From: Solwaraspora sp. WMMD791
Lineage (GTDB): Bacteria; Actinomycetota; Actinomycetes; Mycobacteriales; Micromonosporaceae
Length of the DNA stretch: 64,000 nucleotides
NCBI RefSeq assembly: GCF_029581195.1
Contig: NZ_CP120737.1
Location: forward strand, 3,201,001 to 3,265,000
Direction: 5' to 3'
Part shown: piece after piece, positions 1-64,000 of the stretch
Layout: each line of letters begins with the position of its first letter
Position numbering within the stretch: the first letter of the stretch is position 1
The notes under the pieces: generated by a model
Seen by the model: only the letters and a program-made list of their open reading frames with translations
What the model was told of the DNA's origin: nothing
Database searches by the model: none
Made by a program: the position numbers and the translations under genes

Positions 1-48
1 TCGACACCGACTCTGCCGGTGCGGTGGAGAATCCGTACCCTGTCGCTC

Positions 49-621
49 ATGGCCGTCCACCTCACCCGCATCTACACCAAGGCCGGGGACACCGGCACGA
101 CCAGGTTGAGCAACAACGAGCAGGTCGCCAAGACCGACCCACGGATCTGCGCGTACGCCGACGTCGACGAGTGCAACGCCGCCATCGGGGTGGCGCTCGC
201 CCTCGGCGGGCTCGACGAGCCGCTGCGTACGGTGCTCGGGCAGATCCAGAACGACCTGTTCGACGTCGGTGCCGATCTGGCGAACCCGATCGAGCCGGAG
301 CCGGCGTACCCGCCGCTGCGGGTGACCGAGGCGTACGTGACCCGGCTGGAAGGCTGGTGCGACGAGTACAACTCGCGGCTGGCCAAGCTCGACTCCTTCG
401 TCCTGCCTGGCGGCACCCCTGGCGCCGCGCTGTTGCACGTGGCACGGACCGTCGCTCGACGGGCCGAGCGCTCCGCGTGGGCACTGATCACTGATGAACC
501 GGAACGAACCGGCCCCCTTCCGGCAAAGTATCTCAACCGTCTCTCGGATTTGTTGTTCATCCTGGCGAGAACCGCCAACCCGGGCGGCGACGTGCTCTGG
601 GTGCCCGGCGGCGGCCGCTGA
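49..621 (+). CDS. PduO-type cob(I)alamin adenosyltransferase
   Basis: ATP:cob(I)alamin adenosyltransferase (190 aa) that transfers the adenosyl group of ATP to cob(I)alamin to make coenzyme B12 in the cytoplasm. The N-terminal phosphate-binding motif TKAGDTGTT is seen at about residues 10-18, and the family signatures RTVARRAER (about 137-145) and YLNRLSDLLF follow near the C-terminus. The ATG at 49 is preferred over an in-frame start at 19 because the protein then begins with MAVHLTRIYT, directly before the conserved motif. Length is normal for the family. It is followed 15 bp later by a VOC protein on the same strand. Its association with the atp/DUF2550 end of this region is also known from Streptomyces. 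Confidence 0.93.
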   Translation: MAVHLTRIYTKAGDTGTTRLSNNEQVAKTDPRICAYADVDECNAAIGVALALGGLDEPLRTVLGQIQNDLFDVGADLANPIEPEPAYPPLRVTEAYVTRLEGWCDEYNSRLAKLDSFVLPGGTPGAALLHVARTVARRAERSAWALITDEPERTGPLPAKYLNRLSDLLFILARTANPGGDVLWVPGGGR

Positions 622-636
622 CCCGGCGAGAAGCGC

Positions 637-1026
637 ATGCCGGGACTGCACCACGTCGAGCTGTGGGTACCCGATCTACCCGCAGCTGAACCCGGCTGGG
701 CCTGGCTGCTGGGTGAACTCGGCTGGCAGCCGTACCAGCGGTGGCCCGCCGGCCGGTCCTGGCGCTACGACGGCACCTACCTGGTGCTGGAGCAGTCTCC
801 GGCGCTGACGGCCGACATCCACGACCGGTGCGCGCCGGGGCTCAACCATCTGGCGTTCCACGCCGGGACCCGGCAGCGGGTGGATCAGCTGGTCGCGGCC
901 GCGCCGGCACACGGGTGGTCACTGTTGTTCGCCGACCGGCATCCGTACGCCGGCGGGCCCGACACCTACGCCGGCTACCTGACCGACCGGTACGGCTACG
1001 AGGTGGAGCTGGTGGCCGACCGGTGA
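637..1026 (+). CDS. VOC (glyoxalase/bleomycin-resistance fold) family protein
   Basis: Small 129-aa protein of the vicinal oxygen chelate superfamily. It opens with GLHHVELWVPDL, the typical first beta strand carrying a metal-ligand histidine, has GLNHLAFHA in the middle, and ends with a strand around YGYEVELVAD carrying the usual C-terminal glutamate. VOC proteins are metal-dependent dioxygenases, lyases or resistance proteins, and the substrate cannot be told from sequence. It starts 15 bp after the adenosyltransferase stop and probably shares its transcript. It ends 7 bp before the convergent DUF2550 gene, leaving no room for a separate terminator. Confidence 0.85.
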   Translation: MPGLHHVELWVPDLPAAEPGWAWLLGELGWQPYQRWPAGRSWRYDGTYLVLEQSPALTADIHDRCAPGLNHLAFHAGTRQRVDQLVAAAPAHGWSLLFADRHPYAGGPDTYAGYLTDRYGYEVELVADR

Positions 1027-1033
1027 GCGCCGC

Positions 1034-1471
1034 TCAGGCCGCCAGCCGGCGCGAATCCTCCCCCGGCAGGCTCGCCTCCAGCCAGGAGCTGAACCCGGTC
1101 ACCGTGGACTCGGCCATGGCGATCTCGACCGGGGCGTGATGGCTGGTGCAGCGCAGGATCACCCAGTCGTGCGGCAGGGCCAGCCGCTCCTGGCCACGTG
1201 GGCTGCGGCGGCTCTCCACGGCCAGCCCGCGGCGGGACAGCACCCGCTTGGGGCGCAGCGCGAAACTGAACAGCCGGTACCAGCGCAGCTCGTCGCCGAC
1301 GAAGCGGCCGAAGCCAGGTGACCAGCCCCGGCCGTCGACGATCGTGTTGACCCGGAAACTGAGCTTGATGGTGCCGCGTACCCGAGCCATCAGGGCACGG
1401 CGGACGATCAGCGTCAGGATCGCGACGAGCAGGACGACAACGCCGATCCCGAACCATTCGATGGTCGACAT
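1034..1471 (-). CDS. DUF2550 family membrane protein
   Basis: A 145-aa protein with one N-terminal transmembrane helix (about residues 5-25, rich in V, L and I), followed by a basic patch and a soluble domain with HDWVILRCTSHHAPVEIAM and a terminal FSSWLEASL. It matches the actinobacterial DUF2550 family, which characteristically lies just downstream of atpC, as here (13 bp gap). Function is unknown. The topology suggests a cytoplasmic domain tethered to the membrane. It is probably the last gene of the atpC transcript. Confidence 0.85.
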   Translation of the reverse strand: MSTIEWFGIGVVVLLVAILTLIVRRALMARVRGTIKLSFRVNTIVDGRGWSPGFGRFVGDELRWYRLFSFALRPKRVLSRRGLAVESRRSPRGQERLALPHDWVILRCTSHHAPVEIAMAESTVTGFSSWLEASLPGEDSRRLAA

Positions 1472-1484
1472 CGACGCCGCCCGC

Positions 1485-1775
1485 TCAGTGGCCGGACGCG
1501 GTGGCGGGGGCGGCCGGGGTGGCTTCCTCGGCGAGAATCGTCACGCCGTCGGTCGTTACCGAGAGAAACCCGCCGGCGACGTCGTAGGCGACCTGTTCGC
1601 GGCCCGGCAGCGTGATCCGCACCTGGCCGGGCTCGGCGAGCTGGCCGAGCATCGGCGCGTGACCGGGCAGTACGCCGAGCTCGCCTTCGGTGGTCCGGGC
1701 GATCACCATCTCGGCCTCGCCGGACCAGACCATCTGCTCGACGGCGACAAGTTCGACGTGCAGTTGCTTAGCCAA
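1485..1775 (-). CDS. atpC: ATP synthase F1 epsilon subunit, short form
   Basis: Epsilon subunit of F1Fo ATP synthase, part of the central stalk with gamma. The start is a TTG at 1775 preceded by AAAGGAG at good spacing; no ATG is available. The 96-aa product contains the N-terminal beta sandwich, including the family motifs [13 protein letters not shown] and the strand ending GVTILAEE. It then stops after a short Pro/Ala-rich tail. Typical bacterial epsilon subunits of about 120-140 aa carry a further two-helix C-terminal domain that inhibits ATP hydrolysis, and this is missing here. The gene is separated from atpD by an LCP gene, which is unusual. Confidence 0.95.
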
Positions 1776-1860
1776 CGCGGTCTCCTTTGGTGGCGAGGTC
1801 GTCTGCGAGTCTAGTCGGGGCGGTCTCCCGTACCCGCGCCGGGTGGCCGGCCGACGACCG

Positions 1861-2991
1861 TCACTTTTCGCGATTGACCAGTTCAGGACGGGTTGCCACG
1901 AACTGGTCGAGAGTTCCGGCGCGCAGCGCCGCGAGGCAGCCGTCGGCATCGGCGGTGAACCGCTCGCCGAGATACTCGCCGTCGCCGCCGGTGACCGCGA
2001 CACCCGGCAGGTCCAGCAGGACGATCCGGTCGCCCCGGATCTGCCGCAGCCCCATCGCGAAGTCGACAAGCGACCGGCCCCGGGTGTCCACCACCACCGC
2101 CGTGCCGGCGGCGTCCAGGACCGAGGTCAACCGGCCCGGATCGGTGACCAGGTCCCGGGTGACCACCTGCTCGGCGAGTGCCCGGACCAGTTGCCGCTGG
2201 TGCCGCTGGCGGCCGTAGTCACCGTCCGGCAGGCTCTCCCGCTGCCGCACGTAGTCCAACGCCTGCCAACCGGAGAGCAACCGCTCCCCCTGCTTGTACT
2301 CGGCCTGGGGACCGACGTAGCCCGAACCGTCCGGGTTCGCCGGGCGCGGCCGGCCGTCGGGTTGCCGGTGTGCCGACCGCACGTCGGCGTCGATGCGCAT
2401 CCGTACCCCGCCGATCGCGTCGACCAGCCGCTCCAGCCCGGCGAAGTTGACGATGACCCCGGCATCGAAACGGTCGATACCAGTACGGGCGGCGACAGTC
2501 GCGGCGAGCAGCTGGAAACCGGACACCGGGTCCGGCTCCGCGCGACCCGGCACCCTGCTGCCGTACGCCATCGCCGCGTTGATCCGGTCGACGCCGCCGG
2601 GATAGTCGCTCACCCCGAACGCCGGGATGTCCACCAGCAGGTCGCGGGGCAGCGAGATCAGGTAGGCCCGGTCCAGCCCCGCCGGCACGTGCACCAGCAG
2701 TACGGTGTCCGCCCGGGGCACCCGCTGCGGCTGGTCGGTCGGCCGGTCCACGCCGACCAGCAGCAGGTTCACCGGCCCGGTCAGCGGACCGTCCAGCGCG
2801 GCCGTTTCGCCGCCGTCGCCGAACAGGTCCGCCGTGGGCACCGACGTCACGGCCCGGTCGACGACGGTCCGGCTGAGTACCACCACCGAGCCCGCCACCA
2901 TGACCAACCCGATGAGTACGGCGAGCAGCGCGAGCCGTTCCGGCCGGCTCAGCCGCGATGGGCGTGTCCGTGTCCGATCCCCCTGCGCCAT
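1861..2991 (-). CDS. LytR-CpsA-Psr (LCP) family cell-wall glycopolymer transferase
   Basis: A 376-aa LCP protein. These enzymes attach lipid-linked glycopolymers to peptidoglycan outside the membrane. A basic N-terminus is followed by one transmembrane segment (about residues 20-42) and the LCP domain (about 75-250). The domain shows the conserved pyrophosphate/metal motifs RADTVLLV (93-100) and [11 protein letters not shown] (113-123), then [15 protein letters not shown]. The ATG at 2991 is chosen because it places a normal short cytoplasmic tail before the helix; an upstream in-frame start at 3063 would overlap the terminator. It lies inside the atp cluster between atpD and atpC, behind a strong hairpin, so it probably has its own promoter and may carry atpC on its transcript. 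Confidence 0.9.
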
Positions 2992-3065
2992 CGCCCCGAC
3001 CCCCGTCCGCCGCAGAGCCGGTCGGGTACCCCTGGCCGCCAGGCGCAAACAGCGGGCTGGCAACG

Positions 3066-3104
3066 CGACGAGCGCCGCACCGGATACCGGTGCGGCGCTC
3101 GTCG
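3066..3104. terminator. Strong hairpin terminator after atpD
   Basis: Perfect 18-bp inverted repeat (3066-3083 paired with 3087-3104) around a 3-nt loop. It lies about 85 bp downstream of the atpD stop and 75 bp upstream of the LCP start. There is no long T tract, as usual in high-GC actinobacteria. It probably ends the main atpIBEFHAGD transcript. Confidence 0.8.
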
Positions 3105-3116
3105 GGGTACCGCCGT

Positions 3117-5577
<2,461 letters not shown>

Positions 5578-5588
5578 CCGGAACCGCC

Positions 5589-7235
5589 TTACTCTTTCTC
5601 GGCGTCAGCGTCGGCCACGTACCGGGTGACGCTCTCGCGCTCCTGCTCGCCCTCCAGGGCCTCGGCCGGCGCCTCGTTGATCACCCGCGCCGGGTCCTTG
5701 GACAGGAACATCTGCTTGAACTTCTCGATCGCGTCGCTGAGCGTGGCGATGATCTCGTCGTCCCAGTTGTGCGCGGCGATCGAGTCCAAGGTGCCCTTGT
5801 GCGAGTGCCGCAGGTACTCCAGGAACTCCGCCTCGAAGCGCCGGATGTCACCGACCGGGATGTCGTCGAGCTTGCCCTCGGTGCCGGCCCAGACCGAGAC
5901 GACCTGCTCCTGCACCGGGAACGGCGAGTAGTTCGCCTGCTTGAGCAGCTCGACCAGGCGGGCACCACGGTCCAGCTGGTTACGCGACGCCTTGTCCAGG
6001 TCGGACGCGAGCGCGGAGAACGCCTCCAGCTCCCGGTACTGGGCCAGGTCCAGCCGCAGCCGGCCGGCGACCTTCTTCATCGGCTTGACCTGCGCGGCGC
6101 CACCGACCCGGGAGACCGACGTACCGACGTTGATCGCCGGCCGCTGACCCTGGTTGAACAGGTCGGTCTCCAGGAAGATCTGACCGTCGGTGATCGAGAT
6201 GACGTTGGTCGGGATGAAGGCCGAGATGTCGTTGGCCTTGGTCTCGATGATCGGCAGGCCGGTCATCGAGCCGGCACCCAGCTCGTCGGAGAGCTTCGCG
6301 CACCGCTCCAGCAGCCGGGAGTGCAGGTAGAAGACGTCACCGGGGTACGCCTCACGGCCCGGCGGACGGCGCAGCAGCAGCGACACGGCCCGGTACGCCT
6401 CGGCCTGCTTGCTCAGGTCGTCGAAGACGATCAGCACGTGCTTGCCGGCGTACATCCAGTGCTGGCCGATCGACGAACCGGTGTACGGCGCGATGTACTT
6501 GAAGCCGGCCGGGTCGGAGGCGGGCGAGGCGACGATGGTGGTGTACTCCATCGCGCCGTGCTCCTCCAGCACGCCCTTGATCGAGGCGATGGTGGAGGCC
6601 TTCTGCCCGATCGCCACGTAGATGCAGCGCACCTGCTTGGTCGGGTCGCCGGATTCCCAGTTGGCCCGCTGGTTGAGGATCGTGTCCAGCGCCACGGTGG
6701 TCTTGCCGGTCTTGCGGTCGCCGATGATCAGCTGCCGCTGGCCGCGACCGATCGGGGTCATCGCGTCGATCGCCTTGATGCCGGTCTGCAGCGGCTCGTG
6801 CACCGACTGCCGGGCCATCACGTTCGGCGCCTGCAGCTCCAGCTCGCGGAAGCCGTCGTTGGCGATGTCGCCGAGGCCGTCGATCGGCTCGCCGAGCGCG
6901 CTGACCACCCGGCCGAGGAAGGCGTCGCCGACCGGTACGGAGAGCACCCGGCCGGTGCGCTTGACGCGCTGACCCTCCTCGATGCCGGTGTAGTCGCCCA
7001 GGACGACCACACCGATGTCGCGTACGTCGAGGTTCAGCGCCACGCCCAGCGTGCCGTCCTCGAACTCCAGCAGTTCGTTCGCCATCGCCGAGGGCAGGCC
7101 CTCGACGTGGGCGATGCCGTCCCCGGCGTCCGCCACGGTGCCGACCTCTTCGCGAGACAGCTCCGGCGTGTAGGAAGAGACGTAGCGTTCTAGGGCACCA
7201 CGGATCTCGTCCGACGAGATGGTCAGCTCGGCCAT
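5589..7235 (-). CDS. atpA: ATP synthase F1 alpha subunit
   Basis: Non-catalytic nucleotide-binding alpha subunit (548 aa). The Walker A motif GDRKTGKT lies at residues 172-179, followed by the conserved [14 protein letters not shown] and [12 protein letters not shown]-type segments and the arginine-finger region VSRVGGAAQ. The C-terminus is extended beyond the E. coli protein by an acidic tail, as often seen in actinobacteria. It sits between atpH (56 bp upstream) and atpG in the operon. Confidence 0.98.
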
Positions 7236-7291
7236 CCTCTGCTTCCTCTATGTCTAGTGGCCCGGATGAACCCGGAACGGCATGGACTGAT

Positions 7292-8116
7292 TCAGCGCCC
7301 GGCGAGCGCCTTACGGGTGTCGATGAGGCGGCGCCGCACGGTGCCGTCGTACAGGTCGGAGCCGATCCGTACGCTCATCCCGCCGAGTACGGCAGGGTCG
7401 ACCGTCAACTTGACGGAGACCTCCCGACCGTACATTCCGGCCAGCGTGGCGCCCAACCGCTGCTCCTCGGCATCGGTCAGCGCAGCAGCGACCGTGACGT
7501 GCGCGACCTGGCGGTCGCGTCGGGCGGCGGCCATCTCGACCAGGCGGTTCAGCCCGGCCCCGACGGAGCGGCCACCGAAGCCGCGGACGGCCTGCTCGGC
7601 CAGGCGCACCGTGGCCGGCAGCGCCTTGCCGGTGAGCAGCGTGCGGATCAGCTCGACCCGCCGGTCGGCCGGTACGGTGACGTCACCCACCACGGCACCC
7701 AGTTGCGGGTCACCGTCGATGATCTTGCCGAGGCGGAACAGCTCGTCCTCCACCTCGGCCAGCTCGCCAGCGGACTCGGCACCGGACAGCGCCGCGTCGA
7801 CGCCGAGCCGTTCGGTGGCGTCGAGCAGCTCCGACGGTGCCGACCAGCGGACCGCCACGACGGCGCTGAGCAGTTCGACACTGTCCGCGCCGGCCTTGCC
7901 GTCGAGCAGGCCGCGCAGCAGCCCGATCCGGTCGTCGGCGGGGCGGGCCGGGTCGGCCAGTGCCCGCCGCAGCCGGGGCTGACGGCGCAGCAGGTCTGCC
8001 ACGGAGAGGATCTCGTCGGCCGTGCTGGCGACCGCCGCCGGCGTGGCACCGGTGACGTAGCCGACGAGTCGGCCGGTCACCGCCGCGTAGGACTCCCGGC
8101 TGGTGGCGGACTGCAT
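7292..8116 (-). CDS. atpH: ATP synthase F1 delta subunit
   Basis: Delta subunit (274 aa), the peripheral-stalk cap that links F1 to the b subunits. The OSCP/delta-like core occupies the C-terminal two thirds, ending in the typical LGGMSVRIGSDLYDGTVRRR. The N-terminal extension makes it longer than the about 177-aa E. coli protein, which is normal for Streptomyces and Micromonosporaceae. It is not the b-delta fusion found in mycobacteria. Its ATG overlaps the atpF stop as TGATG, so translation is probably coupled. Confidence 0.95.
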   Translation of the reverse strand: MQSATSRESYAAVTGRLVGYVTGATPAAVASTADEILSVADLLRRQPRLRRALADPARPADDRIGLLRGLLDGKAGADSVELLSAVVAVRWSAPSELLDATERLGVDAALSGAESAGELAEVEDELFRLGKIIDGDPQLGAVVGDVTVPADRRVELIRTLLTGKALPATVRLAEQAVRGFGGRSVGAGLNRLVEMAAARRDRQVAHVTVAAALTDAEEQRLGATLAGMYGREVSVKLTVDPAVLGGMSVRIGSDLYDGTVRRRLIDTRKALAGR

Positions 8117-8658
8117 CAGCGGGCTCCCGTGCTTTCCAGGTCGGCCAGGAACCGCTCGACGGTGCCCTTGCGGCGGGCTTCGTCGGCGAGCGCGTCGCCG
8201 ACGATCCGACCGGCCAGGTCGACCGCGAGCGTGCCGACCTCGGCACGCAGCTCCCGGACGATGGTCTGCCGCTCGGCGGCGAGCTGCTCCTTGCCGGCCG
8301 CGATGATCCGGTCGGACTCCTCCCGCGCCTTGGCGAGGATGTCCTGTCGGATGCCCTCGGCGTCGGCCCGGGCGTCGTCGCGGATGCGGGCCGCGTCGGT
8401 GCGCGCCTCGGCCAACTGGGCCTTGTACTGCTCCAGCAGCTGGTTCGCCTCGGCCTGGGCGGCCTCGGCCCGCTTGATCCCGCCCTCGATCGCCTCGACC
8501 CGCGCCTGGTACATGGCTTCCATCCGCGGGAACACGAACTTCAGCAGGACGGCGACGAGCAGACCGAAGGCGATCAGACCGACGATGATCTCGGACAGCG
8601 GTGGGAGCAGGATGTTCCCGCCCTCTTCCGCGGCTATGTACGTGACTTCTTCGTACAT
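8116..8658 (-). CDS. atpF: ATP synthase Fo b subunit
   Basis: Membrane-anchored peripheral stalk b subunit (180 aa). One N-terminal transmembrane helix (LSEIIVGLIAFGLLVAVLLK) is followed by a long, highly charged, Ala/Glu/Arg-rich coiled coil. The ATG at 8658 is preferred to a GTG at 8664 because AAGGGAA is then correctly spaced. It acts as a dimer connecting the a subunit in the membrane with delta on F1. It lies between atpE and atpH. Confidence 0.95.
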   Translation of the reverse strand: MYEEVTYIAAEEGGNILLPPLSEIIVGLIAFGLLVAVLLKFVFPRMEAMYQARVEAIEGGIKRAEAAQAEANQLLEQYKAQLAEARTDAARIRDDARADAEGIRQDILAKAREESDRIIAAGKEQLAAERQTIVRELRAEVGTLAVDLAGRIVGDALADEARRKGTVERFLADLESTGAR

Positions 8659-8725
8659 GGACACTTCCCTTCGCCCGGACCGGCGCTCATGCTGCCGGTC
8701 ACCGAGTCAGACCGCGCCGGTCGTC

Positions 8726-8935
8726 TTAGAGTGCGAACGCGAGCACCAGACCGAGCAGGGCGAGCGCCTCGATCACGGCGAAGCCCATGAACATGTAGAC
8801 CCGGGTCAGGCCGGCGCTCTCCGGCTGGCGGGCGGTCGCCTGGATGTAGGCGGCGAACACCAGACCGACGCCGATGCCGGGGCCCAGGGCGGCGATGCCG
8901 TAGCCGATGGCGTTCAGGTTGCCGGTGATCTCCAT
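8726..8935 (-). CDS. atpE: ATP synthase Fo c subunit
   Basis: The 69-aa proteolipid of the rotating c-ring. Two transmembrane helices flank the conserved polar loop ARQPE (about residues 35-39). The proton-carrying acidic residue is Glu56 within FAVIEALAL. The Gly-rich first helix packs the ring. The gene is preceded by AGGAGGAAAA, a strong ribosome binding site consistent with the high c-subunit stoichiometry. Confidence 0.97.
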   Translation of the reverse strand: MEITGNLNAIGYGIAALGPGIGVGLVFAAYIQATARQPESAGLTRVYMFMGFAVIEALALLGLVLAFAL

Positions 8936-9046
8936 GGTTGTTTTCCTCCTGCGTTGAACGCGTGTCCATCACGCGCACGTTTAGGTGAATGTTCAGTTGT
9001 CGCCCGCGTGACGCACTGCGGACGTGTGCCGATCAGGGGGCCGGGA

Positions 9047-9847
9047 TCAGTGCGACTCGGCCAGGGAGTGCTGCAGGTAGGTCGCGCTGAGCAGGGTGAA
9101 CACGTACGCCTGGAGGATCATGATGCCGAACTCGAAGAAGGTCATCACGATCGCCATGCCCCAGCTCAGAACGGCGATGGGCTTGATGAACAGACTGTCG
9201 GCCTGGAACAGCGCCACACCACCGAGGACGAAGACCAGCAGGATCATGTGGCCCGCGAACATGTTCGCGAAGAGCCGGACTGCCAGCGTGACGGGCCGCA
9301 GGATCAGGTTCGAGACGAACTCGATCGGCACCAGGATCGGCTGCACCCACAGCGGCGCGCCGGAGACCCAGCAGGAGTGCTTGATGTAGCCGACGAAGCC
9401 CCACTTGGCGATGCCGTGCCCGATGTACATCAGCCAGCTGATCACCGCGAGCACCATCGGGAAGGCGATGTGCGACATCGGCGAGATCTGGGCGAAGGGC
9501 ACGATGCCCCAGAGGTTGTTGATCAGGATGAAGCAGAACAGCACCGTGAGGTACGGCGCGAACCGCACGCCGTCCTTGCCGATCACGTCCCGGGCGATGT
9601 TGTCGCGCACCATGCCGTACACCGACTCGGCCAGCCACTGGCCCTTGGTCGGCACCAGCTTCGGGCTGCGGTAGGTCACCAGGAAGAAGATCATCACCAG
9701 CGCGGCGGCGATCCAGAGCAGCAGCGTGATCTTGGTGAAGGCGGCCGCCCAGGCGGTGCCGTCCAGCCCCGGGATCAGGCTGCGAAAGTCGAAGGCATCC
9801 ACGCCGGGAGGGAACTCCGCGGCGAGAACGGTCGGCTGCTCAATCAA
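9047..9847 (-). CDS. atpB: ATP synthase Fo a subunit
   Basis: Proton-channel a subunit (266 aa) with five to six hydrophobic helices. The essential arginine is R191 in the conserved LAVRLFANMFAGH, and the helix context FVSNLILRPVTL is typical. The start is a TTG at 9847 with GGAGG seven bases upstream; the nearby ATG at 9854 is in another frame and runs into a stop. It lies 28 bp after the AtpZ-like gene and 111 bp before atpE. Confidence 0.96.
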   Translation of the reverse strand: MIEQPTVLAAEFPPGVDAFDFRSLIPGLDGTAWAAAFTKITLLLWIAAALVMIFFLVTYRSPKLVPTKGQWLAESVYGMVRDNIARDVIGKDGVRFAPYLTVLFCFILINNLWGIVPFAQISPMSHIAFPMVLAVISWLMYIGHGIAKWGFVGYIKHSCWVSGAPLWVQPILVPIEFVSNLILRPVTLAVRLFANMFAGHMILLVFVLGGVALFQADSLFIKPIAVLSWGMAIVMTFFEFGIMILQAYVFTLLSATYLQHSLAESH

Positions 9848-9875
9848 CGCGCATCCTCCGTCGGTCGGGCCTGGT

Positions 9876-10091
9876 TCACGCGCCCAGCTTCTTAACGGTC
9901 AGGTAGACCCCGGCCGCCGTCCCGCCGATCAGCCCGATCAGCAGCCCGACGTTGGGCAGGTCCAGCCAACGGTCGACGAGCCACCCCGCCCCGCCCCACA
10001 CAGCCATCCCGCCGAGTAGGTAGCCGAGCGCGGCGAACCCCGTGTCGGCCCCCGAGGGACCTGCGGGTTCAGAAGGTGGTTCACCGGCCAT
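9876..10091 (-). CDS. AtpZ/AtpI-like small membrane protein
   Basis: A 71-aa protein with two predicted transmembrane helices, GYLLGGMAVWGGAGWLVDRW and GLLIGLIGGTAAGVYLTV. The Asp/Arg pair in the loop (LVDRWLDLPNVG) matches the AtpZ/AtpI family of F1Fo accessory proteins. Family members have been linked to c-ring assembly or divalent cation transport. It is the first gene of the tightly spaced atpB-E-F-H-A-G-D run. Confidence 0.85.
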   Translation of the reverse strand: MAGEPPSEPAGPSGADTGFAALGYLLGGMAVWGGAGWLVDRWLDLPNVGLLIGLIGGTAAGVYLTVKKLGA

Positions 10092-10352
10092 GACGCCGGA
10101 AACATATCAGGGCAACGATGGAGGCTGTGCGTCACCCCCCGCACAACCCTCGTTGTGTGGGCGACCCGGTGGCACCTCAGATGGGAGCACACGGTACTCC
10201 TCTTCCGCGCCGGCCGGTATCCACTCCCCGCAGCACGCCTGTCACGGCGTGGCGCGAACCTGCCGATCGTACCGATATTTACGGACAAATCAGCAAAATA
10301 TCCCCGACGACGGAGGTACGTCGACCATGCTTCCTGGCCCTCGCCGCGAGCG
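10092..10352 (-). promoter_or_regulatory. Probable atp operon promoter region
   Basis: A 261-bp non-coding stretch between the AtpI-like gene and the AtpZ-like gene. It contains an unusually AT-rich patch (about 10268-10305) in otherwise GC-rich DNA. No clear -35/-10 pair was identified, so the assignment rests on position and composition only. Confidence 0.35.
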
Positions 10353-10751
10353 TCAGCGCGGGTCGATCTCGACGTACGGGATCCGGGCCCGCCACGTCCA
10401 CCACACCTGGGCGGTGATCCACGCGACAGTGCCGACGATGATCGCCACCGCGAGCATCCGCTGACCGGCCCAGTCCGACGCGGCCACCGCGAACACCGCC
10501 GCACCCAGGACCGCGAACTTCAGGCTGTACGTGAGCAGCCCCACACTGAGCACCATCCGGGGATGCACCGAGTCCGCCCAGGCCAGCGCCACCGACGACG
10601 CCACGTAGCTGACCACCACCAGCAGCACCCCGGCGGCCGCCCCTAGCGCACCCGCCGCACCGTCGAGACCGGCGCCGACGGCGGTCAGCACCGCCAGCAG
10701 CACCGCCGACACCAGCAACGGCACCGGCAGGTGCCGCAGCCGTACGGCCAT
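10353..10751 (-). CDS. ATP synthase protein I-like membrane protein (AtpI)
   Basis: A 132-aa protein with about four transmembrane helices and little soluble sequence, ending WITAQVWWTWRARIPYVEI. Its size, topology and position just upstream of atpB fit the actinobacterial AtpI family, which has weak sequence conservation. The ATG at 10751 removes a low-complexity Arg/Gly-rich extension of the longer open frame. A 261-bp gap separates it from the next gene, so the core atp operon may have its own promoter there. Confidence 0.7.
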   Translation of the reverse strand: MAVRLRHLPVPLLVSAVLLAVLTAVGAGLDGAAGALGAAAGVLLVVVSYVASSVALAWADSVHPRMVLSVGLLTYSLKFAVLGAAVFAVAASDWAGQRMLAVAIIVGTVAWITAQVWWTWRARIPYVEIDPR

Positions 10752-10807
10752 CACCGCCGCACCCCGCGGACCGGCACGTCCACTCCGATCGCCTCCGTCC
10801 GACGGGT

Positions 10808-11425
10808 TCAGGGCAGCAGCGCCACGCTGAGCGCCCCCACCGTCTCCTCGATCTCGTCGGCGACCCGGGCGAAGGTGTGGTCGCCCCGCCCCCACGGATC
10901 GTCCAGATCGTCACCAGGCTGCGGACCGGCGCCGTCGCGCACGGCGGCGACCGCCGCCACCAACGCCACACCCCGGGCGTACACCGCCTCCGGGTTCGGC
11001 GCTACGGCCGGCAGCGCCGCGACATCCACCGCCGGCAGCAGCCGACCGAACTCGCCGAGCACGAAGGTGCGGTCGGCGGCGTCCGGCCGCAGCGCCACGA
11101 CGTACTCCAGCTGGTCGGCGGTGGCGGTGAGGATCAGGTCGGCGGCGTCGATCTGGTCGGACCGCAGCTTGCGGGCGGCGAACCCGTCGGTGTCCCCGCC
11201 CCGGCCGATCACCTGCCGGGCGGCCGGCGGGTTCATCTCCTCGCCGGCGTGCCACCCGCCGGTACCGGCGCTGTGGCTGTGCAGCAGCTCCTCCACCGCC
11301 GATGCCCCGGCCGTCGGCGGCAACCGGTCGAGCCGTTCGGCGACGGCGAGCACCAGCAGGCGTTCGGCCATCGGCGACCGGCAGATGTTGCCCATGCAGA
11401 CGTGGAGAACGGTGAACGGCGGCAC
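10808..11425 (-). CDS. Low-molecular-weight protein tyrosine phosphatase family protein
   Basis: A 205-aa phosphatase. The catalytic P-loop is C10-MGNIC-R16-S near the N-terminus, and the general-acid motif DDPWGR lies at about residue 175. This family removes phosphate from tyrosine in cytoplasmic proteins, often in exopolysaccharide control; some relatives are arsenate reductases. It starts with GTG directly after the tsaC stop (TGAGTG). An insertion of about 40 residues makes it longer than the classical 150-aa enzyme. Confidence 0.88.
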   Translation of the reverse strand: MPPFTVLHVCMGNICRSPMAERLLVLAVAERLDRLPPTAGASAVEELLHSHSAGTGGWHAGEEMNPPAARQVIGRGGDTDGFAARKLRSDQIDAADLILTATADQLEYVVALRPDAADRTFVLGEFGRLLPAVDVAALPAVAPNPEAVYARGVALVAAVAAVRDGAGPQPGDDLDDPWGRGDHTFARVADEIEETVGALSVALLP

Positions 11426-12070
11426 TCAGGACTCCGTACCGACGATGTCCGGCACCACGTCACGCAGCTTCTCGATCGGCAGCGCACCGGCCCGCACCAC
11501 CCGGGGCACGTCCCCGGTGAGGTCGACGATGGTGCTCGGCACCGGATCCGGACACGGCCCCGCCTCCAGGTAGGCCCGCACCGAGTAGCCGAGCTGGTCG
11601 CGGGCCTCCGCGGCGGTCACCGCCGGTGGCCGACCGGTCTTGTTCGCCGACGACACCGCCATCGGGCCGGTCTCCCGCAGTACCTCCAGTGCCACCGGGT
11701 GCAGTGGCATCCGGACCGCGACCGTGCCGTTGGTGTCGCCCAGGTCCCAGTTCAGGCTCGGTGCGTGCTCCACGATCATCGTCAACGCGCCCGGCCAGAA
11801 GGCGTCGGCGAGATCCCGGGCGGTCTGCGGCAGGATCAACACCAGACCGTCGAGGGTGTGCCGGGAGCCGACCAGCACCGGCGGCGGCATCTGCCGGTCC
11901 CGGCCCTTGGCGTTGAGCAACGCGGTGACCGCGTACGAAGTGAAGGCGTCGGCACCGACCCCGTACACCGTGTCGGTGGGCAACACGACCAGCTCGCCGT
12001 TCTTGACCGCCTCGATCGCCGCGGCGATGCCTTTGTCGCGGTCGGCGGCGGACCGGCAGTCATAGAGCAT
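11426..12070 (-). CDS. tsaC: L-threonylcarbamoyladenylate synthase (Sua5/YciO/YrdC family)
   Basis: A 214-aa TsaC-type enzyme. It makes threonylcarbamoyl-AMP from threonine, bicarbonate and ATP for the t6A37 modification of ANN-decoding tRNAs. Conserved features are LPTDTVYGVGADA, the KGRDR segment, PGALTMIVE and SSANKTGRPP. The ATG at 12070 is preferred over a GTG at 12091 because the protein then begins MLYDCRSA. It lies downstream of prmC and upstream of the phosphatase, an arrangement also known from Streptomyces. Confidence 0.92.
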   Translation of the reverse strand: MLYDCRSAADRDKGIAAAIEAVKNGELVVLPTDTVYGVGADAFTSYAVTALLNAKGRDRQMPPPVLVGSRHTLDGLVLILPQTARDLADAFWPGALTMIVEHAPSLNWDLGDTNGTVAVRMPLHPVALEVLRETGPMAVSSANKTGRPPAVTAAEARDQLGYSVRAYLEAGPCPDPVPSTIVDLTGDVPRVVRAGALPIEKLRDVVPDIVGTES

Positions 12071-12160
12071 CACGGTGAGCCAGTCTGCCACGTGCCCGCA
12101 GCCTGATCCGCACCGATCAGCCCGTACCCGCGGTCACCCCGGCCGACAGCGCCGGTCGCC

Positions 12161-13084
12161 TCACTCAGCGGCGGCGGTCGGCACCGCCCGGCGGGCCGTG
12201 CCGAACCGGGGTCGACCGGCCAGGTCCCGGTGTCCGGTCACGTCGGCGAACCGTCCGTCGGCGGCGAGCAGCGCGCCGACCGCCGCCGCGTGGCTGTCGT
12301 CGTGTTCGACGGCGAACAGGCCGTCGGCACACAGCAGCGTGGCGGCCAGCTCCACCACCGGACGGATCACCGCCAGCCCGTCCGGACCGCCGAAGACGGC
12401 CTCCGCCGGGTCGTGTCCGGCGACCTCCGGCGGCACCGGGGTGGCGTCCGGCACGTACGGCGGGTTGCAGACCACCACGTCCACCCGACCGGACATTTCG
12501 GCGAGCAGCCCGGGGTCGGTGACGTCACCGCCCACCACCTCGATCGGCCGGTCCCCGGCCGCTGCCCGGGTCGAGGCGTTGCGGCGTAACCAGGTCAGCG
12601 CGGCGGTGGACCGCTCCACCGCGATCACCCGCGCTCCCGGCACCTCGTGGGCCACCGCGAGCGCCACCGCGCCGCTGCCGCTGCAGAGGTCGACGATGGT
12701 CGGGGAGTCGGCGGCCCGGTCGCGCACCGCGTCGACGACCATGCCGGCGAGCACCTCGGTCTCCGGCCGGGGAACGAACACCCCGGGGCCCACCGCGAGC
12801 TCCAGATAACGAAACGGTGCCGATCCGGTGAGGTGCTGCACCGGCTCCCGGGCCGCCCGCCGGGACACCAACTCATCGAAGCGAGCCTCATCGATAGGAA
12901 TGAAGCCGCTGCTCAGCGCCAGTCGACCGCGGGTGGTTCCCAGGACTGAGGCGGCAATCAGCTCAGCGTCCACCCGGGCGGACGGCACCCCGGCGGCGGC
13001 CAGCCGGGCGGTCGCAGCGGTCAACACCGCCGAAATCGGCCGTCGATCCGGGATACCGGAGGTGTTTTCTGACAAGCGGTTCAC
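12161..13084 (-). CDS. prmC: Peptide chain release factor N5-glutamine methyltransferase
   Basis: PrmC/HemK (307 aa from the GTG at 13084) methylates the glutamine of the GGQ motif in release factors. Visible are the N-terminal helical domain, PVQHLTGSAPFRYLEL, the SAM-binding motif VDLCSGSGA (131-139) and the catalytic NPPY (207-210). The substrate gene prfA lies 1.7 kb away in the same orientation, separated by an opposing GGDEF gene. The start is uncertain because no strong SD is seen; a TTG at 13075 is an alternative. Confidence 0.9.
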   Translation of the reverse strand: MNRLSENTSGIPDRRPISAVLTAATARLAAAGVPSARVDAELIAASVLGTTRGRLALSSGFIPIDEARFDELVSRRAAREPVQHLTGSAPFRYLELAVGPGVFVPRPETEVLAGMVVDAVRDRAADSPTIVDLCSGSGAVALAVAHEVPGARVIAVERSTAALTWLRRNASTRAAAGDRPIEVVGGDVTDPGLLAEMSGRVDVVVCNPPYVPDATPVPPEVAGHDPAEAVFGGPDGLAVIRPVVELAATLLCADGLFAVEHDDSHAAAVGALLAADGRFADVTGHRDLAGRPRFGTARRAVPTAAAE

Positions 13085-13187
13085 GACATAATCATGGAGC
13101 GTCCACCCGGACGTCCGTGACAGCAGTCCACGGAACGTCCCCGGTGTGCGTCGCGCCAGGTTCCAGCGGGCCCCAGGGAGGTTGTGC

Positions 13188-14744
13188 GTGGGTTGGGTCG
13201 ACCGGCTCACCGACCAGGCCGAGGCCCTGATGCAGGCCCGGGCACTGATGGAGAGCAGCCGATCGGCTGAAGCCTGCGTCGCCTTCGAGCAGGTGATCCG
13301 CACCAGCGACGATCCGTACGTGCGGGCCGACGCCCTGGTGCAGCGCCTCTCCGCGCTGCTGAACCTGGGCCGTTCCGCCGAGTACGCGGCGGCGGTGGAC
13401 CACGCATTCGAGGCCGCCCGCGACATCGCCGAGCCCTACCTGCACGGCCACCTGCACGCCCTGGCCGCGTTGGCCGCCCACCACCAGGGGGCGTTCGACC
13501 GGTGCGTGACGCACCTGGTGCAGGCGTCCCGGGCGTTGGGCACGGTGCCGGACGTCGACCGGGAGACCGCCTGGGGCTGGCACGACCTGGCGATGGCCTA
13601 CTCCTACCTGAGCTTCCACGGGCACGCGCTGAGCGCGATCGAACGCGCCCGCCAGCTCGGCAACGCCACCGGCATCGCCGAGGAGACCTTCGCCGCGCCG
13701 GCCATCCGGCTGCGCAACGCGGTCGCTCTGGACCACCACGGCGACACGGACGGCTGCCTGCGGGTGCTCCGGGACATCGGCACCGACCTGGTCAAGTTCG
13801 TCACCACCGGACGGACCCACCTGCTGCGTCCGAGCAGCCGGGTGGCGTACGGGTACGCCCTGGCCCGGCTGGCGGCGCTCGGCGAACCGGCCCGGCTGCC
13901 CGCCGGCGCGCCCGAGGCCACCCGTCTCATGATCGACGGCGGGGACAGCGCCCGCGCCCGGGACCTGCGGCAGCTCGGCGCGGTCTGCCTGGCGATCGCC
14001 GCCGACCGGTCGGCGGAGGCGTTGACCCGGCTGGACACGGCGGTGGTATCGGCCGAGACGCTCGGTGCGGCCGAGTCCGCCCGGCTGCGCAGCGTCGCGT
14101 ACACCCGCTGCGGCGACCACGTGGCGGCACACGACGCCGACCGGTACGCATTCCGGCTGGCCAACCGTCGCAACGACCGGCTCCGCGACATGTACGTCGA
14201 CGGCATCGCCGCCCGGCTCGACCACGAGGAGATGCGGCGCACCACGGCGCAGTACACCGCGGAGGCACTCACCGATCCGCTGACCGGGCTGGCCAACCGC
14301 CGCCAACTCGACCGGTACGTGTCGGACCTGGCCGGCCGCGCCGACCGGGCGATGGTGATGATCTGCGACCTCGACGGCTTCAAGTCGGTGAACACCGTGC
14401 ACGGTCACCACTCCGGGGACCTGGTGCTGCAGCGCGTCGCCGGGGTGATCAACCGGGTGATGCGTCGGGGCGACTTCGTGGCCCGCTTCGGCGGTGACGA
14501 GTTCGTCGTCGTGCTGCCGGGCGCCGGCCGGGTCGAGGCCGCCGAGGTGGCCCGACGGATCACCGAGGCGGTGGCCGGCGAGGAGTGGGAGTCGCTGGTG
14601 CCGGGCACCCCGGTCGGGGTCAGTGTCGGTTGGGCCGAGGTCGACGGGACCGGGCCGGCGCTACGGGACGCGCTCAGCCGCGCCTTCGACGTCGCCACCC
14701 GGCAGATGCGCGCCACACGCCAGCACCCACATCCGGTCCGCTGA
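13188..14744 (+). CDS. Diguanylate cyclase with TPR-like sensor region
   Basis: A 518-aa protein. Residues 1 to about 350 form helical, TPR-like Ala-rich repeats, followed by a GGDEF domain (about 355-510). The active-site GGDEF is intact at 435-439, and the product-inhibition I-site RRGD sits at 426-429 with the canonical five-residue spacing, so an active, feedback-inhibited cyclic-di-GMP synthase is likely. GTG at 13188 is chosen for the GGGAGG six bases upstream. No transmembrane segment is seen, so it is cytoplasmic. It is inserted divergently between prmC and prfA. Confidence 0.9.
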   Translation: MGWVDRLTDQAEALMQARALMESSRSAEACVAFEQVIRTSDDPYVRADALVQRLSALLNLGRSAEYAAAVDHAFEAARDIAEPYLHGHLHALAALAAHHQGAFDRCVTHLVQASRALGTVPDVDRETAWGWHDLAMAYSYLSFHGHALSAIERARQLGNATGIAEETFAAPAIRLRNAVALDHHGDTDGCLRVLRDIGTDLVKFVTTGRTHLLRPSSRVAYGYALARLAALGEPARLPAGAPEATRLMIDGGDSARARDLRQLGAVCLAIAADRSAEALTRLDTAVVSAETLGAAESARLRSVAYTRCGDHVAAHDADRYAFRLANRRNDRLRDMYVDGIAARLDHEEMRRTTAQYTAEALTDPLTGLANRRQLDRYVSDLAGRADRAMVMICDLDGFKSVNTVHGHHSGDLVLQRVAGVINRVMRRGDFVARFGGDEFVVVLPGAGRVEAAEVARRITEAVAGEEWESLVPGTPVGVSVGWAEVDGTGPALRDALSRAFDVATRQMRATRQHPHPVR

Positions 14745-14787
14745 AGCCTGGCAGACGACGGTCCAGGTCGACGACGGGCCGGTTCAC

Positions 14788-15876
14788 TCAGCGACGGCCC
14801 AGTTCGGTGTCCCCGGCGAGCCGGGCCGCCCGGTCCGCCTCGGCGAGAGCGTCGAGCACGCCGTCGAGCTCACCGCCGAGCGCCAGGTCCAGGTTGTACG
14901 CGGTGTAGCCGATCCGGTGGTCGGTGATCCGGTTCTGCGGGAAGTTGTAGGTGCGGATCCGCTCCGAACGGTCGACGGTTCGCACCTGGGACCGGCGAGC
15001 GTCGGAGGCCACCGCATCGGCCTGTTCCTGGGCTGCGGCGAGCATCCGGGCCCGCAGGATCCGCATCGCCTGTTCCCGGTTCTGCAGCTGGCTCTTCTCG
15101 TTCTGGCAGGAGACGACGATCCCGGTCGGCAGATGGGTGATCCGGACCGCCGAATCGGTGGTGTTGACCGACTGGCCACCGGGGCCGGAGGAACGGAACA
15201 CGTCGATGCGCAGCTCGTTCGGGTCGATGGTGACGTCGACCTCCTCCGCCTCGGGGAGCACGAGAACGCCGGCCGCGCTGGTGTGGATCCGGCCCTGCGA
15301 CTCGGTGACCGGCACCCGCTGTACCCGGTGCACCCCGCCCTCCCACTTCAGGCGGGACCAGACGCCGTTGCCACCCTCCGGTACGCCGCGCGACTTCACG
15401 GCGAGGGAGACGTCCTTGACGCCGCCCAGGTCGGAGTCCTGCGAGTCGAGCACCTCGACCTGCCAGCCGCGTCGTTCGGCGTACCGCACGTACATCCGCA
15501 GCAGGTCACCGGCGAACAGCGCCGATTCCTCGCCCCCCTCGCCCGCTTTGATCTCGACGATGACGTCCTTGGCGTCGTGCGGGTCGCGGGGGATGAGCAG
15601 TTCGGCGAGGCGGGCCTCCAGGTCCGGCAGGCTGGCCGCGATCGCCTCGGCCTCGGCGGCGAAGCTCGGATCCTCACCGGCGAGTTCCCGGGCGGCGACC
15701 AGGTCGGCCCGGGCCTGGGCGAGCTCGTCGGCAGCCTTGTGCAGCGGGGCCAGCTCGGCGAAGCGACGGCCGACCCGGCGGGCGGTGACCTGGTCGGCGT
15801 GCAGCCCCGGATCCGCCAACTGCCGTTCCAGCTCGGCGTACTCGTCGAGAAGCCCGGCGAGGCGTTCGCTGCTCAT
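14788..15876 (-). CDS. prfA: Peptide chain release factor 1
   Basis: RF1 (362 aa) recognises UAA and UAG and triggers peptide release. The codon-recognition motif is PVT within [14 protein letters not shown], and the catalytic GGQ lies at residues 233-235, exactly the E. coli position. An N-terminal helical domain with the acidic segment KAGEGGEES is present. The start [10 protein letters not shown] has a nearby AGGAGT. It follows rpmE by about 100 bp, with a hairpin between, and ends convergently with the GGDEF gene. Confidence 0.98.
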
Positions 15877-15927
15877 ACCCGTGACTCCTTCACCCAGCGG
15901 ACACCCGAACCCCGTCTACAGACACCG

Positions 15928-15967
15928 CGACGCCCGCCCCCGTCGTGGTGACGGAGAGCGGGCGTCG
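15928..15967. terminator. Hairpin between rpmE and prfA
   Basis: A 10-bp outer stem (15928-15937 with 15958-15967) with a second small stem CCGTC/GACGG inside. It lies 10 bp downstream of the rpmE stop and 50 bp upstream of prfA, so it could attenuate read-through. Confidence 0.65.
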
Positions 15968-15976
15968 TACGGAGCG

Positions 15977-16201
15977 CTACTTGGTCTTCTTGGCCTGGAC
16001 CTTCGCGTACTTCTGCTGGAACTTGGCCACCCGGCCCGCGGTGTCGAGGACGCGCTGCTTGCCGGTGTAGAACGGGTGGCAGGCGCTGCAGGTCTCGACG
16101 TGGATCTTGCCACTGGAGGCGGTGCTGCGGGTGGTGAACGAGGCGCCGCAGGAGCAGGTGACCTCGGTGGTCACGTACTGCGGGTGGATGTCCTTCTTCA
16201 T
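15977..16201 (-). CDS. rpmE: 50S ribosomal protein L31, zinc-binding type
   Basis: Ribosomal protein L31 (74 aa). Four cysteines C16, C18, C38 and C41 (TCSCGA and ETCSACHPF) form the zinc site, so this is the C+ form used when zinc is available. The start MKKDIHPQ follows AGAGGACC. A cysteine-free paralogue is encoded at 54140-54418. Position between rho and prfA is the usual actinobacterial one. Confidence 0.97.
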
Positions 16202-16394
16202 GGGTGAGGTCCTCTCATCGTCGGTCGCCGGGTCGCCGTCGGCATCGCCCGCACCGGTGTGCGGATCGACTCGGGCGTGAACCGGAACCCTGGCCGTCGA
16301 CCAGTCTGCCATGTGTCACGGTGCCGGATCGCGGCGGGCGGGCACTGCCACCCACCGCGACCGGCACGACGTACCGCCAGGCCTAACGCCCGAC

Positions 16395-16422
16395 GCGCCC
16401 GGGCGATTCCCGCACCGGGCGC
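16395..16422. terminator. Hairpin downstream of rho
   Basis: An 8-bp GC stem (16395-16402 paired with 16415-16422) with a 12-nt loop, beginning 15 bp after the rho stop codon. There is no T tract. It may end or attenuate the rho transcript before rpmE. Confidence 0.5.
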
Positions 16423-16436
16423 GGTCGGTGCCGGGG

Positions 16437-18350
16437 TCACTCCCCCGGTGTCGACTTGGCGATCTGCATCAGGAACTCGATGTTGGTCCGGCTCTGCTTG
16501 AGCCGGTCCAGCAACAGGTCGAGACCGCCCTGCGAGTCCAGCGAGTGCAGCACCTTGCGGAGCTTGTGGGTAATCGCCAGCTCCTCCGGCGCGAGCAGGA
16601 TCTCCTCCTTGCGGGTGCCGGAAGGGTGGATGTCGATGGCCGGGAAGACCCGCTTGTCGGCGATCTTGCGGTCGAGTTTGAGCTCGGCGTTTCCGGTACC
16701 CTTGAACTCCTCGAAGATCACCGTGTCCATCATGGATCCGGTCTCGACGAGCGCAGTGGCCAGGATGGTCAGCGACCCGCCGTTTTCGATGTTGCGCGCC
16801 GCACCGAGGAACCGCTTCGGCGGATAGAGCGCGGTCGAGTCGATACCACCGGACATGATCCGGCCGCTGGCCGGTGCCGCCAGGTTGTACGAGCGGCCCA
16901 GCCGGGTCACCGAGTCGAGCAGCACCACGACGTCGTGCCCCAGCTCGACCAGGCGCTTGGCCCGCTCGATCGCCAGCTCGGCGACGGTGGTGTGGTCCTG
17001 CGGCGGCCGGTCGAACGTGGCCGCGATGACCTCGCCCTTCACCGACCGCTGCATGTCGGTGACCTCTTCCGGCCGTTCGTCGACCAGGACGACCATCAGG
17101 TGGCACTCGGGGTTGTTGTGGGTGATCGCGTTGGCGATCGCCTGCAACACCATCGTCTTGCCCGCCTTCGGCGGGGAGACGATCAGCGCCCGCTGCCCCT
17201 TGCCGATCGGCATCACCAGGTCGATGACGCGGGTGGTGAGGATGTGCGGCTCGGTCTCCAGCCGCAACCGGTCCTGCGGGTAGAGCGGGGTGAGCTTGTA
17301 GAACTCCGGCCGCCGCCGCGCCTCGTCCGGCTCCATCCCGTTGATCGTGTCCAGCCGTACCAGCGGGTTGTACTTGTCGCGCCGCTGCTCGCCGTCCCGG
17401 GTGGCCCGCACCGCGCCGGTTACCGCGTCGCCACGACGCAGGCCGTACTTCTTCACCTGAGACATGGACACGTAGACGTCGTTCGGCCCGGACAGGTAGC
17501 CGGTGGTGCGCACGAACGCGTAGTTGTCCAGGACGTCGAGGATGCCGGCGACCGGCACCAGGACGTCGTCCTCGGTCACCTGCGGCTCACGGCCACCACC
17601 GCTGTCGCCGCCACCGCCCTCACCGCGGTCCCCCCGCCGCCGGCGGTCGCGGAACCGGCTGCGTCGCCCGCGCCGGCCACCGCCGTCGCCGTCACCGTCG
17701 TCCTCGCTGTCCCGTGGGCCCCGGTCGTTACGGTCCCGACCTTCGTTGCGGTCGTTACGGTCCCGGCCCTCGCCCCGGTCGTTGCGCTCGTTGCGGTCAC
17801 CCCGGTCGTTGCGCTCACCGCGCTCGCCCCGGTCCCGACCGTTACGGCCGTCACCGGCCCGTTCGCCGCGGGCGTCGCCGCGCTCCCGCTCACCCGGCTC
17901 GGCCGGGGCGGTCGCGGTCGTGGTCTCCGGCTCTTCGGTCCGCGACTCCTGCGCCGCCGCCCGACTCGACCGGCCCCGACGGGTGCCCCGCTCCCGCGCC
18001 GGCGGCTCCTCGACGATCGCGAGTTGCTCGCCGCCGCCGCTGTCTCGGCGCTCCGGCTCGGCGCGCACCTCGGCGCGCACCTCGTCCCGAGGGGGTGCGG
18101 TCGCCGCGGCGACCTCGGCGCGTGGCCGCGGGGCGCCGCCACCGGCCTGGCGCTCGGAGATCGCCGCGATCAACTCGCTCTTGCGCATCCGGGCGGTACC
18201 GGAGATGCCGAGCGACGCGGCGAGGCTCTGCAACTCAGGCAGCAGCATCGCGGACAGCCCGGTGCCGGACCGCCGACGGCGGGCAGGAGCAGCGGTGGTG
18301 TCGTCAGCGACGTTGGAGACATCCGACGTCACGTCGGTGGTGTCGCTCAA
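16437..18350 (-). CDS. rho: Transcription termination factor Rho
   Basis: Rho (637 aa), the hexameric RNA helicase that ends many transcripts. A short Rho N-terminal helical domain (about 30-70) is followed by a long low-complexity insert (about 85-245) rich in Arg, Asp, Gly, Asn and Glu. Then come the RNA-binding cold-shock-like domain and the ATPase core with PPKAGKT (near residue 390), VDERPEEVTDMQR and SVTRLGRSYN. The large Arg-rich insert is typical of high-GC Gram positives. The start is a TTG at 18350 with AAGGAA upstream. A 289-bp leader separates it from thrB. Confidence 0.97.
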   Translation of the reverse strand: MSDTTDVTSDVSNVADDTTAAPARRRRSGTGLSAMLLPELQSLAASLGISGTARMRKSELIAAISERQAGGGAPRPRAEVAAATAPPRDEVRAEVRAEPERRDSGGGEQLAIVEEPPARERGTRRGRSSRAAAQESRTEEPETTTATAPAEPGERERGDARGERAGDGRNGRDRGERGERNDRGDRNERNDRGEGRDRNDRNEGRDRNDRGPRDSEDDGDGDGGGRRGRRSRFRDRRRRGDRGEGGGGDSGGGREPQVTEDDVLVPVAGILDVLDNYAFVRTTGYLSGPNDVYVSMSQVKKYGLRRGDAVTGAVRATRDGEQRRDKYNPLVRLDTINGMEPDEARRRPEFYKLTPLYPQDRLRLETEPHILTTRVIDLVMPIGKGQRALIVSPPKAGKTMVLQAIANAITHNNPECHLMVVLVDERPEEVTDMQRSVKGEVIAATFDRPPQDHTTVAELAIERAKRLVELGHDVVVLLDSVTRLGRSYNLAAPASGRIMSGGIDSTALYPPKRFLGAARNIENGGSLTILATALVETGSMMDTVIFEEFKGTGNAELKLDRKIADKRVFPAIDIHPSGTRKEEILLAPEELAITHKLRKVLHSLDSQGGLDLLLDRLKQSRTNIEFLMQIAKSTPGE

Positions 18351-18639
18351 TGGATTCCTTCCCTCGATAAGGCCGGGCTACCCGGATCGAACAGCTAGGT
18401 GGCCGGGTGGCCTCGGTGCACCCGCCTCGCATGACACGTCGCGGGAGTCTTCGCGCAGCTCGCCGAATCCGCCACACCAGCCTCGGTGAGCAGGTCTCAG
18501 CGTCTGCAGCGATCCGTGGAGACTGCGGTTTGGCGGAGGCCTAGGCAGGGGTGAGACGGGCTTACCGCCGATAGCTTCGGGGGTGCGCCGCCCCGCAGGA
18601 GATCGCGTGCTTCGCGGCTGTGCTTGGCCTAGAGCGTAA
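18351..18639 (-). promoter_or_regulatory. rho leader region
   Basis: A 289-bp intergenic region between thrB and rho. The coding frame crossing it has no recognisable protein features. Rho is commonly autoregulated by premature termination in its leader, which would fit a long untranslated region, but no specific element could be identified here. Confidence 0.3.
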
Positions 18640-19584
18640 TCAACTCTTCCGACCTGCGGCAACAGGGTCCCGCTCGGCGTGTCCTACTATAGCGCCTTCG
18701 ATCTGCGCTCCGGCAACGTCTACCAGCAACGTCTGACTCTGCCAGTCCATTCCCGGACAGAAATCACCCGGCACGTCGGTCAGCGCCAGCACACTCGGCC
18801 CCGCCCCACTGATCACCGCGGCCACCCCGACGGCGCGCAGCCGGGCAACCAGGTCGGCGCTGGCCGGCATCCCGGCCGCCCGGTACTCCTGGTGCAGCCG
18901 GTCCTCGGTGGCGGCCAGCAGCAGCGCCGGATCGGCGGTGATCGCATGCACCAGCAACGCGGACCGGCCGGCGTTGAACGCGGCGTCGGCATGCGGCACC
19001 GTCTGCGGCAACGCCGCCCGCGCCACCTCGGTCAGCCCCCGGCCGGTCGGCACGAAGACCGTCACCGTCCGGTCCGGCGCCACCGGCAACGAGACGGCGT
19101 GCGCGCCGTCCGCCGCCGTCCAGGCGATGGTGAACCCGCCCAGCAGGCAGGGTGCCACGTTGTCCGGGTGACCCTCCAGGTCGGCGGCGATCCGCAGCGC
19201 GGCGGCGGTGTCCAGGGCCTGCGCGCCGCCGACGGACAGACCACGGGCCAGCTGTACACCGGCCACGATCGCCGCCGACGACGAGCCCATCCCCCGGGCC
19301 TGTGGGATCCGGTTGACACAGCTCAGCGCCAGGCCGGGCGGGCGGGCGCCGAGGGCGTCGAAGGTGGCGTACATGGCCCGCACCACCAGATGACTGTCGT
19401 CGACCGGCAACTCGCCGGCCCCCTCGCCGGAGACCTCGACCCGGCAGCCGCCGGCGGTCACCCGGGCGGTCACCTCGTCATGGTGGGCCAACGCCAACCC
19501 GAGCGCGTCGAACCCGGGACCGAGGTTGGCGCTGGTAGCCGGGACCCGTACGGTCACCGGCCCGGGAACGAAGCTGATAGCCAT
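18640..19584 (-). CDS. thrB: Homoserine kinase
   Basis: GHMP-family kinase (314 aa) that phosphorylates homoserine in threonine synthesis. The N-terminal motif PATSANLGPGFDALGLAL and the ATP-binding loop ARGMGSSSAAIVAG (about 96-109) are present, and the C-terminal VAAVISGAGPSVLAL is the third GHMP motif. Its partner genes thrC and hom lie 6.9 kb away in the same orientation, although in Streptomyces hom-thrC-thrB are adjacent. Confidence 0.96.
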   Translation of the reverse strand: MAISFVPGPVTVRVPATSANLGPGFDALGLALAHHDEVTARVTAGGCRVEVSGEGAGELPVDDSHLVVRAMYATFDALGARPPGLALSCVNRIPQARGMGSSSAAIVAGVQLARGLSVGGAQALDTAAALRIAADLEGHPDNVAPCLLGGFTIAWTAADGAHAVSLPVAPDRTVTVFVPTGRGLTEVARAALPQTVPHADAAFNAGRSALLVHAITADPALLLAATEDRLHQEYRAAGMPASADLVARLRAVGVAAVISGAGPSVLALTDVPGDFCPGMDWQSQTLLVDVAGAQIEGAIVGHAERDPVAAGRKS

Positions 19585-19660
19585 CGCACCATGCTAGGGG
19601 CGCGCCTTGCCCGCCGGCGCTAGGGTGCGGCAGGTCAGGGCGACCAGGAAGGTGGCTGGC

Positions 19661-20035
19661 ATGGAGTTCGGCACGAGCGGCGGGATCGACCCCGGATACC
19701 TGGCGGTCCAGGTCGCGGTGCGGCTGCCGGTGATCGCGGTGCTGGTGACGGGCGTGGTGCTGCTGATGCTGCGGCGTACGGCGGTGACGGGTCGAGGCGG
19801 CGGGCTGGCGCTCAGCGGCCTGGTCGTCCTGCTGGGCGCGGTGGCGGTCGGGATCATCTGGTCGGCGTACCTGCCGGTGCTGGCCGGCAGCGGCCCACCC
19901 AGCCAAATCGGCCTGGCCTCTGCCGTGGTGGGCGGGCTGCTCACCCTGCTCGACGCCGTCGGGCTAGGGCTGCTCCTCGCCGGGCTGCTGGTGCTGGTCC
20001 GACAACTGGCCGACGCCCGGGGCAGCGCCGGCTGA
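19661..20035 (+). CDS. Small multi-pass membrane protein
   Basis: Hypothetical 124-aa protein with about three hydrophobic segments (VAVRLPVIAVLVTGVVLLML, LALSGLVVLLGAVAVGIIWS and VVGGLLTLLDAVGLGLLLAG). The ATG at 19661 follows GGAAGGTGG. No family was recognised. It is divergent from thrB, with only 76 bp between starts. Its 3' end overlaps the 3' end of the opposing ribbon-helix-helix gene by 72 bp. Confidence 0.65.
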   Translation: MEFGTSGGIDPGYLAVQVAVRLPVIAVLVTGVVLLMLRRTAVTGRGGGLALSGLVVLLGAVAVGIIWSAYLPVLAGSGPPSQIGLASAVVGGLLTLLDAVGLGLLLAGLLVLVRQLADARGSAG

Positions 20036-20194
20036 GCCCGCTGAGCCGGCGGCACGACCGGCGGAGCGCAGCGCGAGCCGCAGCGCGTACTCGATCTGGG
20101 CATTGACGCTGCGCAGGTCGTCGGCGGCCCATTTGGCCATCGCCTCGTGGACCGCCGGATCGAGCCGCAGCAGCAGCTTCTTGCGTTCGGCCAT
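19964..20194 (-). CDS. Ribbon-helix-helix (Arc/HicB-like) DNA-binding protein
   Basis: A 76-aa protein. The N-terminal 45 residues (MAERKKLLLRLDPAVHEAMA, then WAADDLRSVNAQIEYALR) match the Arc/MetJ-type ribbon-helix-helix fold found in antitoxins and small repressors. The tail is Gly/Ala/Ser-rich and probably disordered. It lies 14 bp downstream of the SPFH gene and must share its transcript, so it is a candidate autoregulator of that pair. A TTG at 20203 is an alternative start. Overlap with the opposing membrane-protein gene is restricted to the disordered tail. Confidence 0.75.
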   Translation of the reverse strand: MAERKKLLLRLDPAVHEAMAKWAADDLRSVNAQIEYALRLALRSAGRAAGSAGSAGAAPGVGQLSDQHQQPGEEQP

Positions 20195-20208
20195 CAGCCG
20201 CAACCGCC

Positions 20209-21084
20209 TCAGCTGTAGAGAGATCCCGTGTTGACCACCGGCTGCACCGACCGGTCGCCGCAGAGCACGACCAGCAGGTTGGCCACCATCTGGGCCTTGC
20301 GCTCCTCGTCGAGGTCGATGACGTGCTCGTCACGCAGGCGCTCCAGGGCGTTGGAGACCATGCCCACCGCGCCCTCGACGATGCGGAACCGGGCCGCGAC
20401 GACCGCTGCGGCCTGCTGCCGGGCGAGCATCGCGTGGGCGATCTCGGCAGCGTACGCGAGATGGGTCACCCGGGACTCCAGCACCTCGACGCCGGCCAGC
20501 TCGACCCGCTCGCGCAGCTCGGCGGTCAACTCCTCGGCGACGACGCTGCCGTCGCGCAGGCTGGCCCGGCCGCTGTCGTGCGCCTCGTACGGGTAGCTGG
20601 TGGCCAGGTGGCGTACGGCCGCCTCGGCCTGCACCGCGACGTAGGCGACGTGGTCGTCGACCGAGAAGACGGCGTTCGCCGAGTCGACGACCCGCCAGAC
20701 GACGACCGCGGCGATCTCGACCGGGTTGCCGTCGGCGTCGGCGACCTTGAGCCGGTCGGTCTCGAAGTTGCGCACCCGCAGGGTGACCCGCCGGCGCGCG
20801 GTCAACGGCCACGTCCAGTGCAGACCGGCGACCCGGATCGTGCCGAGGTAGCGGCCGAAGAACTGCACGACCTGCGCCTCGTTGGGGTTGACCACGGCGA
20901 ACCCGGTGGCGGCGACGGCGACCACGGCCGCGTACAGCGCCGCCGGCACGACGATCGCGGCCGCGTCGGCACCGGTGGCCGAGGAACCGACGGTGAGCAG
21001 CACGGGCAGCGCGACGACCACACCGAGTGCCAGCAGTACGCCGACCGCCAGAAAGCCCGACACCCTGAAGACCGACCGTTCCAT
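20209..21084 (-). CDS. SPFH/Band 7 (prohibitin-like) membrane protein
   Basis: A 291-aa protein with two N-terminal transmembrane segments and an SPFH domain. The domain starts at AATGFAVVNPNEAQVVQFFG and includes VTLRVRNFETDRLKVADADG, then an Ala/Glu-rich helical region. Such proteins form membrane scaffolds related to stomatin/flotillin. ATG at 21084 has GAGGAG upstream. The promoter region holds a perfect palindrome (21119-21128). It forms a two-gene unit with the ribbon-helix-helix protein, a pairing I recall from other actinobacteria. Confidence 0.88.
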   Translation of the reverse strand: MERSVFRVSGFLAVGVLLALGVVVALPVLLTVGSSATGADAAAIVVPAALYAAVVAVAATGFAVVNPNEAQVVQFFGRYLGTIRVAGLHWTWPLTARRRVTLRVRNFETDRLKVADADGNPVEIAAVVVWRVVDSANAVFSVDDHVAYVAVQAEAAVRHLATSYPYEAHDSGRASLRDGSVVAEELTAELRERVELAGVEVLESRVTHLAYAAEIAHAMLARQQAAAVVAARFRIVEGAVGMVSNALERLRDEHVIDLDEERKAQMVANLLVVLCGDRSVQPVVNTGSLYS

Positions 21085-21111
21085 GACTGCTCCTCGCCCG
21101 CGAAACCGCAC

Positions 21112-21128
21112 TATCAAAGTGATATCAC
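21112..21128. promoter_or_regulatory. Palindromic operator candidate upstream of SPFH gene
   Basis: Two overlapping dyads lie 28-44 bp before the SPFH start: TATCA-N3-TGATA (21112-21124) and the perfect 10-bp GTGATATCAC (21119-21128). The AT-rich palindrome is conspicuous in GC-rich DNA and could be bound by the co-transcribed ribbon-helix-helix protein. Confidence 0.5.
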
Positions 21129-21167
21129 GATGCTAGCAGACCGGTGCCCGGACCGGATCCGCCGGAA

Positions 21168-22397
21168 TCAACGGGTGTCGGCTGCGGCCACCGCCAGCGG
21201 CAGCCGCCGGGTCACCAGCCACCAGCCGATGGCGTACGTCACGGTCACCAGACCGCAGCCGGCCAGGATGACCCGGATGTCCACGGTGTCGATGACGCTG
21301 GCCACCACCAGTTGGCTGACCGAGATCGCCAGCGTCGCCAGCATCAGGTCGGCGGCGAACACCCGGCCACGCAGCCGGTCCGGCACGACGGCCTGCAGGG
21401 CGTAGTTGGACAGCACCCAGTTGCTGCCGCCCCCCAGGTGTGCCAGGAACACCAACGCCAGCACCAGCGGGAACCAGCTGATCAACGCGATGCCGGTGTA
21501 GGACAACCCGTACACCGACATCGAGGCCGCCAACGCCGTCAGCAGCCAGCGCCGCCGGTTGAGCACCGGACGCATGAGCAGTGGTCCCACCACCGCACCG
21601 GCACCGCGCACCGCGAACAGCAGTCCGGTGCCGATCGCCCCGACCCCGTACACGCCGGCGAGCAGCGGGAACAACGTGAGTACGCCGTTGCCGAGGCCGA
21701 CCGCGCTCTTGGCGGTGACCAGGGCCAGCACCTGCGGGCGACGACCAATGTAGACCAGGGTCTCGCGGATCGCGGCAAGGGTGCGCAACGCCGGCTCCGA
21801 GCTGTCCCGTGGGGCCTGCATCGGCCGGCGGATGGTGGCGGTGAATCCGGCCGCCACCATCAGCGCGGCCGCCGCGATCCAGAAGCAGGCGTACGGGCCG
21901 ACGGCGGCGCTGACCAGGCCGCCGGCCGATGCGCCGACGATCGCCATCGTGCCCCACGCGGAGCCGGCGAACACGTTCGCGGCGGGCAGTTCCTCGGCCG
22001 AGACCACGTTCGGCAGCGCGGCCTGGGCGGCCGGTGAGTAGCAGGACTTCGCCACGGCGAGCGCGGCCACGGCGGCCAGCGCGAGCCAGGCGGTGCCCGA
22101 CGAGCGCACCCCGAGCAGCAGCAGTACGGCCACCACCGCCGCCAGGTTCGCCAGGATCAGGATGCGTCGGCGGTCGAACCGGTCGGCCAGGGTCCCGGTG
22201 AACGGCAGCATCAGGGCGTGGATGCCGGTGTCGGCGGCGAGGACCAGAGCTCCCCAGACACCACTGCCGGTCAACTCCGGCAAGAGCACCAGCAGCGGAA
22301 CCATGACGAACCAGTCGGCACCGAACATCACCAGCTCGGCGCTGAGCAGCCGACGGAAGTCACGATTGCCGGTAAGGACCGCTAACGGTGAGGCCAC
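21168..22397 (-). CDS. MFS transporter, probable drug exporter
   Basis: A 409-aa major facilitator with about 12 hydrophobic helices. It contains the loop 2-3 motif GTLADRFDRRRIL typical of the family, and the frame ending VTRRLPLAV is cytoplasmic. The organisation resembles the enterobactin exporter/macrolide efflux (EntS/Mef-like) group, but the substrate is unknown. The start is GTG at 22397. It is downstream of the RND gene on the same strand, with a hairpin between them. Confidence 0.85.
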   Translation of the reverse strand: MASPLAVLTGNRDFRRLLSAELVMFGADWFVMVPLLVLLPELTGSGVWGALVLAADTGIHALMLPFTGTLADRFDRRRILILANLAAVVAVLLLLGVRSSGTAWLALAAVAALAVAKSCYSPAAQAALPNVVSAEELPAANVFAGSAWGTMAIVGASAGGLVSAAVGPYACFWIAAAALMVAAGFTATIRRPMQAPRDSSEPALRTLAAIRETLVYIGRRPQVLALVTAKSAVGLGNGVLTLFPLLAGVYGVGAIGTGLLFAVRGAGAVVGPLLMRPVLNRRRWLLTALAASMSVYGLSYTGIALISWFPLVLALVFLAHLGGGSNWVLSNYALQAVVPDRLRGRVFAADLMLATLAISVSQLVVASVIDTVDIRVILAGCGLVTVTYAIGWWLVTRRLPLAVAAADTR

Positions 22398-22476
22398 GTA
22401 CCGGCACCCTACCGACCGGGGCCCGGACAGCGACCGGAATGTGATCTGCGTGACTGGCACCGGCGGCCAGGCAGGG

Positions 22477-22513
22477 CGGGCGGGCCCCCGTGGCGATCTC
22501 GGGGACCCGCCCG
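22477..22513. terminator. Terminator after the RND exporter gene
   Basis: A 14-bp GC-rich stem with one mismatch (22477-22490 with 22500-22513) and a 9-nt loop, placed 6 bp beyond the RND stop codon and about 80 bp before the MFS start. Confidence 0.7.
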
Positions 22514-22518
22514 TCAGC

Positions 22519-25500
22519 TCAGCTGTCCGCCGGTGGCAGCGGCGACTTGCGGCTCTTCGGCAGCTTCAGCACCTCGAACTGGTCGGTGCCGTCGACCAGG
22601 GCCGCCGACGGCCGGGCCGGTGGCGCGGCCACCGGTGAGCTGCGCTCCGCCGTACCGCCGGGGGTCGACGCCCGGTCGGCCGGGGCGTCGGCGGCCGACC
22701 GCTCGCCGGCCGCGTCCGTCGGCTCGGTGTCGGTGCCACCGGACCGGGCCGCGCCGCGGCGCTCCCGCCAGCGTTCCTTGGTCCCCTCGACCATCGTGTA
22801 AAGGGTCGGCACCAGCACCAGGGTGAGCAGGGTCGAGCTGAACAGACCGCCGATCACCACGATCGCCAGCGGCTGGCCGATGAAGCCGGCCACCCCGGTC
22901 AGCCCCAGCGCCATCGGCGTCAGCGCGCAGATGGTCGCGATCGCGGTCATCAGGATCGGTCGCAGCCGTCGCCGGCCGCCCTCCACCACCGCCTGGGCCA
23001 CACTCATGCCCTGTTCGCGGTACTGGTTGATCAGGTCCATCAGCACGATCGCGTTGGTCACCACGATGCCGACCAGCATCAGCGCCCCGATCAGCGCCGG
23101 CACGCCCATCGGCGTACCGGTGACGACCAGCAGACCGATCGCGCCGGTCGCCGCGAACGGCACCGACACCAGCAGGATCAGCGGCTGGATCAGGCTGCGG
23201 AACGTCGCCACCATGATCACGAAGACGATGGCGATCGCGGCGAGCAACGCCAGGCCGAGGTCGGCGAACGCCTCCGCCTGGTCGGCGCTGACCCCACCGA
23301 TGGTGTACGTCACACCCGTCGGCAGCGACAGCCCGTCGAGCCGTTCGGTCAGGTCGGCGCTGGTCTGCCCGACGTTCGAGCCGGTCGCGGTGCCGGTGAC
23401 GGTGGCGCTGCGTTCGCCGTCCATCCGGTTGATCTGCACCGGGCCGGTGACCTCGACGATCTCCGCCAACGCGCTCAGCGGCACCGGGCCGATCGGCAGC
23501 GCGGCCAGCTCCTCGACCGAGGCGGGGGTGGCGGTCGGGCTGAGCAGCACACTCATCCGCTCGCCGTCGAGGGTGACCTCACCCAGCGGGCTGCCCCGGA
23601 ACGCCTGGGCGACGATCTGCCCGATCGCGGCTTCGGTGAGCCCGGCGCCGGCCGCAGCCGCCCGGTCGATGCGGACCTCCAGCCGGGTGGCGTCGGCGGC
23701 CAGCGAGGTGGTCACGTCGGCGACGTCCGGCGTCTGCGCCATCGCGGCCCGGACCCGTTCGGTGGCGGTCGCCAGATCGTCCGGGTCGTTGGCCTGCACG
23801 ACGACCTGCAGCTGGTTGGTGCTGGCACCGCCCGGGCCGCCACCGGCGGCGCCGACGGTGATCTCACCGAGGGAGTCGCGACCGGCGAAGGCGTCCCGCA
23901 GCTGCTGCTGCAGGGCCACGTTGTCGGTGCCCTCGGTCAGGGTGATCGAGTAGCTGGCCGTGGTGGCGCCGCCGCTGCCGGCGAACGGGTTGCTGCTGTT
24001 GCCGATGGAGACCTGGTAGGACTCGATCCCGTCGGTGCGGGCCAACTCGCGCTCCACCTGGCGGGCGGCGGCGTCGACCGCCGTCAGGCTGGTGCCGACC
24101 GGCAGCTCCTGACGCATGCTCAGGGTGTCCTGGCCGGCGTCGTCGATGAAGTTGGTCTCCAGCCGGGTGCCCAGTGCGAAGGTGCCCAGCAGCACCGCCA
24201 GGCCGATGCCGACGGTCGCCCAGCGCCGGGTGGTGGCGAACCGGATCACCGGCAGGTAGCCGCGCTGCAGCGGGTTGCGCAGCTCCTTCGCCTCGGCCTG
24301 CTCGCGGACGGCGTCGACGTCGGTGCCGGCGGCGGCCGGCTTGAGGAACCAGTACGCCAGCACCGGAATGATCGTCAGGGAGACCAGCAGCGAGGCGAGC
24401 AGAGCGACGGTGACGGTGATCGCGAACGGGGCGAACAGCTGGCCGACGAACCCGCCGACGATGGCGATCGGGGCGAAGACCGCCACCGTGGCCAGCGTCG
24501 AGGAGGTGACCGCGCCGGAGACCTCCCGCACGCCGGTGAGGATCGCCGTACGCCGGTCCTCGCCGTACTCCAGATGTCGTTTGATGTTCTCCAGGACGAC
24601 GATCGAGTCGTCCACCACCCGACCGACCGAGATGGTCAACGCGCCCAGGGTGAGCAGGTTGAGCGAGTAGTCGCCGATCCAGAGCGCGATCAGCGCGATG
24701 AGCACCGACAGCGGGATCGAGACGGCGGTGACGATGGTGGACCGTACCGAGAGCAGGAAGACCAGGATGACCAGGACCGCCATCACCAGGCCGAGCAGGC
24801 CTTCGGTGGTCAGCGCCTCGATCGAGCGCTCGACGAACGGCGCCTGGTCGAAGACCACGACGAGTTCGGTGTCGGCCGCGTCGCCCAGCTCGGCGAGCCG
24901 GTCGCGGATCTCGTGCGAGATGCCGACCGCGTCGCCGTCCGGGCCGGCGGTGACCGCGATGCCGAGGCTGACCGCGCCGTTGGTCCGGGTGATGGAGGTG
25001 GCCGGCGAGGTCTGCTCGCTGATCTCGGCGACCTCGTCCAACCGTACGGGTGCCCGCCCGGCCGTGCTCAGGAAGATCGCGCCGAGGTCCTCGATGGTCT
25101 CGATCCGGGTGCCGACCTGCACGGTGAGGGTCTGGTCGTCCTCGGTCAGGGTGCCGGCCGGGATGGTGACGCCGTTGGCCCGCAGGGCGGCGCTGATCGC
25201 GCCCGGGTCGTAGCCGGCGGCGGTCAACGCGGGATAGTTCGGGGTGATCGCGACGATCTGCTCGCTGGCCCCGGTGACGTCGACGGCGCGTACCCCGTCG
25301 ATGCCCTCCAGCTCGGGTACGACGGTCTCGCTGAGCCGGCGGGACAGCTCCTGCTGCTCGTCGTCGGCGCCGGTGGCGGCGAGCACCACGGCGGGCAGGT
25401 CGTCGGTGCTGCCGGCGAAGACCACCGGGTCGACGCCGTCGGGCAGCTGCGCCCCGATCCGGTTGAGCGCGGTCTCCAGGTCGTTGACCGCGGCGTCGAG

Positions 25501-25803
25501 GTCGGTGCCGAAGGCGAACTCGATCTGGACGGTCGCGAAGCCTTCGCTGGAGGTGGAGGTGACGCTCTCCACGTCCGACACGGCGGCGACGGCGTTCTCG
25601 ACCGGCTCGGTGACCTGCGCCTCGACGATCTCCGGCGCGGCGCCAGGAAAGACGGCGCTGACGAACGCGGCCGGGAACTCCAGCGAGGGCAGGAGCTGCT
25701 GTTTGAGCGTCGGGATCGTGAACGCGCCGAACAGCGTGATCACGACCGCGACGAGCGCGACGAGGCCCCGGTTGGCGAGGCTGAGTCTGGCGAGCAACGA
25801 CAT
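22519..25803 (-). CDS. RND-family efflux permease (AcrB/HAE1-like)
   Basis: A 1094-aa RND permease with the duplicated architecture of AcrB. There is one N-terminal helix (LVALVAVVITLFGAFTIP), a large extracytoplasmic loop (about 35-330), six helices, a second loop (about 530-830), then five to six helices. Motifs such as GRVVDDSIVVLENIKRHLE and VGIVVTNAIVLMDLINQYRE mark the conserved fourth and tenth helices; the aspartates of the proton relay lie in the first. A charged cytoplasmic tail follows. ATG at 25803 is used, with AGGAG upstream. No membrane-fusion or outer-membrane partner is nearby. A divergent MarR gene likely controls it. Confidence 0.92.
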   Translation of the reverse strand: MSLLARLSLANRGLVALVAVVITLFGAFTIPTLKQQLLPSLEFPAAFVSAVFPGAAPEIVEAQVTEPVENAVAAVSDVESVTSTSSEGFATVQIEFAFGTDLDAAVNDLETALNRIGAQLPDGVDPVVFAGSTDDLPAVVLAATGADDEQQELSRRLSETVVPELEGIDGVRAVDVTGASEQIVAITPNYPALTAAGYDPGAISAALRANGVTIPAGTLTEDDQTLTVQVGTRIETIEDLGAIFLSTAGRAPVRLDEVAEISEQTSPATSITRTNGAVSLGIAVTAGPDGDAVGISHEIRDRLAELGDAADTELVVVFDQAPFVERSIEALTTEGLLGLVMAVLVILVFLLSVRSTIVTAVSIPLSVLIALIALWIGDYSLNLLTLGALTISVGRVVDDSIVVLENIKRHLEYGEDRRTAILTGVREVSGAVTSSTLATVAVFAPIAIVGGFVGQLFAPFAITVTVALLASLLVSLTIIPVLAYWFLKPAAAGTDVDAVREQAEAKELRNPLQRGYLPVIRFATTRRWATVGIGLAVLLGTFALGTRLETNFIDDAGQDTLSMRQELPVGTSLTAVDAAARQVERELARTDGIESYQVSIGNSSNPFAGSGGATTASYSITLTEGTDNVALQQQLRDAFAGRDSLGEITVGAAGGGPGGASTNQLQVVVQANDPDDLATATERVRAAMAQTPDVADVTTSLAADATRLEVRIDRAAAAGAGLTEAAIGQIVAQAFRGSPLGEVTLDGERMSVLLSPTATPASVEELAALPIGPVPLSALAEIVEVTGPVQINRMDGERSATVTGTATGSNVGQTSADLTERLDGLSLPTGVTYTIGGVSADQAEAFADLGLALLAAIAIVFVIMVATFRSLIQPLILLVSVPFAATGAIGLLVVTGTPMGVPALIGALMLVGIVVTNAIVLMDLINQYREQGMSVAQAVVEGGRRRLRPILMTAIATICALTPMALGLTGVAGFIGQPLAIVVIGGLFSSTLLTLVLVPTLYTMVEGTKERWRERRGAARSGGTDTEPTDAAGERSAADAPADRASTPGGTAERSSPVAAPPARPSAALVDGTDQFEVLKLPKSRKSPLPPADS

Positions 25804-25863
25804 GTGCGGGCTCACTCCTGGGAAGGGGTCCTGCGGCGGGATACGGGAGAATACTTTGGCCAA

Positions 25864-25878
25864 GGCTAACAGTTAGCC
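25864..25878. promoter_or_regulatory. MarR operator candidate
   Basis: Perfect 15-bp palindrome GGCTAAC-A-GTTAGCC in the 153-bp divergent region, 61 bp before the RND start and 79 bp before the marR start. Size and symmetry fit a MarR-family operator, so the MarR protein probably represses both genes. Confidence 0.7.
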
Positions 25879-25956
25879 TCATATGGAGTTGTTGGGATAG
25901 CCTTCGCGGCACGACGGGCGGCCCGCCCGCGTCGGACGACGGTAGAGGGAGCGCAG

Positions 25957-26502
25957 GTGACCCAGCGGGACGAACTGATCGACCAGATCATGGCGACCCA
26001 CCGTCGACTGCAGTTGCTGTTCGCCTCCGACCGCTCCGACCCGCTGTTCGACGCGCAGCTGACCGTGCCGCAGCTGAAGATACTGCTCCTGCTCTACCTG
26101 CACGGCAGCACCTCGGGCCAGGAGTTGAGCCAGGTGCTCGGGGTCCGGATGGCCACCGTCACCGGCATCGTCGACCGCCTCGTGGCGCACCGGCTCGTCG
26201 GCCGCCGCGAGGATCCACAGGACCGCCGGGTCCGGCGGGTCGAACTCACCGACGACGGGCGGGACCTGATCGACCGGATCGTCACCGCCGGCACCGACCG
26301 GCACGCCCGGCTGCTGGCCCGGCTGGACACCGACGAACTGCGTACCGTCGCGGCGGCGGCCCGACTGATGGTCGACGCCGCCGAGGCCGACCTGGCAGAG
26401 ACCGACGGCGCGGCCGGTCGGCCGCGGCCGGCAGGTGCCTGCGGTACGCCTCCGCCCGTACCGCCGGGGTCAGGCCAGGTCGAGCGCGCGGGCGGCGAGT
26501 AG
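25957..26502 (+). CDS. MarR-family transcriptional regulator
   Basis: A 181-aa winged-helix regulator. The DNA-binding part spans about residues 35-105, with [20 protein letters not shown], the recognition helix in [20 protein letters not shown] and the wing [15 protein letters not shown]. Dimerisation helices flank it. GTG at 25957 has GAGGGAG upstream. It is transcribed divergently from the RND exporter and is the probable ligand-responsive repressor. Its last 33 bp overlap the 3' end of the convergent thrC. Confidence 0.92.
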
Positions 26503-27519
26503 CGGATCGTTGCCGATGGTCGTCGGCGCCGGCGCGGTGGAGATCGCCCACTCCGGATCCTTGAGGCCGTGCCCGGTCACCGTGCAGACCACCGTCGACC
26601 CGGCCGGCACCTTCCCGGCCGCGGCGACCTGCAGCAGCCCGGCCACGCTCGCCGCGCTGGCCAGCTCGACGAAGACACCGACCTCCCGGGCGAGCAACCG
26701 GTACGCCGCCAGGATGTCCCGGTCGGTGACCGCGTCGATCAACCCGCCGGACGTGTCCCGGGCGTCGAGGGCCTTGGTCCAGCTCGCCGGGTTGCCGATC
26801 CGGATCGCGGTGGCGATCGTCGACGGCGCGCGGACCACCTCACCGGTGACGATCGGCGCGGCGCCGGAGGCCTGGAAGCCGAACATCTTCGGCGTACGGG
26901 TGGCGTTGCCGGCCTCGAGATCCTCGACGTAACCCATCCAGTAGGCGCTGATGTTGCCGGCGTTGCCGACCGGCAGACAGTGGATGTCCGGGGCGTCACC
27001 GAGCCCGGCGACGATCTCGAACGCGGCGGTCTTCTGCCCGTGCAGCCGGAAGATGTTGACCGAGTTGACCAGCGCCACCGGGTAGTCCTGGGCGAGCTTG
27101 GACGCCATCGCCAGGCAGTCGTCGAAGTTGCCGTCGACCTGCAGCAGCTTCGCCCCGTGCACCAGCGCCTGGGCCAGCTTGCCGAGCGCGATCTTGCCCT
27201 GCGGCACGAGCACCGCGCAGGTCAGGCCGGCCCGGGCCGCGTACGCCGCCGCTGACGCGCTGGTGTTGCCGGTGGAGGCGCAGATGATCGCCTTGTTGCC
27301 CTCCTCGACCGCCTTGGAGACCGCCATCGTCATGCCCCGGTCCTTGAACGACCCGGTCGGGTTCGCCCCTTCGACCTTGAGGTAGACGTCGGCACCGACC
27401 CGGTCGGAGAGCACCGGCGCCGGCAGCAGCGGCGTGTTCCCCTCATGGAGGGTGATCACCGGCGTGGCGTCGCCGACCGGCAACCGGTCCCGGTACGCCT
27501 CGATCAGACCCCGCCACAT
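26470..27519 (-). CDS. thrC: Threonine synthase
   Basis: PLP-dependent threonine synthase (349 aa) converting O-phosphohomoserine to threonine. The cofactor lysine is K59 in [11 protein letters not shown], and the phosphate-binding loop is VGNAGNIS ([15 protein letters not shown]). ATG at 27519 follows AGGAGGTTGCC. It lies 40 bp downstream of hom and probably forms an operon with it. The homoserine kinase gene that supplies its substrate is 6.9 kb away. Confidence 0.97.
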
Positions 27520-27559
27520 GGCAACCTCCTCGACTTGGCCGGCACAGCGTACCGGCTGC

Positions 27560-28864
27560 TTACTGGCCGCCCTCGACCCGCAGCACGCTGGCGATGGACC
27601 GGACGATGTCCAGGCCGCGCAGCTCCTCGACGGTCGCGGCCAGCGCGGCGTCCGGAGCCCGGTGGGTGACGATCACCAGGCTGGCGTCGGCCTCCCGACC
27701 GGACTGGCGCACCGTGGCGATCGACACGTCGTGGCGGGCGAAGACCCCGGCGACGGCGGCCAGCACCCCGGCGCGGTCGGCCACGTCCAGGCTGATGTGG
27801 TAGCGGGTGACCGCCTCCCCCATCGGGCGGATCGGCAGATCGGCGTAGGCCGACTCGCTCGCCGCGCGTACCCCGGCGAGCCGGTTGCGGGCCACCGCGA
27901 CGATGTCACCGAGCACGGCGCTGGCGGTCGGCGCCCCGCCGGCGCCCCGGCCGTAGAACATCAGCTGGCCGGCGGCGACCGCCTCGACGAAGACCGCGTT
28001 GAAGGCGTCGCCGACGCTGGCCAGCGGGTGGCTGCGCGGGATCATCGCCGGATGCACCCGGACGCTGACCGACTCGGTGCCGTCGGCACCCGGGCCCCGC
28101 TCGGCGATGCAGAGCAGCTTGATGGTGCAGCCCATCGCCTTGGCGCTGGCCATGTCGGCGGCGCTGACCTCGGTGATGCCCTCCCGGTGCACGTCGGCGG
28201 CGCCGACGCGGGTGTGGAAGGCCAGGGAGGCGAGGATGGCCGCCTTGGCGGCGGCGTCGAAGCCCTCGACGTCGGCGGTCGGGTCGGCTTCGGCGTACCC
28301 GAGGGCGGTCGCCTCCTCCAGCGCCTCGGTGAAGCTGGCGCCGGTGGCGTCCATTCCGGACAGGATGAAGTTGGTGGTGCCGTTGACGATGCCGGTGACC
28401 CGGGTGATCGAATCGCCGTGCAGGGATTCGCGCAGCGGGCGCAGCAGCGGGATGGCCCCGGCCACCGACGCCTCGTAGTACAGGTCGGCACCGCCGGCGG
28501 CGGCGGCGTCGTGCAGGGTCCCGCCGTCCTCGGCGAGCAGGGCCTTGTTCGCGGTGACCGCGCTCTTGCCGGCGCGCAGCGCCTCGACGAGCCAGGTACG
28601 GGCCGGTTCGATCCCGCCGACGACCTCCACCACCACGTCGACGTCGTCGCGCTTGACCAGCCCGAGCGCGTCGGTGGTGAACAACGCCGGGTCGACCGGC
28701 AGGTCGCCACGGGACCGGTTCGGCCGCCGTACGGCGATCCCGGCGATCTCGACCGGTGCCCCGATCCGGGCGGCGAGGTCGGCGGACTGCTCGTGCAGCA
28801 GCCGCACCACCTCGGCACCCACCGTGCCGCAACCCAGCAGCGCCAGCCGTACCGGCTTAACCAT
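27560..28864 (-). CDS. hom: Homoserine dehydrogenase
   Basis: NAD(P)-dependent homoserine dehydrogenase (434 aa), which reduces aspartate semialdehyde on the branch to threonine and methionine. The Rossmann motif GCGTVG is at residues 11-16. The catalytic region includes [12 protein letters not shown] and [15 protein letters not shown]-terminal ACT domain (about 355-434) suggests feedback inhibition by threonine. ATG at 28864 is chosen over GTG at 28870. It is followed by thrC and preceded by lysA in the same orientation. Confidence 0.97.
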
Positions 28865-28900
28865 GCTCACCCCATACCTCGCGACCGCGCGCCACGCGCG

Positions 28901-30286
28901 CTATCCCACGTCCAGTGCCAGCAGATCGTCCTCGGTCTCCCGGCGGACGATCACCCGGGCCGCGCCGTCGCGGACCGCGATCACCGGCGGCCGGGGCACA
29001 TGGTTGTAGTTGCTCGCCATGCTCCGGCAGTACGCCCCTGTGCCCGGCACCGCCAGAAGATCTCCCGGCTGCACGTCGGCGGGCAGGAATTCATCCTTCA
29101 CTACGATGTCCCCGGACTCACAATGCTTTCCCACCACGCGGGCCAGGACCGGCGGCGCCGCCGAGGCCCGGGAGGCGAGAGTCGCCGAGTAGGAGGCGTC
29201 GTAGAGGGCGGTCCGGATGTTGTCGCTCATCCCGCCGTCGACGCTGACGTAGCTGCGGATGCCGTCGACGTCCTTGACCGTGCCGACCTGGTAGAGGGTG
29301 AACACCGCCGGGCCGACGATCGCCCGACCCGGCTCCACCGACAGGTGCGGCACGGCCAGCCGCAGTGCCTCGCACTCGCTGTCGACGATCTTGTTCATCC
29401 GCTTGGCCAGGTCGTGGGCGGGCGCCGGATCGTCCTGGGTGGTGTAGGCGATGCCGAACCCGCCGCCGAGGTCCAGCTCCGGCAGCTCCACGCCCCGGGC
29501 GTCGCGGATCTGTGCCTGCAACGCCAGCACCCGCCGGGCGGACACCTCGAACCCGCTGGCGTCGAAGATCTGCGAACCGATGTGCGAGTGCAGCCCCCGC
29601 AGCTCCAGCACACCCTCGTCGAGGATCCGGGCGGCCGCCTCGAAGGCCGCCCCGCCGGCCAGTGAGAAGCCGAACTTCTGGTCCTCGTGGGCGGTGGCGA
29701 TGAACTCGTGGGTGTGCGCCTCCACCCCGACCGTCACCCGGACCAGCACCTTCGGCCGGACCTGCCGGTCACGGGCCAGCGCGGTCAGCCGGTCGATCTC
29801 GTCGAACGAGTCGACGATGATCCGGCCCACCCCGGCGTCCAGCGCCCGGGTCAGCTCGGCGACGCTCTTGTTGTTGCCGTGGAACCCGATCCGCTCCGGC
29901 GGCATCCCGGCCGACAACGCCACCGCCAGCTCACCGCCGGTGCAGACGTCCAGGTGCAGGCCCTCCTCGGCGATGATGCGCACCACCGCCCGGCACAGGA
30001 ACGCCTTGCCGGCGTAGTAGACGTCCTGGCCGGCGAAGGCGGCCCGGAAGTCGCGGCAGCGGGCCCGCAGGTCCTCCTCGTCGAGCAGGTACGCCGGGGT
30101 GCCGTACTCGGCGGCCAGGTCCCGCACGTCCCGGCCGCCGACGGTGAGCGCCCCGGCGTCCGCGCGGGTCACCGTCCGCGGCCACAGCTGCGGCAGCAGG
30201 GAGTTGACGTCGTCCGGGGTACGCAGCCAGCCCGGCCCCCGGCTGCCGAGGTCACCGTGCAGGGCCCCGGCCTCGTGTGCGCGCAC
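28901..30286 (-). CDS. lysA: Diaminopimelate decarboxylase
   Basis: PLP enzyme (461 aa) that decarboxylates meso-diaminopimelate to lysine. The PLP lysine is K94 in VYYAGKAFLC. Further signatures are HGNNKS, GLHSHIGSQIFD, GGGFGIAY and the C-terminal CESGDIV with the active-site cysteine. The first 45 residues are extra compared with E. coli but common in actinobacteria. The start is GTG at 30286. It lies between argS (48 bp) and hom (36 bp) in an apparent operon. Confidence 0.97.
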   Translation of the reverse strand: MRAHEAGALHGDLGSRGPGWLRTPDDVNSLLPQLWPRTVTRADAGALTVGGRDVRDLAAEYGTPAYLLDEEDLRARCRDFRAAFAGQDVYYAGKAFLCRAVVRIIAEEGLHLDVCTGGELAVALSAGMPPERIGFHGNNKSVAELTRALDAGVGRIIVDSFDEIDRLTALARDRQVRPKVLVRVTVGVEAHTHEFIATAHEDQKFGFSLAGGAAFEAAARILDEGVLELRGLHSHIGSQIFDASGFEVSARRVLALQAQIRDARGVELPELDLGGGFGIAYTTQDDPAPAHDLAKRMNKIVDSECEALRLAVPHLSVEPGRAIVGPAVFTLYQVGTVKDVDGIRSYVSVDGGMSDNIRTALYDASYSATLASRASAAPPVLARVVGKHCESGDIVVKDEFLPADVQPGDLLAVPGTGAYCRSMASNYNHVPRPPVIAVRDGAARVIVRRETEDDLLALDVG

Positions 30287-30334
30287 GGCACTACCGTCCT
30301 TCGTCGTTCATGGGTCTGGGTCCGTCGGCCCGGT

Positions 30335-31999
30335 TCACATCCGCTCGGGCGCGGAGACGCCGAGCAGGTCCAGGCCGTTGGCGATCACCGTACGGGTGGC
30401 GTCGTTGAGCCACAGCCGGGCCCGGTGCCGGTCGGTGATCTCCTCGTCGCCCAACGGCATGATCCGGCACTTGTCGTAGAACCGGTGGTACGCCCCGGCC
30501 AGCTCCTCCAGGTAGCGGGCGATCCGGTGCGGCTCGCGCAGCTCGGCGGCGGAGGCGACCACGGCGGGGAACTCGCCGATCGCCTTGAGCAGCTCGTTCT
30601 CCTTCTCGTGGTCGAGCAGCTCGGGGCGGAACGCCGCCGGGTCGCCCCGGTCCAGGCCGACGTCGGCGGCGTTACGGGCCACGCTGGCGGTCCGGGCGGC
30701 GACGTACTGGACGTAGAAGACCGGGTTGTCGTTCTTGGCCCGGGTCCACCGCTCCACGTCGATGTCGATCGGCGAGTCCGACGAGTAGCGGGCCAGCGCG
30801 TACCGGGCGGCGTCGACGCCGATCGCCTCGACCAGGTCCTCCAGGGTGACCACGGTGCCGGCCCGCTTGGACATCCGCACCGGCGCTCCCTCACGTACCA
30901 GGTTCACCATCTGCCCGATCAGGATCTCCAGCGTGACGTCCGGGTCGTCGCCGAAGCAGGCCGCCATCGCGCGGAGCCGCCCGATGTAGCCGTGGTGGTC
31001 GGCACCGAGCATCATCACGATCCGCTCGAAGCCGCGCTCCCGCTTGTCCAGGTAGTAGGCGCAGTCGGCGGCGAAGTAGGTCCACTCGCCGCTGGACTTG
31101 CGCAGCACCCGGTCCTTGTCGTCGCCGAAGTCGGTGGTGCGCAGCCAGACCGCGCCGTCGCGTTCGACGATGCGACCCTGCTCACGCAGCCGGGCCAGCG
31201 CGTGGTCCAGCTCACCCCGGGAGTGCAGGTCCTTCTCGTGGAAGAACGTGTCGAAGTGGGTGCCGAAGTCGGCCATCGACGATTTGATCTCGTCGAGCAT
31301 CAGCGCGACACCTTCGACCCGGAACAGCTCCCGGGCGGCGTCGTCGTCGAGATCGCGTACCTGCGGGTGCTTGCCGACGATGACGCCGGCGATGTCGGCG
31401 ATGTACGCCCCGGCGTAGCCGTCGGCCGGGGTCGGCTCACCGCGCGCGGCGGCCAGCAGCGAGTTGGCGAACCGGTCGATCTGCGCGCCGGCGTCGTTGA
31501 CGTAGTACTCGGTGCCGACATCGGCCCCGGTGGCCCGCAGGATCCGGGCCAGCGAGTCACCGACGGCGGCCCACCGGCTGCCGCCGATGTGCACCGGGCC
31601 GGTCGGGTTGGCCGAGACGAACTCCAGGTTGAGCCGCTGCCCGGCGAGGTGGGTGCTGCGGCCGTACTCCCGACCGGCCAGGACCACGGTGCGGGCCAGC
31701 GCACCGGCGGCGGCCGAGTCGAGCCGGATGTTCAGAAACCCTGGTCCGGCGATCTCCACCGACGCGATCCCGTCGGCCTCGCTGAGCCGGGCGGCGAGCG
31801 CGGCGGCCAGCTCGCGCGGCGGCGTGCCGACCCGCTTGGCCAGCTGCAGCGCAAGGTTCGAGGCGTAGTCGCCGTGCTCCGGGTTGCGGGGACGCTCGAC
31901 GGTGACCACGTCGGGAAGCAAAGATAGATCGAGGTCACGATCGACGAAGACCGACCGGGCCGCGGCGCGGACGATCTCAGCGAGATTGGCGGGAGTCAC
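30335..31999 (-). CDS. argS: Arginyl-tRNA synthetase
   Basis: Class I aminoacyl-tRNA synthetase (554 aa). The HIGH-type motif is VHIGGS (near residue 135), the KMSKS-type motif is RMSKRAG, and the N-terminal additional domain and the C-terminal DALR anticodon-binding domain are present. The start is GTG at 31999; a TTG immediately before it is possible. It is the first gene of the argS-lysA-hom-thrC run and diverges from the DUF3105 gene. Confidence 0.97.
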
Positions 32000-32102
32000 C
32001 AAAGCATGTTACCGGGGGTAGACTCGTGGACTTGGCGGCGACCCTTACCTGCTGGCTCCCGTCCAAGCCCCTTGACCGACCGACCTGACGAGGCACCACA
32101 CC

Positions 32103-33002
32103 ATGAGCATCAGCACCCAGGGTGGCGACAACAGCCGTCCGTCCGTGGTCAGCACCGGCAAGCCGTCGGCCGGCGGCAAGCCCAAGGCTGCGAACAAGGC
32201 CGGCGGCAGGCCGGCGACGGGCACATCGACCAGCGGCAAGGCCGGCGGCGCCAAGGCCGGTGCCGGCGCCGCGAAGGCCACGGCCGGGCGACCGGGCACG
32301 GCGGGCAAGGGCGGCAAAGGCCCCCGTAAGCCGGTCAAAGCGGTCAAGGTCTCCCAGGGCCGCAGCTGGGGTCCGATCGCGCTGATGGTCGCGGTCGGTG
32401 TGCTGGCCACCGGGATCATCGGGTACGGCGCCTGGGCGGTCTCCCAGGAGGCCCGCTCGTGGCAGGACCGCGCCTCGGACATCACCGGCCTGATCAACTA
32501 CCGGGACTCCAACCCGGCGGTGCTGGAGCCGATGGAGGGCAAGCAGTCGCACGAGTGGGGCCCGCTGGAGTACGAGATCCAGCCGCCGGTCGGCAGCAGC
32601 CACAACCCCAACTGGCAGAACTGCATGGGCGACGTGTACACCGCGCCGATCGCCAGCGAGCACGCCGTACACAGCATGGAGCACGGCGCGGTCTGGGTGA
32701 CCTACCGTGACGACCTGCCCGCCGACCAGGTCGAGACCCTGGCCAGCAAGGTACGCGGCAACGAGTACACGATGATGAGCCCGTACGAGGGCCTGGAGTC
32801 GCCGATCTCGCTGCAGGCCTGGGGCTACCAGCTGGCGGTCGACGACGCCAACGACCCGCGCGTCGACGAGTTCATTCGGGCGCTGCGCCAGAACGCCACC
32901 GTCGAGCCGCAGGCCACCTGCTCCGGCGGGATCACCGCCACCGGCACCACCCCGCGTGACCTGGGCCAGCAGGAGCAGGCCATGGACGGCGCCGGGTCGT
33001 GA
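32103..33002 (+). CDS. DUF3105 membrane-anchored protein
   Basis: A 299-aa protein. A Lys/Ala/Gly-rich cytoplasmic N-terminus (about 1-85) leads to one transmembrane helix (PIALMVAVGVLATGIIGYGA) and an extracytoplasmic DUF3105 domain. The domain holds conserved histidines in SEHAVHSMEHGAVWVTY and a late MSPYEGLESPISLQAWG. Function is unknown. Its stop overlaps a possible GTG start of the following DUF305 gene, and such pairs are common in actinobacteria, which suggests a joint envelope function, perhaps metal related given the histidines. Confidence 0.88.
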   Translation: MSISTQGGDNSRPSVVSTGKPSAGGKPKAANKAGGRPATGTSTSGKAGGAKAGAGAAKATAGRPGTAGKGGKGPRKPVKAVKVSQGRSWGPIALMVAVGVLATGIIGYGAWAVSQEARSWQDRASDITGLINYRDSNPAVLEPMEGKQSHEWGPLEYEIQPPVGSSHNPNWQNCMGDVYTAPIASEHAVHSMEHGAVWVTYRDDLPADQVETLASKVRGNEYTMMSPYEGLESPISLQAWGYQLAVDDANDPRVDEFIRALRQNATVEPQATCSGGITATGTTPRDLGQQEQAMDGAGS

Positions 33003-33019
33003 CCACGAGGACGGACCAG

Positions 33020-33727
33020 ATGAGTGACACCGACCACGAGCCGGCGGCCGCGGCCGACGCCGGAGCGACCGGGCCGGTTGATCCGGACGCGCCCGACCCG
33101 GCGGCGGATGCGGCGTCGCCGCAGCGCCGTGGCCGGTTCGGCACCGCCTGGCTGGCCGCCGCCGTCGTGGTCGGTCTGCTCCTCGGGTACGCCGCCGGCC
33201 TGCTCACCCCGGGCCTGCTCCGCCCGGGTGACGACTCGCCGGAGGCCGGTTTCGCCCGGGACATGTCGACCCACCACGCGCAGGCGGTCGAGCTGTCGAT
33301 GATCGCCCTGGAGCGCAGCGAGAACCCGGCGGTACGCACCCTGGCCAGCGACATCGCGCTGACCCAGCAGGGTCAGATCGGCGTCATGCAGACCTGGCTA
33401 CGCCAGTGGGGGCTGGAGCCGACCGGCACCCAGCCCCGGATGGCCTGGATGCAGGTCAGCGGCGAGTGGGCGATCGTGGACGGGCTGATGCCCGGCATGG
33501 CCACCGACGCCCAGCGGGCCGAGTTACGCGAGGCCACCGGCGTGGAGGTCGACCGGCTCTATCTGTCGCTGATGCTCACCCACCACCTCGGCGGCATCCA
33601 CATGGCGGACGGGGTCCTCGACCTGTCAGACGACGACAACGTGCGCTGGCTGGCCGAGTCGATGGTGAACGGGCAGCAGAAGGAGATCGAGCTGATTCGC
33701 ACTCTCCAGTCCCAGGTAGGCGGCTGA
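33020..33727 (+). CDS. DUF305 family protein
   Basis: A 235-aa protein with an acidic N-terminus, one transmembrane helix (about 48-70) and an extracytoplasmic four-helix DUF305 domain. The domain carries the signature DMSTHHAQAVELS and a second histidine cluster TVHH-like LTHHLGGIHMA. DUF305 proteins resemble ferritin-like bundles and often occur in copper or metal loci. ATG at 33020 has GAGGAC upstream; a GTG at 32999 overlapping the previous stop is the alternative. A strong terminator follows. Confidence 0.88.
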   Translation: MSDTDHEPAAAADAGATGPVDPDAPDPAADAASPQRRGRFGTAWLAAAVVVGLLLGYAAGLLTPGLLRPGDDSPEAGFARDMSTHHAQAVELSMIALERSENPAVRTLASDIALTQQGQIGVMQTWLRQWGLEPTGTQPRMAWMQVSGEWAIVDGLMPGMATDAQRAELREATGVEVDRLYLSLMLTHHLGGIHMADGVLDLSDDDNVRWLAESMVNGQQKEIELIRTLQSQVGG

Positions 33728-33757
33728 CGCCACCACACCACTGCAGCACACTCAGTG

Positions 33758-33800
33758 AGCGAGCCGCCCGCACCGGTCCATCCGGTGCGGGCGGCTCGCT
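33758..33800. terminator. Strong terminator after DUF305 gene
   Basis: Perfect 19-bp stem (33758-33776 with 33782-33800) around a 5-nt loop, 31 bp past the DUF305 stop. Confidence 0.85.
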
Positions 33801-33931
33801 GTCGTCGGCCGTGGACCGATGAAGCCTCACCTGCTATAACGTGATTTCCAACGATTTGCCGGACTCTACGGTCTCAGACGTTTTCTTGCTAGATATCGCT
33901 ACCGTCCTGATACAGCCTCGTTGGTCCTGAC

Positions 33932-34627
33932 GTGGGGGCAGTTCTTAGTGACACTCGGAAATCGATCACGAGCTGGTGCCGACGGCACACGCTCGGCGGT
34001 GACGGCGCGGTGGCGGCCCGCCGTCGCGGAACACGTACCGGTGACGCTGGCGGGCTGACACCGGATCAGGAACTCGAACTCATCGACATGCTGCGCGGGC
34101 GTTGGCCCGAGGAGCTCGACGTCGACGACGAACTGTGGAGCCGCCGTACCGTCGGCACGCTGATCGAACGCCGGTTCGGGCTGGCCCTTGGCCCGACGGA
34201 CGTCGGCCACTACCTCGACGCCTGGGGGTTGGCGCCCCGGCGACCGACCGAGCGGGCCTGTGGGCTCTGCGTCGACGCGGTCAACGCCTGGATGGAACGG
34301 GTCTACCCGGAGGTGCTGCGGGCCGCCCGGGACCACCGTACCGATCTGTGGTGGTTGGGGCGTACCCGGCTGCATGGCACCACCCCGGCCGCCGACGTGC
34401 TGTCGGCCGCCTCGGTACGCGGCCAGATCCGGTTCATGATCCTCACGCCGTCGGTCGAGCCGCCGCTGCCACGCGAATTCCTGCTCCGGCTCTGTGGACC
34501 CGACCGGCGCGGCGCGCATCTCGTGGTGGACGGCTCCTGGGCCAGCTCCGAGCTGCCGCGCCGGCTGCCCCGCAGCATCGTCGCGCACCTGCTGCCGAGC
34601 TGCGCCCGGCCGGCCCGTGCCGCGTGA
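33932..34627 (+). CDS. IS630-like winged-helix protein, probably domesticated transposase
   Basis: A 231-aa protein. The N-terminal half contains a winged HTH of the IS630 type (LWSRRTVGTLIERRFGLALG, then DVGHYLDAWGLAPRRP). The second half can be aligned by eye to the IS630 DDE core: DLWWLGRT in place of the usual W-x-D-E-T, RGQIRFMIL, then LVVDGSWASSELPRRLP in place of VDGHPxHxSK. The first catalytic aspartate is therefore a glycine, which argues against activity. No terminal inverted repeats were seen. It ends 76 bp before tRNA-Arg. The GTG start is uncertain since no SD is evident. Confidence 0.6.
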   Translation: MGAVLSDTRKSITSWCRRHTLGGDGAVAARRRGTRTGDAGGLTPDQELELIDMLRGRWPEELDVDDELWSRRTVGTLIERRFGLALGPTDVGHYLDAWGLAPRRPTERACGLCVDAVNAWMERVYPEVLRAARDHRTDLWWLGRTRLHGTTPAADVLSAASVRGQIRFMILTPSVEPPLPREFLLRLCGPDRRGAHLVVDGSWASSELPRRLPRSIVAHLLPSCARPARAA

Positions 34628-34703
34628 CGGTCGGCGTCGGGACACGCCCTGATACCGATTCGGCAACCCGGGTAGGCGTTTGCTAGTCTTCGTGGGTCGC
34701 TGA

Positions 34704-34775
34704 GCCCCCGTAGCTCAGGGGATAGAGCACCGCCCTCCGGAGGCGGGGGCGCAGGTTCGAATCCTGCCGGGGGCA
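34704..34775 (+). tRNA. tRNA-Arg (anticodon CCG)
   Basis: A 72-nt tRNA. The 7-bp acceptor stem is GCCCCCG/CGGGGGC, the D arm is GCTC/GAGC, the anticodon stem CCGCC/GGCGG encloses loop CTCCGGA (anticodon CCG, reading CGG), and the T arm is GCAGG-TTCGAAT-CCTGC. The CCA end is not encoded. The 3' half is duplicated imperfectly at 37988-38036, which suggests use as an integration site. Confidence 0.97.
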
Positions 34776-34778
34776 CAC
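34730..34778. repeat. Left att-like repeat (tRNA 3' half)
   Basis: The 49-bp segment from the anticodon stem to just past the acceptor stem of tRNA-Arg; its degenerate partner is at 37988-38036 in direct orientation. Confidence 0.7.
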
Positions 34779-34802
34779 TTGCTAAAGAACCCTTGACCTG
34801 CA

Positions 34803-34843
34803 TGAAGGCCGCTGACCAGGGAAATCCTAGTCAGCGGCCTTCA
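34803..34843. terminator. Hairpin downstream of tRNA-Arg
   Basis: Perfect 14-bp stem (34803-34816 with 34830-34843) and a 13-nt loop, 28 bp after the tRNA. It can terminate the tRNA transcript and any minus-strand transcript from the island. Confidence 0.7.
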
Positions 34844-34850
34844 TCGTCTG

Positions 34851-34876
34851 TGCCGAAAACGTGCCGAAGTTCGGCA
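34851..34876. repeat. TGCCGAA repeats next to the left junction
   Basis: TGCCGAA occurs at 34851 and 34862 and inverted at 34870. One further copy is at 37902, close to the right junction. Such short repeats near att sites could be arm-type integrase sites; this is inference only. Confidence 0.35.
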
Positions 34877-34881
34877 CGGTC

Positions 34882-34965
34882 TCAGCCGTGGCCCAGCGCC
34901 CGTTCGACCCGTTCGTCGGAGGTGGGCTCGTAACAGACGAACGGCTCGATCAGCTGGCTTGAACC
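34882..34965 (-). pseudogene. Possible 3' fragment of a lost island gene
   Basis: A minus-strand frame ending in TGA at 34884-34882 reads EPFVCYEPTSDERVERALGH before the stop and looks protein-like. It continues upstream only into the twin operator region of the GntR gene and has no start codon. It may be the C-terminal stump of a deleted gene, for example an integrase, but no family was recognised. Confidence 0.25.
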
Positions 34966-35013
34966 AGTTCTGAATGCACAGCGAACAGCCGCCCACTACT
35001 GGCTTGAGCCAGT
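34953..35013. promoter_or_regulatory. Twin operators of the GntR-UTRA regulator
   Basis: Two related dyads precede the gntR gene: CTGGCTTGAACCAG (34954-34967) and ACTGGCTTGAGCCAGT (34998-35013, arms of 7 bp). Their centres are about 45 bp apart and end 52 bp before the start codon. The core CTGGCTTGANCCAGT is the shape expected for a GntR/HutC operator, so the gene is probably autoregulated. Confidence 0.7.
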
Positions 35014-35064
35014 CGGAGGTAGCGTGGAGCGTGTTGTTGACCCCCAGTGACAGGCAGGCCAGAA

Positions 35065-35847
35065 ATGGACGAGCCGACCAGCACAGACAAGCGACCACCC
35101 AGCCGGCGGATAGCCGATGACCTGCGCCTGAGCATCCAAGCGGGCGAGTTGGCACCCGGTGGCAAGCTGCCATCGGAGCGGGACCTTGCCGCCCGCTACG
35201 GCACGGCACGCAACACCGCCAGGGAAGCGATCAGCATCCTGCAAGGGGAAGGCCTGGTCGTCGCGCAGCACGGGCGCGGCGTCTACGTCCGCCCCAACCG
35301 GCCCCTGATGCGCCTCGGCGCCAACCGCTACTCCCGCCAGCTCCGCAACGAGACGGGACTGTCGCCGTTCCGCATCGAGGTCACGAAACAAGGCCGCGTG
35401 CCTCGGACCGAATGCCGGTCGGTCACCCGCGACCAGCCCCCACCGGACGTCGCCGAACGCCTCGGCCTCGACGCGGACACCGCGACCGTCATCCGCCGGG
35501 AGAACTGGTACTTCGCCGATGACGAGCCGGTGCAGGTCGGCGTGACCTACATCCCCGTCGACGTCGCCGACGGATCGCCGCTGGCGACCGAGTGGACCCT
35601 CGGCGAGGGCAGCATCTACGCCAGGTTCGAAGAACTCGGCCACCAGATCACCCGCATCCGCGAAGAGATCTCGGCCCGGATGCCGTACCACGACGAGTCG
35701 ACCGGGTTGTTGATGCCGCCCGGCGTACCGGTCATCGAGGTGCTGCACACAAGCTTCGACGAGCAGCACACCCCGTTCGAGGTCACCAGGTTCGTGATGC
35801 GCGGCGACCTCAACGGCCTGGACTACGACATACCCGTAGAGGACTGA
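35065..35847 (+). CDS. GntR-family regulator with UTRA domain
   Basis: A 260-aa HutC-type regulator. The winged HTH lies at about residues 12-80 (LAPGGKLPSERDLAARYGTA, RGVYVRP) and the UTRA ligand domain at about 95-255 (GRVPRTECRSVTRDQPP, YFADDEPVQVGVTYIPVDV). Homologues of this kind are found in actinomycete integrative elements as repressors. ATG at 35065 is chosen over a GTG at 35047. Twin operators lie upstream. The EamA transporter starts 12 bp downstream, so both are probably one transcript. Confidence 0.9.
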   Translation: MDEPTSTDKRPPSRRIADDLRLSIQAGELAPGGKLPSERDLAARYGTARNTAREAISILQGEGLVVAQHGRGVYVRPNRPLMRLGANRYSRQLRNETGLSPFRIEVTKQGRVPRTECRSVTRDQPPPDVAERLGLDADTATVIRRENWYFADDEPVQVGVTYIPVDVADGSPLATEWTLGEGSIYARFEELGHQITRIREEISARMPYHDESTGLLMPPGVPVIEVLHTSFDEQHTPFEVTRFVMRGDLNGLDYDIPVED

Positions 35848-35859
35848 CGGGATCGCCTG

Positions 35860-36786
35860 ATGAGTCGAGGCAGTCTCGTCCGGCTGGTGATGCTCGCGTT
35901 GCTCTGGGGCTCAGGATTCCTCTGGATCAAACTGGCGCTACGCGGCTTCACCCCGGTGCAGATCGTCCTTGTCCGCCTGGCCCTCGGTGCACTGGTGCTG
36001 ATCCCCGTCGCCCTGCACCGAGGGCTGCGGTTCCCGACCGACCGGACAACCTGGGGGCATCTGTTCGTCGCGGCACTGGTCGCCAACGCCATCCCGTACA
36101 CCCTGTTCGGCATCGGTGAGCAGACCGTTGACTCCGGTCTCGCCGGGGTCCTCAACGCCACCACGCCCCTGTGGACGGCGCTGATCGCTTTCGTCGTCGG
36201 AGCTGACCGCACGGCGACGTGGTCGCGGGGAGCGGGACTGGCCCTCGGCTTCGTCGGCGCAATGGTCATCTTCACCCCGTGGAAGTCGACCAGCGAGGTC
36301 GCCAGCTGGGGAGGGCTGGCGATCCTGGCAGCATCCGCCAGTTACGGAGTCTCCTACGTCTACATGGGCAAGTTCCTCACCAACCGGGGAATCCCGCCGA
36401 TCATGCTCTCTGCCGCGCAGCTCGCTGCCGGAACGATCCTGATGACCCTGGCCCTGCCCCTCGGCGGACTGACCATGCCTGACCTCCGCGTCGACGCGGT
36501 GATCAGCCTGCTGATCCTGGGTGTCCTCGGCACCGGGGCCGCCTACGTGCTCAACTACCGGCTCATCACCGACGACGGACCTACCCTGGCATCCACGGTC
36601 ACCTACCTGCTGCCGGTCGTCGCGGTGATCCTCGGGTTCCTGGTCGTTGACGAGCAGGTGACAGCCTCCATGATCCTCGGCATGCTCCTGGTCCTGGCGG
36701 GCGTCGCGCTGGTACAGCGCCGACCTCAACGGAGCAAGGTCTCCGATCCCCTGCCACTCGGAAGGAACCGAAATGGTCGTCGTTGA
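35860..36786 (+). CDS. EamA/DMT-superfamily transporter
   Basis: A 308-aa permease with ten hydrophobic helices arranged as two EamA repeats: the first from LVMLALLWGSGFLWIKLAL, the second from GGLAILAASASYGVSYVYMG. Helices end in GMLLVLAGVALVQRR. DMT proteins export amino acids, metabolites or drugs; the substrate is not predictable. It is flanked by two UTRA-domain regulators, which suggests that the UTRA ligand and the exported compound are related. Its last 14 bp overlap the next gene. Confidence 0.88.
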   Translation: MSRGSLVRLVMLALLWGSGFLWIKLALRGFTPVQIVLVRLALGALVLIPVALHRGLRFPTDRTTWGHLFVAALVANAIPYTLFGIGEQTVDSGLAGVLNATTPLWTALIAFVVGADRTATWSRGAGLALGFVGAMVIFTPWKSTSEVASWGGLAILAASASYGVSYVYMGKFLTNRGIPPIMLSAAQLAAGTILMTLALPLGGLTMPDLRVDAVISLLILGVLGTGAAYVLNYRLITDDGPTLASTVTYLLPVVAVILGFLVVDEQVTASMILGMLLVLAGVALVQRRPQRSKVSDPLPLGRNRNGRR

Positions 36787-37720
36787 CCCGGACTTCGTCC
36801 GACTGATGCGCAGACTCCGACAGGAACACGGGATGTCGTTCCGGGATTTGGCAAAGAAGGCTTACTTCTCGCGTTCGTACCTGTGTGAGGTGGAAAACGG
36901 CAAGAAGCCGCCCAGCCTGCACCTCGCCAAAGCGCTGGACGCCTGCCTCAACGCCGAAGGTCAGCTCACGCGACTCGTGACCACCGGTCCCGATGACCAG
37001 GAACCAGAATCCCGGTCCCGATCCGCAGCGACCGTGGACTGCCCGGACCGCGGCGTCGAAGCGTGGCGAACGCATCCGACATGGTCCGCGCAGATAGGCG
37101 GACCAGCGCTCGTCAACGAATCCCAATGGGCACAAGTCGCAACGATGCTCTACGACATCTTCGTCCGTAGCCGACCACCGCTCACGCGCCTGGGACCAGA
37201 CCGGTACGCCGGCCTCTCCTTACGGCGGCAAGACCTGACACCGTTCGCCGCCGAGGCAGCCATGCAGGGACGCGCACCACGTGTCGAATGCCGCGCCGTA
37301 TCCCGCCAGCAAGCGCCGCGCGACATAGCCGCCCTACTCTCCCTGAACCTGGGAGACGCAGTCGTTCTCCGCGAGAACCGTTACCTAGCCGACGACGAAC
37401 CCGTCCAACTCGGCCACACCTACCTGCCCACGAGCGTCGTTGGCACGTCAACCCTCGCGACCGATCGTGACCTAGGGCCAGGCGGAACCTTCGCAGCCCT
37501 CAAACAGCTCGGATACCGGACAGCACGAATCAGAGAACAGGTCATCACCCGATTCCCGACCCGCGACGAGGCAGAGAAGCTGAAACTCCCGCCTGGCGTG
37601 CCCGTCATCGTGCTGCTACACGCCTCCTACGACAACGACGGCTTCCCATTCGAAGCAACCCGATACATCATGCGCTCCGACGCCATGAGATTTCAGTACC
37701 TGGCGACGGTCGCTGCCTGA
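36773..37720 (+). CDS. Chimeric XRE-UTRA regulator
   Basis: A 315-aa protein. Residues about 8-65 form a Cro/C1-type HTH (VRLMRRLRQEHGMSFRDLAK, then YFSRSYLCEVENGKKPPSLH). Residues about 135-312 are a UTRA domain clearly related to that of the neighbouring GntR regulator: RVECRAVSRQQAPRDIA parallels RTECRSVTRDQPPPDVA, and YLADDEPVQLGHTYLP parallels YFADDEPVQVGVTYIP. UTRA normally follows a GntR winged HTH; an XRE domain there is unusual. The ATG follows AAGGAA and overlaps the transporter gene. It probably senses the same ligand class with a different operator. Confidence 0.85.
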   Translation: MVVVDPDFVRLMRRLRQEHGMSFRDLAKKAYFSRSYLCEVENGKKPPSLHLAKALDACLNAEGQLTRLVTTGPDDQEPESRSRSAATVDCPDRGVEAWRTHPTWSAQIGGPALVNESQWAQVATMLYDIFVRSRPPLTRLGPDRYAGLSLRRQDLTPFAAEAAMQGRAPRVECRAVSRQQAPRDIAALLSLNLGDAVVLRENRYLADDEPVQLGHTYLPTSVVGTSTLATDRDLGPGGTFAALKQLGYRTARIREQVITRFPTRDEAEKLKLPPGVPVIVLLHASYDNDGFPFEATRYIMRSDAMRFQYLATVAA

Positions 37721-38080
37721 CCGCAAGCACACCCGGCACCACCGGCCGGCATGATGACATGTCCGCCCTGCTTCCTGTAAGCAATCGGCAAACGACTTCA
37801 CATAGACCGACACCTTCTTCTTTCGGTCAGCCGATGACGACGGTTGGCGCTGATCAAACAGCGCCGGCGAGCAGGGGTCCGGCTCCTCAGTCGTACGTCC
37901 GTGCCGAAGTGGTGCCAAGGTCGGCGCGCTGGCGGTTCGCCGTGCACGGGCGCCCAGGTCACGAGGCTGGTGCCGACGGGGCACCTCCCGCCCTCCGAAG
38001 GCGGGGGCGCAGATTCGAATCCTGCCGGGTGCACACATTTCACCGTACGGCCGGAGCACGGCACGTCTCCTGTCCTGCTG
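37721..38080. other. Non-coding right end of the island
   Basis: About 360 bp without a convincing gene. It holds one TGCCGAA motif (37902), the degenerate tRNA 3' half (37988-38036) and the 3' flank of the methyltransferase gene. Frames crossing it show no recognisable family. Confidence 0.5.
37988..38036. repeat. Right att-like repeat (degenerate tRNA-Arg 3' half)
   Basis: A 49-bp direct copy of tRNA-Arg 34730-34778 with three substitutions: G to A in the anticodon loop (37998), G to A in the T arm (38012) and G to T in the acceptor strand (38030). No 5' half precedes it, so it is not a functional tRNA. Confidence 0.8.
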
Positions 38081-38968
38081 TCAGGCCCGTTCGAGGACCA
38101 GCAGGCGGTACTCCAGCCAACGCCGCGACAGCCCGGTCTGCAACGCAGAGCCACCGATCATGTTGGCCCAGAAGGGCGTGCCGACCAGCCGGTCGCGCAT
38201 CCGGGGCACGACTCCCGCCGCCCCCAGCACCACGTCGATCGCCCGGTCGCGGGGTCGTCCCAGCCGGACGTGCGCGGTGAGGTCCAGGTCCTCGACCAGC
38301 CGCAGACCAGCGGGTTCACCCATGGCGGCGAACTCCGCCACGGTGTGCAGGCTGCCGATCCGCCAGCCGGCGCGGAACTGCTCCAGGCAGCGTTCGCGGG
38401 CAGCGAGCCCACGGTCCTTGTCGGTCATCCAGTCGTCGCAGACGATCAGGCGACCGCCTGGACGCAGGCGCGCGGCCAGCGACGGGACCAGCTCCGGCAG
38501 CGACGGGGCGTGAACCATCGACTCGATCGCGACCATCGCGTGGTAGCGCGGCTCGGCGGGCAGCTGGGCGAAGTCGCCGCAGACGACCTGGCACCGGTCG
38601 GTCAGGCCCTCGGCCGCCAACCGCCGCCCGGCGATCTCTACCTGCACCTGGCTGATCGTCACGCCGGTCACCTGGGCGTCGATGGCGTGGGCCAGTCGGA
38701 CAACCGTCGCACCCACTCCGCAGCCGAGGTCGAGCACCCGCCCCTCGCCCGCCGGTACGTGGCCGCTGAGGCGCTCGACCAGCAGGCGGTTGACCGCGTC
38801 GGCGGCCTCGGTGGTGTTGGTGACGCCCGGTAGCCACAGGCCACGGTGGATGGCGTCGTTGCTGGTGCTCTCGCCGAAGCGCAGGAATCGCCGGGTGTTG
38901 GCGTCGTAGTAGTCGGCCACCCGGGTGACGTGTTCTGCGGCGGCATTTCCGGGCGAATCAGAACCCAT
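38081..38968 (-). CDS. SAM-dependent class I methyltransferase
   Basis: A 295-aa cytoplasmic methyltransferase. The SAM-binding motif I is VLDLGCGVGAT (about 98-108); MVAIESMVHAPSLPEL and LRPGGRLIVCDDW follow as motifs II/III. The N-terminal YYDANTRRFLRFGES resembles the gamma-tocopherol/sterol/C-methyl small-molecule methyltransferases of natural-product clusters. The acceptor is unknown. It is isolated just outside the right end of the tRNA-bounded island and points towards it. Confidence 0.88.
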   Translation of the reverse strand: MGSDSPGNAAAEHVTRVADYYDANTRRFLRFGESTSNDAIHRGLWLPGVTNTTEAADAVNRLLVERLSGHVPAGEGRVLDLGCGVGATVVRLAHAIDAQVTGVTISQVQVEIAGRRLAAEGLTDRCQVVCGDFAQLPAEPRYHAMVAIESMVHAPSLPELVPSLAARLRPGGRLIVCDDWMTDKDRGLAARERCLEQFRAGWRIGSLHTVAEFAAMGEPAGLRLVEDLDLTAHVRLGRPRDRAIDVVLGAAGVVPRMRDRLVGTPFWANMIGGSALQTGLSRRWLEYRLLVLERA

Positions 38969-39181
38969 CGGCGCAACCTACCACGGGCCGCGCGGGCGGC
39001 GACGCGCCTGCCCGGGGCGGCACCACTGTGGCCGTAGGTGACCGTCGGTGCCGGGCACGATCGACCTCACGTACCGGTGGTGCGCACGGTGGGAGACCCG
39101 CGGCAGGTCCGGCACCGGAGACACTGGGGCGTGCAGGCCGGGTCAGCGGTGGCCGGGGCCGGGAACGTCGGGAGGTGACCG

Positions 39182-39631
39182 ATGTCCATTCACGATGTGG
39201 ATCCGGCGGTGGCGGATCCGGTGGAGTTCGCCCGGTTGGTGAAGCGGACCCCGGTGGAGGAGTTGCGGCAGGTGCTCGCCGGGCAACGGCGGGACGAGAT
39301 CCTGCACGGGCTGCTGCGCCGGATGCCGGAGGCGTTACGCGCCGACGCCGCGCGCGGCACCGAGGCGGTGGTGCACTGGAGCATCGGCGGGCGCCCCGAC
39401 GGCCGCTACGACGTCCATCAGATGGTGATCAGCGACGGCCGGTGTGTCCTGTCCGCGCAGCCGGATCAGCAGCCGAAGCTGACGCTCACCCTGGCCGCCG
39501 TCGACTTCGTCCATCTGGTGACCGGCAACGCGCGGGCCGTGATGCTCGTCATGAAGGGCAAGCTCAAGACGCGGGGCGACATCGGCCTGACCGCCAAGTT
39601 CCCGAACCTGTTCCAGGCGCCGAAGCCCTGA
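39182..39631 (+). CDS. SCP2 sterol-binding domain protein
   Basis: A 149-aa protein. Residues about 50-145 form an SCP2-like lipid-binding fold (VVHWSIGGRPDGRYDVHQMV, TLAAVDFVHLVTGNARAVML, MKGKLKTRGDIGLTAKFPNL). ATG at 39182 follows GGGAGGTGACCG. SCP2 domains bind hydrophobic ligands and occur fused or next to lipid enzymes in actinobacteria. It ends 35 bp before the convergent XRE gene. No partner is evident apart from the nearby methyltransferase. Confidence 0.85.
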   Translation: MSIHDVDPAVADPVEFARLVKRTPVEELRQVLAGQRRDEILHGLLRRMPEALRADAARGTEAVVHWSIGGRPDGRYDVHQMVISDGRCVLSAQPDQQPKLTLTLAAVDFVHLVTGNARAVMLVMKGKLKTRGDIGLTAKFPNLFQAPKP

Positions 39632-39666
39632 ACCGCCCGGGCGCGGCGGTCGTCCGGCGCTGGCGG

Positions 39667-39933
39667 TCAGGACGCCCGTCGTACCGTTGCGGTGGACCGC
39701 CAGGCGGCGGCGAGATCGACCAGCGGTACGCCGAGGACCTCGCTGAGTGCGACGACGATGCCGAACGACGGGGCCGGCAGCCGGCCGGTTTCGATCTTGC
39801 GGAGCGTCTCGGGTGAGATGCCGGCCGCCAGTGCCACGTCGAACAAGCCGCGGTCGCCCCGCGCCGACCGTAGTGCGACACCGAGGCGGCGACCGGCCTC
39901 GATCTGTTCAGGCGTGAGTGGGCGGCGAACCAT
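39667..39933 (-). CDS. XRE-family transcriptional regulator
   Basis: An 88-aa protein made almost only of a Cro/C1-type HTH (LGVALRSARGDRGLFDVALA, AGISPETLRKIETGRLPAPS), ending in a short basic tail. ATG at 39933. It is divergent from the methionine aminopeptidase gene, and the 84-bp region between them contains a perfect palindrome, so it probably represses both. Confidence 0.88.
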   Translation of the reverse strand: MVRRPLTPEQIEAGRRLGVALRSARGDRGLFDVALAAGISPETLRKIETGRLPAPSFGIVVALSEVLGVPLVDLAAAWRSTATVRRAS

Positions 39934-39981
39934 GACAGCACGGTAGGTCAGGGCCGCACAGGCGGCAACGTCGACACGACA

Positions 39982-39997
39982 TGGTATAAATATACCA
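39982..39997. promoter_or_regulatory. Palindromic operator between XRE and map genes
   Basis: TGGTATA-AA-TATACCA, a perfect 7-2-7 dyad and an AT island in GC-rich DNA, 21 bp before the map start and 49 bp before the XRE start. It probably overlaps both promoters and is the likely XRE binding site. Confidence 0.75.
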
Positions 39998-40017
39998 ACT
40001 GTCGACGGAGGGTCACC

Positions 40018-40806
40018 GTGATCGAGCTCAAGTCTCCCCGAGAGATCGAACGTATGCACGTCACCGGCCAGTTCGTCGCCGACGTGCTCACCCGACTCGG
40101 CGAGCTGGCCGACGTCGGGGTGAACCTGCTCGACCTGGAGCACCACGCCCGGTCGCTGATCGCGGCACGCGGGGCGCAGTCCTGCTACTGGGACTACGCT
40201 CCGTCGTTCGGCAACGGGCCGTTCCGCAACGTGCTGTGTCTGTCGGTCAACGACGCGGTCCTGCACGGGCTGCCGCACGACTACGTGCTGCGTGACGGCG
40301 ACGTGCTGAGCATCGACATGGCTGTCGGCATCGACGGCTGGGTCGCCGACTCCGCGCGTACCGTGATCGTCGGCACCCCGGCCGACGACGACCTGCACCT
40401 GGTCGAGGCCACCGAGGTCGCGCTGGCGGCCGCGATCGGGGCGGCGCGACCCGGCAATCACCTCGGCGACGTCTCGGCCGCGATCGGCGAGGTCGCCCGG
40501 CGGTACGGCTACCCGGTCAACCTGGAGTTCGGCGGCCATGGACTCGGCCGGACCATGCACGAGGCACCGCACGTGCCCAACGACGGCCGCCGGGGCCGGG
40601 GCATGAAGCTGCAACCAGGCCTGACGATCGCGATCGAGCCGTGGTTCGCCAAGACCACCGACAAGATCGTTTTTGACGCCGACGGCTGGACGATCCGCTC
40701 GGCCGACGGTTCGCGTACCGCGCACTCCGAGCACACCGTGGCGGTGACCGAGGACGAGCCGTTGGTGCTGACCAGCCGCCCGACCGGCGGGCGGACAACC
40801 GGGTAG
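40018..40806 (+). CDS. map: Type I methionyl aminopeptidase
   Basis: A 262-aa metalloprotease that removes N-terminal methionine. All five metal ligands are seen: D100 (LSIDMAVG), D111 (VADSART), H174 (GGHGLGRTMHEAPH), E207 (IAIEPWF) and E238 (AHSEHTV). The substrate-site H83 lies in LHGLP. GTG at 40018 follows GGAGGG. It is probably a secondary MAP, as the main housekeeping copy normally lies in the ribosomal protein region; control by a divergent XRE repressor supports a conditional role. Confidence 0.95.
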   Translation: MIELKSPREIERMHVTGQFVADVLTRLGELADVGVNLLDLEHHARSLIAARGAQSCYWDYAPSFGNGPFRNVLCLSVNDAVLHGLPHDYVLRDGDVLSIDMAVGIDGWVADSARTVIVGTPADDDLHLVEATEVALAAAIGAARPGNHLGDVSAAIGEVARRYGYPVNLEFGGHGLGRTMHEAPHVPNDGRRGRGMKLQPGLTIAIEPWFAKTTDKIVFDADGWTIRSADGSRTAHSEHTVAVTEDEPLVLTSRPTGGRTTG

Positions 40807-40912
40807 CGGTATTGACACGTTTCGCTGGACTGCCCGAAACTAGAAAGATGGCTAAATCGGCGATCATCGATTGATTGCCGTACGCCATCACCTAGTCAGA
40901 AGGAGAGCCCCA

Positions 40913-42637
40913 GTGAGCATCAGCTCGGGCCGATCGAAGGTCCGTCCGACGGTCGTGATGCTGTCCGCCGCAGCACTGACGATCGCCGCGGCCGCGACGG
41001 TGGTGAGCGTCGGCTCCGCCTCCGCCGACGCCGCCACCCCCGGCCTGTTCGTCGCTTCGACCGTCGAGGACGAAGGCGCCGACTGCCCCGTACCCGGCAC
41101 CGGGCCTGGCTCCTCCGCCCGGCTGCCGGATCCCTTCCGCAAGGCCGACGGCACCCGCATCACCACCAAGGCCGACTGGCGCTGCCTGCGCGCCGAGACC
41201 CGTGAGCTGGCGGAACGCACGGTGTACGGCGACAAGCCAGCGAAGCCGGCCACCGTCACCGGAAGCGTGTCGAGCAGCAGCATCACAGTCAACGTTTCCC
41301 ACCAGGGTCGCAGCGCGAGCTTCTCGGCCAGCGTCCAACTGCCGACCAGCGGCGGCTCCGGACCCCACCCGGCCGTCATCGTCTACGGTGGATTCGGCGC
41401 CGACACCGCCACCATCCGCTCCGCCGGAGCAGCCGTCATCAACTTCGACCCGGCCTCGGTCGCCCGTGAAGGCACCCCCCGTAACAACAAGCAGGGTGCC
41501 TTCTACACCCTGTACGGCGCGACCAGCAGCACCGGCCTGCTGATGGCCCAGGCGTGGGGGGTCAGCCGGATCATCGACGTCATCGAACAGTCCGGCGGCA
41601 ACATCCTGCGTACCGACATCGGCGTCACCGGCTGCTCCCGCTACGGCAAGGGTGCCTTCGTCGCCGGCGTGTTCGACCAACGGATCGCACTGACCATGCC
41701 GATCGAGTCCGGCAGCGGCGGGGTCGCGGCCTTCCGCAGCATCGCCACCGAAAGCGGCGCGCAACCGCTGAGCAGCGCGTACGGCGAGCAGCCGTGGCTC
41801 GGCGACGCGTTCGGCTCGTACACCGGCAACCCGGCCGGCCTGCCGGTCGACACCCACCAGATGGTCGGCATGATCGCCCCGCGCGGCCTGTTCGTCATGG
41901 ACAACCCGCACATCGACTGGCTGGCCCCGACGTCCGGCAGCGTCGGTGCCCTCGGCGGCGCGGAGGTGTACCGCGCGCTCGGTGCGATCGAGAACATCAC
42001 CTACTGGTCCGCCGTCTCCGACGGCACCCACTGCGCTTCCCGGTCGGAGTGGCGGACGCCGTTGCAGCAGCACATCCAGAAGTTCCTGCTGAAGACGGGC
42101 AGCTCCACCGGTACGTTCCGGATCGCCAGCAACCGGCAGGGCAACCTGGCCCAGTGGCGTGACTGGACGACGCCGACCCTGGCCGACGGCCCGACCACCC
42201 CGCCGCCGACCACCCCGCCGCCGACCACCGCGCCGCCGACCACCCCGCCGCCCACGACGCCACCGCCGACCACTCCCCCGCCGACGACGGCACCACCCAC
42301 CACCACACCCCCGACGACGCCACCGCCGACCACTCCCCCGCCGAGCGGCGGCTGCACGGCCACCGTCTCACTCAACCAGTGGAACGGCGGATTCGTCGCC
42401 ACCGTACGGGTGACCGCCGGGTCGACGTCGATCAGCGGCTGGATGGTCTCGATGACCCTGCCGTCGGGTGCCAGCGTCACCAACGCCTGGAACGCCAGCC
42501 GCAGCGGCAACAGCGGCGCCGTCCAGTTCACCAACGTCAGCTACAACGGGTCGGTGGCCGCCGGCCAGTCGACCGAGTTCGGTTTCCAGGGCACCGGCAC
42601 GGGCTCAGGGATGTCCCCCACCTGCGCCGCCCGGTAA
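40913..42637 (+). CDS. Secreted CE15-type glucuronoyl esterase with CBM2
   Basis: A 574-aa secreted modular enzyme. A signal peptide (about 1-40, VVMLSAAALTIAAAATVVS, ending near SADA) is followed by an alpha/beta-hydrolase domain of carbohydrate esterase family 15. It has the nucleophile motif GCSRYGKGA (Ser242) and a histidine in SDGTHCASR. CE15 enzymes cleave ester bonds between lignin and glucuronoxylan. A Pro/Thr linker (about 425-480) leads to a C-terminal family 2 carbohydrate-binding module starting CTATVSLNQWNGGF. GTG at 40913 has AAGGAG upstream; TTGACA at 40812 may be a -35 box. Confidence 0.9.
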   Translation: MSISSGRSKVRPTVVMLSAAALTIAAAATVVSVGSASADAATPGLFVASTVEDEGADCPVPGTGPGSSARLPDPFRKADGTRITTKADWRCLRAETRELAERTVYGDKPAKPATVTGSVSSSSITVNVSHQGRSASFSASVQLPTSGGSGPHPAVIVYGGFGADTATIRSAGAAVINFDPASVAREGTPRNNKQGAFYTLYGATSSTGLLMAQAWGVSRIIDVIEQSGGNILRTDIGVTGCSRYGKGAFVAGVFDQRIALTMPIESGSGGVAAFRSIATESGAQPLSSAYGEQPWLGDAFGSYTGNPAGLPVDTHQMVGMIAPRGLFVMDNPHIDWLAPTSGSVGALGGAEVYRALGAIENITYWSAVSDGTHCASRSEWRTPLQQHIQKFLLKTGSSTGTFRIASNRQGNLAQWRDWTTPTLADGPTTPPPTTPPPTTAPPTTPPPTTPPPTTPPPTTAPPTTTPPTTPPPTTPPPSGGCTATVSLNQWNGGFVATVRVTAGSTSISGWMVSMTLPSGASVTNAWNASRSGNSGAVQFTNVSYNGSVAAGQSTEFGFQGTGTGSGMSPTCAAR

Positions 42638-42779
42638 CCTGTCACCGGACCACCACAGGGCCGGTCCGCGTGTGGAAGGTTGCCGCCTCCACACCCGGGC
42701 CGGTCCGCCGCTACCGGGTCCGTTGGACTGGCAGAGGGCCGCCCAGCGGCTGCTCTCGACCGGACAGTCCCGCACACCG

Positions 42780-42843
42780 CACCGTCGCCGTACCGCACCG
42801 TCGCCGTACCGCACCGTCGCCGTACCGCACCGTCGCCGTACCG
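42780..42843. repeat. Four tandem copies of a 16-bp repeat
   Basis: CACCGTCGCCGTACCG is repeated exactly four times between the convergent ends of the CE15 and subtilase genes. The 282-bp gap holds no gene. A weak 7-bp hairpin at 42672-42696 may be the CE15 terminator. Confidence 0.9.
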
Positions 42844-42919
42844 CACGGGTCGGTCACGGTGGGCGCCGGGCCGTGTCCCGGCGGTCCGGCACCCACCGAG
42901 GTCGGTCACCGCGAGCTGG

Positions 42920-44650
42920 TCAGCTCCACGGGTTGGCGTGCTGGTCGTTGATGTACGTCCAGAACCTGGTCGTGTCCGCCGGGGTGCCGTGTGCCCAGAA
43001 GTTCCAGCCGCTGGGCCACACCAGCGGCGGCAGCCCGGGCAGCGGGAACGGGCCGAGGCGGCCCCATCTGCCGTCGTGGAACTCGGCCATCCGCCAGCCA
43101 CCGCCGTGCGTGGCCGCGCAGATCCGGTTCGCCTCGGTCAGGCTGAACAGATCCGTTCCCCGGACCGGCGCGGTCAGCGCGACGTCACCCTCGGCCCAGC
43201 CGTTGTACTGGTCCGGGGTGATGCCGGCCGGGACCGACGCCCCGGTGGTGCGGATGCACAGCACCGGCAGGACCGCGTCCGGCCCGGTGTCCCCGGTGTA
43301 CGGGTTGGTGACGTCGTCCGAGCCGACCAGCACCACGTTGTCGGCGCGCTGCTGCTTGACCCGCCAGGTCATGCCGGCGTGCCTGGCCGCCCCGTCGGCC
43401 AGCAGCAACAGGTTCGGTGCGCCGACGGTGCCGGACAGCACCCCGGCCGTGGCGTTGCCGGTCAGCCAGCCGGCGACCTGGGCCGGCTGCGCCGGATGGT
43501 CGGTCTGCAGGAACAGCGCCGCCGCTCCGGCCACGTGCGGGCTCGCCATCGACGTACCGGATTCCCGACGGACCGCGGTGTCCGAGGCGATGCCGGCCGA
43601 GTCGATGTCCTGACCCGGCGCGAAGATGTCGACGCAGGGGCCGAAGTTGGAGAACCCGGCGCGGCTGTCGGTGCTGTCGCTGGCCGCCACCGTGACCACC
43701 TGCGGCAGCCAGGCCGGGGAGAACGAGCAGGCGTCGGTGTTGGCGTTGCCGGCTGCCGCCACGTAGGTGATCCCGGTGGCGATCGACCCGGCCACCGCGT
43801 CGTCGAGGGCCGCGTTGCGGGGGCCGGTCAGGCTCATGTTCGCCACCGCCGGGCCGGCGGGCCGGTTGCCGGTCACCCAGTCGACGCCGGCGATGACCGC
43901 TTCCAACGTCGTCGACGGCGAGCAGCCGAACACCCGTACCGGCACCAGGGTCACGGTTTTCGCCACCCCGTGCGTGGCGCCGCCGATCGTGCCCGCCACG
44001 TGGGTGCCGTGCCCGAGGCAGTCGTTGGTGCCCCGGCCGTCCCCGACGGCGGTGAACCCGCCGGTCACCCGGCCGCCGAAGTCGGCGTGATCGGCCCGGA
44101 TCCCGGAGTCGATCACGAAGACGGTGACGCCGAAGCCGGTGTGGTTGTAGTCGTAGACGCCGTCCAGCGGCCGTTGGCGCTGGTCGACCCGGTCCAGACC
44201 CCACCCCGCCGGGGTCTGCACGGTCTCCAGGGTGACCCGCTGGTCCGGGGTGACGTATGCGACGTCCGGGTCGGCCCGCAGCGCGGTCAACTGGGCGGCG
44301 GTAAGGCGTGCGGAGAAGCCGTTGACGGCGCTGCGGTAGCGGTGTCCGATCCGGACGCCCCGGGCGGTGGCGCGGGCGACGGCGTCGTCGGCGCGGGCGG
44401 CGGCGGCGGTGCCGGGCCGGCCGGTCAGGACGACGAGGTAGCTGCCGGGCACGACGTCGCCGGTGGCGACGAGCAGCGGCGCCGGCCCGGCCCGGCGCGC
44501 TCCACCGACGACAGGTTCGTCAGTCGGTACGGGTGCGGCGACCGCGCCGCCGGGCAGTGACCCGGTGCCGGCGGTGGCGAGCAGTACGGTGGCGAGCACG
44601 ACGGCACCGGTGCGCCGCCATCGACGTACGGATCGGTTGATGTCAGGCAT
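42920..44650 (-). CDS. Secreted subtilisin-like serine protease (S8) with extra C-terminal domain
   Basis: A 576-aa secreted protease. There is a signal peptide (about 1-39), an I9 propeptide (about 68-140), and a subtilase domain with Asp181 (VIDSGIR), His214 (GHGTHVAG), oxyanion Asn302 (AAAGNA) and Ser367 (GTSMASPH). The last 150 residues (VLPVLCIR to the end) form a separate Cys/Trp-rich domain with [20 protein letters not shown] and WNFWAHGT, which I have seen only as a stand-alone secreted module in actinobacteria. It may bind a substrate or surface. Confidence 0.93.
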
Positions 44651-44850
44651 GGATGGTCCTCTCCCGGCAGGTCCCGGTCACCCGGTGGCAGCCGGTCGAC
44701 CCGGATCGATGGTGTCGAGTCGCCGACGGCCGGTGACGCGTTTCCGGACAGCGGCGGAATCCCCTGGAACGCGGCGGACATCTATCGCGGACCGACCACT
44801 GCGGACTACGCTGCGCGGGTCTGTCGGTACGCACAGAAGGAACTGCCACG

Positions 44851-47454
44851 ATGGCCGACGGCGTGGACCGGCCCGGCACGGATCCCGGGGCGCTGGACCC
44901 CTCCGCCGTGCGGACCGTGGCGGAGCTGGCGCAGGTGCTGCGCGCGCTGCGTCGCCGGCATGCCCGCCGGCGCCACGACGGTGAACTGACCTACCGGGCG
45001 TTGGCCGCGCGCACCGGCTGGTCGACCGCGGCGGTCGCCGAGTACCTCACCGGGCAGACGCTGCCCCCGACGGACCGGTTCGACGTTCTCGTCGCGCTGC
45101 TCGGGGCCACCCCGGCCGAGCAGGGAGCGCTGGCCACCGCCCGGGACCGGGTCGCCGAACACCACCGGCGGGCACCGCGTACCGCCGGTCGGGCCCGGCC
45201 GGCGGTCGTCCCCCGGCAGCTACCCGCCGACGTGTACGCCTTCACCGGGCGCGACGCGCAACTCGACCGGCTCGACACCCTGCTCGCCGGGGCAGACCAG
45301 GTCGGCACGGCAACGGTCGTTTCGGTGATCACCGGCACCGCCGGCGTCGGCAAGACCTCGCTGGCGGTGCACTGGGCGCACCGTGCCACGGACCGGTTCC
45401 CCGATGGTCAGCTGTACCTGGACCTGCGCGGCCACGACCCGGGACTGCCGGTGAGCGCCGCCGACGCGCTGGCCCGGCTGCTCGCCTCCACCGGCGTACC
45501 GCAGGCGGAGATCCCGGTCGAGGTCGAGCAACGGGCCGCCCGTTACCGTACGCAGCTCGCCGGGCGGCGAATGCTGGTGCTGCTGGACAACGCCGGCACC
45601 GCCGAGCAGGTCCGGCCGTTGCTGCCCGGCGGCTCGTCCTGTGCCGTACTGGTCACCAGCCGGGACAGCCTGGCCGGGCTGGTCGCCCGCGACGGCGCCC
45701 GCCGGGTCGACCTCGACCCGCTGCCGCTCGACGACGCCGTCGCGTTGCTCGGTCAGTTGATCGGTCCCCGCGCGGCGGCGGAACCGGACGCGGTGGCGCA
45801 ACTGGCGCGGCTGTGCGCCCGGCTGCCGTTGGCGTTACGGATCGTCGCCGAGCGCGCCGGCACCCACCCGGCGGGTCCACTGGCCACGTTGGTCGCCGAG
45901 TTGGCCGACCGGCACCGCCGGCTGGAGCTGATGGATTCCGGCGACGACCCGCACGCAGCGGTCAGCGCGGTCTTCTCCTGGTCGGTGCGGCACCTGCCGG
46001 CGGCGACCGCCCGTACGTTCCGGTTGCTCGGCCTGCATCCCGGCCCGGACTTCGACGGGTACGCTGCCGCCGCGCTCGCCGGGGCGGACCTTGCCGCCGC
46101 GCGCCGTGACCTGGCGGCGCTGGCCCGTGCCCACCTGGTCCAGCCGGTCGGCGCCGACCGGTACGCCCTGCACGACCTGCTGGCCGCGTACGCGGCGCAG
46201 CTGGCCGACGCCGAGGAGTCCGAAGCCGCACGGCGGGCCGCCCGCAGCCGGCTGTTCGACCTGCAACTGGCCGCCCTGAGTGCCGCCATCGACCTGCTGC
46301 ATCCGGTGGACCGGCGTAAGCATCCGGTGCCGGAACCGGAGACTGCGGTCCCGGAGCTGACCGACGCGGCGGCGGCCCGCGCCTGGCTGGACGCCGAGCG
46401 ACCGGCGCTGGTGGCCGCCGCCGGGTACGCGGTGACCAACGGCTGGCCGGCGCACGCCGTCAACGTGTCCACCGCCATCTACCGGTTCCTCGAAGGCGGG
46501 CACTTCGCCGACGCGCTCGCCGTACACGGCCACGCCGCCCGTGCCGCCGAGGTGACCGGCGACGAGACCGGACATGCCCACGCTCTGGTCGACCTGGGCA
46601 GCACCTACCTGGCGTTGTCCCGGTTCGACCTGGCCGCCGAACACTTCCGGCAGGCGCTGGCCCGCTACGAACGCACCGGTGACCTGACCGGGCAGGCACG
46701 GGCCCTCGCCGACCTGGGCAAACTTGAACGTCGCCGGGGCCGGCACGAGCTGGCCACCGGCTACATCCGGCGGGCGCTGGCGGTGGCGGAGGCATCCGGT
46801 GACGGCATCGGGCACGTCCGCGCGCTGATGGATCTGGGGTTCGTCGAGACCGAGCGGGGACGCTACGACGTGGCGGTGGCCCACCACCGGCAGGCGCTGG
46901 CCCTGGCCGGCCGGCTCGGGCACCGCCTCGGTGAAGCCGCCGCGCTGGTCAACGTCGGGCTGGTCGAGCTACGGGCGAACCGCCACGCCGAGGCCATCGC
47001 CCACCTGTCGGACGCGCTCGACACGTTCCGGCAGATGGGCCACCGCACCGGGGAGGCGGCCGCGCTCAGCCATCTCGGCAACGCACTGACCAGTATCGGC
47101 GAGCCCGAGCAGGCGGTCGCCCGGCTGACCGCGGCACAAACGATCGTCTGCGACAGCGGTGACCGGGAGGGCCAGGCATGGGTGCTCAACGGGCTCGGCG
47201 AGGCCGCGTACGCCTCGGGTCGGCCCGCTGAGGCGCTCACCCGGCACAGCGAGGCGTTGGCGATCGCCGTCGACATCGACGTGCACGAGCCGCAGGCGCG
47301 GGCCCATCGCGGCCTGGGTCGCGCGTACGCCGCGCTCGGCGACCTCGCACAGGCCCGCCACCATCTGACCCTCGCGGTGGACCGCTACCGACGACTGCGG
47401 TCCCGGGAGGCCGACCAGGTCCAGGAGCTGCTGAGCGCGCTCGACCTGGGCTGA
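44851..47454 (+). CDS. XRE/NB-ARC/TPR regulatory protein
   Basis: An 867-aa cytoplasmic STAND-type protein. An N-terminal HTH-like domain (about 20-100, LTYRALAARTGWSTAAVAEY) is followed by an NB-ARC ATPase (about 128-420) with Walker A GTAGVGKTS (162-170), Walker B MLVLLDNAG and LPLALRIVAE. At least six TPR units follow (about 560-860), each built around HALVDLGSTYLALSRFD-like helices. Such proteins are AfsR-like regulators that switch with ATP, often near secreted enzymes or secondary metabolism. ATG at 44851 is preceded by an AGGAAC-type SD. It diverges from the protease gene. Confidence 0.9.
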   Translation: MADGVDRPGTDPGALDPSAVRTVAELAQVLRALRRRHARRRHDGELTYRALAARTGWSTAAVAEYLTGQTLPPTDRFDVLVALLGATPAEQGALATARDRVAEHHRRAPRTAGRARPAVVPRQLPADVYAFTGRDAQLDRLDTLLAGADQVGTATVVSVITGTAGVGKTSLAVHWAHRATDRFPDGQLYLDLRGHDPGLPVSAADALARLLASTGVPQAEIPVEVEQRAARYRTQLAGRRMLVLLDNAGTAEQVRPLLPGGSSCAVLVTSRDSLAGLVARDGARRVDLDPLPLDDAVALLGQLIGPRAAAEPDAVAQLARLCARLPLALRIVAERAGTHPAGPLATLVAELADRHRRLELMDSGDDPHAAVSAVFSWSVRHLPAATARTFRLLGLHPGPDFDGYAAAALAGADLAAARRDLAALARAHLVQPVGADRYALHDLLAAYAAQLADAEESEAARRAARSRLFDLQLAALSAAIDLLHPVDRRKHPVPEPETAVPELTDAAAARAWLDAERPALVAAAGYAVTNGWPAHAVNVSTAIYRFLEGGHFADALAVHGHAARAAEVTGDETGHAHALVDLGSTYLALSRFDLAAEHFRQALARYERTGDLTGQARALADLGKLERRRGRHELATGYIRRALAVAEASGDGIGHVRALMDLGFVETERGRYDVAVAHHRQALALAGRLGHRLGEAAALVNVGLVELRANRHAEAIAHLSDALDTFRQMGHRTGEAAALSHLGNALTSIGEPEQAVARLTAAQTIVCDSGDREGQAWVLNGLGEAAYASGRPAEALTRHSEALAIAVDIDVHEPQARAHRGLGRAYAALGDLAQARHHLTLAVDRYRRLRSREADQVQELLSALDLG

Positions 47455-47634
47455 CGGGCGGCTCCTGGGGGCAGTCGCTCGGGCGGCTCCTTGGCGGGTC
47501 GCGCCGCCGGCAGGTGGCCCGTGGGGGTCGGGACCTTGGTCCCGGCCACCACGGGTGTTCCGCCTCAGGTGCCACGGCTTGCTACTGCGGGAAGCTGATC
47601 TCGTCACAGAGGCAAGCGAGTCGCGGAGGCGACA

Positions 47635-48228
47635 ATGACCACCCAGCACACCACCCACCGATCGATCGAACGGCCCCTCGAGCACGCCGAACTTCCCGGC
47701 CACATGCTCACCAGCACCGCCGCCCGGATCATGGCCGTGCTGCGGATCTCCACCGGATTCGTCTTCCTCTGGGCGTTCCTCGACAAGGCCTTCGGCCTCG
47801 GCTACGCCACCCCGACCGAGCGGGCCTGGATCAATGGCGGCTCGCCGACCAAGGGCTTCCTCTCCTCGGTCGAGGTCGGCCCGCTGCAGTCGTTCTTCCA
47901 CGCGATCGCCGGCACTTGGTGGGCGAACACCCTGTTCATGGTCGGCCTCGGCGCCATCGGCATCGCGTTGATCGCTGGCGTCGGCCTGCGGGTCGCGGCC
48001 GGGTCCGGCACGCTGATGATGGTGATGATGTGGCTGGCCGAGCTGCCGCTGGTCCGGTTCACCGCCGGCGGCGAGCCGACCGGCTCGACCAACCCGCTCG
48101 TCGACTACCACATCCTGTACGCGGTCGTCATGGTCGCTCTGGCCGCCGCATACGCCGGACACACCTGGGGTCTCGGCCGGCTCTGGGCCAAGCTGCCCTT
48201 CGTGCAGCGCCACCGCTGGCTGATCTGA
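47635..48228 (+). CDS. DoxX-like integral membrane protein
   Basis: A 197-aa protein with four transmembrane helices. The start of the first, ARIMAVLRISTGFVFLWAFL, then DKAFGLGYATP, resembles the DoxX/TQO small-subunit family (thiosulfate:quinone oxidoreductase). The extracytoplasmic loop contains a GG-SPTKGFLSS segment. The activity of most actinobacterial members is untested. ATG at 47635 has GGAGGCGAC upstream. A perfect 26-bp palindrome follows, and catalase is the next gene, so a link to oxidative stress is possible. Confidence 0.85.
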   Translation: MTTQHTTHRSIERPLEHAELPGHMLTSTAARIMAVLRISTGFVFLWAFLDKAFGLGYATPTERAWINGGSPTKGFLSSVEVGPLQSFFHAIAGTWWANTLFMVGLGAIGIALIAGVGLRVAAGSGTLMMVMMWLAELPLVRFTAGGEPTGSTNPLVDYHILYAVVMVALAAAYAGHTWGLGRLWAKLPFVQRHRWLI

Positions 48229-48253
48229 GCCTTCCCTCCCCCAATCCCGATGC

Positions 48254-48279
48254 GCCCGGACCGACATGTCGGTCCGGGC
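48254..48279. terminator. Perfect 26-bp palindrome after the DoxX-like gene
   Basis: GCCCGGACCGACATGTCGGTCCGGGC is interrupted by no loop in DNA but would form a stem of about 11 bp with a 4-nt loop in RNA, 26 bp after the stop. A terminator is most likely; an operator for the catalase gene is an alternative. Confidence 0.65.
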
Positions 48280-48316
48280 ACATCGGCGTTCACACTCCGA
48301 CAGGGCTGAGATGGTC

Positions 48317-48361
48317 GTTGGCCGGGTATGGGGTGCGTAGCGCGTACCCGACCGGGCCAAC
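48317..48361 (+). promoter_or_regulatory. Structured leader hairpin before catalase
   Basis: A bipartite stem (48317-48323 with 48355-48361, and 48324-48328 with 48345-48349) separated by a one-sided 5-nt bulge. It ends 3 bp before the SD GAGGAG of the catalase gene and could modulate its translation. Confidence 0.4.
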
Positions 48362-48374
48362 CTGAGGAGCTTTC

Positions 48375-49901
48375 GTGACCGACCAGCGACAACGCCCACC
48401 GACCACCACCGACGCGGGGGTGCCGGTCGCCAGTGACGAGCACTCGCTGACCGTCGGCCCGAACGGACCGCTGCTGTTGCAGGACCACTACCTGATCGAG
48501 CAGATGGCCACCTTCAACCGGGAACGGATCCCGGAGCGGCAGCCGCACGCCAAGGGCGGTGGCGCGTTCGGCACGTTCACGGTCACCGGCGACGTCAGCG
48601 CGTACACCCGGGCGGCGGTCTTCCAGCCGGGCACCGAGACCGGGACGATCGTCCGGTTCTCCACGGTCGCCGGCGAGCGGGGCAGCCCGGACACCTGGCG
48701 TGACCCGCGTGGCTTCGCCGTCAAGCTCTACACCACCGACGGCAACCTGGACATCGTCGGCAACAACACGCCCGTCTTCTTCATCAAGGACCCGATGAAG
48801 TTCCAGCATTTCATCCGGTCCCAGAAGCGCCGGGCGGACAACAACCTGCGCGACCACGACATGCAGTGGGACTTCTGGACCTTGTCGCCGGAGTCGGCCC
48901 ACCAGGTGACCTGGCTGATGGGTGACCGGGGTATCCCCCGCACCTGGCGGCACATGAACGGCTACGGCAGCCACACGTACATGTGGATCAACGCGCGGGG
49001 CGAGAAGTTCTGGATCAAGTACCACTTCAAGACCGACCAGGGCATCGAGTTCTTCACTCAGGACGAGGCCGACCAGATGGCCTCGGCCGACACCGACTAT
49101 CACCAGCGGGACCTGTTCGAGCACATCGCCGACGGGCAGTTCCCGTCCTGGACGCTGCAGGTGCAGATCATGCCGTTCGAGCATGCCCGGACCTACCGGT
49201 TCAACCCGTTCGACCTGACCAAGGTCTGGCCGCACCGTGACTATCCGCTGCGTGAGGTGGGCCGGCTCACCTTGGACCGCAACGTCACCGACTATCACAC
49301 CGAGATGGAGCAGGTGGCGTTCGAGCCGAACAACGTGGTGCCGGGCACGGGGCTGTCGCCGGACAAGATGCTGCTGGCCCGCGGCTTCAGTTACTCCGAC
49401 GCGCACCGGGCCCGGCTCGGGGTCAACTACCGGCAGATCCCGGTGAACGCGCCGAAGGTCCCGGTGCACAGTTACTCCAAGGACGGCGCCATGCGCGTCC
49501 ACAATTCCACCGACCCGGTGTACGCGCCGAATTCGTACGGCGGTCCGGTCGCGCAGCCGGGTCTGACCGACGACGGCGGCACCTGGTACGCCGACGGCGA
49601 CATGGTCCGGGCGGCGTACACGTCGCACGCCGAGGACGACGACTGGGGGCAGGCCGGCACCCTGGTTCGCCAGGTGCTCGACGACGCCGCCCGGGACCGG
49701 CTGGTCGACAACATCGTCGGACACCTGCTCAACGGGGTGAGCGAGCCGGTGCTGACCCGCGCCTTCGCGTACTGGCGCAACGTCGACACGCGCCTCGGCG
49801 ACCGCGTCGAGGCCGGCGTACGGGCCAGGCAGGGCGAGAGGGATCCGAAGGCGCCCGGGCAGGCCAATCCCGCCCGGTCCGGGATGCAGGCCAAGGCCTG
49901 A
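48375..49901 (+). CDS. katA: Catalase (monofunctional heme catalase)
   Basis: A 508-aa clade-3 type small-subunit catalase that breaks down hydrogen peroxide in the cytoplasm. Active-site His58 lies in [12 protein letters not shown] and Asn131 in [13 protein letters not shown]. The proximal heme-ligand region is [14 protein letters not shown], with the tyrosine in place. Other signatures are [20 protein letters not shown] and HTYMWIN. The start is GTG at 48375 with GAGGAG upstream. No linked regulator gene of the FurA/OxyR type is in the window. Confidence 0.96.
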
Positions 49902-50040
49902 CGTCCTGCGGTACGGCGAACCGCCGGTGCGGGACCATCGGCGTCGCCGTGCCCCAGCCACAGATGATCTTCGGTGTCCGGCTGGCCGCCGTTAAGCCGG
50001 TGGTCGCGGCCCGCTCACCGGTTGGCGCGACGGTGCCAGG

Positions 50041-51960
50041 GTGAGTCGTGACCATCTTCGCGAGAACCTTCCGGACCGCATCGACGACCAACCCCGTACC
50101 GGCCGGCGTGCCCTGCTGCAGGCGGCGCTCGCCGCGCCCGCCGCAGGCACCGCGGCGACGCTGCTCGGCACCCCCACCACCGCCGCCGCCGGCGCGGCCG
50201 GCGCGGCCGGCGGCGGCCAGTTCGACCCGGCCAGCCCGCGCTTCGCGCTGGCGGTGATGCCGGACACCCAGTACCTGTTCGACGCCGACAGCTCCGATCC
50301 GGAGCCGCTGAAGGCCGCGTTCCGCCACCTCAACCAGCAACGTGCCGACGCCAACATCGCCTTCCTGACCCACCTCGGCGACATCACCGAACACGGCAGT
50401 GCACACGAGATCGGCCTGGCCAGCGACGCGTTCCGGACCATCGACGGCCGGCTTCCGTACAGCGTCCTGGCCGGCAACCACGACATCCGGGGCGGCGACG
50501 ACCAGCGCGGCGACAGCGACTACCTACGCGCCTTCGGGCCACAGCGGTTCGCCGGCACACCGACCTTCGGCGGCGCCTCTCCCGACGGCTACAACAGCTT
50601 CCACGTGTTGCGGGCCGGTGGCCGGGACTGGTTGGTGCTGGCGCTGGACTGGCGGGCCTCCGACCAGGGGCTGGCCTGGGTACAGCGGGTGATCGACGAC
50701 CACCGGACGCTGCCAGCGATCCTCACCACCCACGACCTGGCCTGGGCCGACACCGCCGGTCGGGCCCAGTTGTCCGCCCACGGCCAGCGGTTGTGGGATC
50801 GGTTGATCCGGGACAACGACCAGATCTTCCTCACCCTCAACGGCCACTACTGGCCGCCGGGGCGGACCACGATGACCAACGCGGCCGGCAACGAGGTGCA
50901 CGTACACCTCGCCAACTACCAGGACCGCTACTACGGTGGTGCCGGCATGATCCGCCTCTACCACTTCGACCTGGTCCGCAACGTGATCGACGTGGAGACC
51001 TTCTCGCCCTGGGTCCTGGCCCGCGACCCGGCCAAGCGCACCCCGCTGGCGGCCGAGACGGTCGAGCTGACCGGGCCGGTCGACCGGTTCAGCGTCGAGA
51101 TCGACTTCGCGGCCCGGTTCGACGGGTTCGCGCCGGTGCCGCCGCCCGCGCCCCGGCCACCGGTCGCGGCGCTGCTGCACGCCACCGTCGGCTACTGGCG
51201 CTTCGACTCGGCCGGCTTCGGTGCCGGCGCCGGCAGCCCGGTCACCGGCAACCCGGTGCTCGACGGCACCGTGGTCCGCGACCTCAGCGGCAACGGCAAC
51301 GACCTGACCGTGGGCCGGATCGGCGCCGGCACCGCCGAGACGTTGACCTTCTCCGACGAGCACCACAGCGGTCAGCCGGCGCACGCCAGCCTGCGCTTCG
51401 ACGGCGGCAAGGGACCGGACCGGGGCGCGGTCCTGCGGGCCGGGCCGGACGCACCGATCAACAGCATGAAGTTCCGCGACGGCTACACCATCGAGGCATT
51501 CGTCAAGTTGCCCGACCCGTTCCAGGGTGACCATGCCTGGATGGGGATTCTGAGCTGGGAGGGGCGTAGCGGCGACGCCGGCAAGACCACCGGCTGGTCG
51601 CCGTTGGAGTGCACCTGCAGTCTCAACGTCTCGCCCGAGCGGTTCCTGCAGTACGTCGTCTACGCCGACGTGCAGGACGCCGATCCGACGTCGTGGAGCC
51701 ACGCCCTGCCGACCGGCCGCTGGATGCACCTGGCCGTGGTGAACGACTCGCGGCAGACGACGGTCCACGTCGATGGTTCGCCGATCGCCCGTAACCCGAC
51801 CCAGCCGTCGACCGGGATCGCCACCCTCGGCCGGCCGTTCGTGATCGGGGCCACCTCGTTCGACCTACGGTACGGCCAGGGCTTCTACGGCTGGATCGGC
51901 GACGTGCGGATCACTGCCAAGGCGCTGCGCCCCAAGCAGTTCCTCCACCCGTACGCCTAG
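50041..51960 (+). CDS. Exported metallophosphoesterase with LamG-like domain
   Basis: A 639-aa protein. A twin-arginine signal (RTGRRALLQAALAAPAAGTA, about 19-38) suggests Tat export. A calcineurin-like phosphoesterase domain (about 65-300) shows AVMPDTQYL, HLGDITEHG, AGNHDIRGG, ILTTHDLAW and LNGHY, the usual metal ligands. A LamG/concanavalin-like domain (about 385-635) follows, starting VGYWRFDSAGFGAG and ending FYGWIGDVRITAKAL. The likely role is hydrolysis of extracellular phosphate esters while bound to polysaccharide; the substrate is unknown. GTG at 50041. Confidence 0.88.
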   Translation: MSRDHLRENLPDRIDDQPRTGRRALLQAALAAPAAGTAATLLGTPTTAAAGAAGAAGGGQFDPASPRFALAVMPDTQYLFDADSSDPEPLKAAFRHLNQQRADANIAFLTHLGDITEHGSAHEIGLASDAFRTIDGRLPYSVLAGNHDIRGGDDQRGDSDYLRAFGPQRFAGTPTFGGASPDGYNSFHVLRAGGRDWLVLALDWRASDQGLAWVQRVIDDHRTLPAILTTHDLAWADTAGRAQLSAHGQRLWDRLIRDNDQIFLTLNGHYWPPGRTTMTNAAGNEVHVHLANYQDRYYGGAGMIRLYHFDLVRNVIDVETFSPWVLARDPAKRTPLAAETVELTGPVDRFSVEIDFAARFDGFAPVPPPAPRPPVAALLHATVGYWRFDSAGFGAGAGSPVTGNPVLDGTVVRDLSGNGNDLTVGRIGAGTAETLTFSDEHHSGQPAHASLRFDGGKGPDRGAVLRAGPDAPINSMKFRDGYTIEAFVKLPDPFQGDHAWMGILSWEGRSGDAGKTTGWSPLECTCSLNVSPERFLQYVVYADVQDADPTSWSHALPTGRWMHLAVVNDSRQTTVHVDGSPIARNPTQPSTGIATLGRPFVIGATSFDLRYGQGFYGWIGDVRITAKALRPKQFLHPYA

Positions 51961-52028
51961 CCGCTGGCGACGGCTCGGCGCTGGTTGGTCCGGTGCCGCC
52001 GGTGGTCGAGGGACTCGGCCGCCGGCGG

Positions 52029-53590
<1,562 letters not shown>

Positions 53591-53630
53591 TCCAGGCGCC
53601 GCGGGGCGAGGGGACCCGCGCGCGACAGGA

Positions 53631-53667
53631 CGGGTGAGGGCAGGTCCGGGGGGCCTGCCCTCACCCG
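53631..53667. terminator. Bidirectional terminator between hydrolase and ASRT-like genes
   Basis: Perfect 14-bp stem (53631-53644 with 53654-53667) with a 9-nt loop, 41 bp past the hydrolase stop; its right arm covers the stop codon of the convergent gene. Confidence 0.8.
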
Positions 53668-54035
53668 GCGTACGGGGTCACGTCGGTCAACGCCACCACC
53701 CCCGGCAGCCGGGTGTCCTGCCGCTGGAACTGCACCACCACCGGCTCCGACGAGGTCAGGACGCAGCCGAACGGCCGGCCCAGCCGGATCGGCTCCGGGT
53801 CGACGAGGTCGTTGAGCCGGGCGTGCCGGATCCGGCGGGCCCACACCACCCACCGGTACGGGCCCACCGGCTCCTGGTCGTCGTAGTACACGGTCAGCTC
53901 GACCTCGGCGTCGACGTCTCCGGCGTTGAGCAGACAGAGCTGGTCGAAGCTGGTGAATTCCGGCTCGTCGCCGTTGCTGACCAGCGGGATCCGCCCGCCG
54001 GGCACCACCCAGGTACGGGCACCGATGCCAGCCAT
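53661..54035 (-). CDS. Sensory rhodopsin transducer (ASRT)-like protein
   Basis: A 124-aa beta-rich protein. The sequence IGARTWVVPGGRIPLVSNGD, then EPEFTSFDQLCLLNAGDVDA, YYDDQEPVGPYRWVV and RHARLNDLVDPEPI, is characteristic of the Anabaena sensory rhodopsin transducer family (DUF1362). Such proteins act as soluble tetrameric transducers in Anabaena, but most homologues occur without a rhodopsin and probably bind small ligands or DNA. No rhodopsin gene is in the window. ATG at 54035 follows GAGGAGGCGTG. Confidence 0.85.
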   Translation of the reverse strand: MAGIGARTWVVPGGRIPLVSNGDEPEFTSFDQLCLLNAGDVDAEVELTVYYDDQEPVGPYRWVVWARRIRHARLNDLVDPEPIRLGRPFGCVLTSSEPVVVQFQRQDTRLPGVVALTDVTPYAG

Positions 54036-54139
54036 CACGCCTCCTCGCCGACCGCTGCCGTCAGCGCCTGCCGGCTACCCGGCAGCCCGCCCGGCAAACC
54101 GGCCGCGACCGCTCGTGGGGACCCGAGGGCGGCCGTACG

Positions 54140-54418
54140 TCAACCGGCGGCGGCGTCGCCCCGCTCCGGAGGCTTCTTCCGGGCGTACTTGGCACGGAAC
54201 TTCTCCACCCGGCCGGCGCTGTCCAGCAGCCGCTGCCGGCCGGTCCAAAAGGGGTGGCTGGCCGAGGAGATCTCCACGTCGACCACCGGGTACGTCCGGC
54301 CGTCGGTCCACTCGATCGTCTTCTGACTGGTCGCGGTCGACCGGGTCAAGAATGCGAAATCCGCACTCCGGTCCCGGAAAACTACATAATCGTACTTGGG
54401 GTGAATATCGGGCTTCAT
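54140..54418 (-). CDS. rpmE2: 50S ribosomal protein L31 type B, cysteine-free
   Basis: A 92-aa L31 paralogue starting [20 protein letters not shown]. It has the conserved [21 protein letters not shown] but no cysteine at all, so it does not need zinc. In many bacteria this C- form replaces zinc-containing L31 during zinc starvation, releasing zinc, and is repressed by Zur. A Zur-box-like site lies 24 bp upstream of the start. The C+ partner is at 15977-16201. Transcribed divergently from the histidine-rich gene. Confidence 0.95.
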
Positions 54419-54441
54419 CCTCCGAAAACCAGCCTTCCTGG

Positions 54442-54460
54442 CGCTGATAATGGTTGTCAT
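54442..54460. promoter_or_regulatory. Zur-box-like site 1 (rpmE2 / His-rich gene)
   Basis: On the minus strand it reads ATGACAACCATTATCAGCG. The core TGANAANNNTTNTCA is dyad-symmetric and agrees with two further sites in the window (59284-59302 and 63577-63595). It lies 24 bp before rpmE2 and 101 bp before the divergent histidine-rich gene. Confidence 0.7.
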
Positions 54461-54561
54461 TTTAGCAGGAAGCTCCACGCCCGAACCCGGACATGACCAC
54501 AGCACGTGGGCGACCGGATGTATGCTCGTATCGCGATATGAAGATAAATGAGGAGGCATCG

Positions 54562-54855
54562 ATGTCCCACGCAGTGCACACCGAGCACCCGCACAGCCAC
54601 TCCGCGACCTGCGGGCACGCCGCCGTCAGCCACGACGGGCACACCGATTACCTGCACGACGGGCATGTCCACCACGAGCACGCCGGGCACTGGGACGAGT
54701 GCGGGACCGACCAGCACGTGACAGCCGAGTCACATGGCGACCACGCCCATGGTCCGGACTGTGGCCACGAGACGGTGCCCCACGGCGACCACCAGGACTT
54801 CGTCCACGCCGGGCACCGGCACGCCGCGCACGGCGACCACTACGACGAGCACTGA
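54562..54855 (+). CDS. Histidine-rich metal-binding protein
   Basis: A 97-aa protein with 27 histidines (28 percent), three cysteines and many acidic residues. Two related units of 30 residues (17-46 and 67-96) share the pattern CGH-x4-H-x2-H-x4-H-x2-H-x-H and end in a D-E. No signal peptide is seen, so it is probably a cytoplasmic zinc buffer or chaperone. ATG at 54562 follows AGGAGG. It shares the divergent Zur-box-like region with rpmE2. Its last 16 bp overlap the 3' end of the convergent LPxTG gene. Confidence 0.85.
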
Positions 54856-56519
54856 GTCGGGCGGCGCCGCCGCGCCGCGAGCAGCACCAGTACGCCAGCG
54901 ATCAACAGGGTGGCTCCGGTGGCCGGCAGATGCCACGACGATCCGGTCCTGGGCAGTCTGTCGTCACCGGAACCGCCGCCACCCGGGTTGTCGCCACCGC
55001 CCGGATTCCCGCCCCCGGGTCCGAAACCGGTGTCCGGGTCCGTCGCGTCACCGATCGCCAGGGTGAGCGTCCGGGAGTCGGTGACCGTCGACCCCGACGT
55101 CGTCGTGGCCGACATCTCGAAGGCCAGTCGGTAGATACCCGGCTCGCTGAACGCCCAGTTGCCGTGGGCATGCGTGTTGATCGGGACATCGAGCCGCTGC
55201 GGCAGCCGGTCCGCCGAGTTGAACAGCACCTCGGACTCGCCGAACGACCCCGTCAGGAACAACGCGAACCGGCCGGGACCGTCGACGCCGGCCAAGGTCC
55301 AGGTGACCGCGCCACGGACCCCGGCCACCACCGACGGATGCTGGGTGTTCCAGCCCGGCCAGACGATGCCGGAACGCTGCCCCTGCGGCAGCAGCCACAC
55401 CTCGTCACCGGGGGCGCCGAGGAAATCGGCGTTGTCCGGAACGGTGATCTTCGCGTTGTCCTTGACGTGCAGCACCACGTCGGCGAGCTCGCGCCACACC
55501 GGGGGCGAGACGCTGTCGTCCTTGAGCCGGATGGTCCAGTCCGCACCGGCGAGCTCCGGGCCCATGTCGACGTGACCGTCGTCGATCACCACCCGTGACC
55601 CGTCCCGCTGGGCCGCTGCGGCGAGCGACGGCGTGGCGCTGGTCGCCGCCGGCGCGGCACCCGCCGCCAGCGGTCGCGCGGCGATCTCCGGCGACGCCGA
55701 ACCGCGCGGCGCGTTGCCGCCGGTGGCGGCATCCGATGCCCTGGCCAGGCCCGCCGCAGGAACGGGAGCCGTGCCCGGAGCCGGGGCCGGAGCCGGCTGC
55801 GGATCACCCGGGCCGGGCCGGGCCGCGTCGAGCGGCGGCACCAGCACCCGGTAGTCGGCGTCGGCCGTCACCACGTCCCCGTTGGTCAGGGTCGCCGCCG
55901 CCGACAGCGTCAGCCGGTACTCACCTGCGGCGTCGAAGAGCCAGACCAGACCGCCGGTCCTGGTCGCGGCCGGCAGCCGGGCGGTACGCGGCATGGCGTC
56001 GAGGGTGCCGAGCAGCGGCGTCGGCTGGCCGAGCCCACCAAGGGTGTACGCGGCGAAGCCCCCCGGTCCGTCGACCTGACGCAGCGACAGCTCGACCGTG
56101 TCGCCGCGTACCGCCCCTGCGGGCACCGCCCGCGTGTCGAGGTACGGAAAATCGGCGTCGTCGCCGGTCAGTGCCCACACCGGCCGGCCGGCTGCGCCGA
56201 GGAACCGGAACGCCGGATGGTCCGGGGTCCGCACCACCACGCCGCCGGTCGGCCCGAGGACCACCGTCGCCGGCTTCCGGTCGGACCCGGACGCCTCGCG
56301 CGTGACCACCGACAGCGTTGCGCCGTCGAGCGTGACCGCCACCAGGTCGGACCCGGCCGCGTCCAGCGGCGCGGACGCCGCCGCCGGTGGGTCGGTCGCC
56401 GGTGCGGCGGCCGCCGGAGCCGGCACGGTCAGGGCCGCTGCCAGCGCCGACACCGTCAGGAGTGCGGCGTATCGGCGTCGGGTCGCCGTACCGGTCGGGC
56501 GGTGGATCGTCGTCGTCAT
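54840..56519 (-). CDS. LPxTG-anchored surface protein with two choice-of-anchor M repeats
   Basis: A 559-aa exported protein. A signal peptide (about 1-40, LLTVSALAAALTVPAPAAAA) is followed by a degenerate repeat (about 60-230), a Pro/Ala linker (about 235-300) and a canonical repeat (about 310-495) with GHVDMGPELAG and HAHGNWAFSEPGIYRLAF. A Gly/Asn/Asp-rich stretch leads to LPRTG and LPATG motifs, a hydrophobic segment (ATLLIAGVLVLLAA) and RRRR, the layout of a sortase substrate. It matches the actinobacterial ABC-transporter-associated wall protein family (TIGR03773-like). Its ATG overlaps the DUF916 gene stop as TGATG. Confidence 0.88.
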   Translation of the reverse strand: MTTTIHRPTGTATRRRYAALLTVSALAAALTVPAPAAAAPATDPPAAASAPLDAAGSDLVAVTLDGATLSVVTREASGSDRKPATVVLGPTGGVVVRTPDHPAFRFLGAAGRPVWALTGDDADFPYLDTRAVPAGAVRGDTVELSLRQVDGPGGFAAYTLGGLGQPTPLLGTLDAMPRTARLPAATRTGGLVWLFDAAGEYRLTLSAAATLTNGDVVTADADYRVLVPPLDAARPGPGDPQPAPAPAPGTAPVPAAGLARASDAATGGNAPRGSASPEIAARPLAAGAAPAATSATPSLAAAAQRDGSRVVIDDGHVDMGPELAGADWTIRLKDDSVSPPVWRELADVVLHVKDNAKITVPDNADFLGAPGDEVWLLPQGQRSGIVWPGWNTQHPSVVAGVRGAVTWTLAGVDGPGRFALFLTGSFGESEVLFNSADRLPQRLDVPINTHAHGNWAFSEPGIYRLAFEMSATTTSGSTVTDSRTLTLAIGDATDPDTGFGPGGGNPGGGDNPGGGGSGDDRLPRTGSSWHLPATGATLLIAGVLVLLAARRRRPTQCSS

Positions 56520-57634
56520 CAGGTCCCCTGGGTCGTCTTCTCGTCAGTGGGTTCGGAGACCGCGCGGGCGCGAACGGCCTCGGCACGGCCCTGTTCGCGG
56601 GCGGCGGCGACGGCCTGTTCGAGCTGGTCGGTCCGTCGACGCCGGACACGTCGGCGGCGCGCGACGGCCAGCCAGCCGGCCAGCCCGATGACCAGCAGGA
56701 TCATCAGGTGCGGCCACGGGACGGCCCAGAGGCCGGCCTCCCGGGTCACCGTCGGCGGGGCCGGGTCGAGCACCTCGTCGGTGGCCGCGACCGGTGCGAG
56801 GGTCAGTCGCGCACCGAGCCGGAACGTCGGCGGTACGCCGTCGACCCGTACCGTGGTCCGGAAGCTGTCACCGGGCAGAATCTCCGGCAGCGGATCGCCG
56901 GTGGCCTCGCGCCCGAACAGCCCGAACGGTCCGGTGACGGCCAGCTGCGGCCGCCCGCCGAGTCGGACGTTGCCGGTGTTGCGGACGGTGAAGGTCGTCG
57001 TGACGGAGCCACCGCCGAACGGGTCCCAGGTGCCGTCGTACGTCGTCGACAGGTCCACGACGTCCAGACCAGGCTGGAGTTCGCCGGTGACCCGCAGGTA
57101 GATCCGGGAGCCGACCCGGTGGTCGACCGCCACCTGGTTGCCCTCGGCGTCGGTGCCGGTGGCGGCGAGCGAGGCGACGATGCCGCCGGGGTGGTCGCCA
57201 GGGGTGGCGTCGTCCGGTACGGCGATGGTGAACGGCACGTCCAGGCGCGACGTCGACGGCACGGTGAAGGTGCGGGACTCGAACGTGACCCAGGAACCGA
57301 CGTCGACCGGTTCCCCGGTCGCGGGCAACAGATCGAAGCCGCCCTGGTCGGTGGTGAACGCGTCGCTGGCGTACACGTCGAGGGTGATCGGCTGGTCGGA
57401 GTGGTTCGTGATCGCCACGTAGTCGGTGAGCGTGGCACCGGGGTCCAGCTTGTACTCGAACGCCGGCCGGCCGTTCGGCCCGTCCGGGCTGGACGGGGCG
57501 ACGCCCCAGGTCAGCGACTGGGCCGCGACGGGCGTGCGGTGCGGCGATCCGGCCGGGACCGTTGCGGTGACCGGGCCGGTCACCGCGACGGCGGCGACGA
57601 GGAGTCCGGCGAGCAGGGCTGCTGGCGTACGCAT
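56519..57634 (-). CDS. DUF916 (WxL-interacting) membrane protein
   Basis: A 371-aa protein with a signal peptide (about 1-32), a DUF916 peptidoglycan-binding domain (about 40-170: SLTWGVAPSSPDGPNGRPAF, LDPGATLTDYVAITNHSDQP, GGIVASLAATG) and a second beta domain. A C-terminal transmembrane helix (PHLMILLVIGLAGWLAVARR) and an Arg/Glu-rich cytoplasmic tail follow. In Firmicutes such proteins are partners of WxL proteins. The preceding gene encodes a WxL-like C-terminal domain, which fits. ATG at 57634 gives a proper signal peptide. Confidence 0.85.
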   Translation of the reverse strand: MRTPAALLAGLLVAAVAVTGPVTATVPAGSPHRTPVAAQSLTWGVAPSSPDGPNGRPAFEYKLDPGATLTDYVAITNHSDQPITLDVYASDAFTTDQGGFDLLPATGEPVDVGSWVTFESRTFTVPSTSRLDVPFTIAVPDDATPGDHPGGIVASLAATGTDAEGNQVAVDHRVGSRIYLRVTGELQPGLDVVDLSTTYDGTWDPFGGGSVTTTFTVRNTGNVRLGGRPQLAVTGPFGLFGREATGDPLPEILPGDSFRTTVRVDGVPPTFRLGARLTLAPVAATDEVLDPAPPTVTREAGLWAVPWPHLMILLVIGLAGWLAVARRRRVRRRRTDQLEQAVAAAREQGRAEAVRARAVSEPTDEKTTQGT

Positions 57635-57724
57635 GCGGGGTGGGTCCGTTTCGCGGAGGGTGTGGGACGGGCCGGGCGACGACCGGCACGGTGCCGTCGC
57701 CCGGCCCGTCACCGGCCGCGATCC

Positions 57725-59194
57725 TCAGATCGCGGTGAGGGTGAGGGTCGCGGTGTAGGTGCCGGGCGCGGTCTCGGTCGGCAGCCGCAGCTGCAGACCG
57801 GCGCCCAGGGTCGCGGTGCCCCGGCCGGCGCCGGCGGGGGCCGAGCCGAGCACGGCGCTGCTGCCGAGCCCGCCGCCGACGCCGACGACGTACGGCGCGA
57901 CGGCCGGTCCGGCCACCACGCCCTGACCGGCGGACTGGTCGACCACCTGCGGGGTCCAGCCCAGGTAGCCGGAGCTGAAGGTGGCACCGTCGGGGCCGGT
58001 GAAGTTCTCCGGCAACTGGCCGGAGGCGCTCCAGCCCGGGGTGCCGGCCCGGGTGTCGGTGACGGTGACCGGGCGCAGCGTCCCGGTGCTCTCCCAACTG
58101 TCACCGCCGCTGGTCAACTGCGCCGGCGGCAGGACGACGCTGCGGTCGTCCGGGTCGACGCTGATCACCAGCGCGCCCTGGGTGGGGTCGATCGACGCGG
58201 TGATGGTCTGCGAGGTGCCCGGGTCTGTCGGGGTGAAGGCCACCCAGAGCCAGACCTCCGCGCTGGTCGCGACGACGCTGTGGTTGTCGTCGTAGAGCTT
58301 CACCTGGTACTCGCACGCGTTGAGCTCACGGGTGGCGGTGAAACTGTAGGACCCGCCGGCCTCGCCGGGGATGATGGCGAAGTCGTCGGAGCCGGGGCAG
58401 CGGCTGAACCAGTGGTAGTGGTCCAGCGCGGTCTGTGGGGTCTGGACCGCCTGCAGGGTGACGGTGTCACCGGGCTGGTACTCGTCGGCCATGCCGGCGA
58501 TGCTGAGCACGGTGTCCGGGCCGGTGCCGCCGAGCTCGCCGACGACGAACGTGTAGTCCACCGGGCCGGTGCTGACGGTCGTGCCGTCGGTCAAGGTCGC
58601 GTCGACCTGGAAGGTCAACGTGTAGTCACCCTCGGCGCTGAATGCCCAGTTGGCGTGGGCGTGGGTGCGGATCGGCACGTCGATCGTGTCCGGAAGGCCG
58701 TCGTCGCTGCGGAACTTCATCAACGGGCTACCGAAGCTGTCCTGGGTGAACACCGAGACGTTGCCGGGGCCGGCGACGTCGACGAGGCTCAACTGGACCT
58801 GGTCGCCGGCGAAGGTGCCGGCGCCGAGGGTGGTGGTGTTCCAGCCGGGCCAGAGCAGGTCCGGGTCCTGGGTGAGCGGCAGCAGCCAGATCTGGGAGCC
58901 GGCCGGGCCGAGAAAGGCGAACCGGGGGTCGTCCGGCACCGCCATCGCGGCCTCGGGCAGCACCTGGAAGATCACGTCGGCCGGGTCGTGGCTGACCGAC
59001 GGGCTGATCGTGTCGTCGTGGACCTCCAGGGACAGCTCGCCATCGTGGTAGTGGATGTCGACGGCGTCGGTGTGGCCCTTGGCGAGCACCACCTTCTCAG
59101 CGGCGGCCGCGGCGGTCGGCGCCAGCAGTACGCCGCCGGTGATCACCGCCGCGCCGATCAGGGCCGCGAGCTTGCGGGCACCTGTTGTTCCCAT
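57725..59194 (-). CDS. Secreted choice-of-anchor M protein with WxL-like C-terminal domain
   Basis: A 489-aa secreted protein. After a signal peptide (about 1-31, LIGAAVITGGVLLAP) comes a choice-of-anchor M repeat (about 35-200) with GHTDAVDIHYHDGELSLEVH and HAHANWAFSAEGDYTLTF. An Ig-like segment with two cysteines (CPGSDD and NACEYQ) and a C-terminal WxL-like domain (about 330-489; TDTRAGTPGWSASGQ, GYLGWTPQV, ending APGTYTATLTLTAI) follow. The two W motifs lack the leucine of the classic W-x-L. It has no transmembrane anchor, so it may be held at the wall by the DUF916 partner. A Zur-box-like site lies 90 bp upstream. Confidence 0.85.
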   Translation of the reverse strand: MGTTGARKLAALIGAAVITGGVLLAPTAAAAAEKVVLAKGHTDAVDIHYHDGELSLEVHDDTISPSVSHDPADVIFQVLPEAAMAVPDDPRFAFLGPAGSQIWLLPLTQDPDLLWPGWNTTTLGAGTFAGDQVQLSLVDVAGPGNVSVFTQDSFGSPLMKFRSDDGLPDTIDVPIRTHAHANWAFSAEGDYTLTFQVDATLTDGTTVSTGPVDYTFVVGELGGTGPDTVLSIAGMADEYQPGDTVTLQAVQTPQTALDHYHWFSRCPGSDDFAIIPGEAGGSYSFTATRELNACEYQVKLYDDNHSVVATSAEVWLWVAFTPTDPGTSQTITASIDPTQGALVISVDPDDRSVVLPPAQLTSGGDSWESTGTLRPVTVTDTRAGTPGWSASGQLPENFTGPDGATFSSGYLGWTPQVVDQSAGQGVVAGPAVAPYVVGVGGGLGSSAVLGSAPAGAGRGTATLGAGLQLRLPTETAPGTYTATLTLTAI

Positions 59195-59283
59195 ACTTCC
59201 TCCCCTCGCCCGCACCGGGGATCGGTACGGGGCGTGGTCGTGACGGGGCGTGGTCGTGACGGGGCGGGAGCCCCGATGCACCG

Positions 59284-59302
59284 TAACGACAATCGTTTTC
59301 AT
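59284..59302. promoter_or_regulatory. Zur-box-like site 2
   Basis: Minus strand: ATGAAAACGATTGTCGTTA. It touches the permease stop codon and lies about 90 bp before the WxL-like gene, suggesting a separate zinc-controlled promoter for the three downstream surface-protein genes. Confidence 0.75.
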
Positions 59303-60237
59303 TAGCCCATCGGCCGTTCGGCCACCTCCGCCAACGCCGGTGTGACCTGCGGCTCAGGTGCGCCCCCAGGCCCAGGGGCGCCGTCCGGCTCCCGACGGCG
59401 CCGGGAGAGCAGGCCGTGACGTGGGGCGAAGACCCAGGCCAGCAGGAACACCCCGGTCGCCACCAGCACGACCGTGCCGCCGACCGGCAGGTCGTAACTC
59501 CAGGACAGGTACAACCCCACCAGCGCCGAACCGCCGCCGATCACCGGGGCGAGCAGCATCATCACGCCGAGCCGGTCGGTGAGCAGCCGGGCCGCCGCCG
59601 CCGGGGTGATCAGCAACGCCAGGACCAGAATGTTGCCGATCGTCTGCAACGAGATCACCACAGCCAGGGTGACCAGCACGTACAGCACGATGTCCAGCCA
59701 GAACACCGGCAGCCCGACCGACCGGGCCGACTCCCGGTCGAGGCTGACCGCGACCAGCTCCTTGTGCAGCAGGAACAACACCGTCAGGATCGCCAGGCCG
59801 GTGAAGCCGACCGTGTAGAGGTCCCGGTCCGGGATGCCGGTGATCGAACCGAACAGGAACTGCTGCAGCGAACCGGCGTACCCCGGTGCCTGCGAGATGA
59901 TCACGATTCCCAGGGCGAAGGCTGCCACGAAGAACACCCCGATCAGGGAGTCCTCCTTGAGCCGGCGCCGCTGAGCGAAGACCGCGATCAGCAGGGCGGT
60001 CACGATCCCGGCGACCGCGCCGCCCAGCACCAGGCTGCCCTGCAGTACGAAGGCGACCGCCAGCCCGGGGAACACCGCGTGCGCCACGGCGTCCCCGATG
60101 AACGCCATCCCGCGCAGCACCACGTAGCAGCCGACCACGCCACAGACCACGCTGGACATGACCGCGATCAGCAGCGCCTTCGGCAGGAACGCCAGATCCG
60201 GATTGAGCAGGTCGGCGATGAACTCGGTGATCGGCAT
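59302..60237 (-). CDS. Anchored-repeat-type zinc ABC transporter permease
   Basis: A 311-aa permease of the ZnuB/ABC-3 family with eight to nine transmembrane helices. Conserved segments are GCYVVLRGMAFIGDAVAHAV, ALGIVIISQAPGYAGSLQQ, FLFGSITGIPDRDLYTV and LALLITPAAAARLLTDRLG. The ATG at 60237 overlaps the ATPase stop as TGATG, so the two are translated together. The C-terminal cytoplasmic tail is Pro/Gly/Arg-rich. With the ATPase and substrate-binding protein it forms a probable zinc (or manganese) importer. Confidence 0.92.
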   Translation of the reverse strand: MPITEFIADLLNPDLAFLPKALLIAVMSSVVCGVVGCYVVLRGMAFIGDAVAHAVFPGLAVAFVLQGSLVLGGAVAGIVTALLIAVFAQRRRLKEDSLIGVFFVAAFALGIVIISQAPGYAGSLQQFLFGSITGIPDRDLYTVGFTGLAILTVLFLLHKELVAVSLDRESARSVGLPVFWLDIVLYVLVTLAVVISLQTIGNILVLALLITPAAAARLLTDRLGVMMLLAPVIGGGSALVGLYLSWSYDLPVGGTVVLVATGVFLLAWVFAPRHGLLSRRRREPDGAPGPGGAPEPQVTPALAEVAERPMG

Positions 60238-60992
60238 CAGTCCTCGCCCTCCCCCGCGCCGACCAGACGCAGCAACGGTGACCGTTCGCTGACCCCGAAG
60301 GTGCGCATCCACAGCTGCGGATCCCGCAGCTCGGTCGGCTTGCCCTCGGCGATGACCCGCCGGTTGAGCAGCACCAGCCGGGAGCAGGAGTCCATCGCCC
60401 CGATCAGGTCGTGAGTGGTCATCAACAGCGGCGTACCTTCGGCCGCGAGGCTGGCGAACAGCTCGCCGAGCAGCTCCTGGGTCGGCATGTCCAACCCGGT
60501 GAACGGCTCGTCGAGCAGCAGCAACGCTGGCTGCAACGCCAACGCCCGGGCCACCAGTACCCGCTGGCGCTGGCCGCCGGACAACTCGGCGACCGGCCGG
60601 CGACGCAGGTCGCCCAGGCGTACCCGGTCGATCGCCTCGGCGGTCGCCCGCCAGTCGGCCGCACCCGGTCGCCGCAGCAGCCCGACCCGACCGGTACGGC
60701 CGCTGAGCACCGCCTCCTGCACCGAGATCGGGAACTCCCAGGCGAACTCGTGCCGCTGCGGCACGTACCCGATCGCGCACCGCCCCGGCCGGCTCGGCAC
60801 CCCGTCGACCAGCACCTGCCCCGACCGGGTCCGGATCAACCCGAGCACCGCGCGCAACAGGGTGGTCTTTCCGGCCCCGTTCGGCCCGATCAGCCCGACC
60901 AGCTCCCCCGGGTCGACGTGCAGTCGGACACCGCGCAGCACCGGGCGGCCGCCGAGGTCCACGTCGAGATCGTGTACGGCGAGAGCGGTCAC
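60237..60992 (-). CDS. Anchored-repeat-type zinc ABC transporter ATPase
   Basis: A 251-aa ABC ATPase of the ZnuC type. Walker A is GPNGAGKTT (about 36-44), the signature is LSGGQRQR, Walker B is LLLLDEPFTGLD, and the switch histidine is in MTTHDL. The start is GTG at 60992, overlapping the upstream gene stop as GTGA. The longer open frame is a shadow of the upstream gene. It powers import through the adjacent permease. Confidence 0.94.
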   Translation of the reverse strand: MTALAVHDLDVDLGGRPVLRGVRLHVDPGELVGLIGPNGAGKTTLLRAVLGLIRTRSGQVLVDGVPSRPGRCAIGYVPQRHEFAWEFPISVQEAVLSGRTGRVGLLRRPGAADWRATAEAIDRVRLGDLRRRPVAELSGGQRQRVLVARALALQPALLLLDEPFTGLDMPTQELLGELFASLAAEGTPLLMTTHDLIGAMDSCSRLVLLNRRVIAEGKPTELRDPQLWMRTFGVSERSPLLRLVGAGEGED

Positions 60993-61927
60993 GATCCGGC
61001 ACGCTCCTGTTCGACCCGGCGGCGTACCGCCCGCCCCCGCAGCACGACGGCGACCAGCGCGCCGGCCAGCCCGACGGCGACCACGACGAGGCCGACGACC
61101 AGCCACGGCCCGGCACCGCCGGCGGCGTCGTCGGCCGGCCCGGCGCCATCCGGCCCGGCCGGCGGCGGCGCGGGCGCGACCTCGTCGGGTCGTGCGGCGA
61201 GCGCGTCGTCGGGGCTGGTCGCGTCGCCGACGGCGAACCGTAGATGCCGGGTGGCCGAGACCCGCTCGCCACCGACCAGGTCCGCGCTGACCCGCACGGC
61301 GACCAGGTACACGCCGGGGGTGGTGAACACCCAGTTGGCGTGGGTGTGGGTGTTGACCTCTACCCACATCGGCTGGCCGGGCGGCTCGGCGGAACGCCAC
61401 AGCACCTGCGGTTCACTGAACGTGCCGTCCTGCAGGTACATGACGACCTCGCCGGGGCCGTCCACACCGGCCAGCTCCAGGGTCACGCCCCGGTCGATGG
61501 TCTCCATCACCCGGGGGTCCTGGGTGTTCCAGCCGACCCACACCACGTCGGGGTGCTGCACCTGCGGCACCACGTGCACCTGCGTGCCGGCCGGTACGCC
61601 GAGGAAGCCGTACACCGGATCGTCCGGGACGTCCCGCAGCGCGGCGTCGGTGACCCGCAGCACGGTCCGGTCCGGGTCCCGCCACACCGGCTGCGCGGCG
61701 TCGTCGTGGATCAGCAGGGTCCACTCGTCGTCGACGTAGCGTGGCCCCAGGTCGACGTGGCCGGCGGCGAGCACCGCGGGTTCGTCGGCGACCGGCAGGT
61801 CCGGCGCGATCGACTGGTCCAACACCGGGTCGGGCGACGAGGGCTGGGCGGCGGGCGATGCGGGCTGGGCGGCCAGCGTCATCGCCAGCAGCGCGGACAC
61901 GGCCATCGACAGGCCGATCGACTTCAC
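60989..61927 (-). CDS. Membrane-anchored choice-of-anchor M protein
   Basis: A 312-aa protein with a signal peptide (about 1-25, SMAVSALLAMTLAAQPAS). One choice-of-anchor M repeat (about 50-235) contains GHVDLGPRYVDDEWTLLIHD, GWNTQDPRV and HTHANWVFTTPGVYLVAV. A Pro/Ala/Asp linker and a C-terminal transmembrane helix (WLVVGLVVVAVGLAGALVAV) with an Arg-rich tail follow. It sits between the substrate-binding protein and the ATPase genes, overlapping the latter by 4 bp, so it is an integral part of the transporter operon. GTG at 61927 follows GAGGAGG. Confidence 0.88.
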   Translation of the reverse strand: MKSIGLSMAVSALLAMTLAAQPASPAAQPSSPDPVLDQSIAPDLPVADEPAVLAAGHVDLGPRYVDDEWTLLIHDDAAQPVWRDPDRTVLRVTDAALRDVPDDPVYGFLGVPAGTQVHVVPQVQHPDVVWVGWNTQDPRVMETIDRGVTLELAGVDGPGEVVMYLQDGTFSEPQVLWRSAEPPGQPMWVEVNTHTHANWVFTTPGVYLVAVRVSADLVGGERVSATRHLRFAVGDATSPDDALAARPDEVAPAPPPAGPDGAGPADDAAGGAGPWLVVGLVVVAVGLAGALVAVVLRGRAVRRRVEQERAGS

Positions 61928-61937
61928 TGATGCCTCC

Positions 61938-63512
61938 TCAGGGTGCCAGGCAGTCGAGCAGCGACGCGGCGTTGAACCGCATCAGCTGGACGTAGGTGCG
62001 CACCCGGTCGTCGAACGTGTCGCCGTAGATCTCGCAGACCCGTACGTCGAGGTCGTCGGCGAGTTCGGTCAATGTCGACGACCGCGACCGCAGGCCGGAC
62101 TCCAGGAAGACCGCCGGCACCCGCAGGTTGCGGATCGTCTCGGTGAGCCGGCGCCGGTCGGCCAGGCTCGGCTCGGCACCCGGGTGCGGGGTGACGAACC
62201 CGGAGATCTGCACGTCGTACGCGGCCCCGAGGTAACCGAACGCGTCGTGGGTGGTGATCAGATGCCGCCGGCCGGGTGGAATGAGCGCGATGGTGTCCCG
62301 CACGTGGTCGTCGAGCGCGGTCAGCTCGGCGATGTACGCTGCGGCGCGCTGCCGGTAGTCGGCCGCACCGGCCGGATCCGCCTTGATCAGGGTGTCGCGG
62401 ATCAGTTCGGTGTACGCGACGACGTTGCGGACGTTCTGCCACAGGTGCGGGTCGATCTCGCCGTGTACGTGCTTGCCGAGCACCGCCTGGGGCAGCTGGA
62501 AGATCTCGGTGCCGGGGCGGCCGAGGAAGCGGAAGTCCCGGCCGGCCGGGACCTGGGCGAGGGCCTTGTTCGGCACCTCGATGACGGTGTCGGCCGGGTC
62601 GTGCACCTGCTGGTGGGCCTCGCCGGCGCCGTGCGGGTCGGCGAACAGGTACAGCGACGGCTCGCCGCGTGCCGCCGCGTCGAGGTCGACGGTGATGTCG
62701 GCGTGGCCGCCACGCAGCACGTCGGCCCCGGCCATGCCGGGCACGCTGTGCGGGTCGACGCCGACGGCGAAGGTGAAGGTCTGCTCCCCGAGGGCGACGG
62801 GGCGGCTGTCGGGGGTGACCGCCAGCCGCGCCGACATGGTGAGGCGGTAGACGCCCGGCTCGGTGAACGCCCAGCTCATGTGGGTGTGGGCGTCCGGTGG
62901 CAGGGTGGCGGTGTCGTCCCGGTAGCCGGAGGCGGCGTCGAACCCGTCGGCCGAGTCGAGGTAGACGGCCGGGTTGCCGAACGACTCGGTGAGGTAGGCG
63001 GCCATGGTGCCGGGGCCGGTCACGGTGGTGCTCTGCAGCAGGATGTCGGAGGCCCGGTCGGCGCCGTAGGTCCCGCCGGTGCCACGGACCCGCATGCCGA
63101 GCCAGATCGTGTCGAGCGCGACGTCCTCGACCAGCGGGATGATCTCGGCCGCGTACTTGATGGCACCCTCAGCGAGGGAGATGTTCGGTACGCCGTCGGG
63201 CAGGTTGGCGTCGAGCGCCTTGATGATGGCGTGCTCCTCCAGCAGCAGATAGTTGCTGAAGGCGACGTCGGCGTAGACGACGTTGCGCACGTCGCGCAGC
63301 GACGGCTCGTACGAGTGGGGGTCGGCGCCGTCGGGGACGAGCGAGGCGACCGCGACCCGGTCGCCGCCGACGTTGTCGACCAGGTCCCGCAGGATGCCGG
63401 TGGTGGTGACGACCTGGAGGCGGTCGTCGGTGGCGCTCAGCGTCGGCGGGGCCGCGCAGCCGGCCAGGGCGACGGCCAGCAGGATCGACCCGACGAGCCC
63501 CCGTACGCGCAC
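61938..63512 (-). CDS. Zinc ABC transporter substrate-binding lipoprotein with inserted surface repeat
   Basis: A 524-aa lipoprotein (lipobox LAGC, Cys19). It has a ZnuA/TroA fold split by an insertion. N-lobe: VVTTTGILRDLVDNVGGDRV and the ligand histidine in DPHSYEP. A choice-of-anchor M repeat is then inserted (about 150-375: AHTHMSWAFTEPGVYRLTMS, GHADITVDLD). C-lobe: ligand histidines in HVHGEIDPHLWQNVRN and TTHDAFGYLGAAYDV, then CEIYGDTF. Three histidine ligands favour zinc over manganese. It matches the TIGR03772-type anchored-repeat SBP. GTG at 63512; a Zur-box-like site is 65 bp upstream. Confidence 0.92.
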   Translation of the reverse strand: MRVRGLVGSILLAVALAGCAAPPTLSATDDRLQVVTTTGILRDLVDNVGGDRVAVASLVPDGADPHSYEPSLRDVRNVVYADVAFSNYLLLEEHAIIKALDANLPDGVPNISLAEGAIKYAAEIIPLVEDVALDTIWLGMRVRGTGGTYGADRASDILLQSTTVTGPGTMAAYLTESFGNPAVYLDSADGFDAASGYRDDTATLPPDAHTHMSWAFTEPGVYRLTMSARLAVTPDSRPVALGEQTFTFAVGVDPHSVPGMAGADVLRGGHADITVDLDAAARGEPSLYLFADPHGAGEAHQQVHDPADTVIEVPNKALAQVPAGRDFRFLGRPGTEIFQLPQAVLGKHVHGEIDPHLWQNVRNVVAYTELIRDTLIKADPAGAADYRQRAAAYIAELTALDDHVRDTIALIPPGRRHLITTHDAFGYLGAAYDVQISGFVTPHPGAEPSLADRRRLTETIRNLRVPAVFLESGLRSRSSTLTELADDLDVRVCEIYGDTFDDRVRTYVQLMRFNAASLLDCLAP

Positions 63513-63576
63513 TGTCCCACCCGCCTTCCCATCGTCCCCGCGCCGCTGCGCCTTCGCGTCCCGCACGGTAGCACGC

Positions 63577-63595
63577 AAACGATAATCGTTGTCAT
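63577..63595. promoter_or_regulatory. Zur-box-like site 3
   Basis: Minus strand: ATGACAACGATTATCGTTT, 65 bp before the substrate-binding protein start. It is the best match to the consensus ATGAMAACSATTRTCGTT shared by the three sites. Confidence 0.75.
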
Positions 63596-63663
63596 ACCCG
63601 TTTCGGCGTGCAGCCGGTGCCGACCGTGGTCACGGTCGACACCGACTGGACGTACCGGCAAGG

Positions 63664-64000
63664 TCAGCCGACCTCGAAGGTGAACTCCTCGGTGGCGCTC
63701 ACCGTCTGGCCGTTCGACGCCCGTACGCCGCTGACCTCGAACGTCGCCACGTAGGTGCCGGCGGCGTCGAAGCCCCAGTTGACATGGGCGTGGGTGTTGC
63801 GGTTGACGTTGAGGCTGTCCGGCAGCCCGTTGCCGCTGTCGAACAGCACGGTGGGGGTGCCGCCGGAGGCGGTGAAGACGCTGAAGCCGCCGGGGCCCTG
63901 CACCTCGGTCAGTTTGACCGTGACCCGGTTGAACTGCAGGGCGCCGCTGGCGACACCGGTGGTGTCCCAGCCGGCCCAGAGCAGGCCGGCGGTGTTGGTC
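63664..64000 (-). CDS. Choice-of-anchor M surface protein, 3' part only
   Basis: The last 112 codons of a gene whose start lies beyond the window. The sequence contains VQGPGGFSVFTASGG, LPDSLNVNRNTHAHVNWGFD and GTYVATFEVSGV, the C-terminal half of a choice-of-anchor M repeat, and ends directly after FTFEVG without an anchor. It is a further member of the same surface-repeat family as the downstream transporter genes. Confidence 0.85.
   Translation of the reverse strand, partial: TNTAGLLWAGWDTTGVASGALQFNRVTVKLTEVQGPGGFSVFTASGGTPTVLFDSGNGLPDSLNVNRNTHAHVNWGFDAAGTYVATFEVSGVRASNGQTVSATEEFTFEVG

Follow-up and report, generated by a model that had tools for sequence, protein, structure and literature searches.

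The window (64,000 nucleotides of Solwaraspora sp. WMMD791 DNA) contains an anchored-repeat metal importer of the TIGR03769-03773 kind with choice-of-anchor M (M) domains, as found with profile searches. We put at about 60% the probability that this locus serves Zur-repressed, high-affinity zinc scavenging, with M domains from the wall to the membrane and a receiving module within the importer. The idea of zinc scavenging is not new, the C. diphtheriae homologue znuAECB-FG having been published as Zur-regulated and zinc-binding. The features are as follows (positions in the window):

54140..54418, minus strand: ribosomal protein L31 without cysteine (by eye), the zinc-independent form; PF01197, 92 bits
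54445..54459, plus strand: Zur-type box TGATAATGGTTGTCA, flanked by the L31 and His-rich genes
54562..54855, plus strand: small His/Cys-rich protein, divergent from L31; open reading frame, no Pfam match
54840..56519, minus strand: G, LPRTG protein with two M domains; TIGR03773, 380 vs 190 bits; TIGR01167, 17.3 vs 15.9
56519..57634, minus strand: WxL-interacting protein (WxLIP) with C-terminal hydrophobic segment, between F and G; PF06030, 47.8 vs 27.3 bits
57725..59194, minus strand: F, M domain, beta-rich middle and C-terminal WxL-like domain; NF038134, 191 bits; start set by eye at the signal peptide
59287..59301, minus strand: Zur-type box TGAAAACGATTGTCG, immediately following the permease gene and upstream of F
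59302..60237, minus strand: ABC transporter permease; TIGR03770, 466 vs 297 bits; PF00950, 240 bits
60237..60992, minus strand: ABC transporter ATPase; TIGR03771, 371 vs 269 bits
60989..61927, minus strand: E (ZnuE-like), M domain, C-terminal hydrophobic segment and basic tail (tail by eye); NF038134, 196 bits
61938..63506, minus strand: SBP, ZnuA-type substrate-binding lipoprotein; TIGR03772, 778 vs 350 bits
63580..63594, minus strand: Zur-type box TGACAACGATTATCG, 74 bp upstream of the GTG taken as start codon of the SBP gene
63664-64320 (63664..64000 in the window), minus strand: M2, single M domain; NF038134, 105 bits on the in-window part
64350-65036 (window-equivalent, just beyond the window): M1, further M protein of 228 aa; profile match

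The SBP, ATPase, permease and wall protein G all exceeded the curated cut-offs of the TIGR03770-03773 system (second values in the list). The initial annotation had proposed at least six M repeats in five consecutive products, interleaved with a ZnuABC-type transporter, and a profile search with TIGR03769, TIGR03772 and TIGR03773. All three profiles matched above their cut-offs, the interleaving was confirmed by the TIGR03771, TIGR03770 and TIGR03772 matches, and six M domains were indeed found in five products within the window (seven in six products in the genome). Both NF038134 and TIGR03769 exceeded their cut-offs in M2, SBP, E, F and G, and all seven TIGR03769 matches in the whole genome fell inside the locus. 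The copy described as truncated belongs to a complete 218-aa open reading frame, cut only by the end of the window; M2 has a signal peptide (by eye), and no anchor was seen. Both M copies assigned to the LPxTG protein G are present, with the motif histidines missing from the first (by eye). G was recognized as an LPxTG surface protein, and the genome has four sortase-family matches over cut-off. As to the proposed extent of the locus (54140-64000), its low end (54140-54418) encodes L31 and not a surface protein, while the rest stands. Homologous loci (80) were fetched with peptide patterns covering H207, H209 and H346 of the SBP; open reading frames related to the small His/Cys-rich protein were found in 11 of them.

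Evidence for regulation came from Zur-type boxes, 7-1-7 palindromes like TGAAAATGATTTTCA at promoters, by which members of a Zur regulon are recognized from sequence. Seven exact matches were found genome-wide (6.93 Mb), and none with the reversed pattern. Four of them lie in or beside the locus, and three precede M-locus gene groups. The other four are found at the L31/His-rich genes, a canonical znuA (PF01297), a CobW gene with L28/L33 genes nearby, and an ATP-grasp gene. The locus boxes deviate at several positions from the S. coelicolor Zur consensus (PMC2823685). Allowing up to one mismatch, 153 boxes were found in 69 of the 80 homologous loci (1 in the reversed control), 11 loci having none; 108 of the 153 were at most 450 bp upstream of a locus gene, as compared with 20% for random positions. 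In C. diphtheriae, the homologue is Zur-regulated and its operons are zinc-repressed, according to the available part of that report (PMC6711530). The locus had been annotated as zinc-responsive, and this is supported by the conserved boxes and by experiments with the homologue in C. diphtheriae (PMC6711530, PMC12445094, both available in part). Zur probably regulates the locus in Solwaraspora sp. WMMD791 as well.

We also considered that not free zinc but another metal (manganese) or a zinc complex (zincophore) might be imported. The core of the SBP has, by sequence and fold, its closest matches among both Mn and Zn binders (top matches MntA 5hx7 and AztC 5w56/5w57). Furthermore, the seventh box precedes, elsewhere in the genome, a gene of the ATP-grasp/L-amino-acid-ligase-like type and, after it, one for DUF364 ('putative heavy-metal chelation'), and this pair could make a metal chelator. 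However, Zur-type boxes are also found at the genes for zinc-independent L31 and CobW, and the zinc repression of the homologous operons likewise argues against this possibility, which we regard as improbable.

Scavenging of zinc is also what the comparison with C. diphtheriae znuAECB/znuFG suggests, as far as the available text of the two reports goes (PMC12445094, PMC6711530). The kinds of protein and their order (A-E-C-B, then F and G) are the same, the Zur-repressed promoters before A and before F are matched by box positions here, and the HxD/HxH motif is shared, with the motif of ZnuA in reverse order, as in our SBP. This reverse order is read here as a circular permutation, unlike in the C. 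diphtheriae description. Two other differences are that ZnuF has two motifs and a C-terminal transmembrane segment, whereas F has a WxL-like end and an adjoining WxLIP gene, and that two extra secreted M proteins are encoded here. The ligand had been considered not established in the initial annotation; this is outdated, since thermal shifts that depend on zinc were reported in 2025 for ZnuE, ZnuF and ZnuG (PMC12445094).

From the same partly available report (PMC12445094), deletion of znuF/znuG restores the growth of a znuAECB mutant, overexpressed znuF/znuG inhibit growth, and a znuA mutant has a weak phenotype; all three count against our main reading. The first two observations would fit with wall M proteins that buffer or store zinc, or protect against its excess, with no directed hand-over, the transporter taking free zinc; the authors themselves name storage as well as facilitation of transport as possible. 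This explanation seems to us rather unlikely, though less so than the import of another metal or a complex: the Zur-type boxes and synteny are common to the wall M genes and the importer, and the SBP contains the same domain, histidine triad included, at the position of a known zinc-acceptance loop.

This SBP has an LAGC lipobox (by eye), and its putative core metal site consists, by homology, of H64, H354, H420 and D496. Inserted between the presumed ligands H64 and H354 is an M domain (residues about 133-340) that the M profile matches in two swapped stretches, because it is circularly permuted. When rotated, the profile gave one full-length match in 80 of 80 SBPs from the fetched loci, the normal order being found in none. 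In the AF2 models, the secondary structure of the SBP corresponds to that of F once the order is rotated; pLDDT in the SBP model was <50 at both joints of the insert. H207, H209, H268, D270, H346, H348 and the core ligands were identical in 50 of 50 SBPs, a count that is biased for H207, H209 and H346 because they lie inside the peptide patterns used to fetch the loci. We found no published report of a circularly permuted M domain in an SBP, and this swapped module, as predicted from the sequence, appears to be a new detail.

The permuted domain occupies the position of the His-rich loop of ZnuA and of the D-loop of AztC. In AztABCD, also a zinc importer, this loop before the metal-binding His of the SBP accepts zinc from a partner (the AztD chaperone), and the D-loop and its three His are essential for zinc transfer (PMC7463823, available in part); here a whole M domain replaces the loop. 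The AztC, AztB and AztA models scored below their curated cut-offs (196/350, 224/280 and 175/220 bits). In streptococcal AdcA the extra ZinT-type domain is appended, whereas the extra domain here is inserted and permuted. In the available portions of the sources, AdcA is similarly an importer SBP with an additional zinc-recruiting domain (PMC7858048), and the streptococcal Pht proteins, which lie on the surface and carry His motifs, have been proposed to pass zinc to an SBP (PMC12445094); the motifs of both differ from the HxD/HxH motif found here.

Among 419 M domains, all three motif histidines were kept in 374, none in 43 and some in 2. Of the 45 rows that lacked HxH, 36 retained the Asp, and an intact copy was also present in 43 of the 45 proteins that had a triad-free one. 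Most triad-free copies occupied the first position in two-domain proteins (pattern DL, 33/45) and may trace to one old loss. On a FastTree tree, the minimum number of changes was 7 for H13, 8 for HxH and 7 for Asp. Supported branches gave 4 independent pairs; in 3.8 to 4.0 of these the other half of the motif changed likewise, and in none did it change oppositely; the independence of the losses is suggestive only, because the sign test gave p 0.125. Comparison residues (A53, F65, G67, G126 and T91) underwent 15 to 55 changes and agreed less. We found no published report of this joint keeping or loss.

These data bear on the idea that M domains are structural or adhesive modules, with histidines serving for folding and an incidental link to zinc. 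In favour of it, the profile still recognizes the 43 domains without triad, and in a Foldseek search of the PDB with the F model (whose M domain has pLDDT about 95) the 50 matches listed of 1983 were all Ig-like and unspecific (TM ≤0.35, rmsd >14). Moreover, a ZnuE in which Ala replaces the three His retains a zinc-dependent thermal shift, and binding in vitro could not be tied to the motif histidines; however, these are required in vivo for the effects of ZnuE and ZnuG (PMC12445094, available in part). This, the joint fate of the triad, the retention of the Asp, the accompanying intact copies, and the identity of H268 and D270 in all 50 SBPs make a purely structural role very improbable. We infer that the M domains of Solwaraspora sp. 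WMMD791 bind zinc.

The C-terminal domain of F scored 14.1 bits with PF13731, and is named WxL-like because this is below the Pfam gathering score (25). Twelve of 12 scanned members of the WxL-like family matched PF13731 at E ≤10 (best E 1.1e-5), and 45 of 47 WxL-like open reading frames carried an M domain, the other two being one of 703 aa and one of 112 aa with a partial match. A WxLIP gene accompanied the WxL-like M protein in 41 of 41 loci. In the window, the PF06030 (PGBD domain) match of WxLIP exceeded the gathering score, that with the solved EfmWxLIP1 was weak (E 0.14), and no DUF3324 domain was matched at E ≤0.01 in locus products. The WxL-like profile gave nothing relevant among solved structures (one match, PsaK, E 0.13). 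WxLIP was matched in 28 of 296 sampled genomes (E ≤0.001), 20 of them over the cut-off, with a second match in the genome studied here; since WxLIP is also found outside the locus, the WxL/WxLIP pair is not unique to zinc proteins. WxL/WxLIP clusters of Lactobacillales/Bacillales similarly comprise a DUF916 protein whose C-terminal segment is hydrophobic, a neighbouring protein with a C-terminal WxL-like domain, and an LPxTG protein (PMC9772566, PMC10599100). Unlike these Firmicutes clusters, the present one is actinobacterial, lies beside a zinc importer and has no DUF3324 match, and a small WxL protein was not seen in it. Firmicutes account for more than 91% of known WxL sequences (PMC9772566); therefore, a minority elsewhere was already known. 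We found no published report of an M protein with a WxL-like end and a WxLIP, and this predicted wall anchor on an M protein appears to be a new detail. F is probably anchored through WxL-WxLIP. We do not claim that such a pair explains why ZnuF of C. diphtheriae is located in the wall independently of sortase, since this ZnuF is described with a C-terminal transmembrane segment (PMC12445094, available in part); the C. diphtheriae locus lay outside the fetched set.

We therefore return to zinc scavenging with M domains from wall to membrane. On zinc starvation, Zur would leave its boxes and three gene groups, the likely transcription units, would be expressed: M1-M2 (secreted M domains), SBP-E-ATPase-permease, and F-WxLIP-G. 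A zinc-binding M domain would then be displayed at successive depths of the envelope, released in M1 and M2, on the wall covalently in G (LPxTG) and non-covalently in F (WxL/WxLIP), held on the membrane by E, and internal in the SBP. The permuted domain would receive zinc, either from other M domains or directly, and zinc would pass over the invariant HVH pair to the core site of the SBP and be imported. No published demonstration of a zinc relay by M proteins was found; a hand-over between M proteins and the importer is plausible and gains indirect support from the permuted domain, because it stands at the position of the zinc-accepting loop of AztC. Haem relays are built on NEAT domains. A homotypic, layered relay of the bare metal ion with a similar logic, from the M domains of the wall to that of the membrane, then to that of the SBP and on to the core site, is a tentative proposal that we hold to be somewhat doubtful.

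For a thinly annotated actinobacterial family, these results provide a testable hypothesis on how the walls of Gram-positive bacteria may supply a metal importer. The permuted domain, at the position of the zinc-accepting loop, would be a single place to cut, the triad designates the residues, and natural triad-free M copies would serve as ready-made controls. The WxL-like/WxLIP pair would offer a sortase-independent anchor for a zinc protein.

In the genome of Solwaraspora sp. WMMD791 (one contig of 6.93 Mb), the locus for choice-of-anchor M (M) domains lies on the minus strand, with the 5' to 3' order M1 - M2 - SBP - E - ATPase - permease - F - WxLIP - G. SBP is a ZnuA-type lipoprotein with an inserted M domain, and WxLIP a WxL-interacting protein (PF06030). 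M1 and M2 carry a single M domain, E an M domain with a hydrophobic tail, F an M domain and a WxL-like domain, and G, an LPxTG protein, two M domains. In genome coordinates, the window corresponds to G000:C1:3201001-3265000. Start codons, signal peptides, and hydrophobic tails were assigned by eye. A whole-genome profile search gave seven matches to TIGR03769, every one inside this cluster. The closest named locus was that of Micromonospora phaseoli (best segment 80% identical; very near genomes were possibly left out). The outer genes were as follows:

M1, 228 aa, minus strand, outside the window
M2, 218 aa, minus strand
L008:12096-13415, CobW-type GTPase gene, upstream of M1 (PF02492, 187 bits)
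Locus end opposite CobW: L31 gene without cysteine codons and divergent gene for a small His-rich protein

Two further neighbours were a TetR-type regulator gene (PF00440) with a divergent alpha/beta hydrolase gene (PF00561) at window 52029-53590, and, at 50041-51960 (plus strand), a single protein combining a calcineurin-like phosphoesterase (PF00149) with a laminin-G/ConA-like domain (PF13385).

A scan of species genomes yielded 368 confirmed stretches, the best 80 of which were used; these loci were fetched with the peptide patterns [DE]AHTH[MV][SN]W or PQAV[LI]GKH. They came from Actinomycetes (73), Thermoleophilia (6), and Acidimicrobiia (1), and were not mutually independent, 35 being from Micromonosporaceae. 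By best phmmer match, all 80 loci had SBP, and E, ATPase, and permease were each present in 79; the names F (68 loci), G (60), M1 (38), and M2 (36) are best-match labels among related M proteins. TIGR03772, the SBP profile, scored above cut-off in 3 of the 296 genomes of the phylum sample, our own included. The distribution of the locus is broad but sparse. The window also encodes (54562-54855, plus strand) a small His/Cys-rich protein made up of two similar units, and one Zur-type box serves as a shared element between it and L31. ORFs related to this protein occurred in 11 of the 80 loci (low-complexity search), and a Pfam search gave no match for it.

The M domain of SBP is circularly permuted. 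A profile built from five M domains of the genome (E, F, M1, M2, and the second of G), SBP excluded, matched both halves in 78 of the 80 SBPs, with the C-terminal half first in all 78, and a single half in the other two; the normal order was found in none of the 80. When rotated near the WxGW turn, the profile gave a single full-length match in 80/80 SBPs and the median best score rose from 58 to 103 bits, while each of six ordinary M domains tested was cut into two matches. The permuted copy is opened at this turn. AF2 models of F (mean pLDDT 85, about 95 in the M domain) and SBP (mean 77, falling below 50 at 83-101 and 311-321) showed the same order of strands, rotated in SBP, when their strand lists were compared by eye, SBP 105-111 to 207-218 corresponding to F 114-119 to 212-218, and SBP 232-234 to 304-308 to F 35-37 to 101-105. 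A motif in 'reverse order' has been described in C. diphtheriae ZnuA (PMC12445094), which a circular permutation would explain.

In ordinary M domains, the HxD/HxH motif histidines were mostly present or absent together. Of the 424 full M domains outside SBPs in the 80 loci, 5 had gaps among the four motif columns and were set aside; the remaining 419 comprised 374 with all three histidines, 43 with none, and 2 with some. The motif Asp was kept in 98% of them; of the 45 rows lacking HxH, 36 still had it. An intact copy was present in the same chain in 43 of 45 proteins bearing a triad-free one. The WxGW turn covaried with the triad (phi 0.82 for W86, 0.91 for G88), which fits a position adjacent to the putative site. 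Triad losses were few (7 to 8 changes on the tree), and their independence is not statistically secured.

The aligned set of 50 SBPs consisted of our own and 49 of the 80, after thinning at 87% identity. All 50/50 were identical at the triad (H207, H209, H268), its Asp (D270), the HVH pair (H346/H348) that directly precedes the core His, and the four residues assigned as core ligands on the basis of homology. H207, H209, and H346 lie inside the fetching patterns, so that their counts should be read with caution; H268, D270, H348, and the core ligands lie outside them, and two SBPs found by profile alone (G214 and G246) carry the same residues. The insert falls over the His-rich loop of the genome's canonical ZnuA, immediately before DPHLW. 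In the two alignments listed, solved Mn/Zn SBPs matched the flanks on either side and left the insert itself unmatched; by Foldseek, among the 50 matches listed, the SBP model aligned with Mn/Zn SBPs over about 500 columns (target TM 0.73 to 0.84). The M insert occupies the same place as the zinc-accepting D-loop of AztC (residues 117-133, before H138), which, together with its three His, is essential for accepting zinc from AztD (PMC7463823). Our hypothesis is a relay in which wall M domains hand zinc over to SBP; its main rival is that the wall M proteins store zinc at the wall.

F and 47 related ORFs end, to within 10 residues, in a domain of about 160 residues with two Trp motifs. Pfam WxL was matched by 12/12 scanned members, F's own score being under the cut-off. 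WxLIP was found in 43 of the 80 loci by phmmer and 44 by profile. It accompanied the WxL-like domain in 41/41 loci, and in 38 the two genes were close neighbours on one strand; 3 loci, on contigs beginning at that end, had WxLIP without the domain, and 36 had neither. In one survey, over 91% of WxL sequences are from Firmicutes (PMC9772566); in another, almost all are from Lactobacillales and Bacillales (PMC10599100). A second WxLIP-type match of our genome lies away from the locus (G000:C1:3436032-3436358). In another genome (G226, L154:7697-8991), a TIGR03769 match is followed about 900 bp downstream by a PF06030 match on the same strand; no TIGR03772 match over cut-off was found in that genome, nor a close Zur-type pattern match in the 17-kb stretch. 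A pair of M protein and WxLIP may occur without the transporter.

The S. coelicolor Zur consensus (up to 3 mismatches) matched 2 sites in the window, versus 0.04 expected. The pattern TGANAAYGRTTNTCR was derived from five predicted boxes: three at the locus, one before canonical znuA, and one at a CobW gene near L28 and L33 genes. It had 7 matches in the genome (reversed pattern, 0), 4 of them in or beside the M locus, including a pre-SBP box not used in writing the pattern. Because the pattern was built from five of its own seven matches, homologous loci are a fairer control. In 1.64 Mb, these contained 37 exact sites (32 loci) versus 0 for the reversed pattern, and 153 with up to 1 mismatch (69 of 80 loci) versus 1. 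For 108 of the 153, a gene of the locus began no more than 450 bp downstream, versus 20% for random positions, gene starts being approximated by the first conserved domain or first Met/Val. No site with up to 1 mismatch was found in 11 of the 80 loci (Solirubrobacteraceae 3/3, Conexibacteraceae 2/3, Microthrixaceae 1/1, Micromonosporaceae 3/35, Nocardioidaceae 1/5, Ruaniaceae 1/2). Surface-anchored proteins are already among the members of the C. glutamicum Zur regulon (PMC2823685).

The second match outside the five source sites, the genome's seventh box (G000:C1:5682293-5682307; L153:13294), precedes by 34 bp the first of two genes:

L153:11950-13260, minus strand, ATP-grasp protein with an L-amino-acid-ligase C-terminal domain (PF13535, PF18603)
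L153:11045-11953, minus strand, next gene, DUF364 'putative heavy-metal chelation' protein (PF04016)

From their domains, these are possibly a zinc-starvation gene pair making or handling a metal chelator. The system could import a zinc complex, or another metal (Mn), instead of free zinc; we consider this improbable, although on checking its odds, and no others, rose slightly because a DUF364 gene follows the ATP-grasp gene downstream of this box.

A related system has already been studied in C. diphtheriae (PMC12445094 and PMC6711530). We found no report of the permutation or the WxL link in the open-access text available to us on the protein families, anchored-repeat zinc transporters, ZnuE/F/G, permuted zinc SBPs, and actinobacterial WxL; subscription papers may hold one. 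Since both are unreported in the literature found, the locus is, within the literature searched, a known kind of system in which the permutation and the WxL link are new features.
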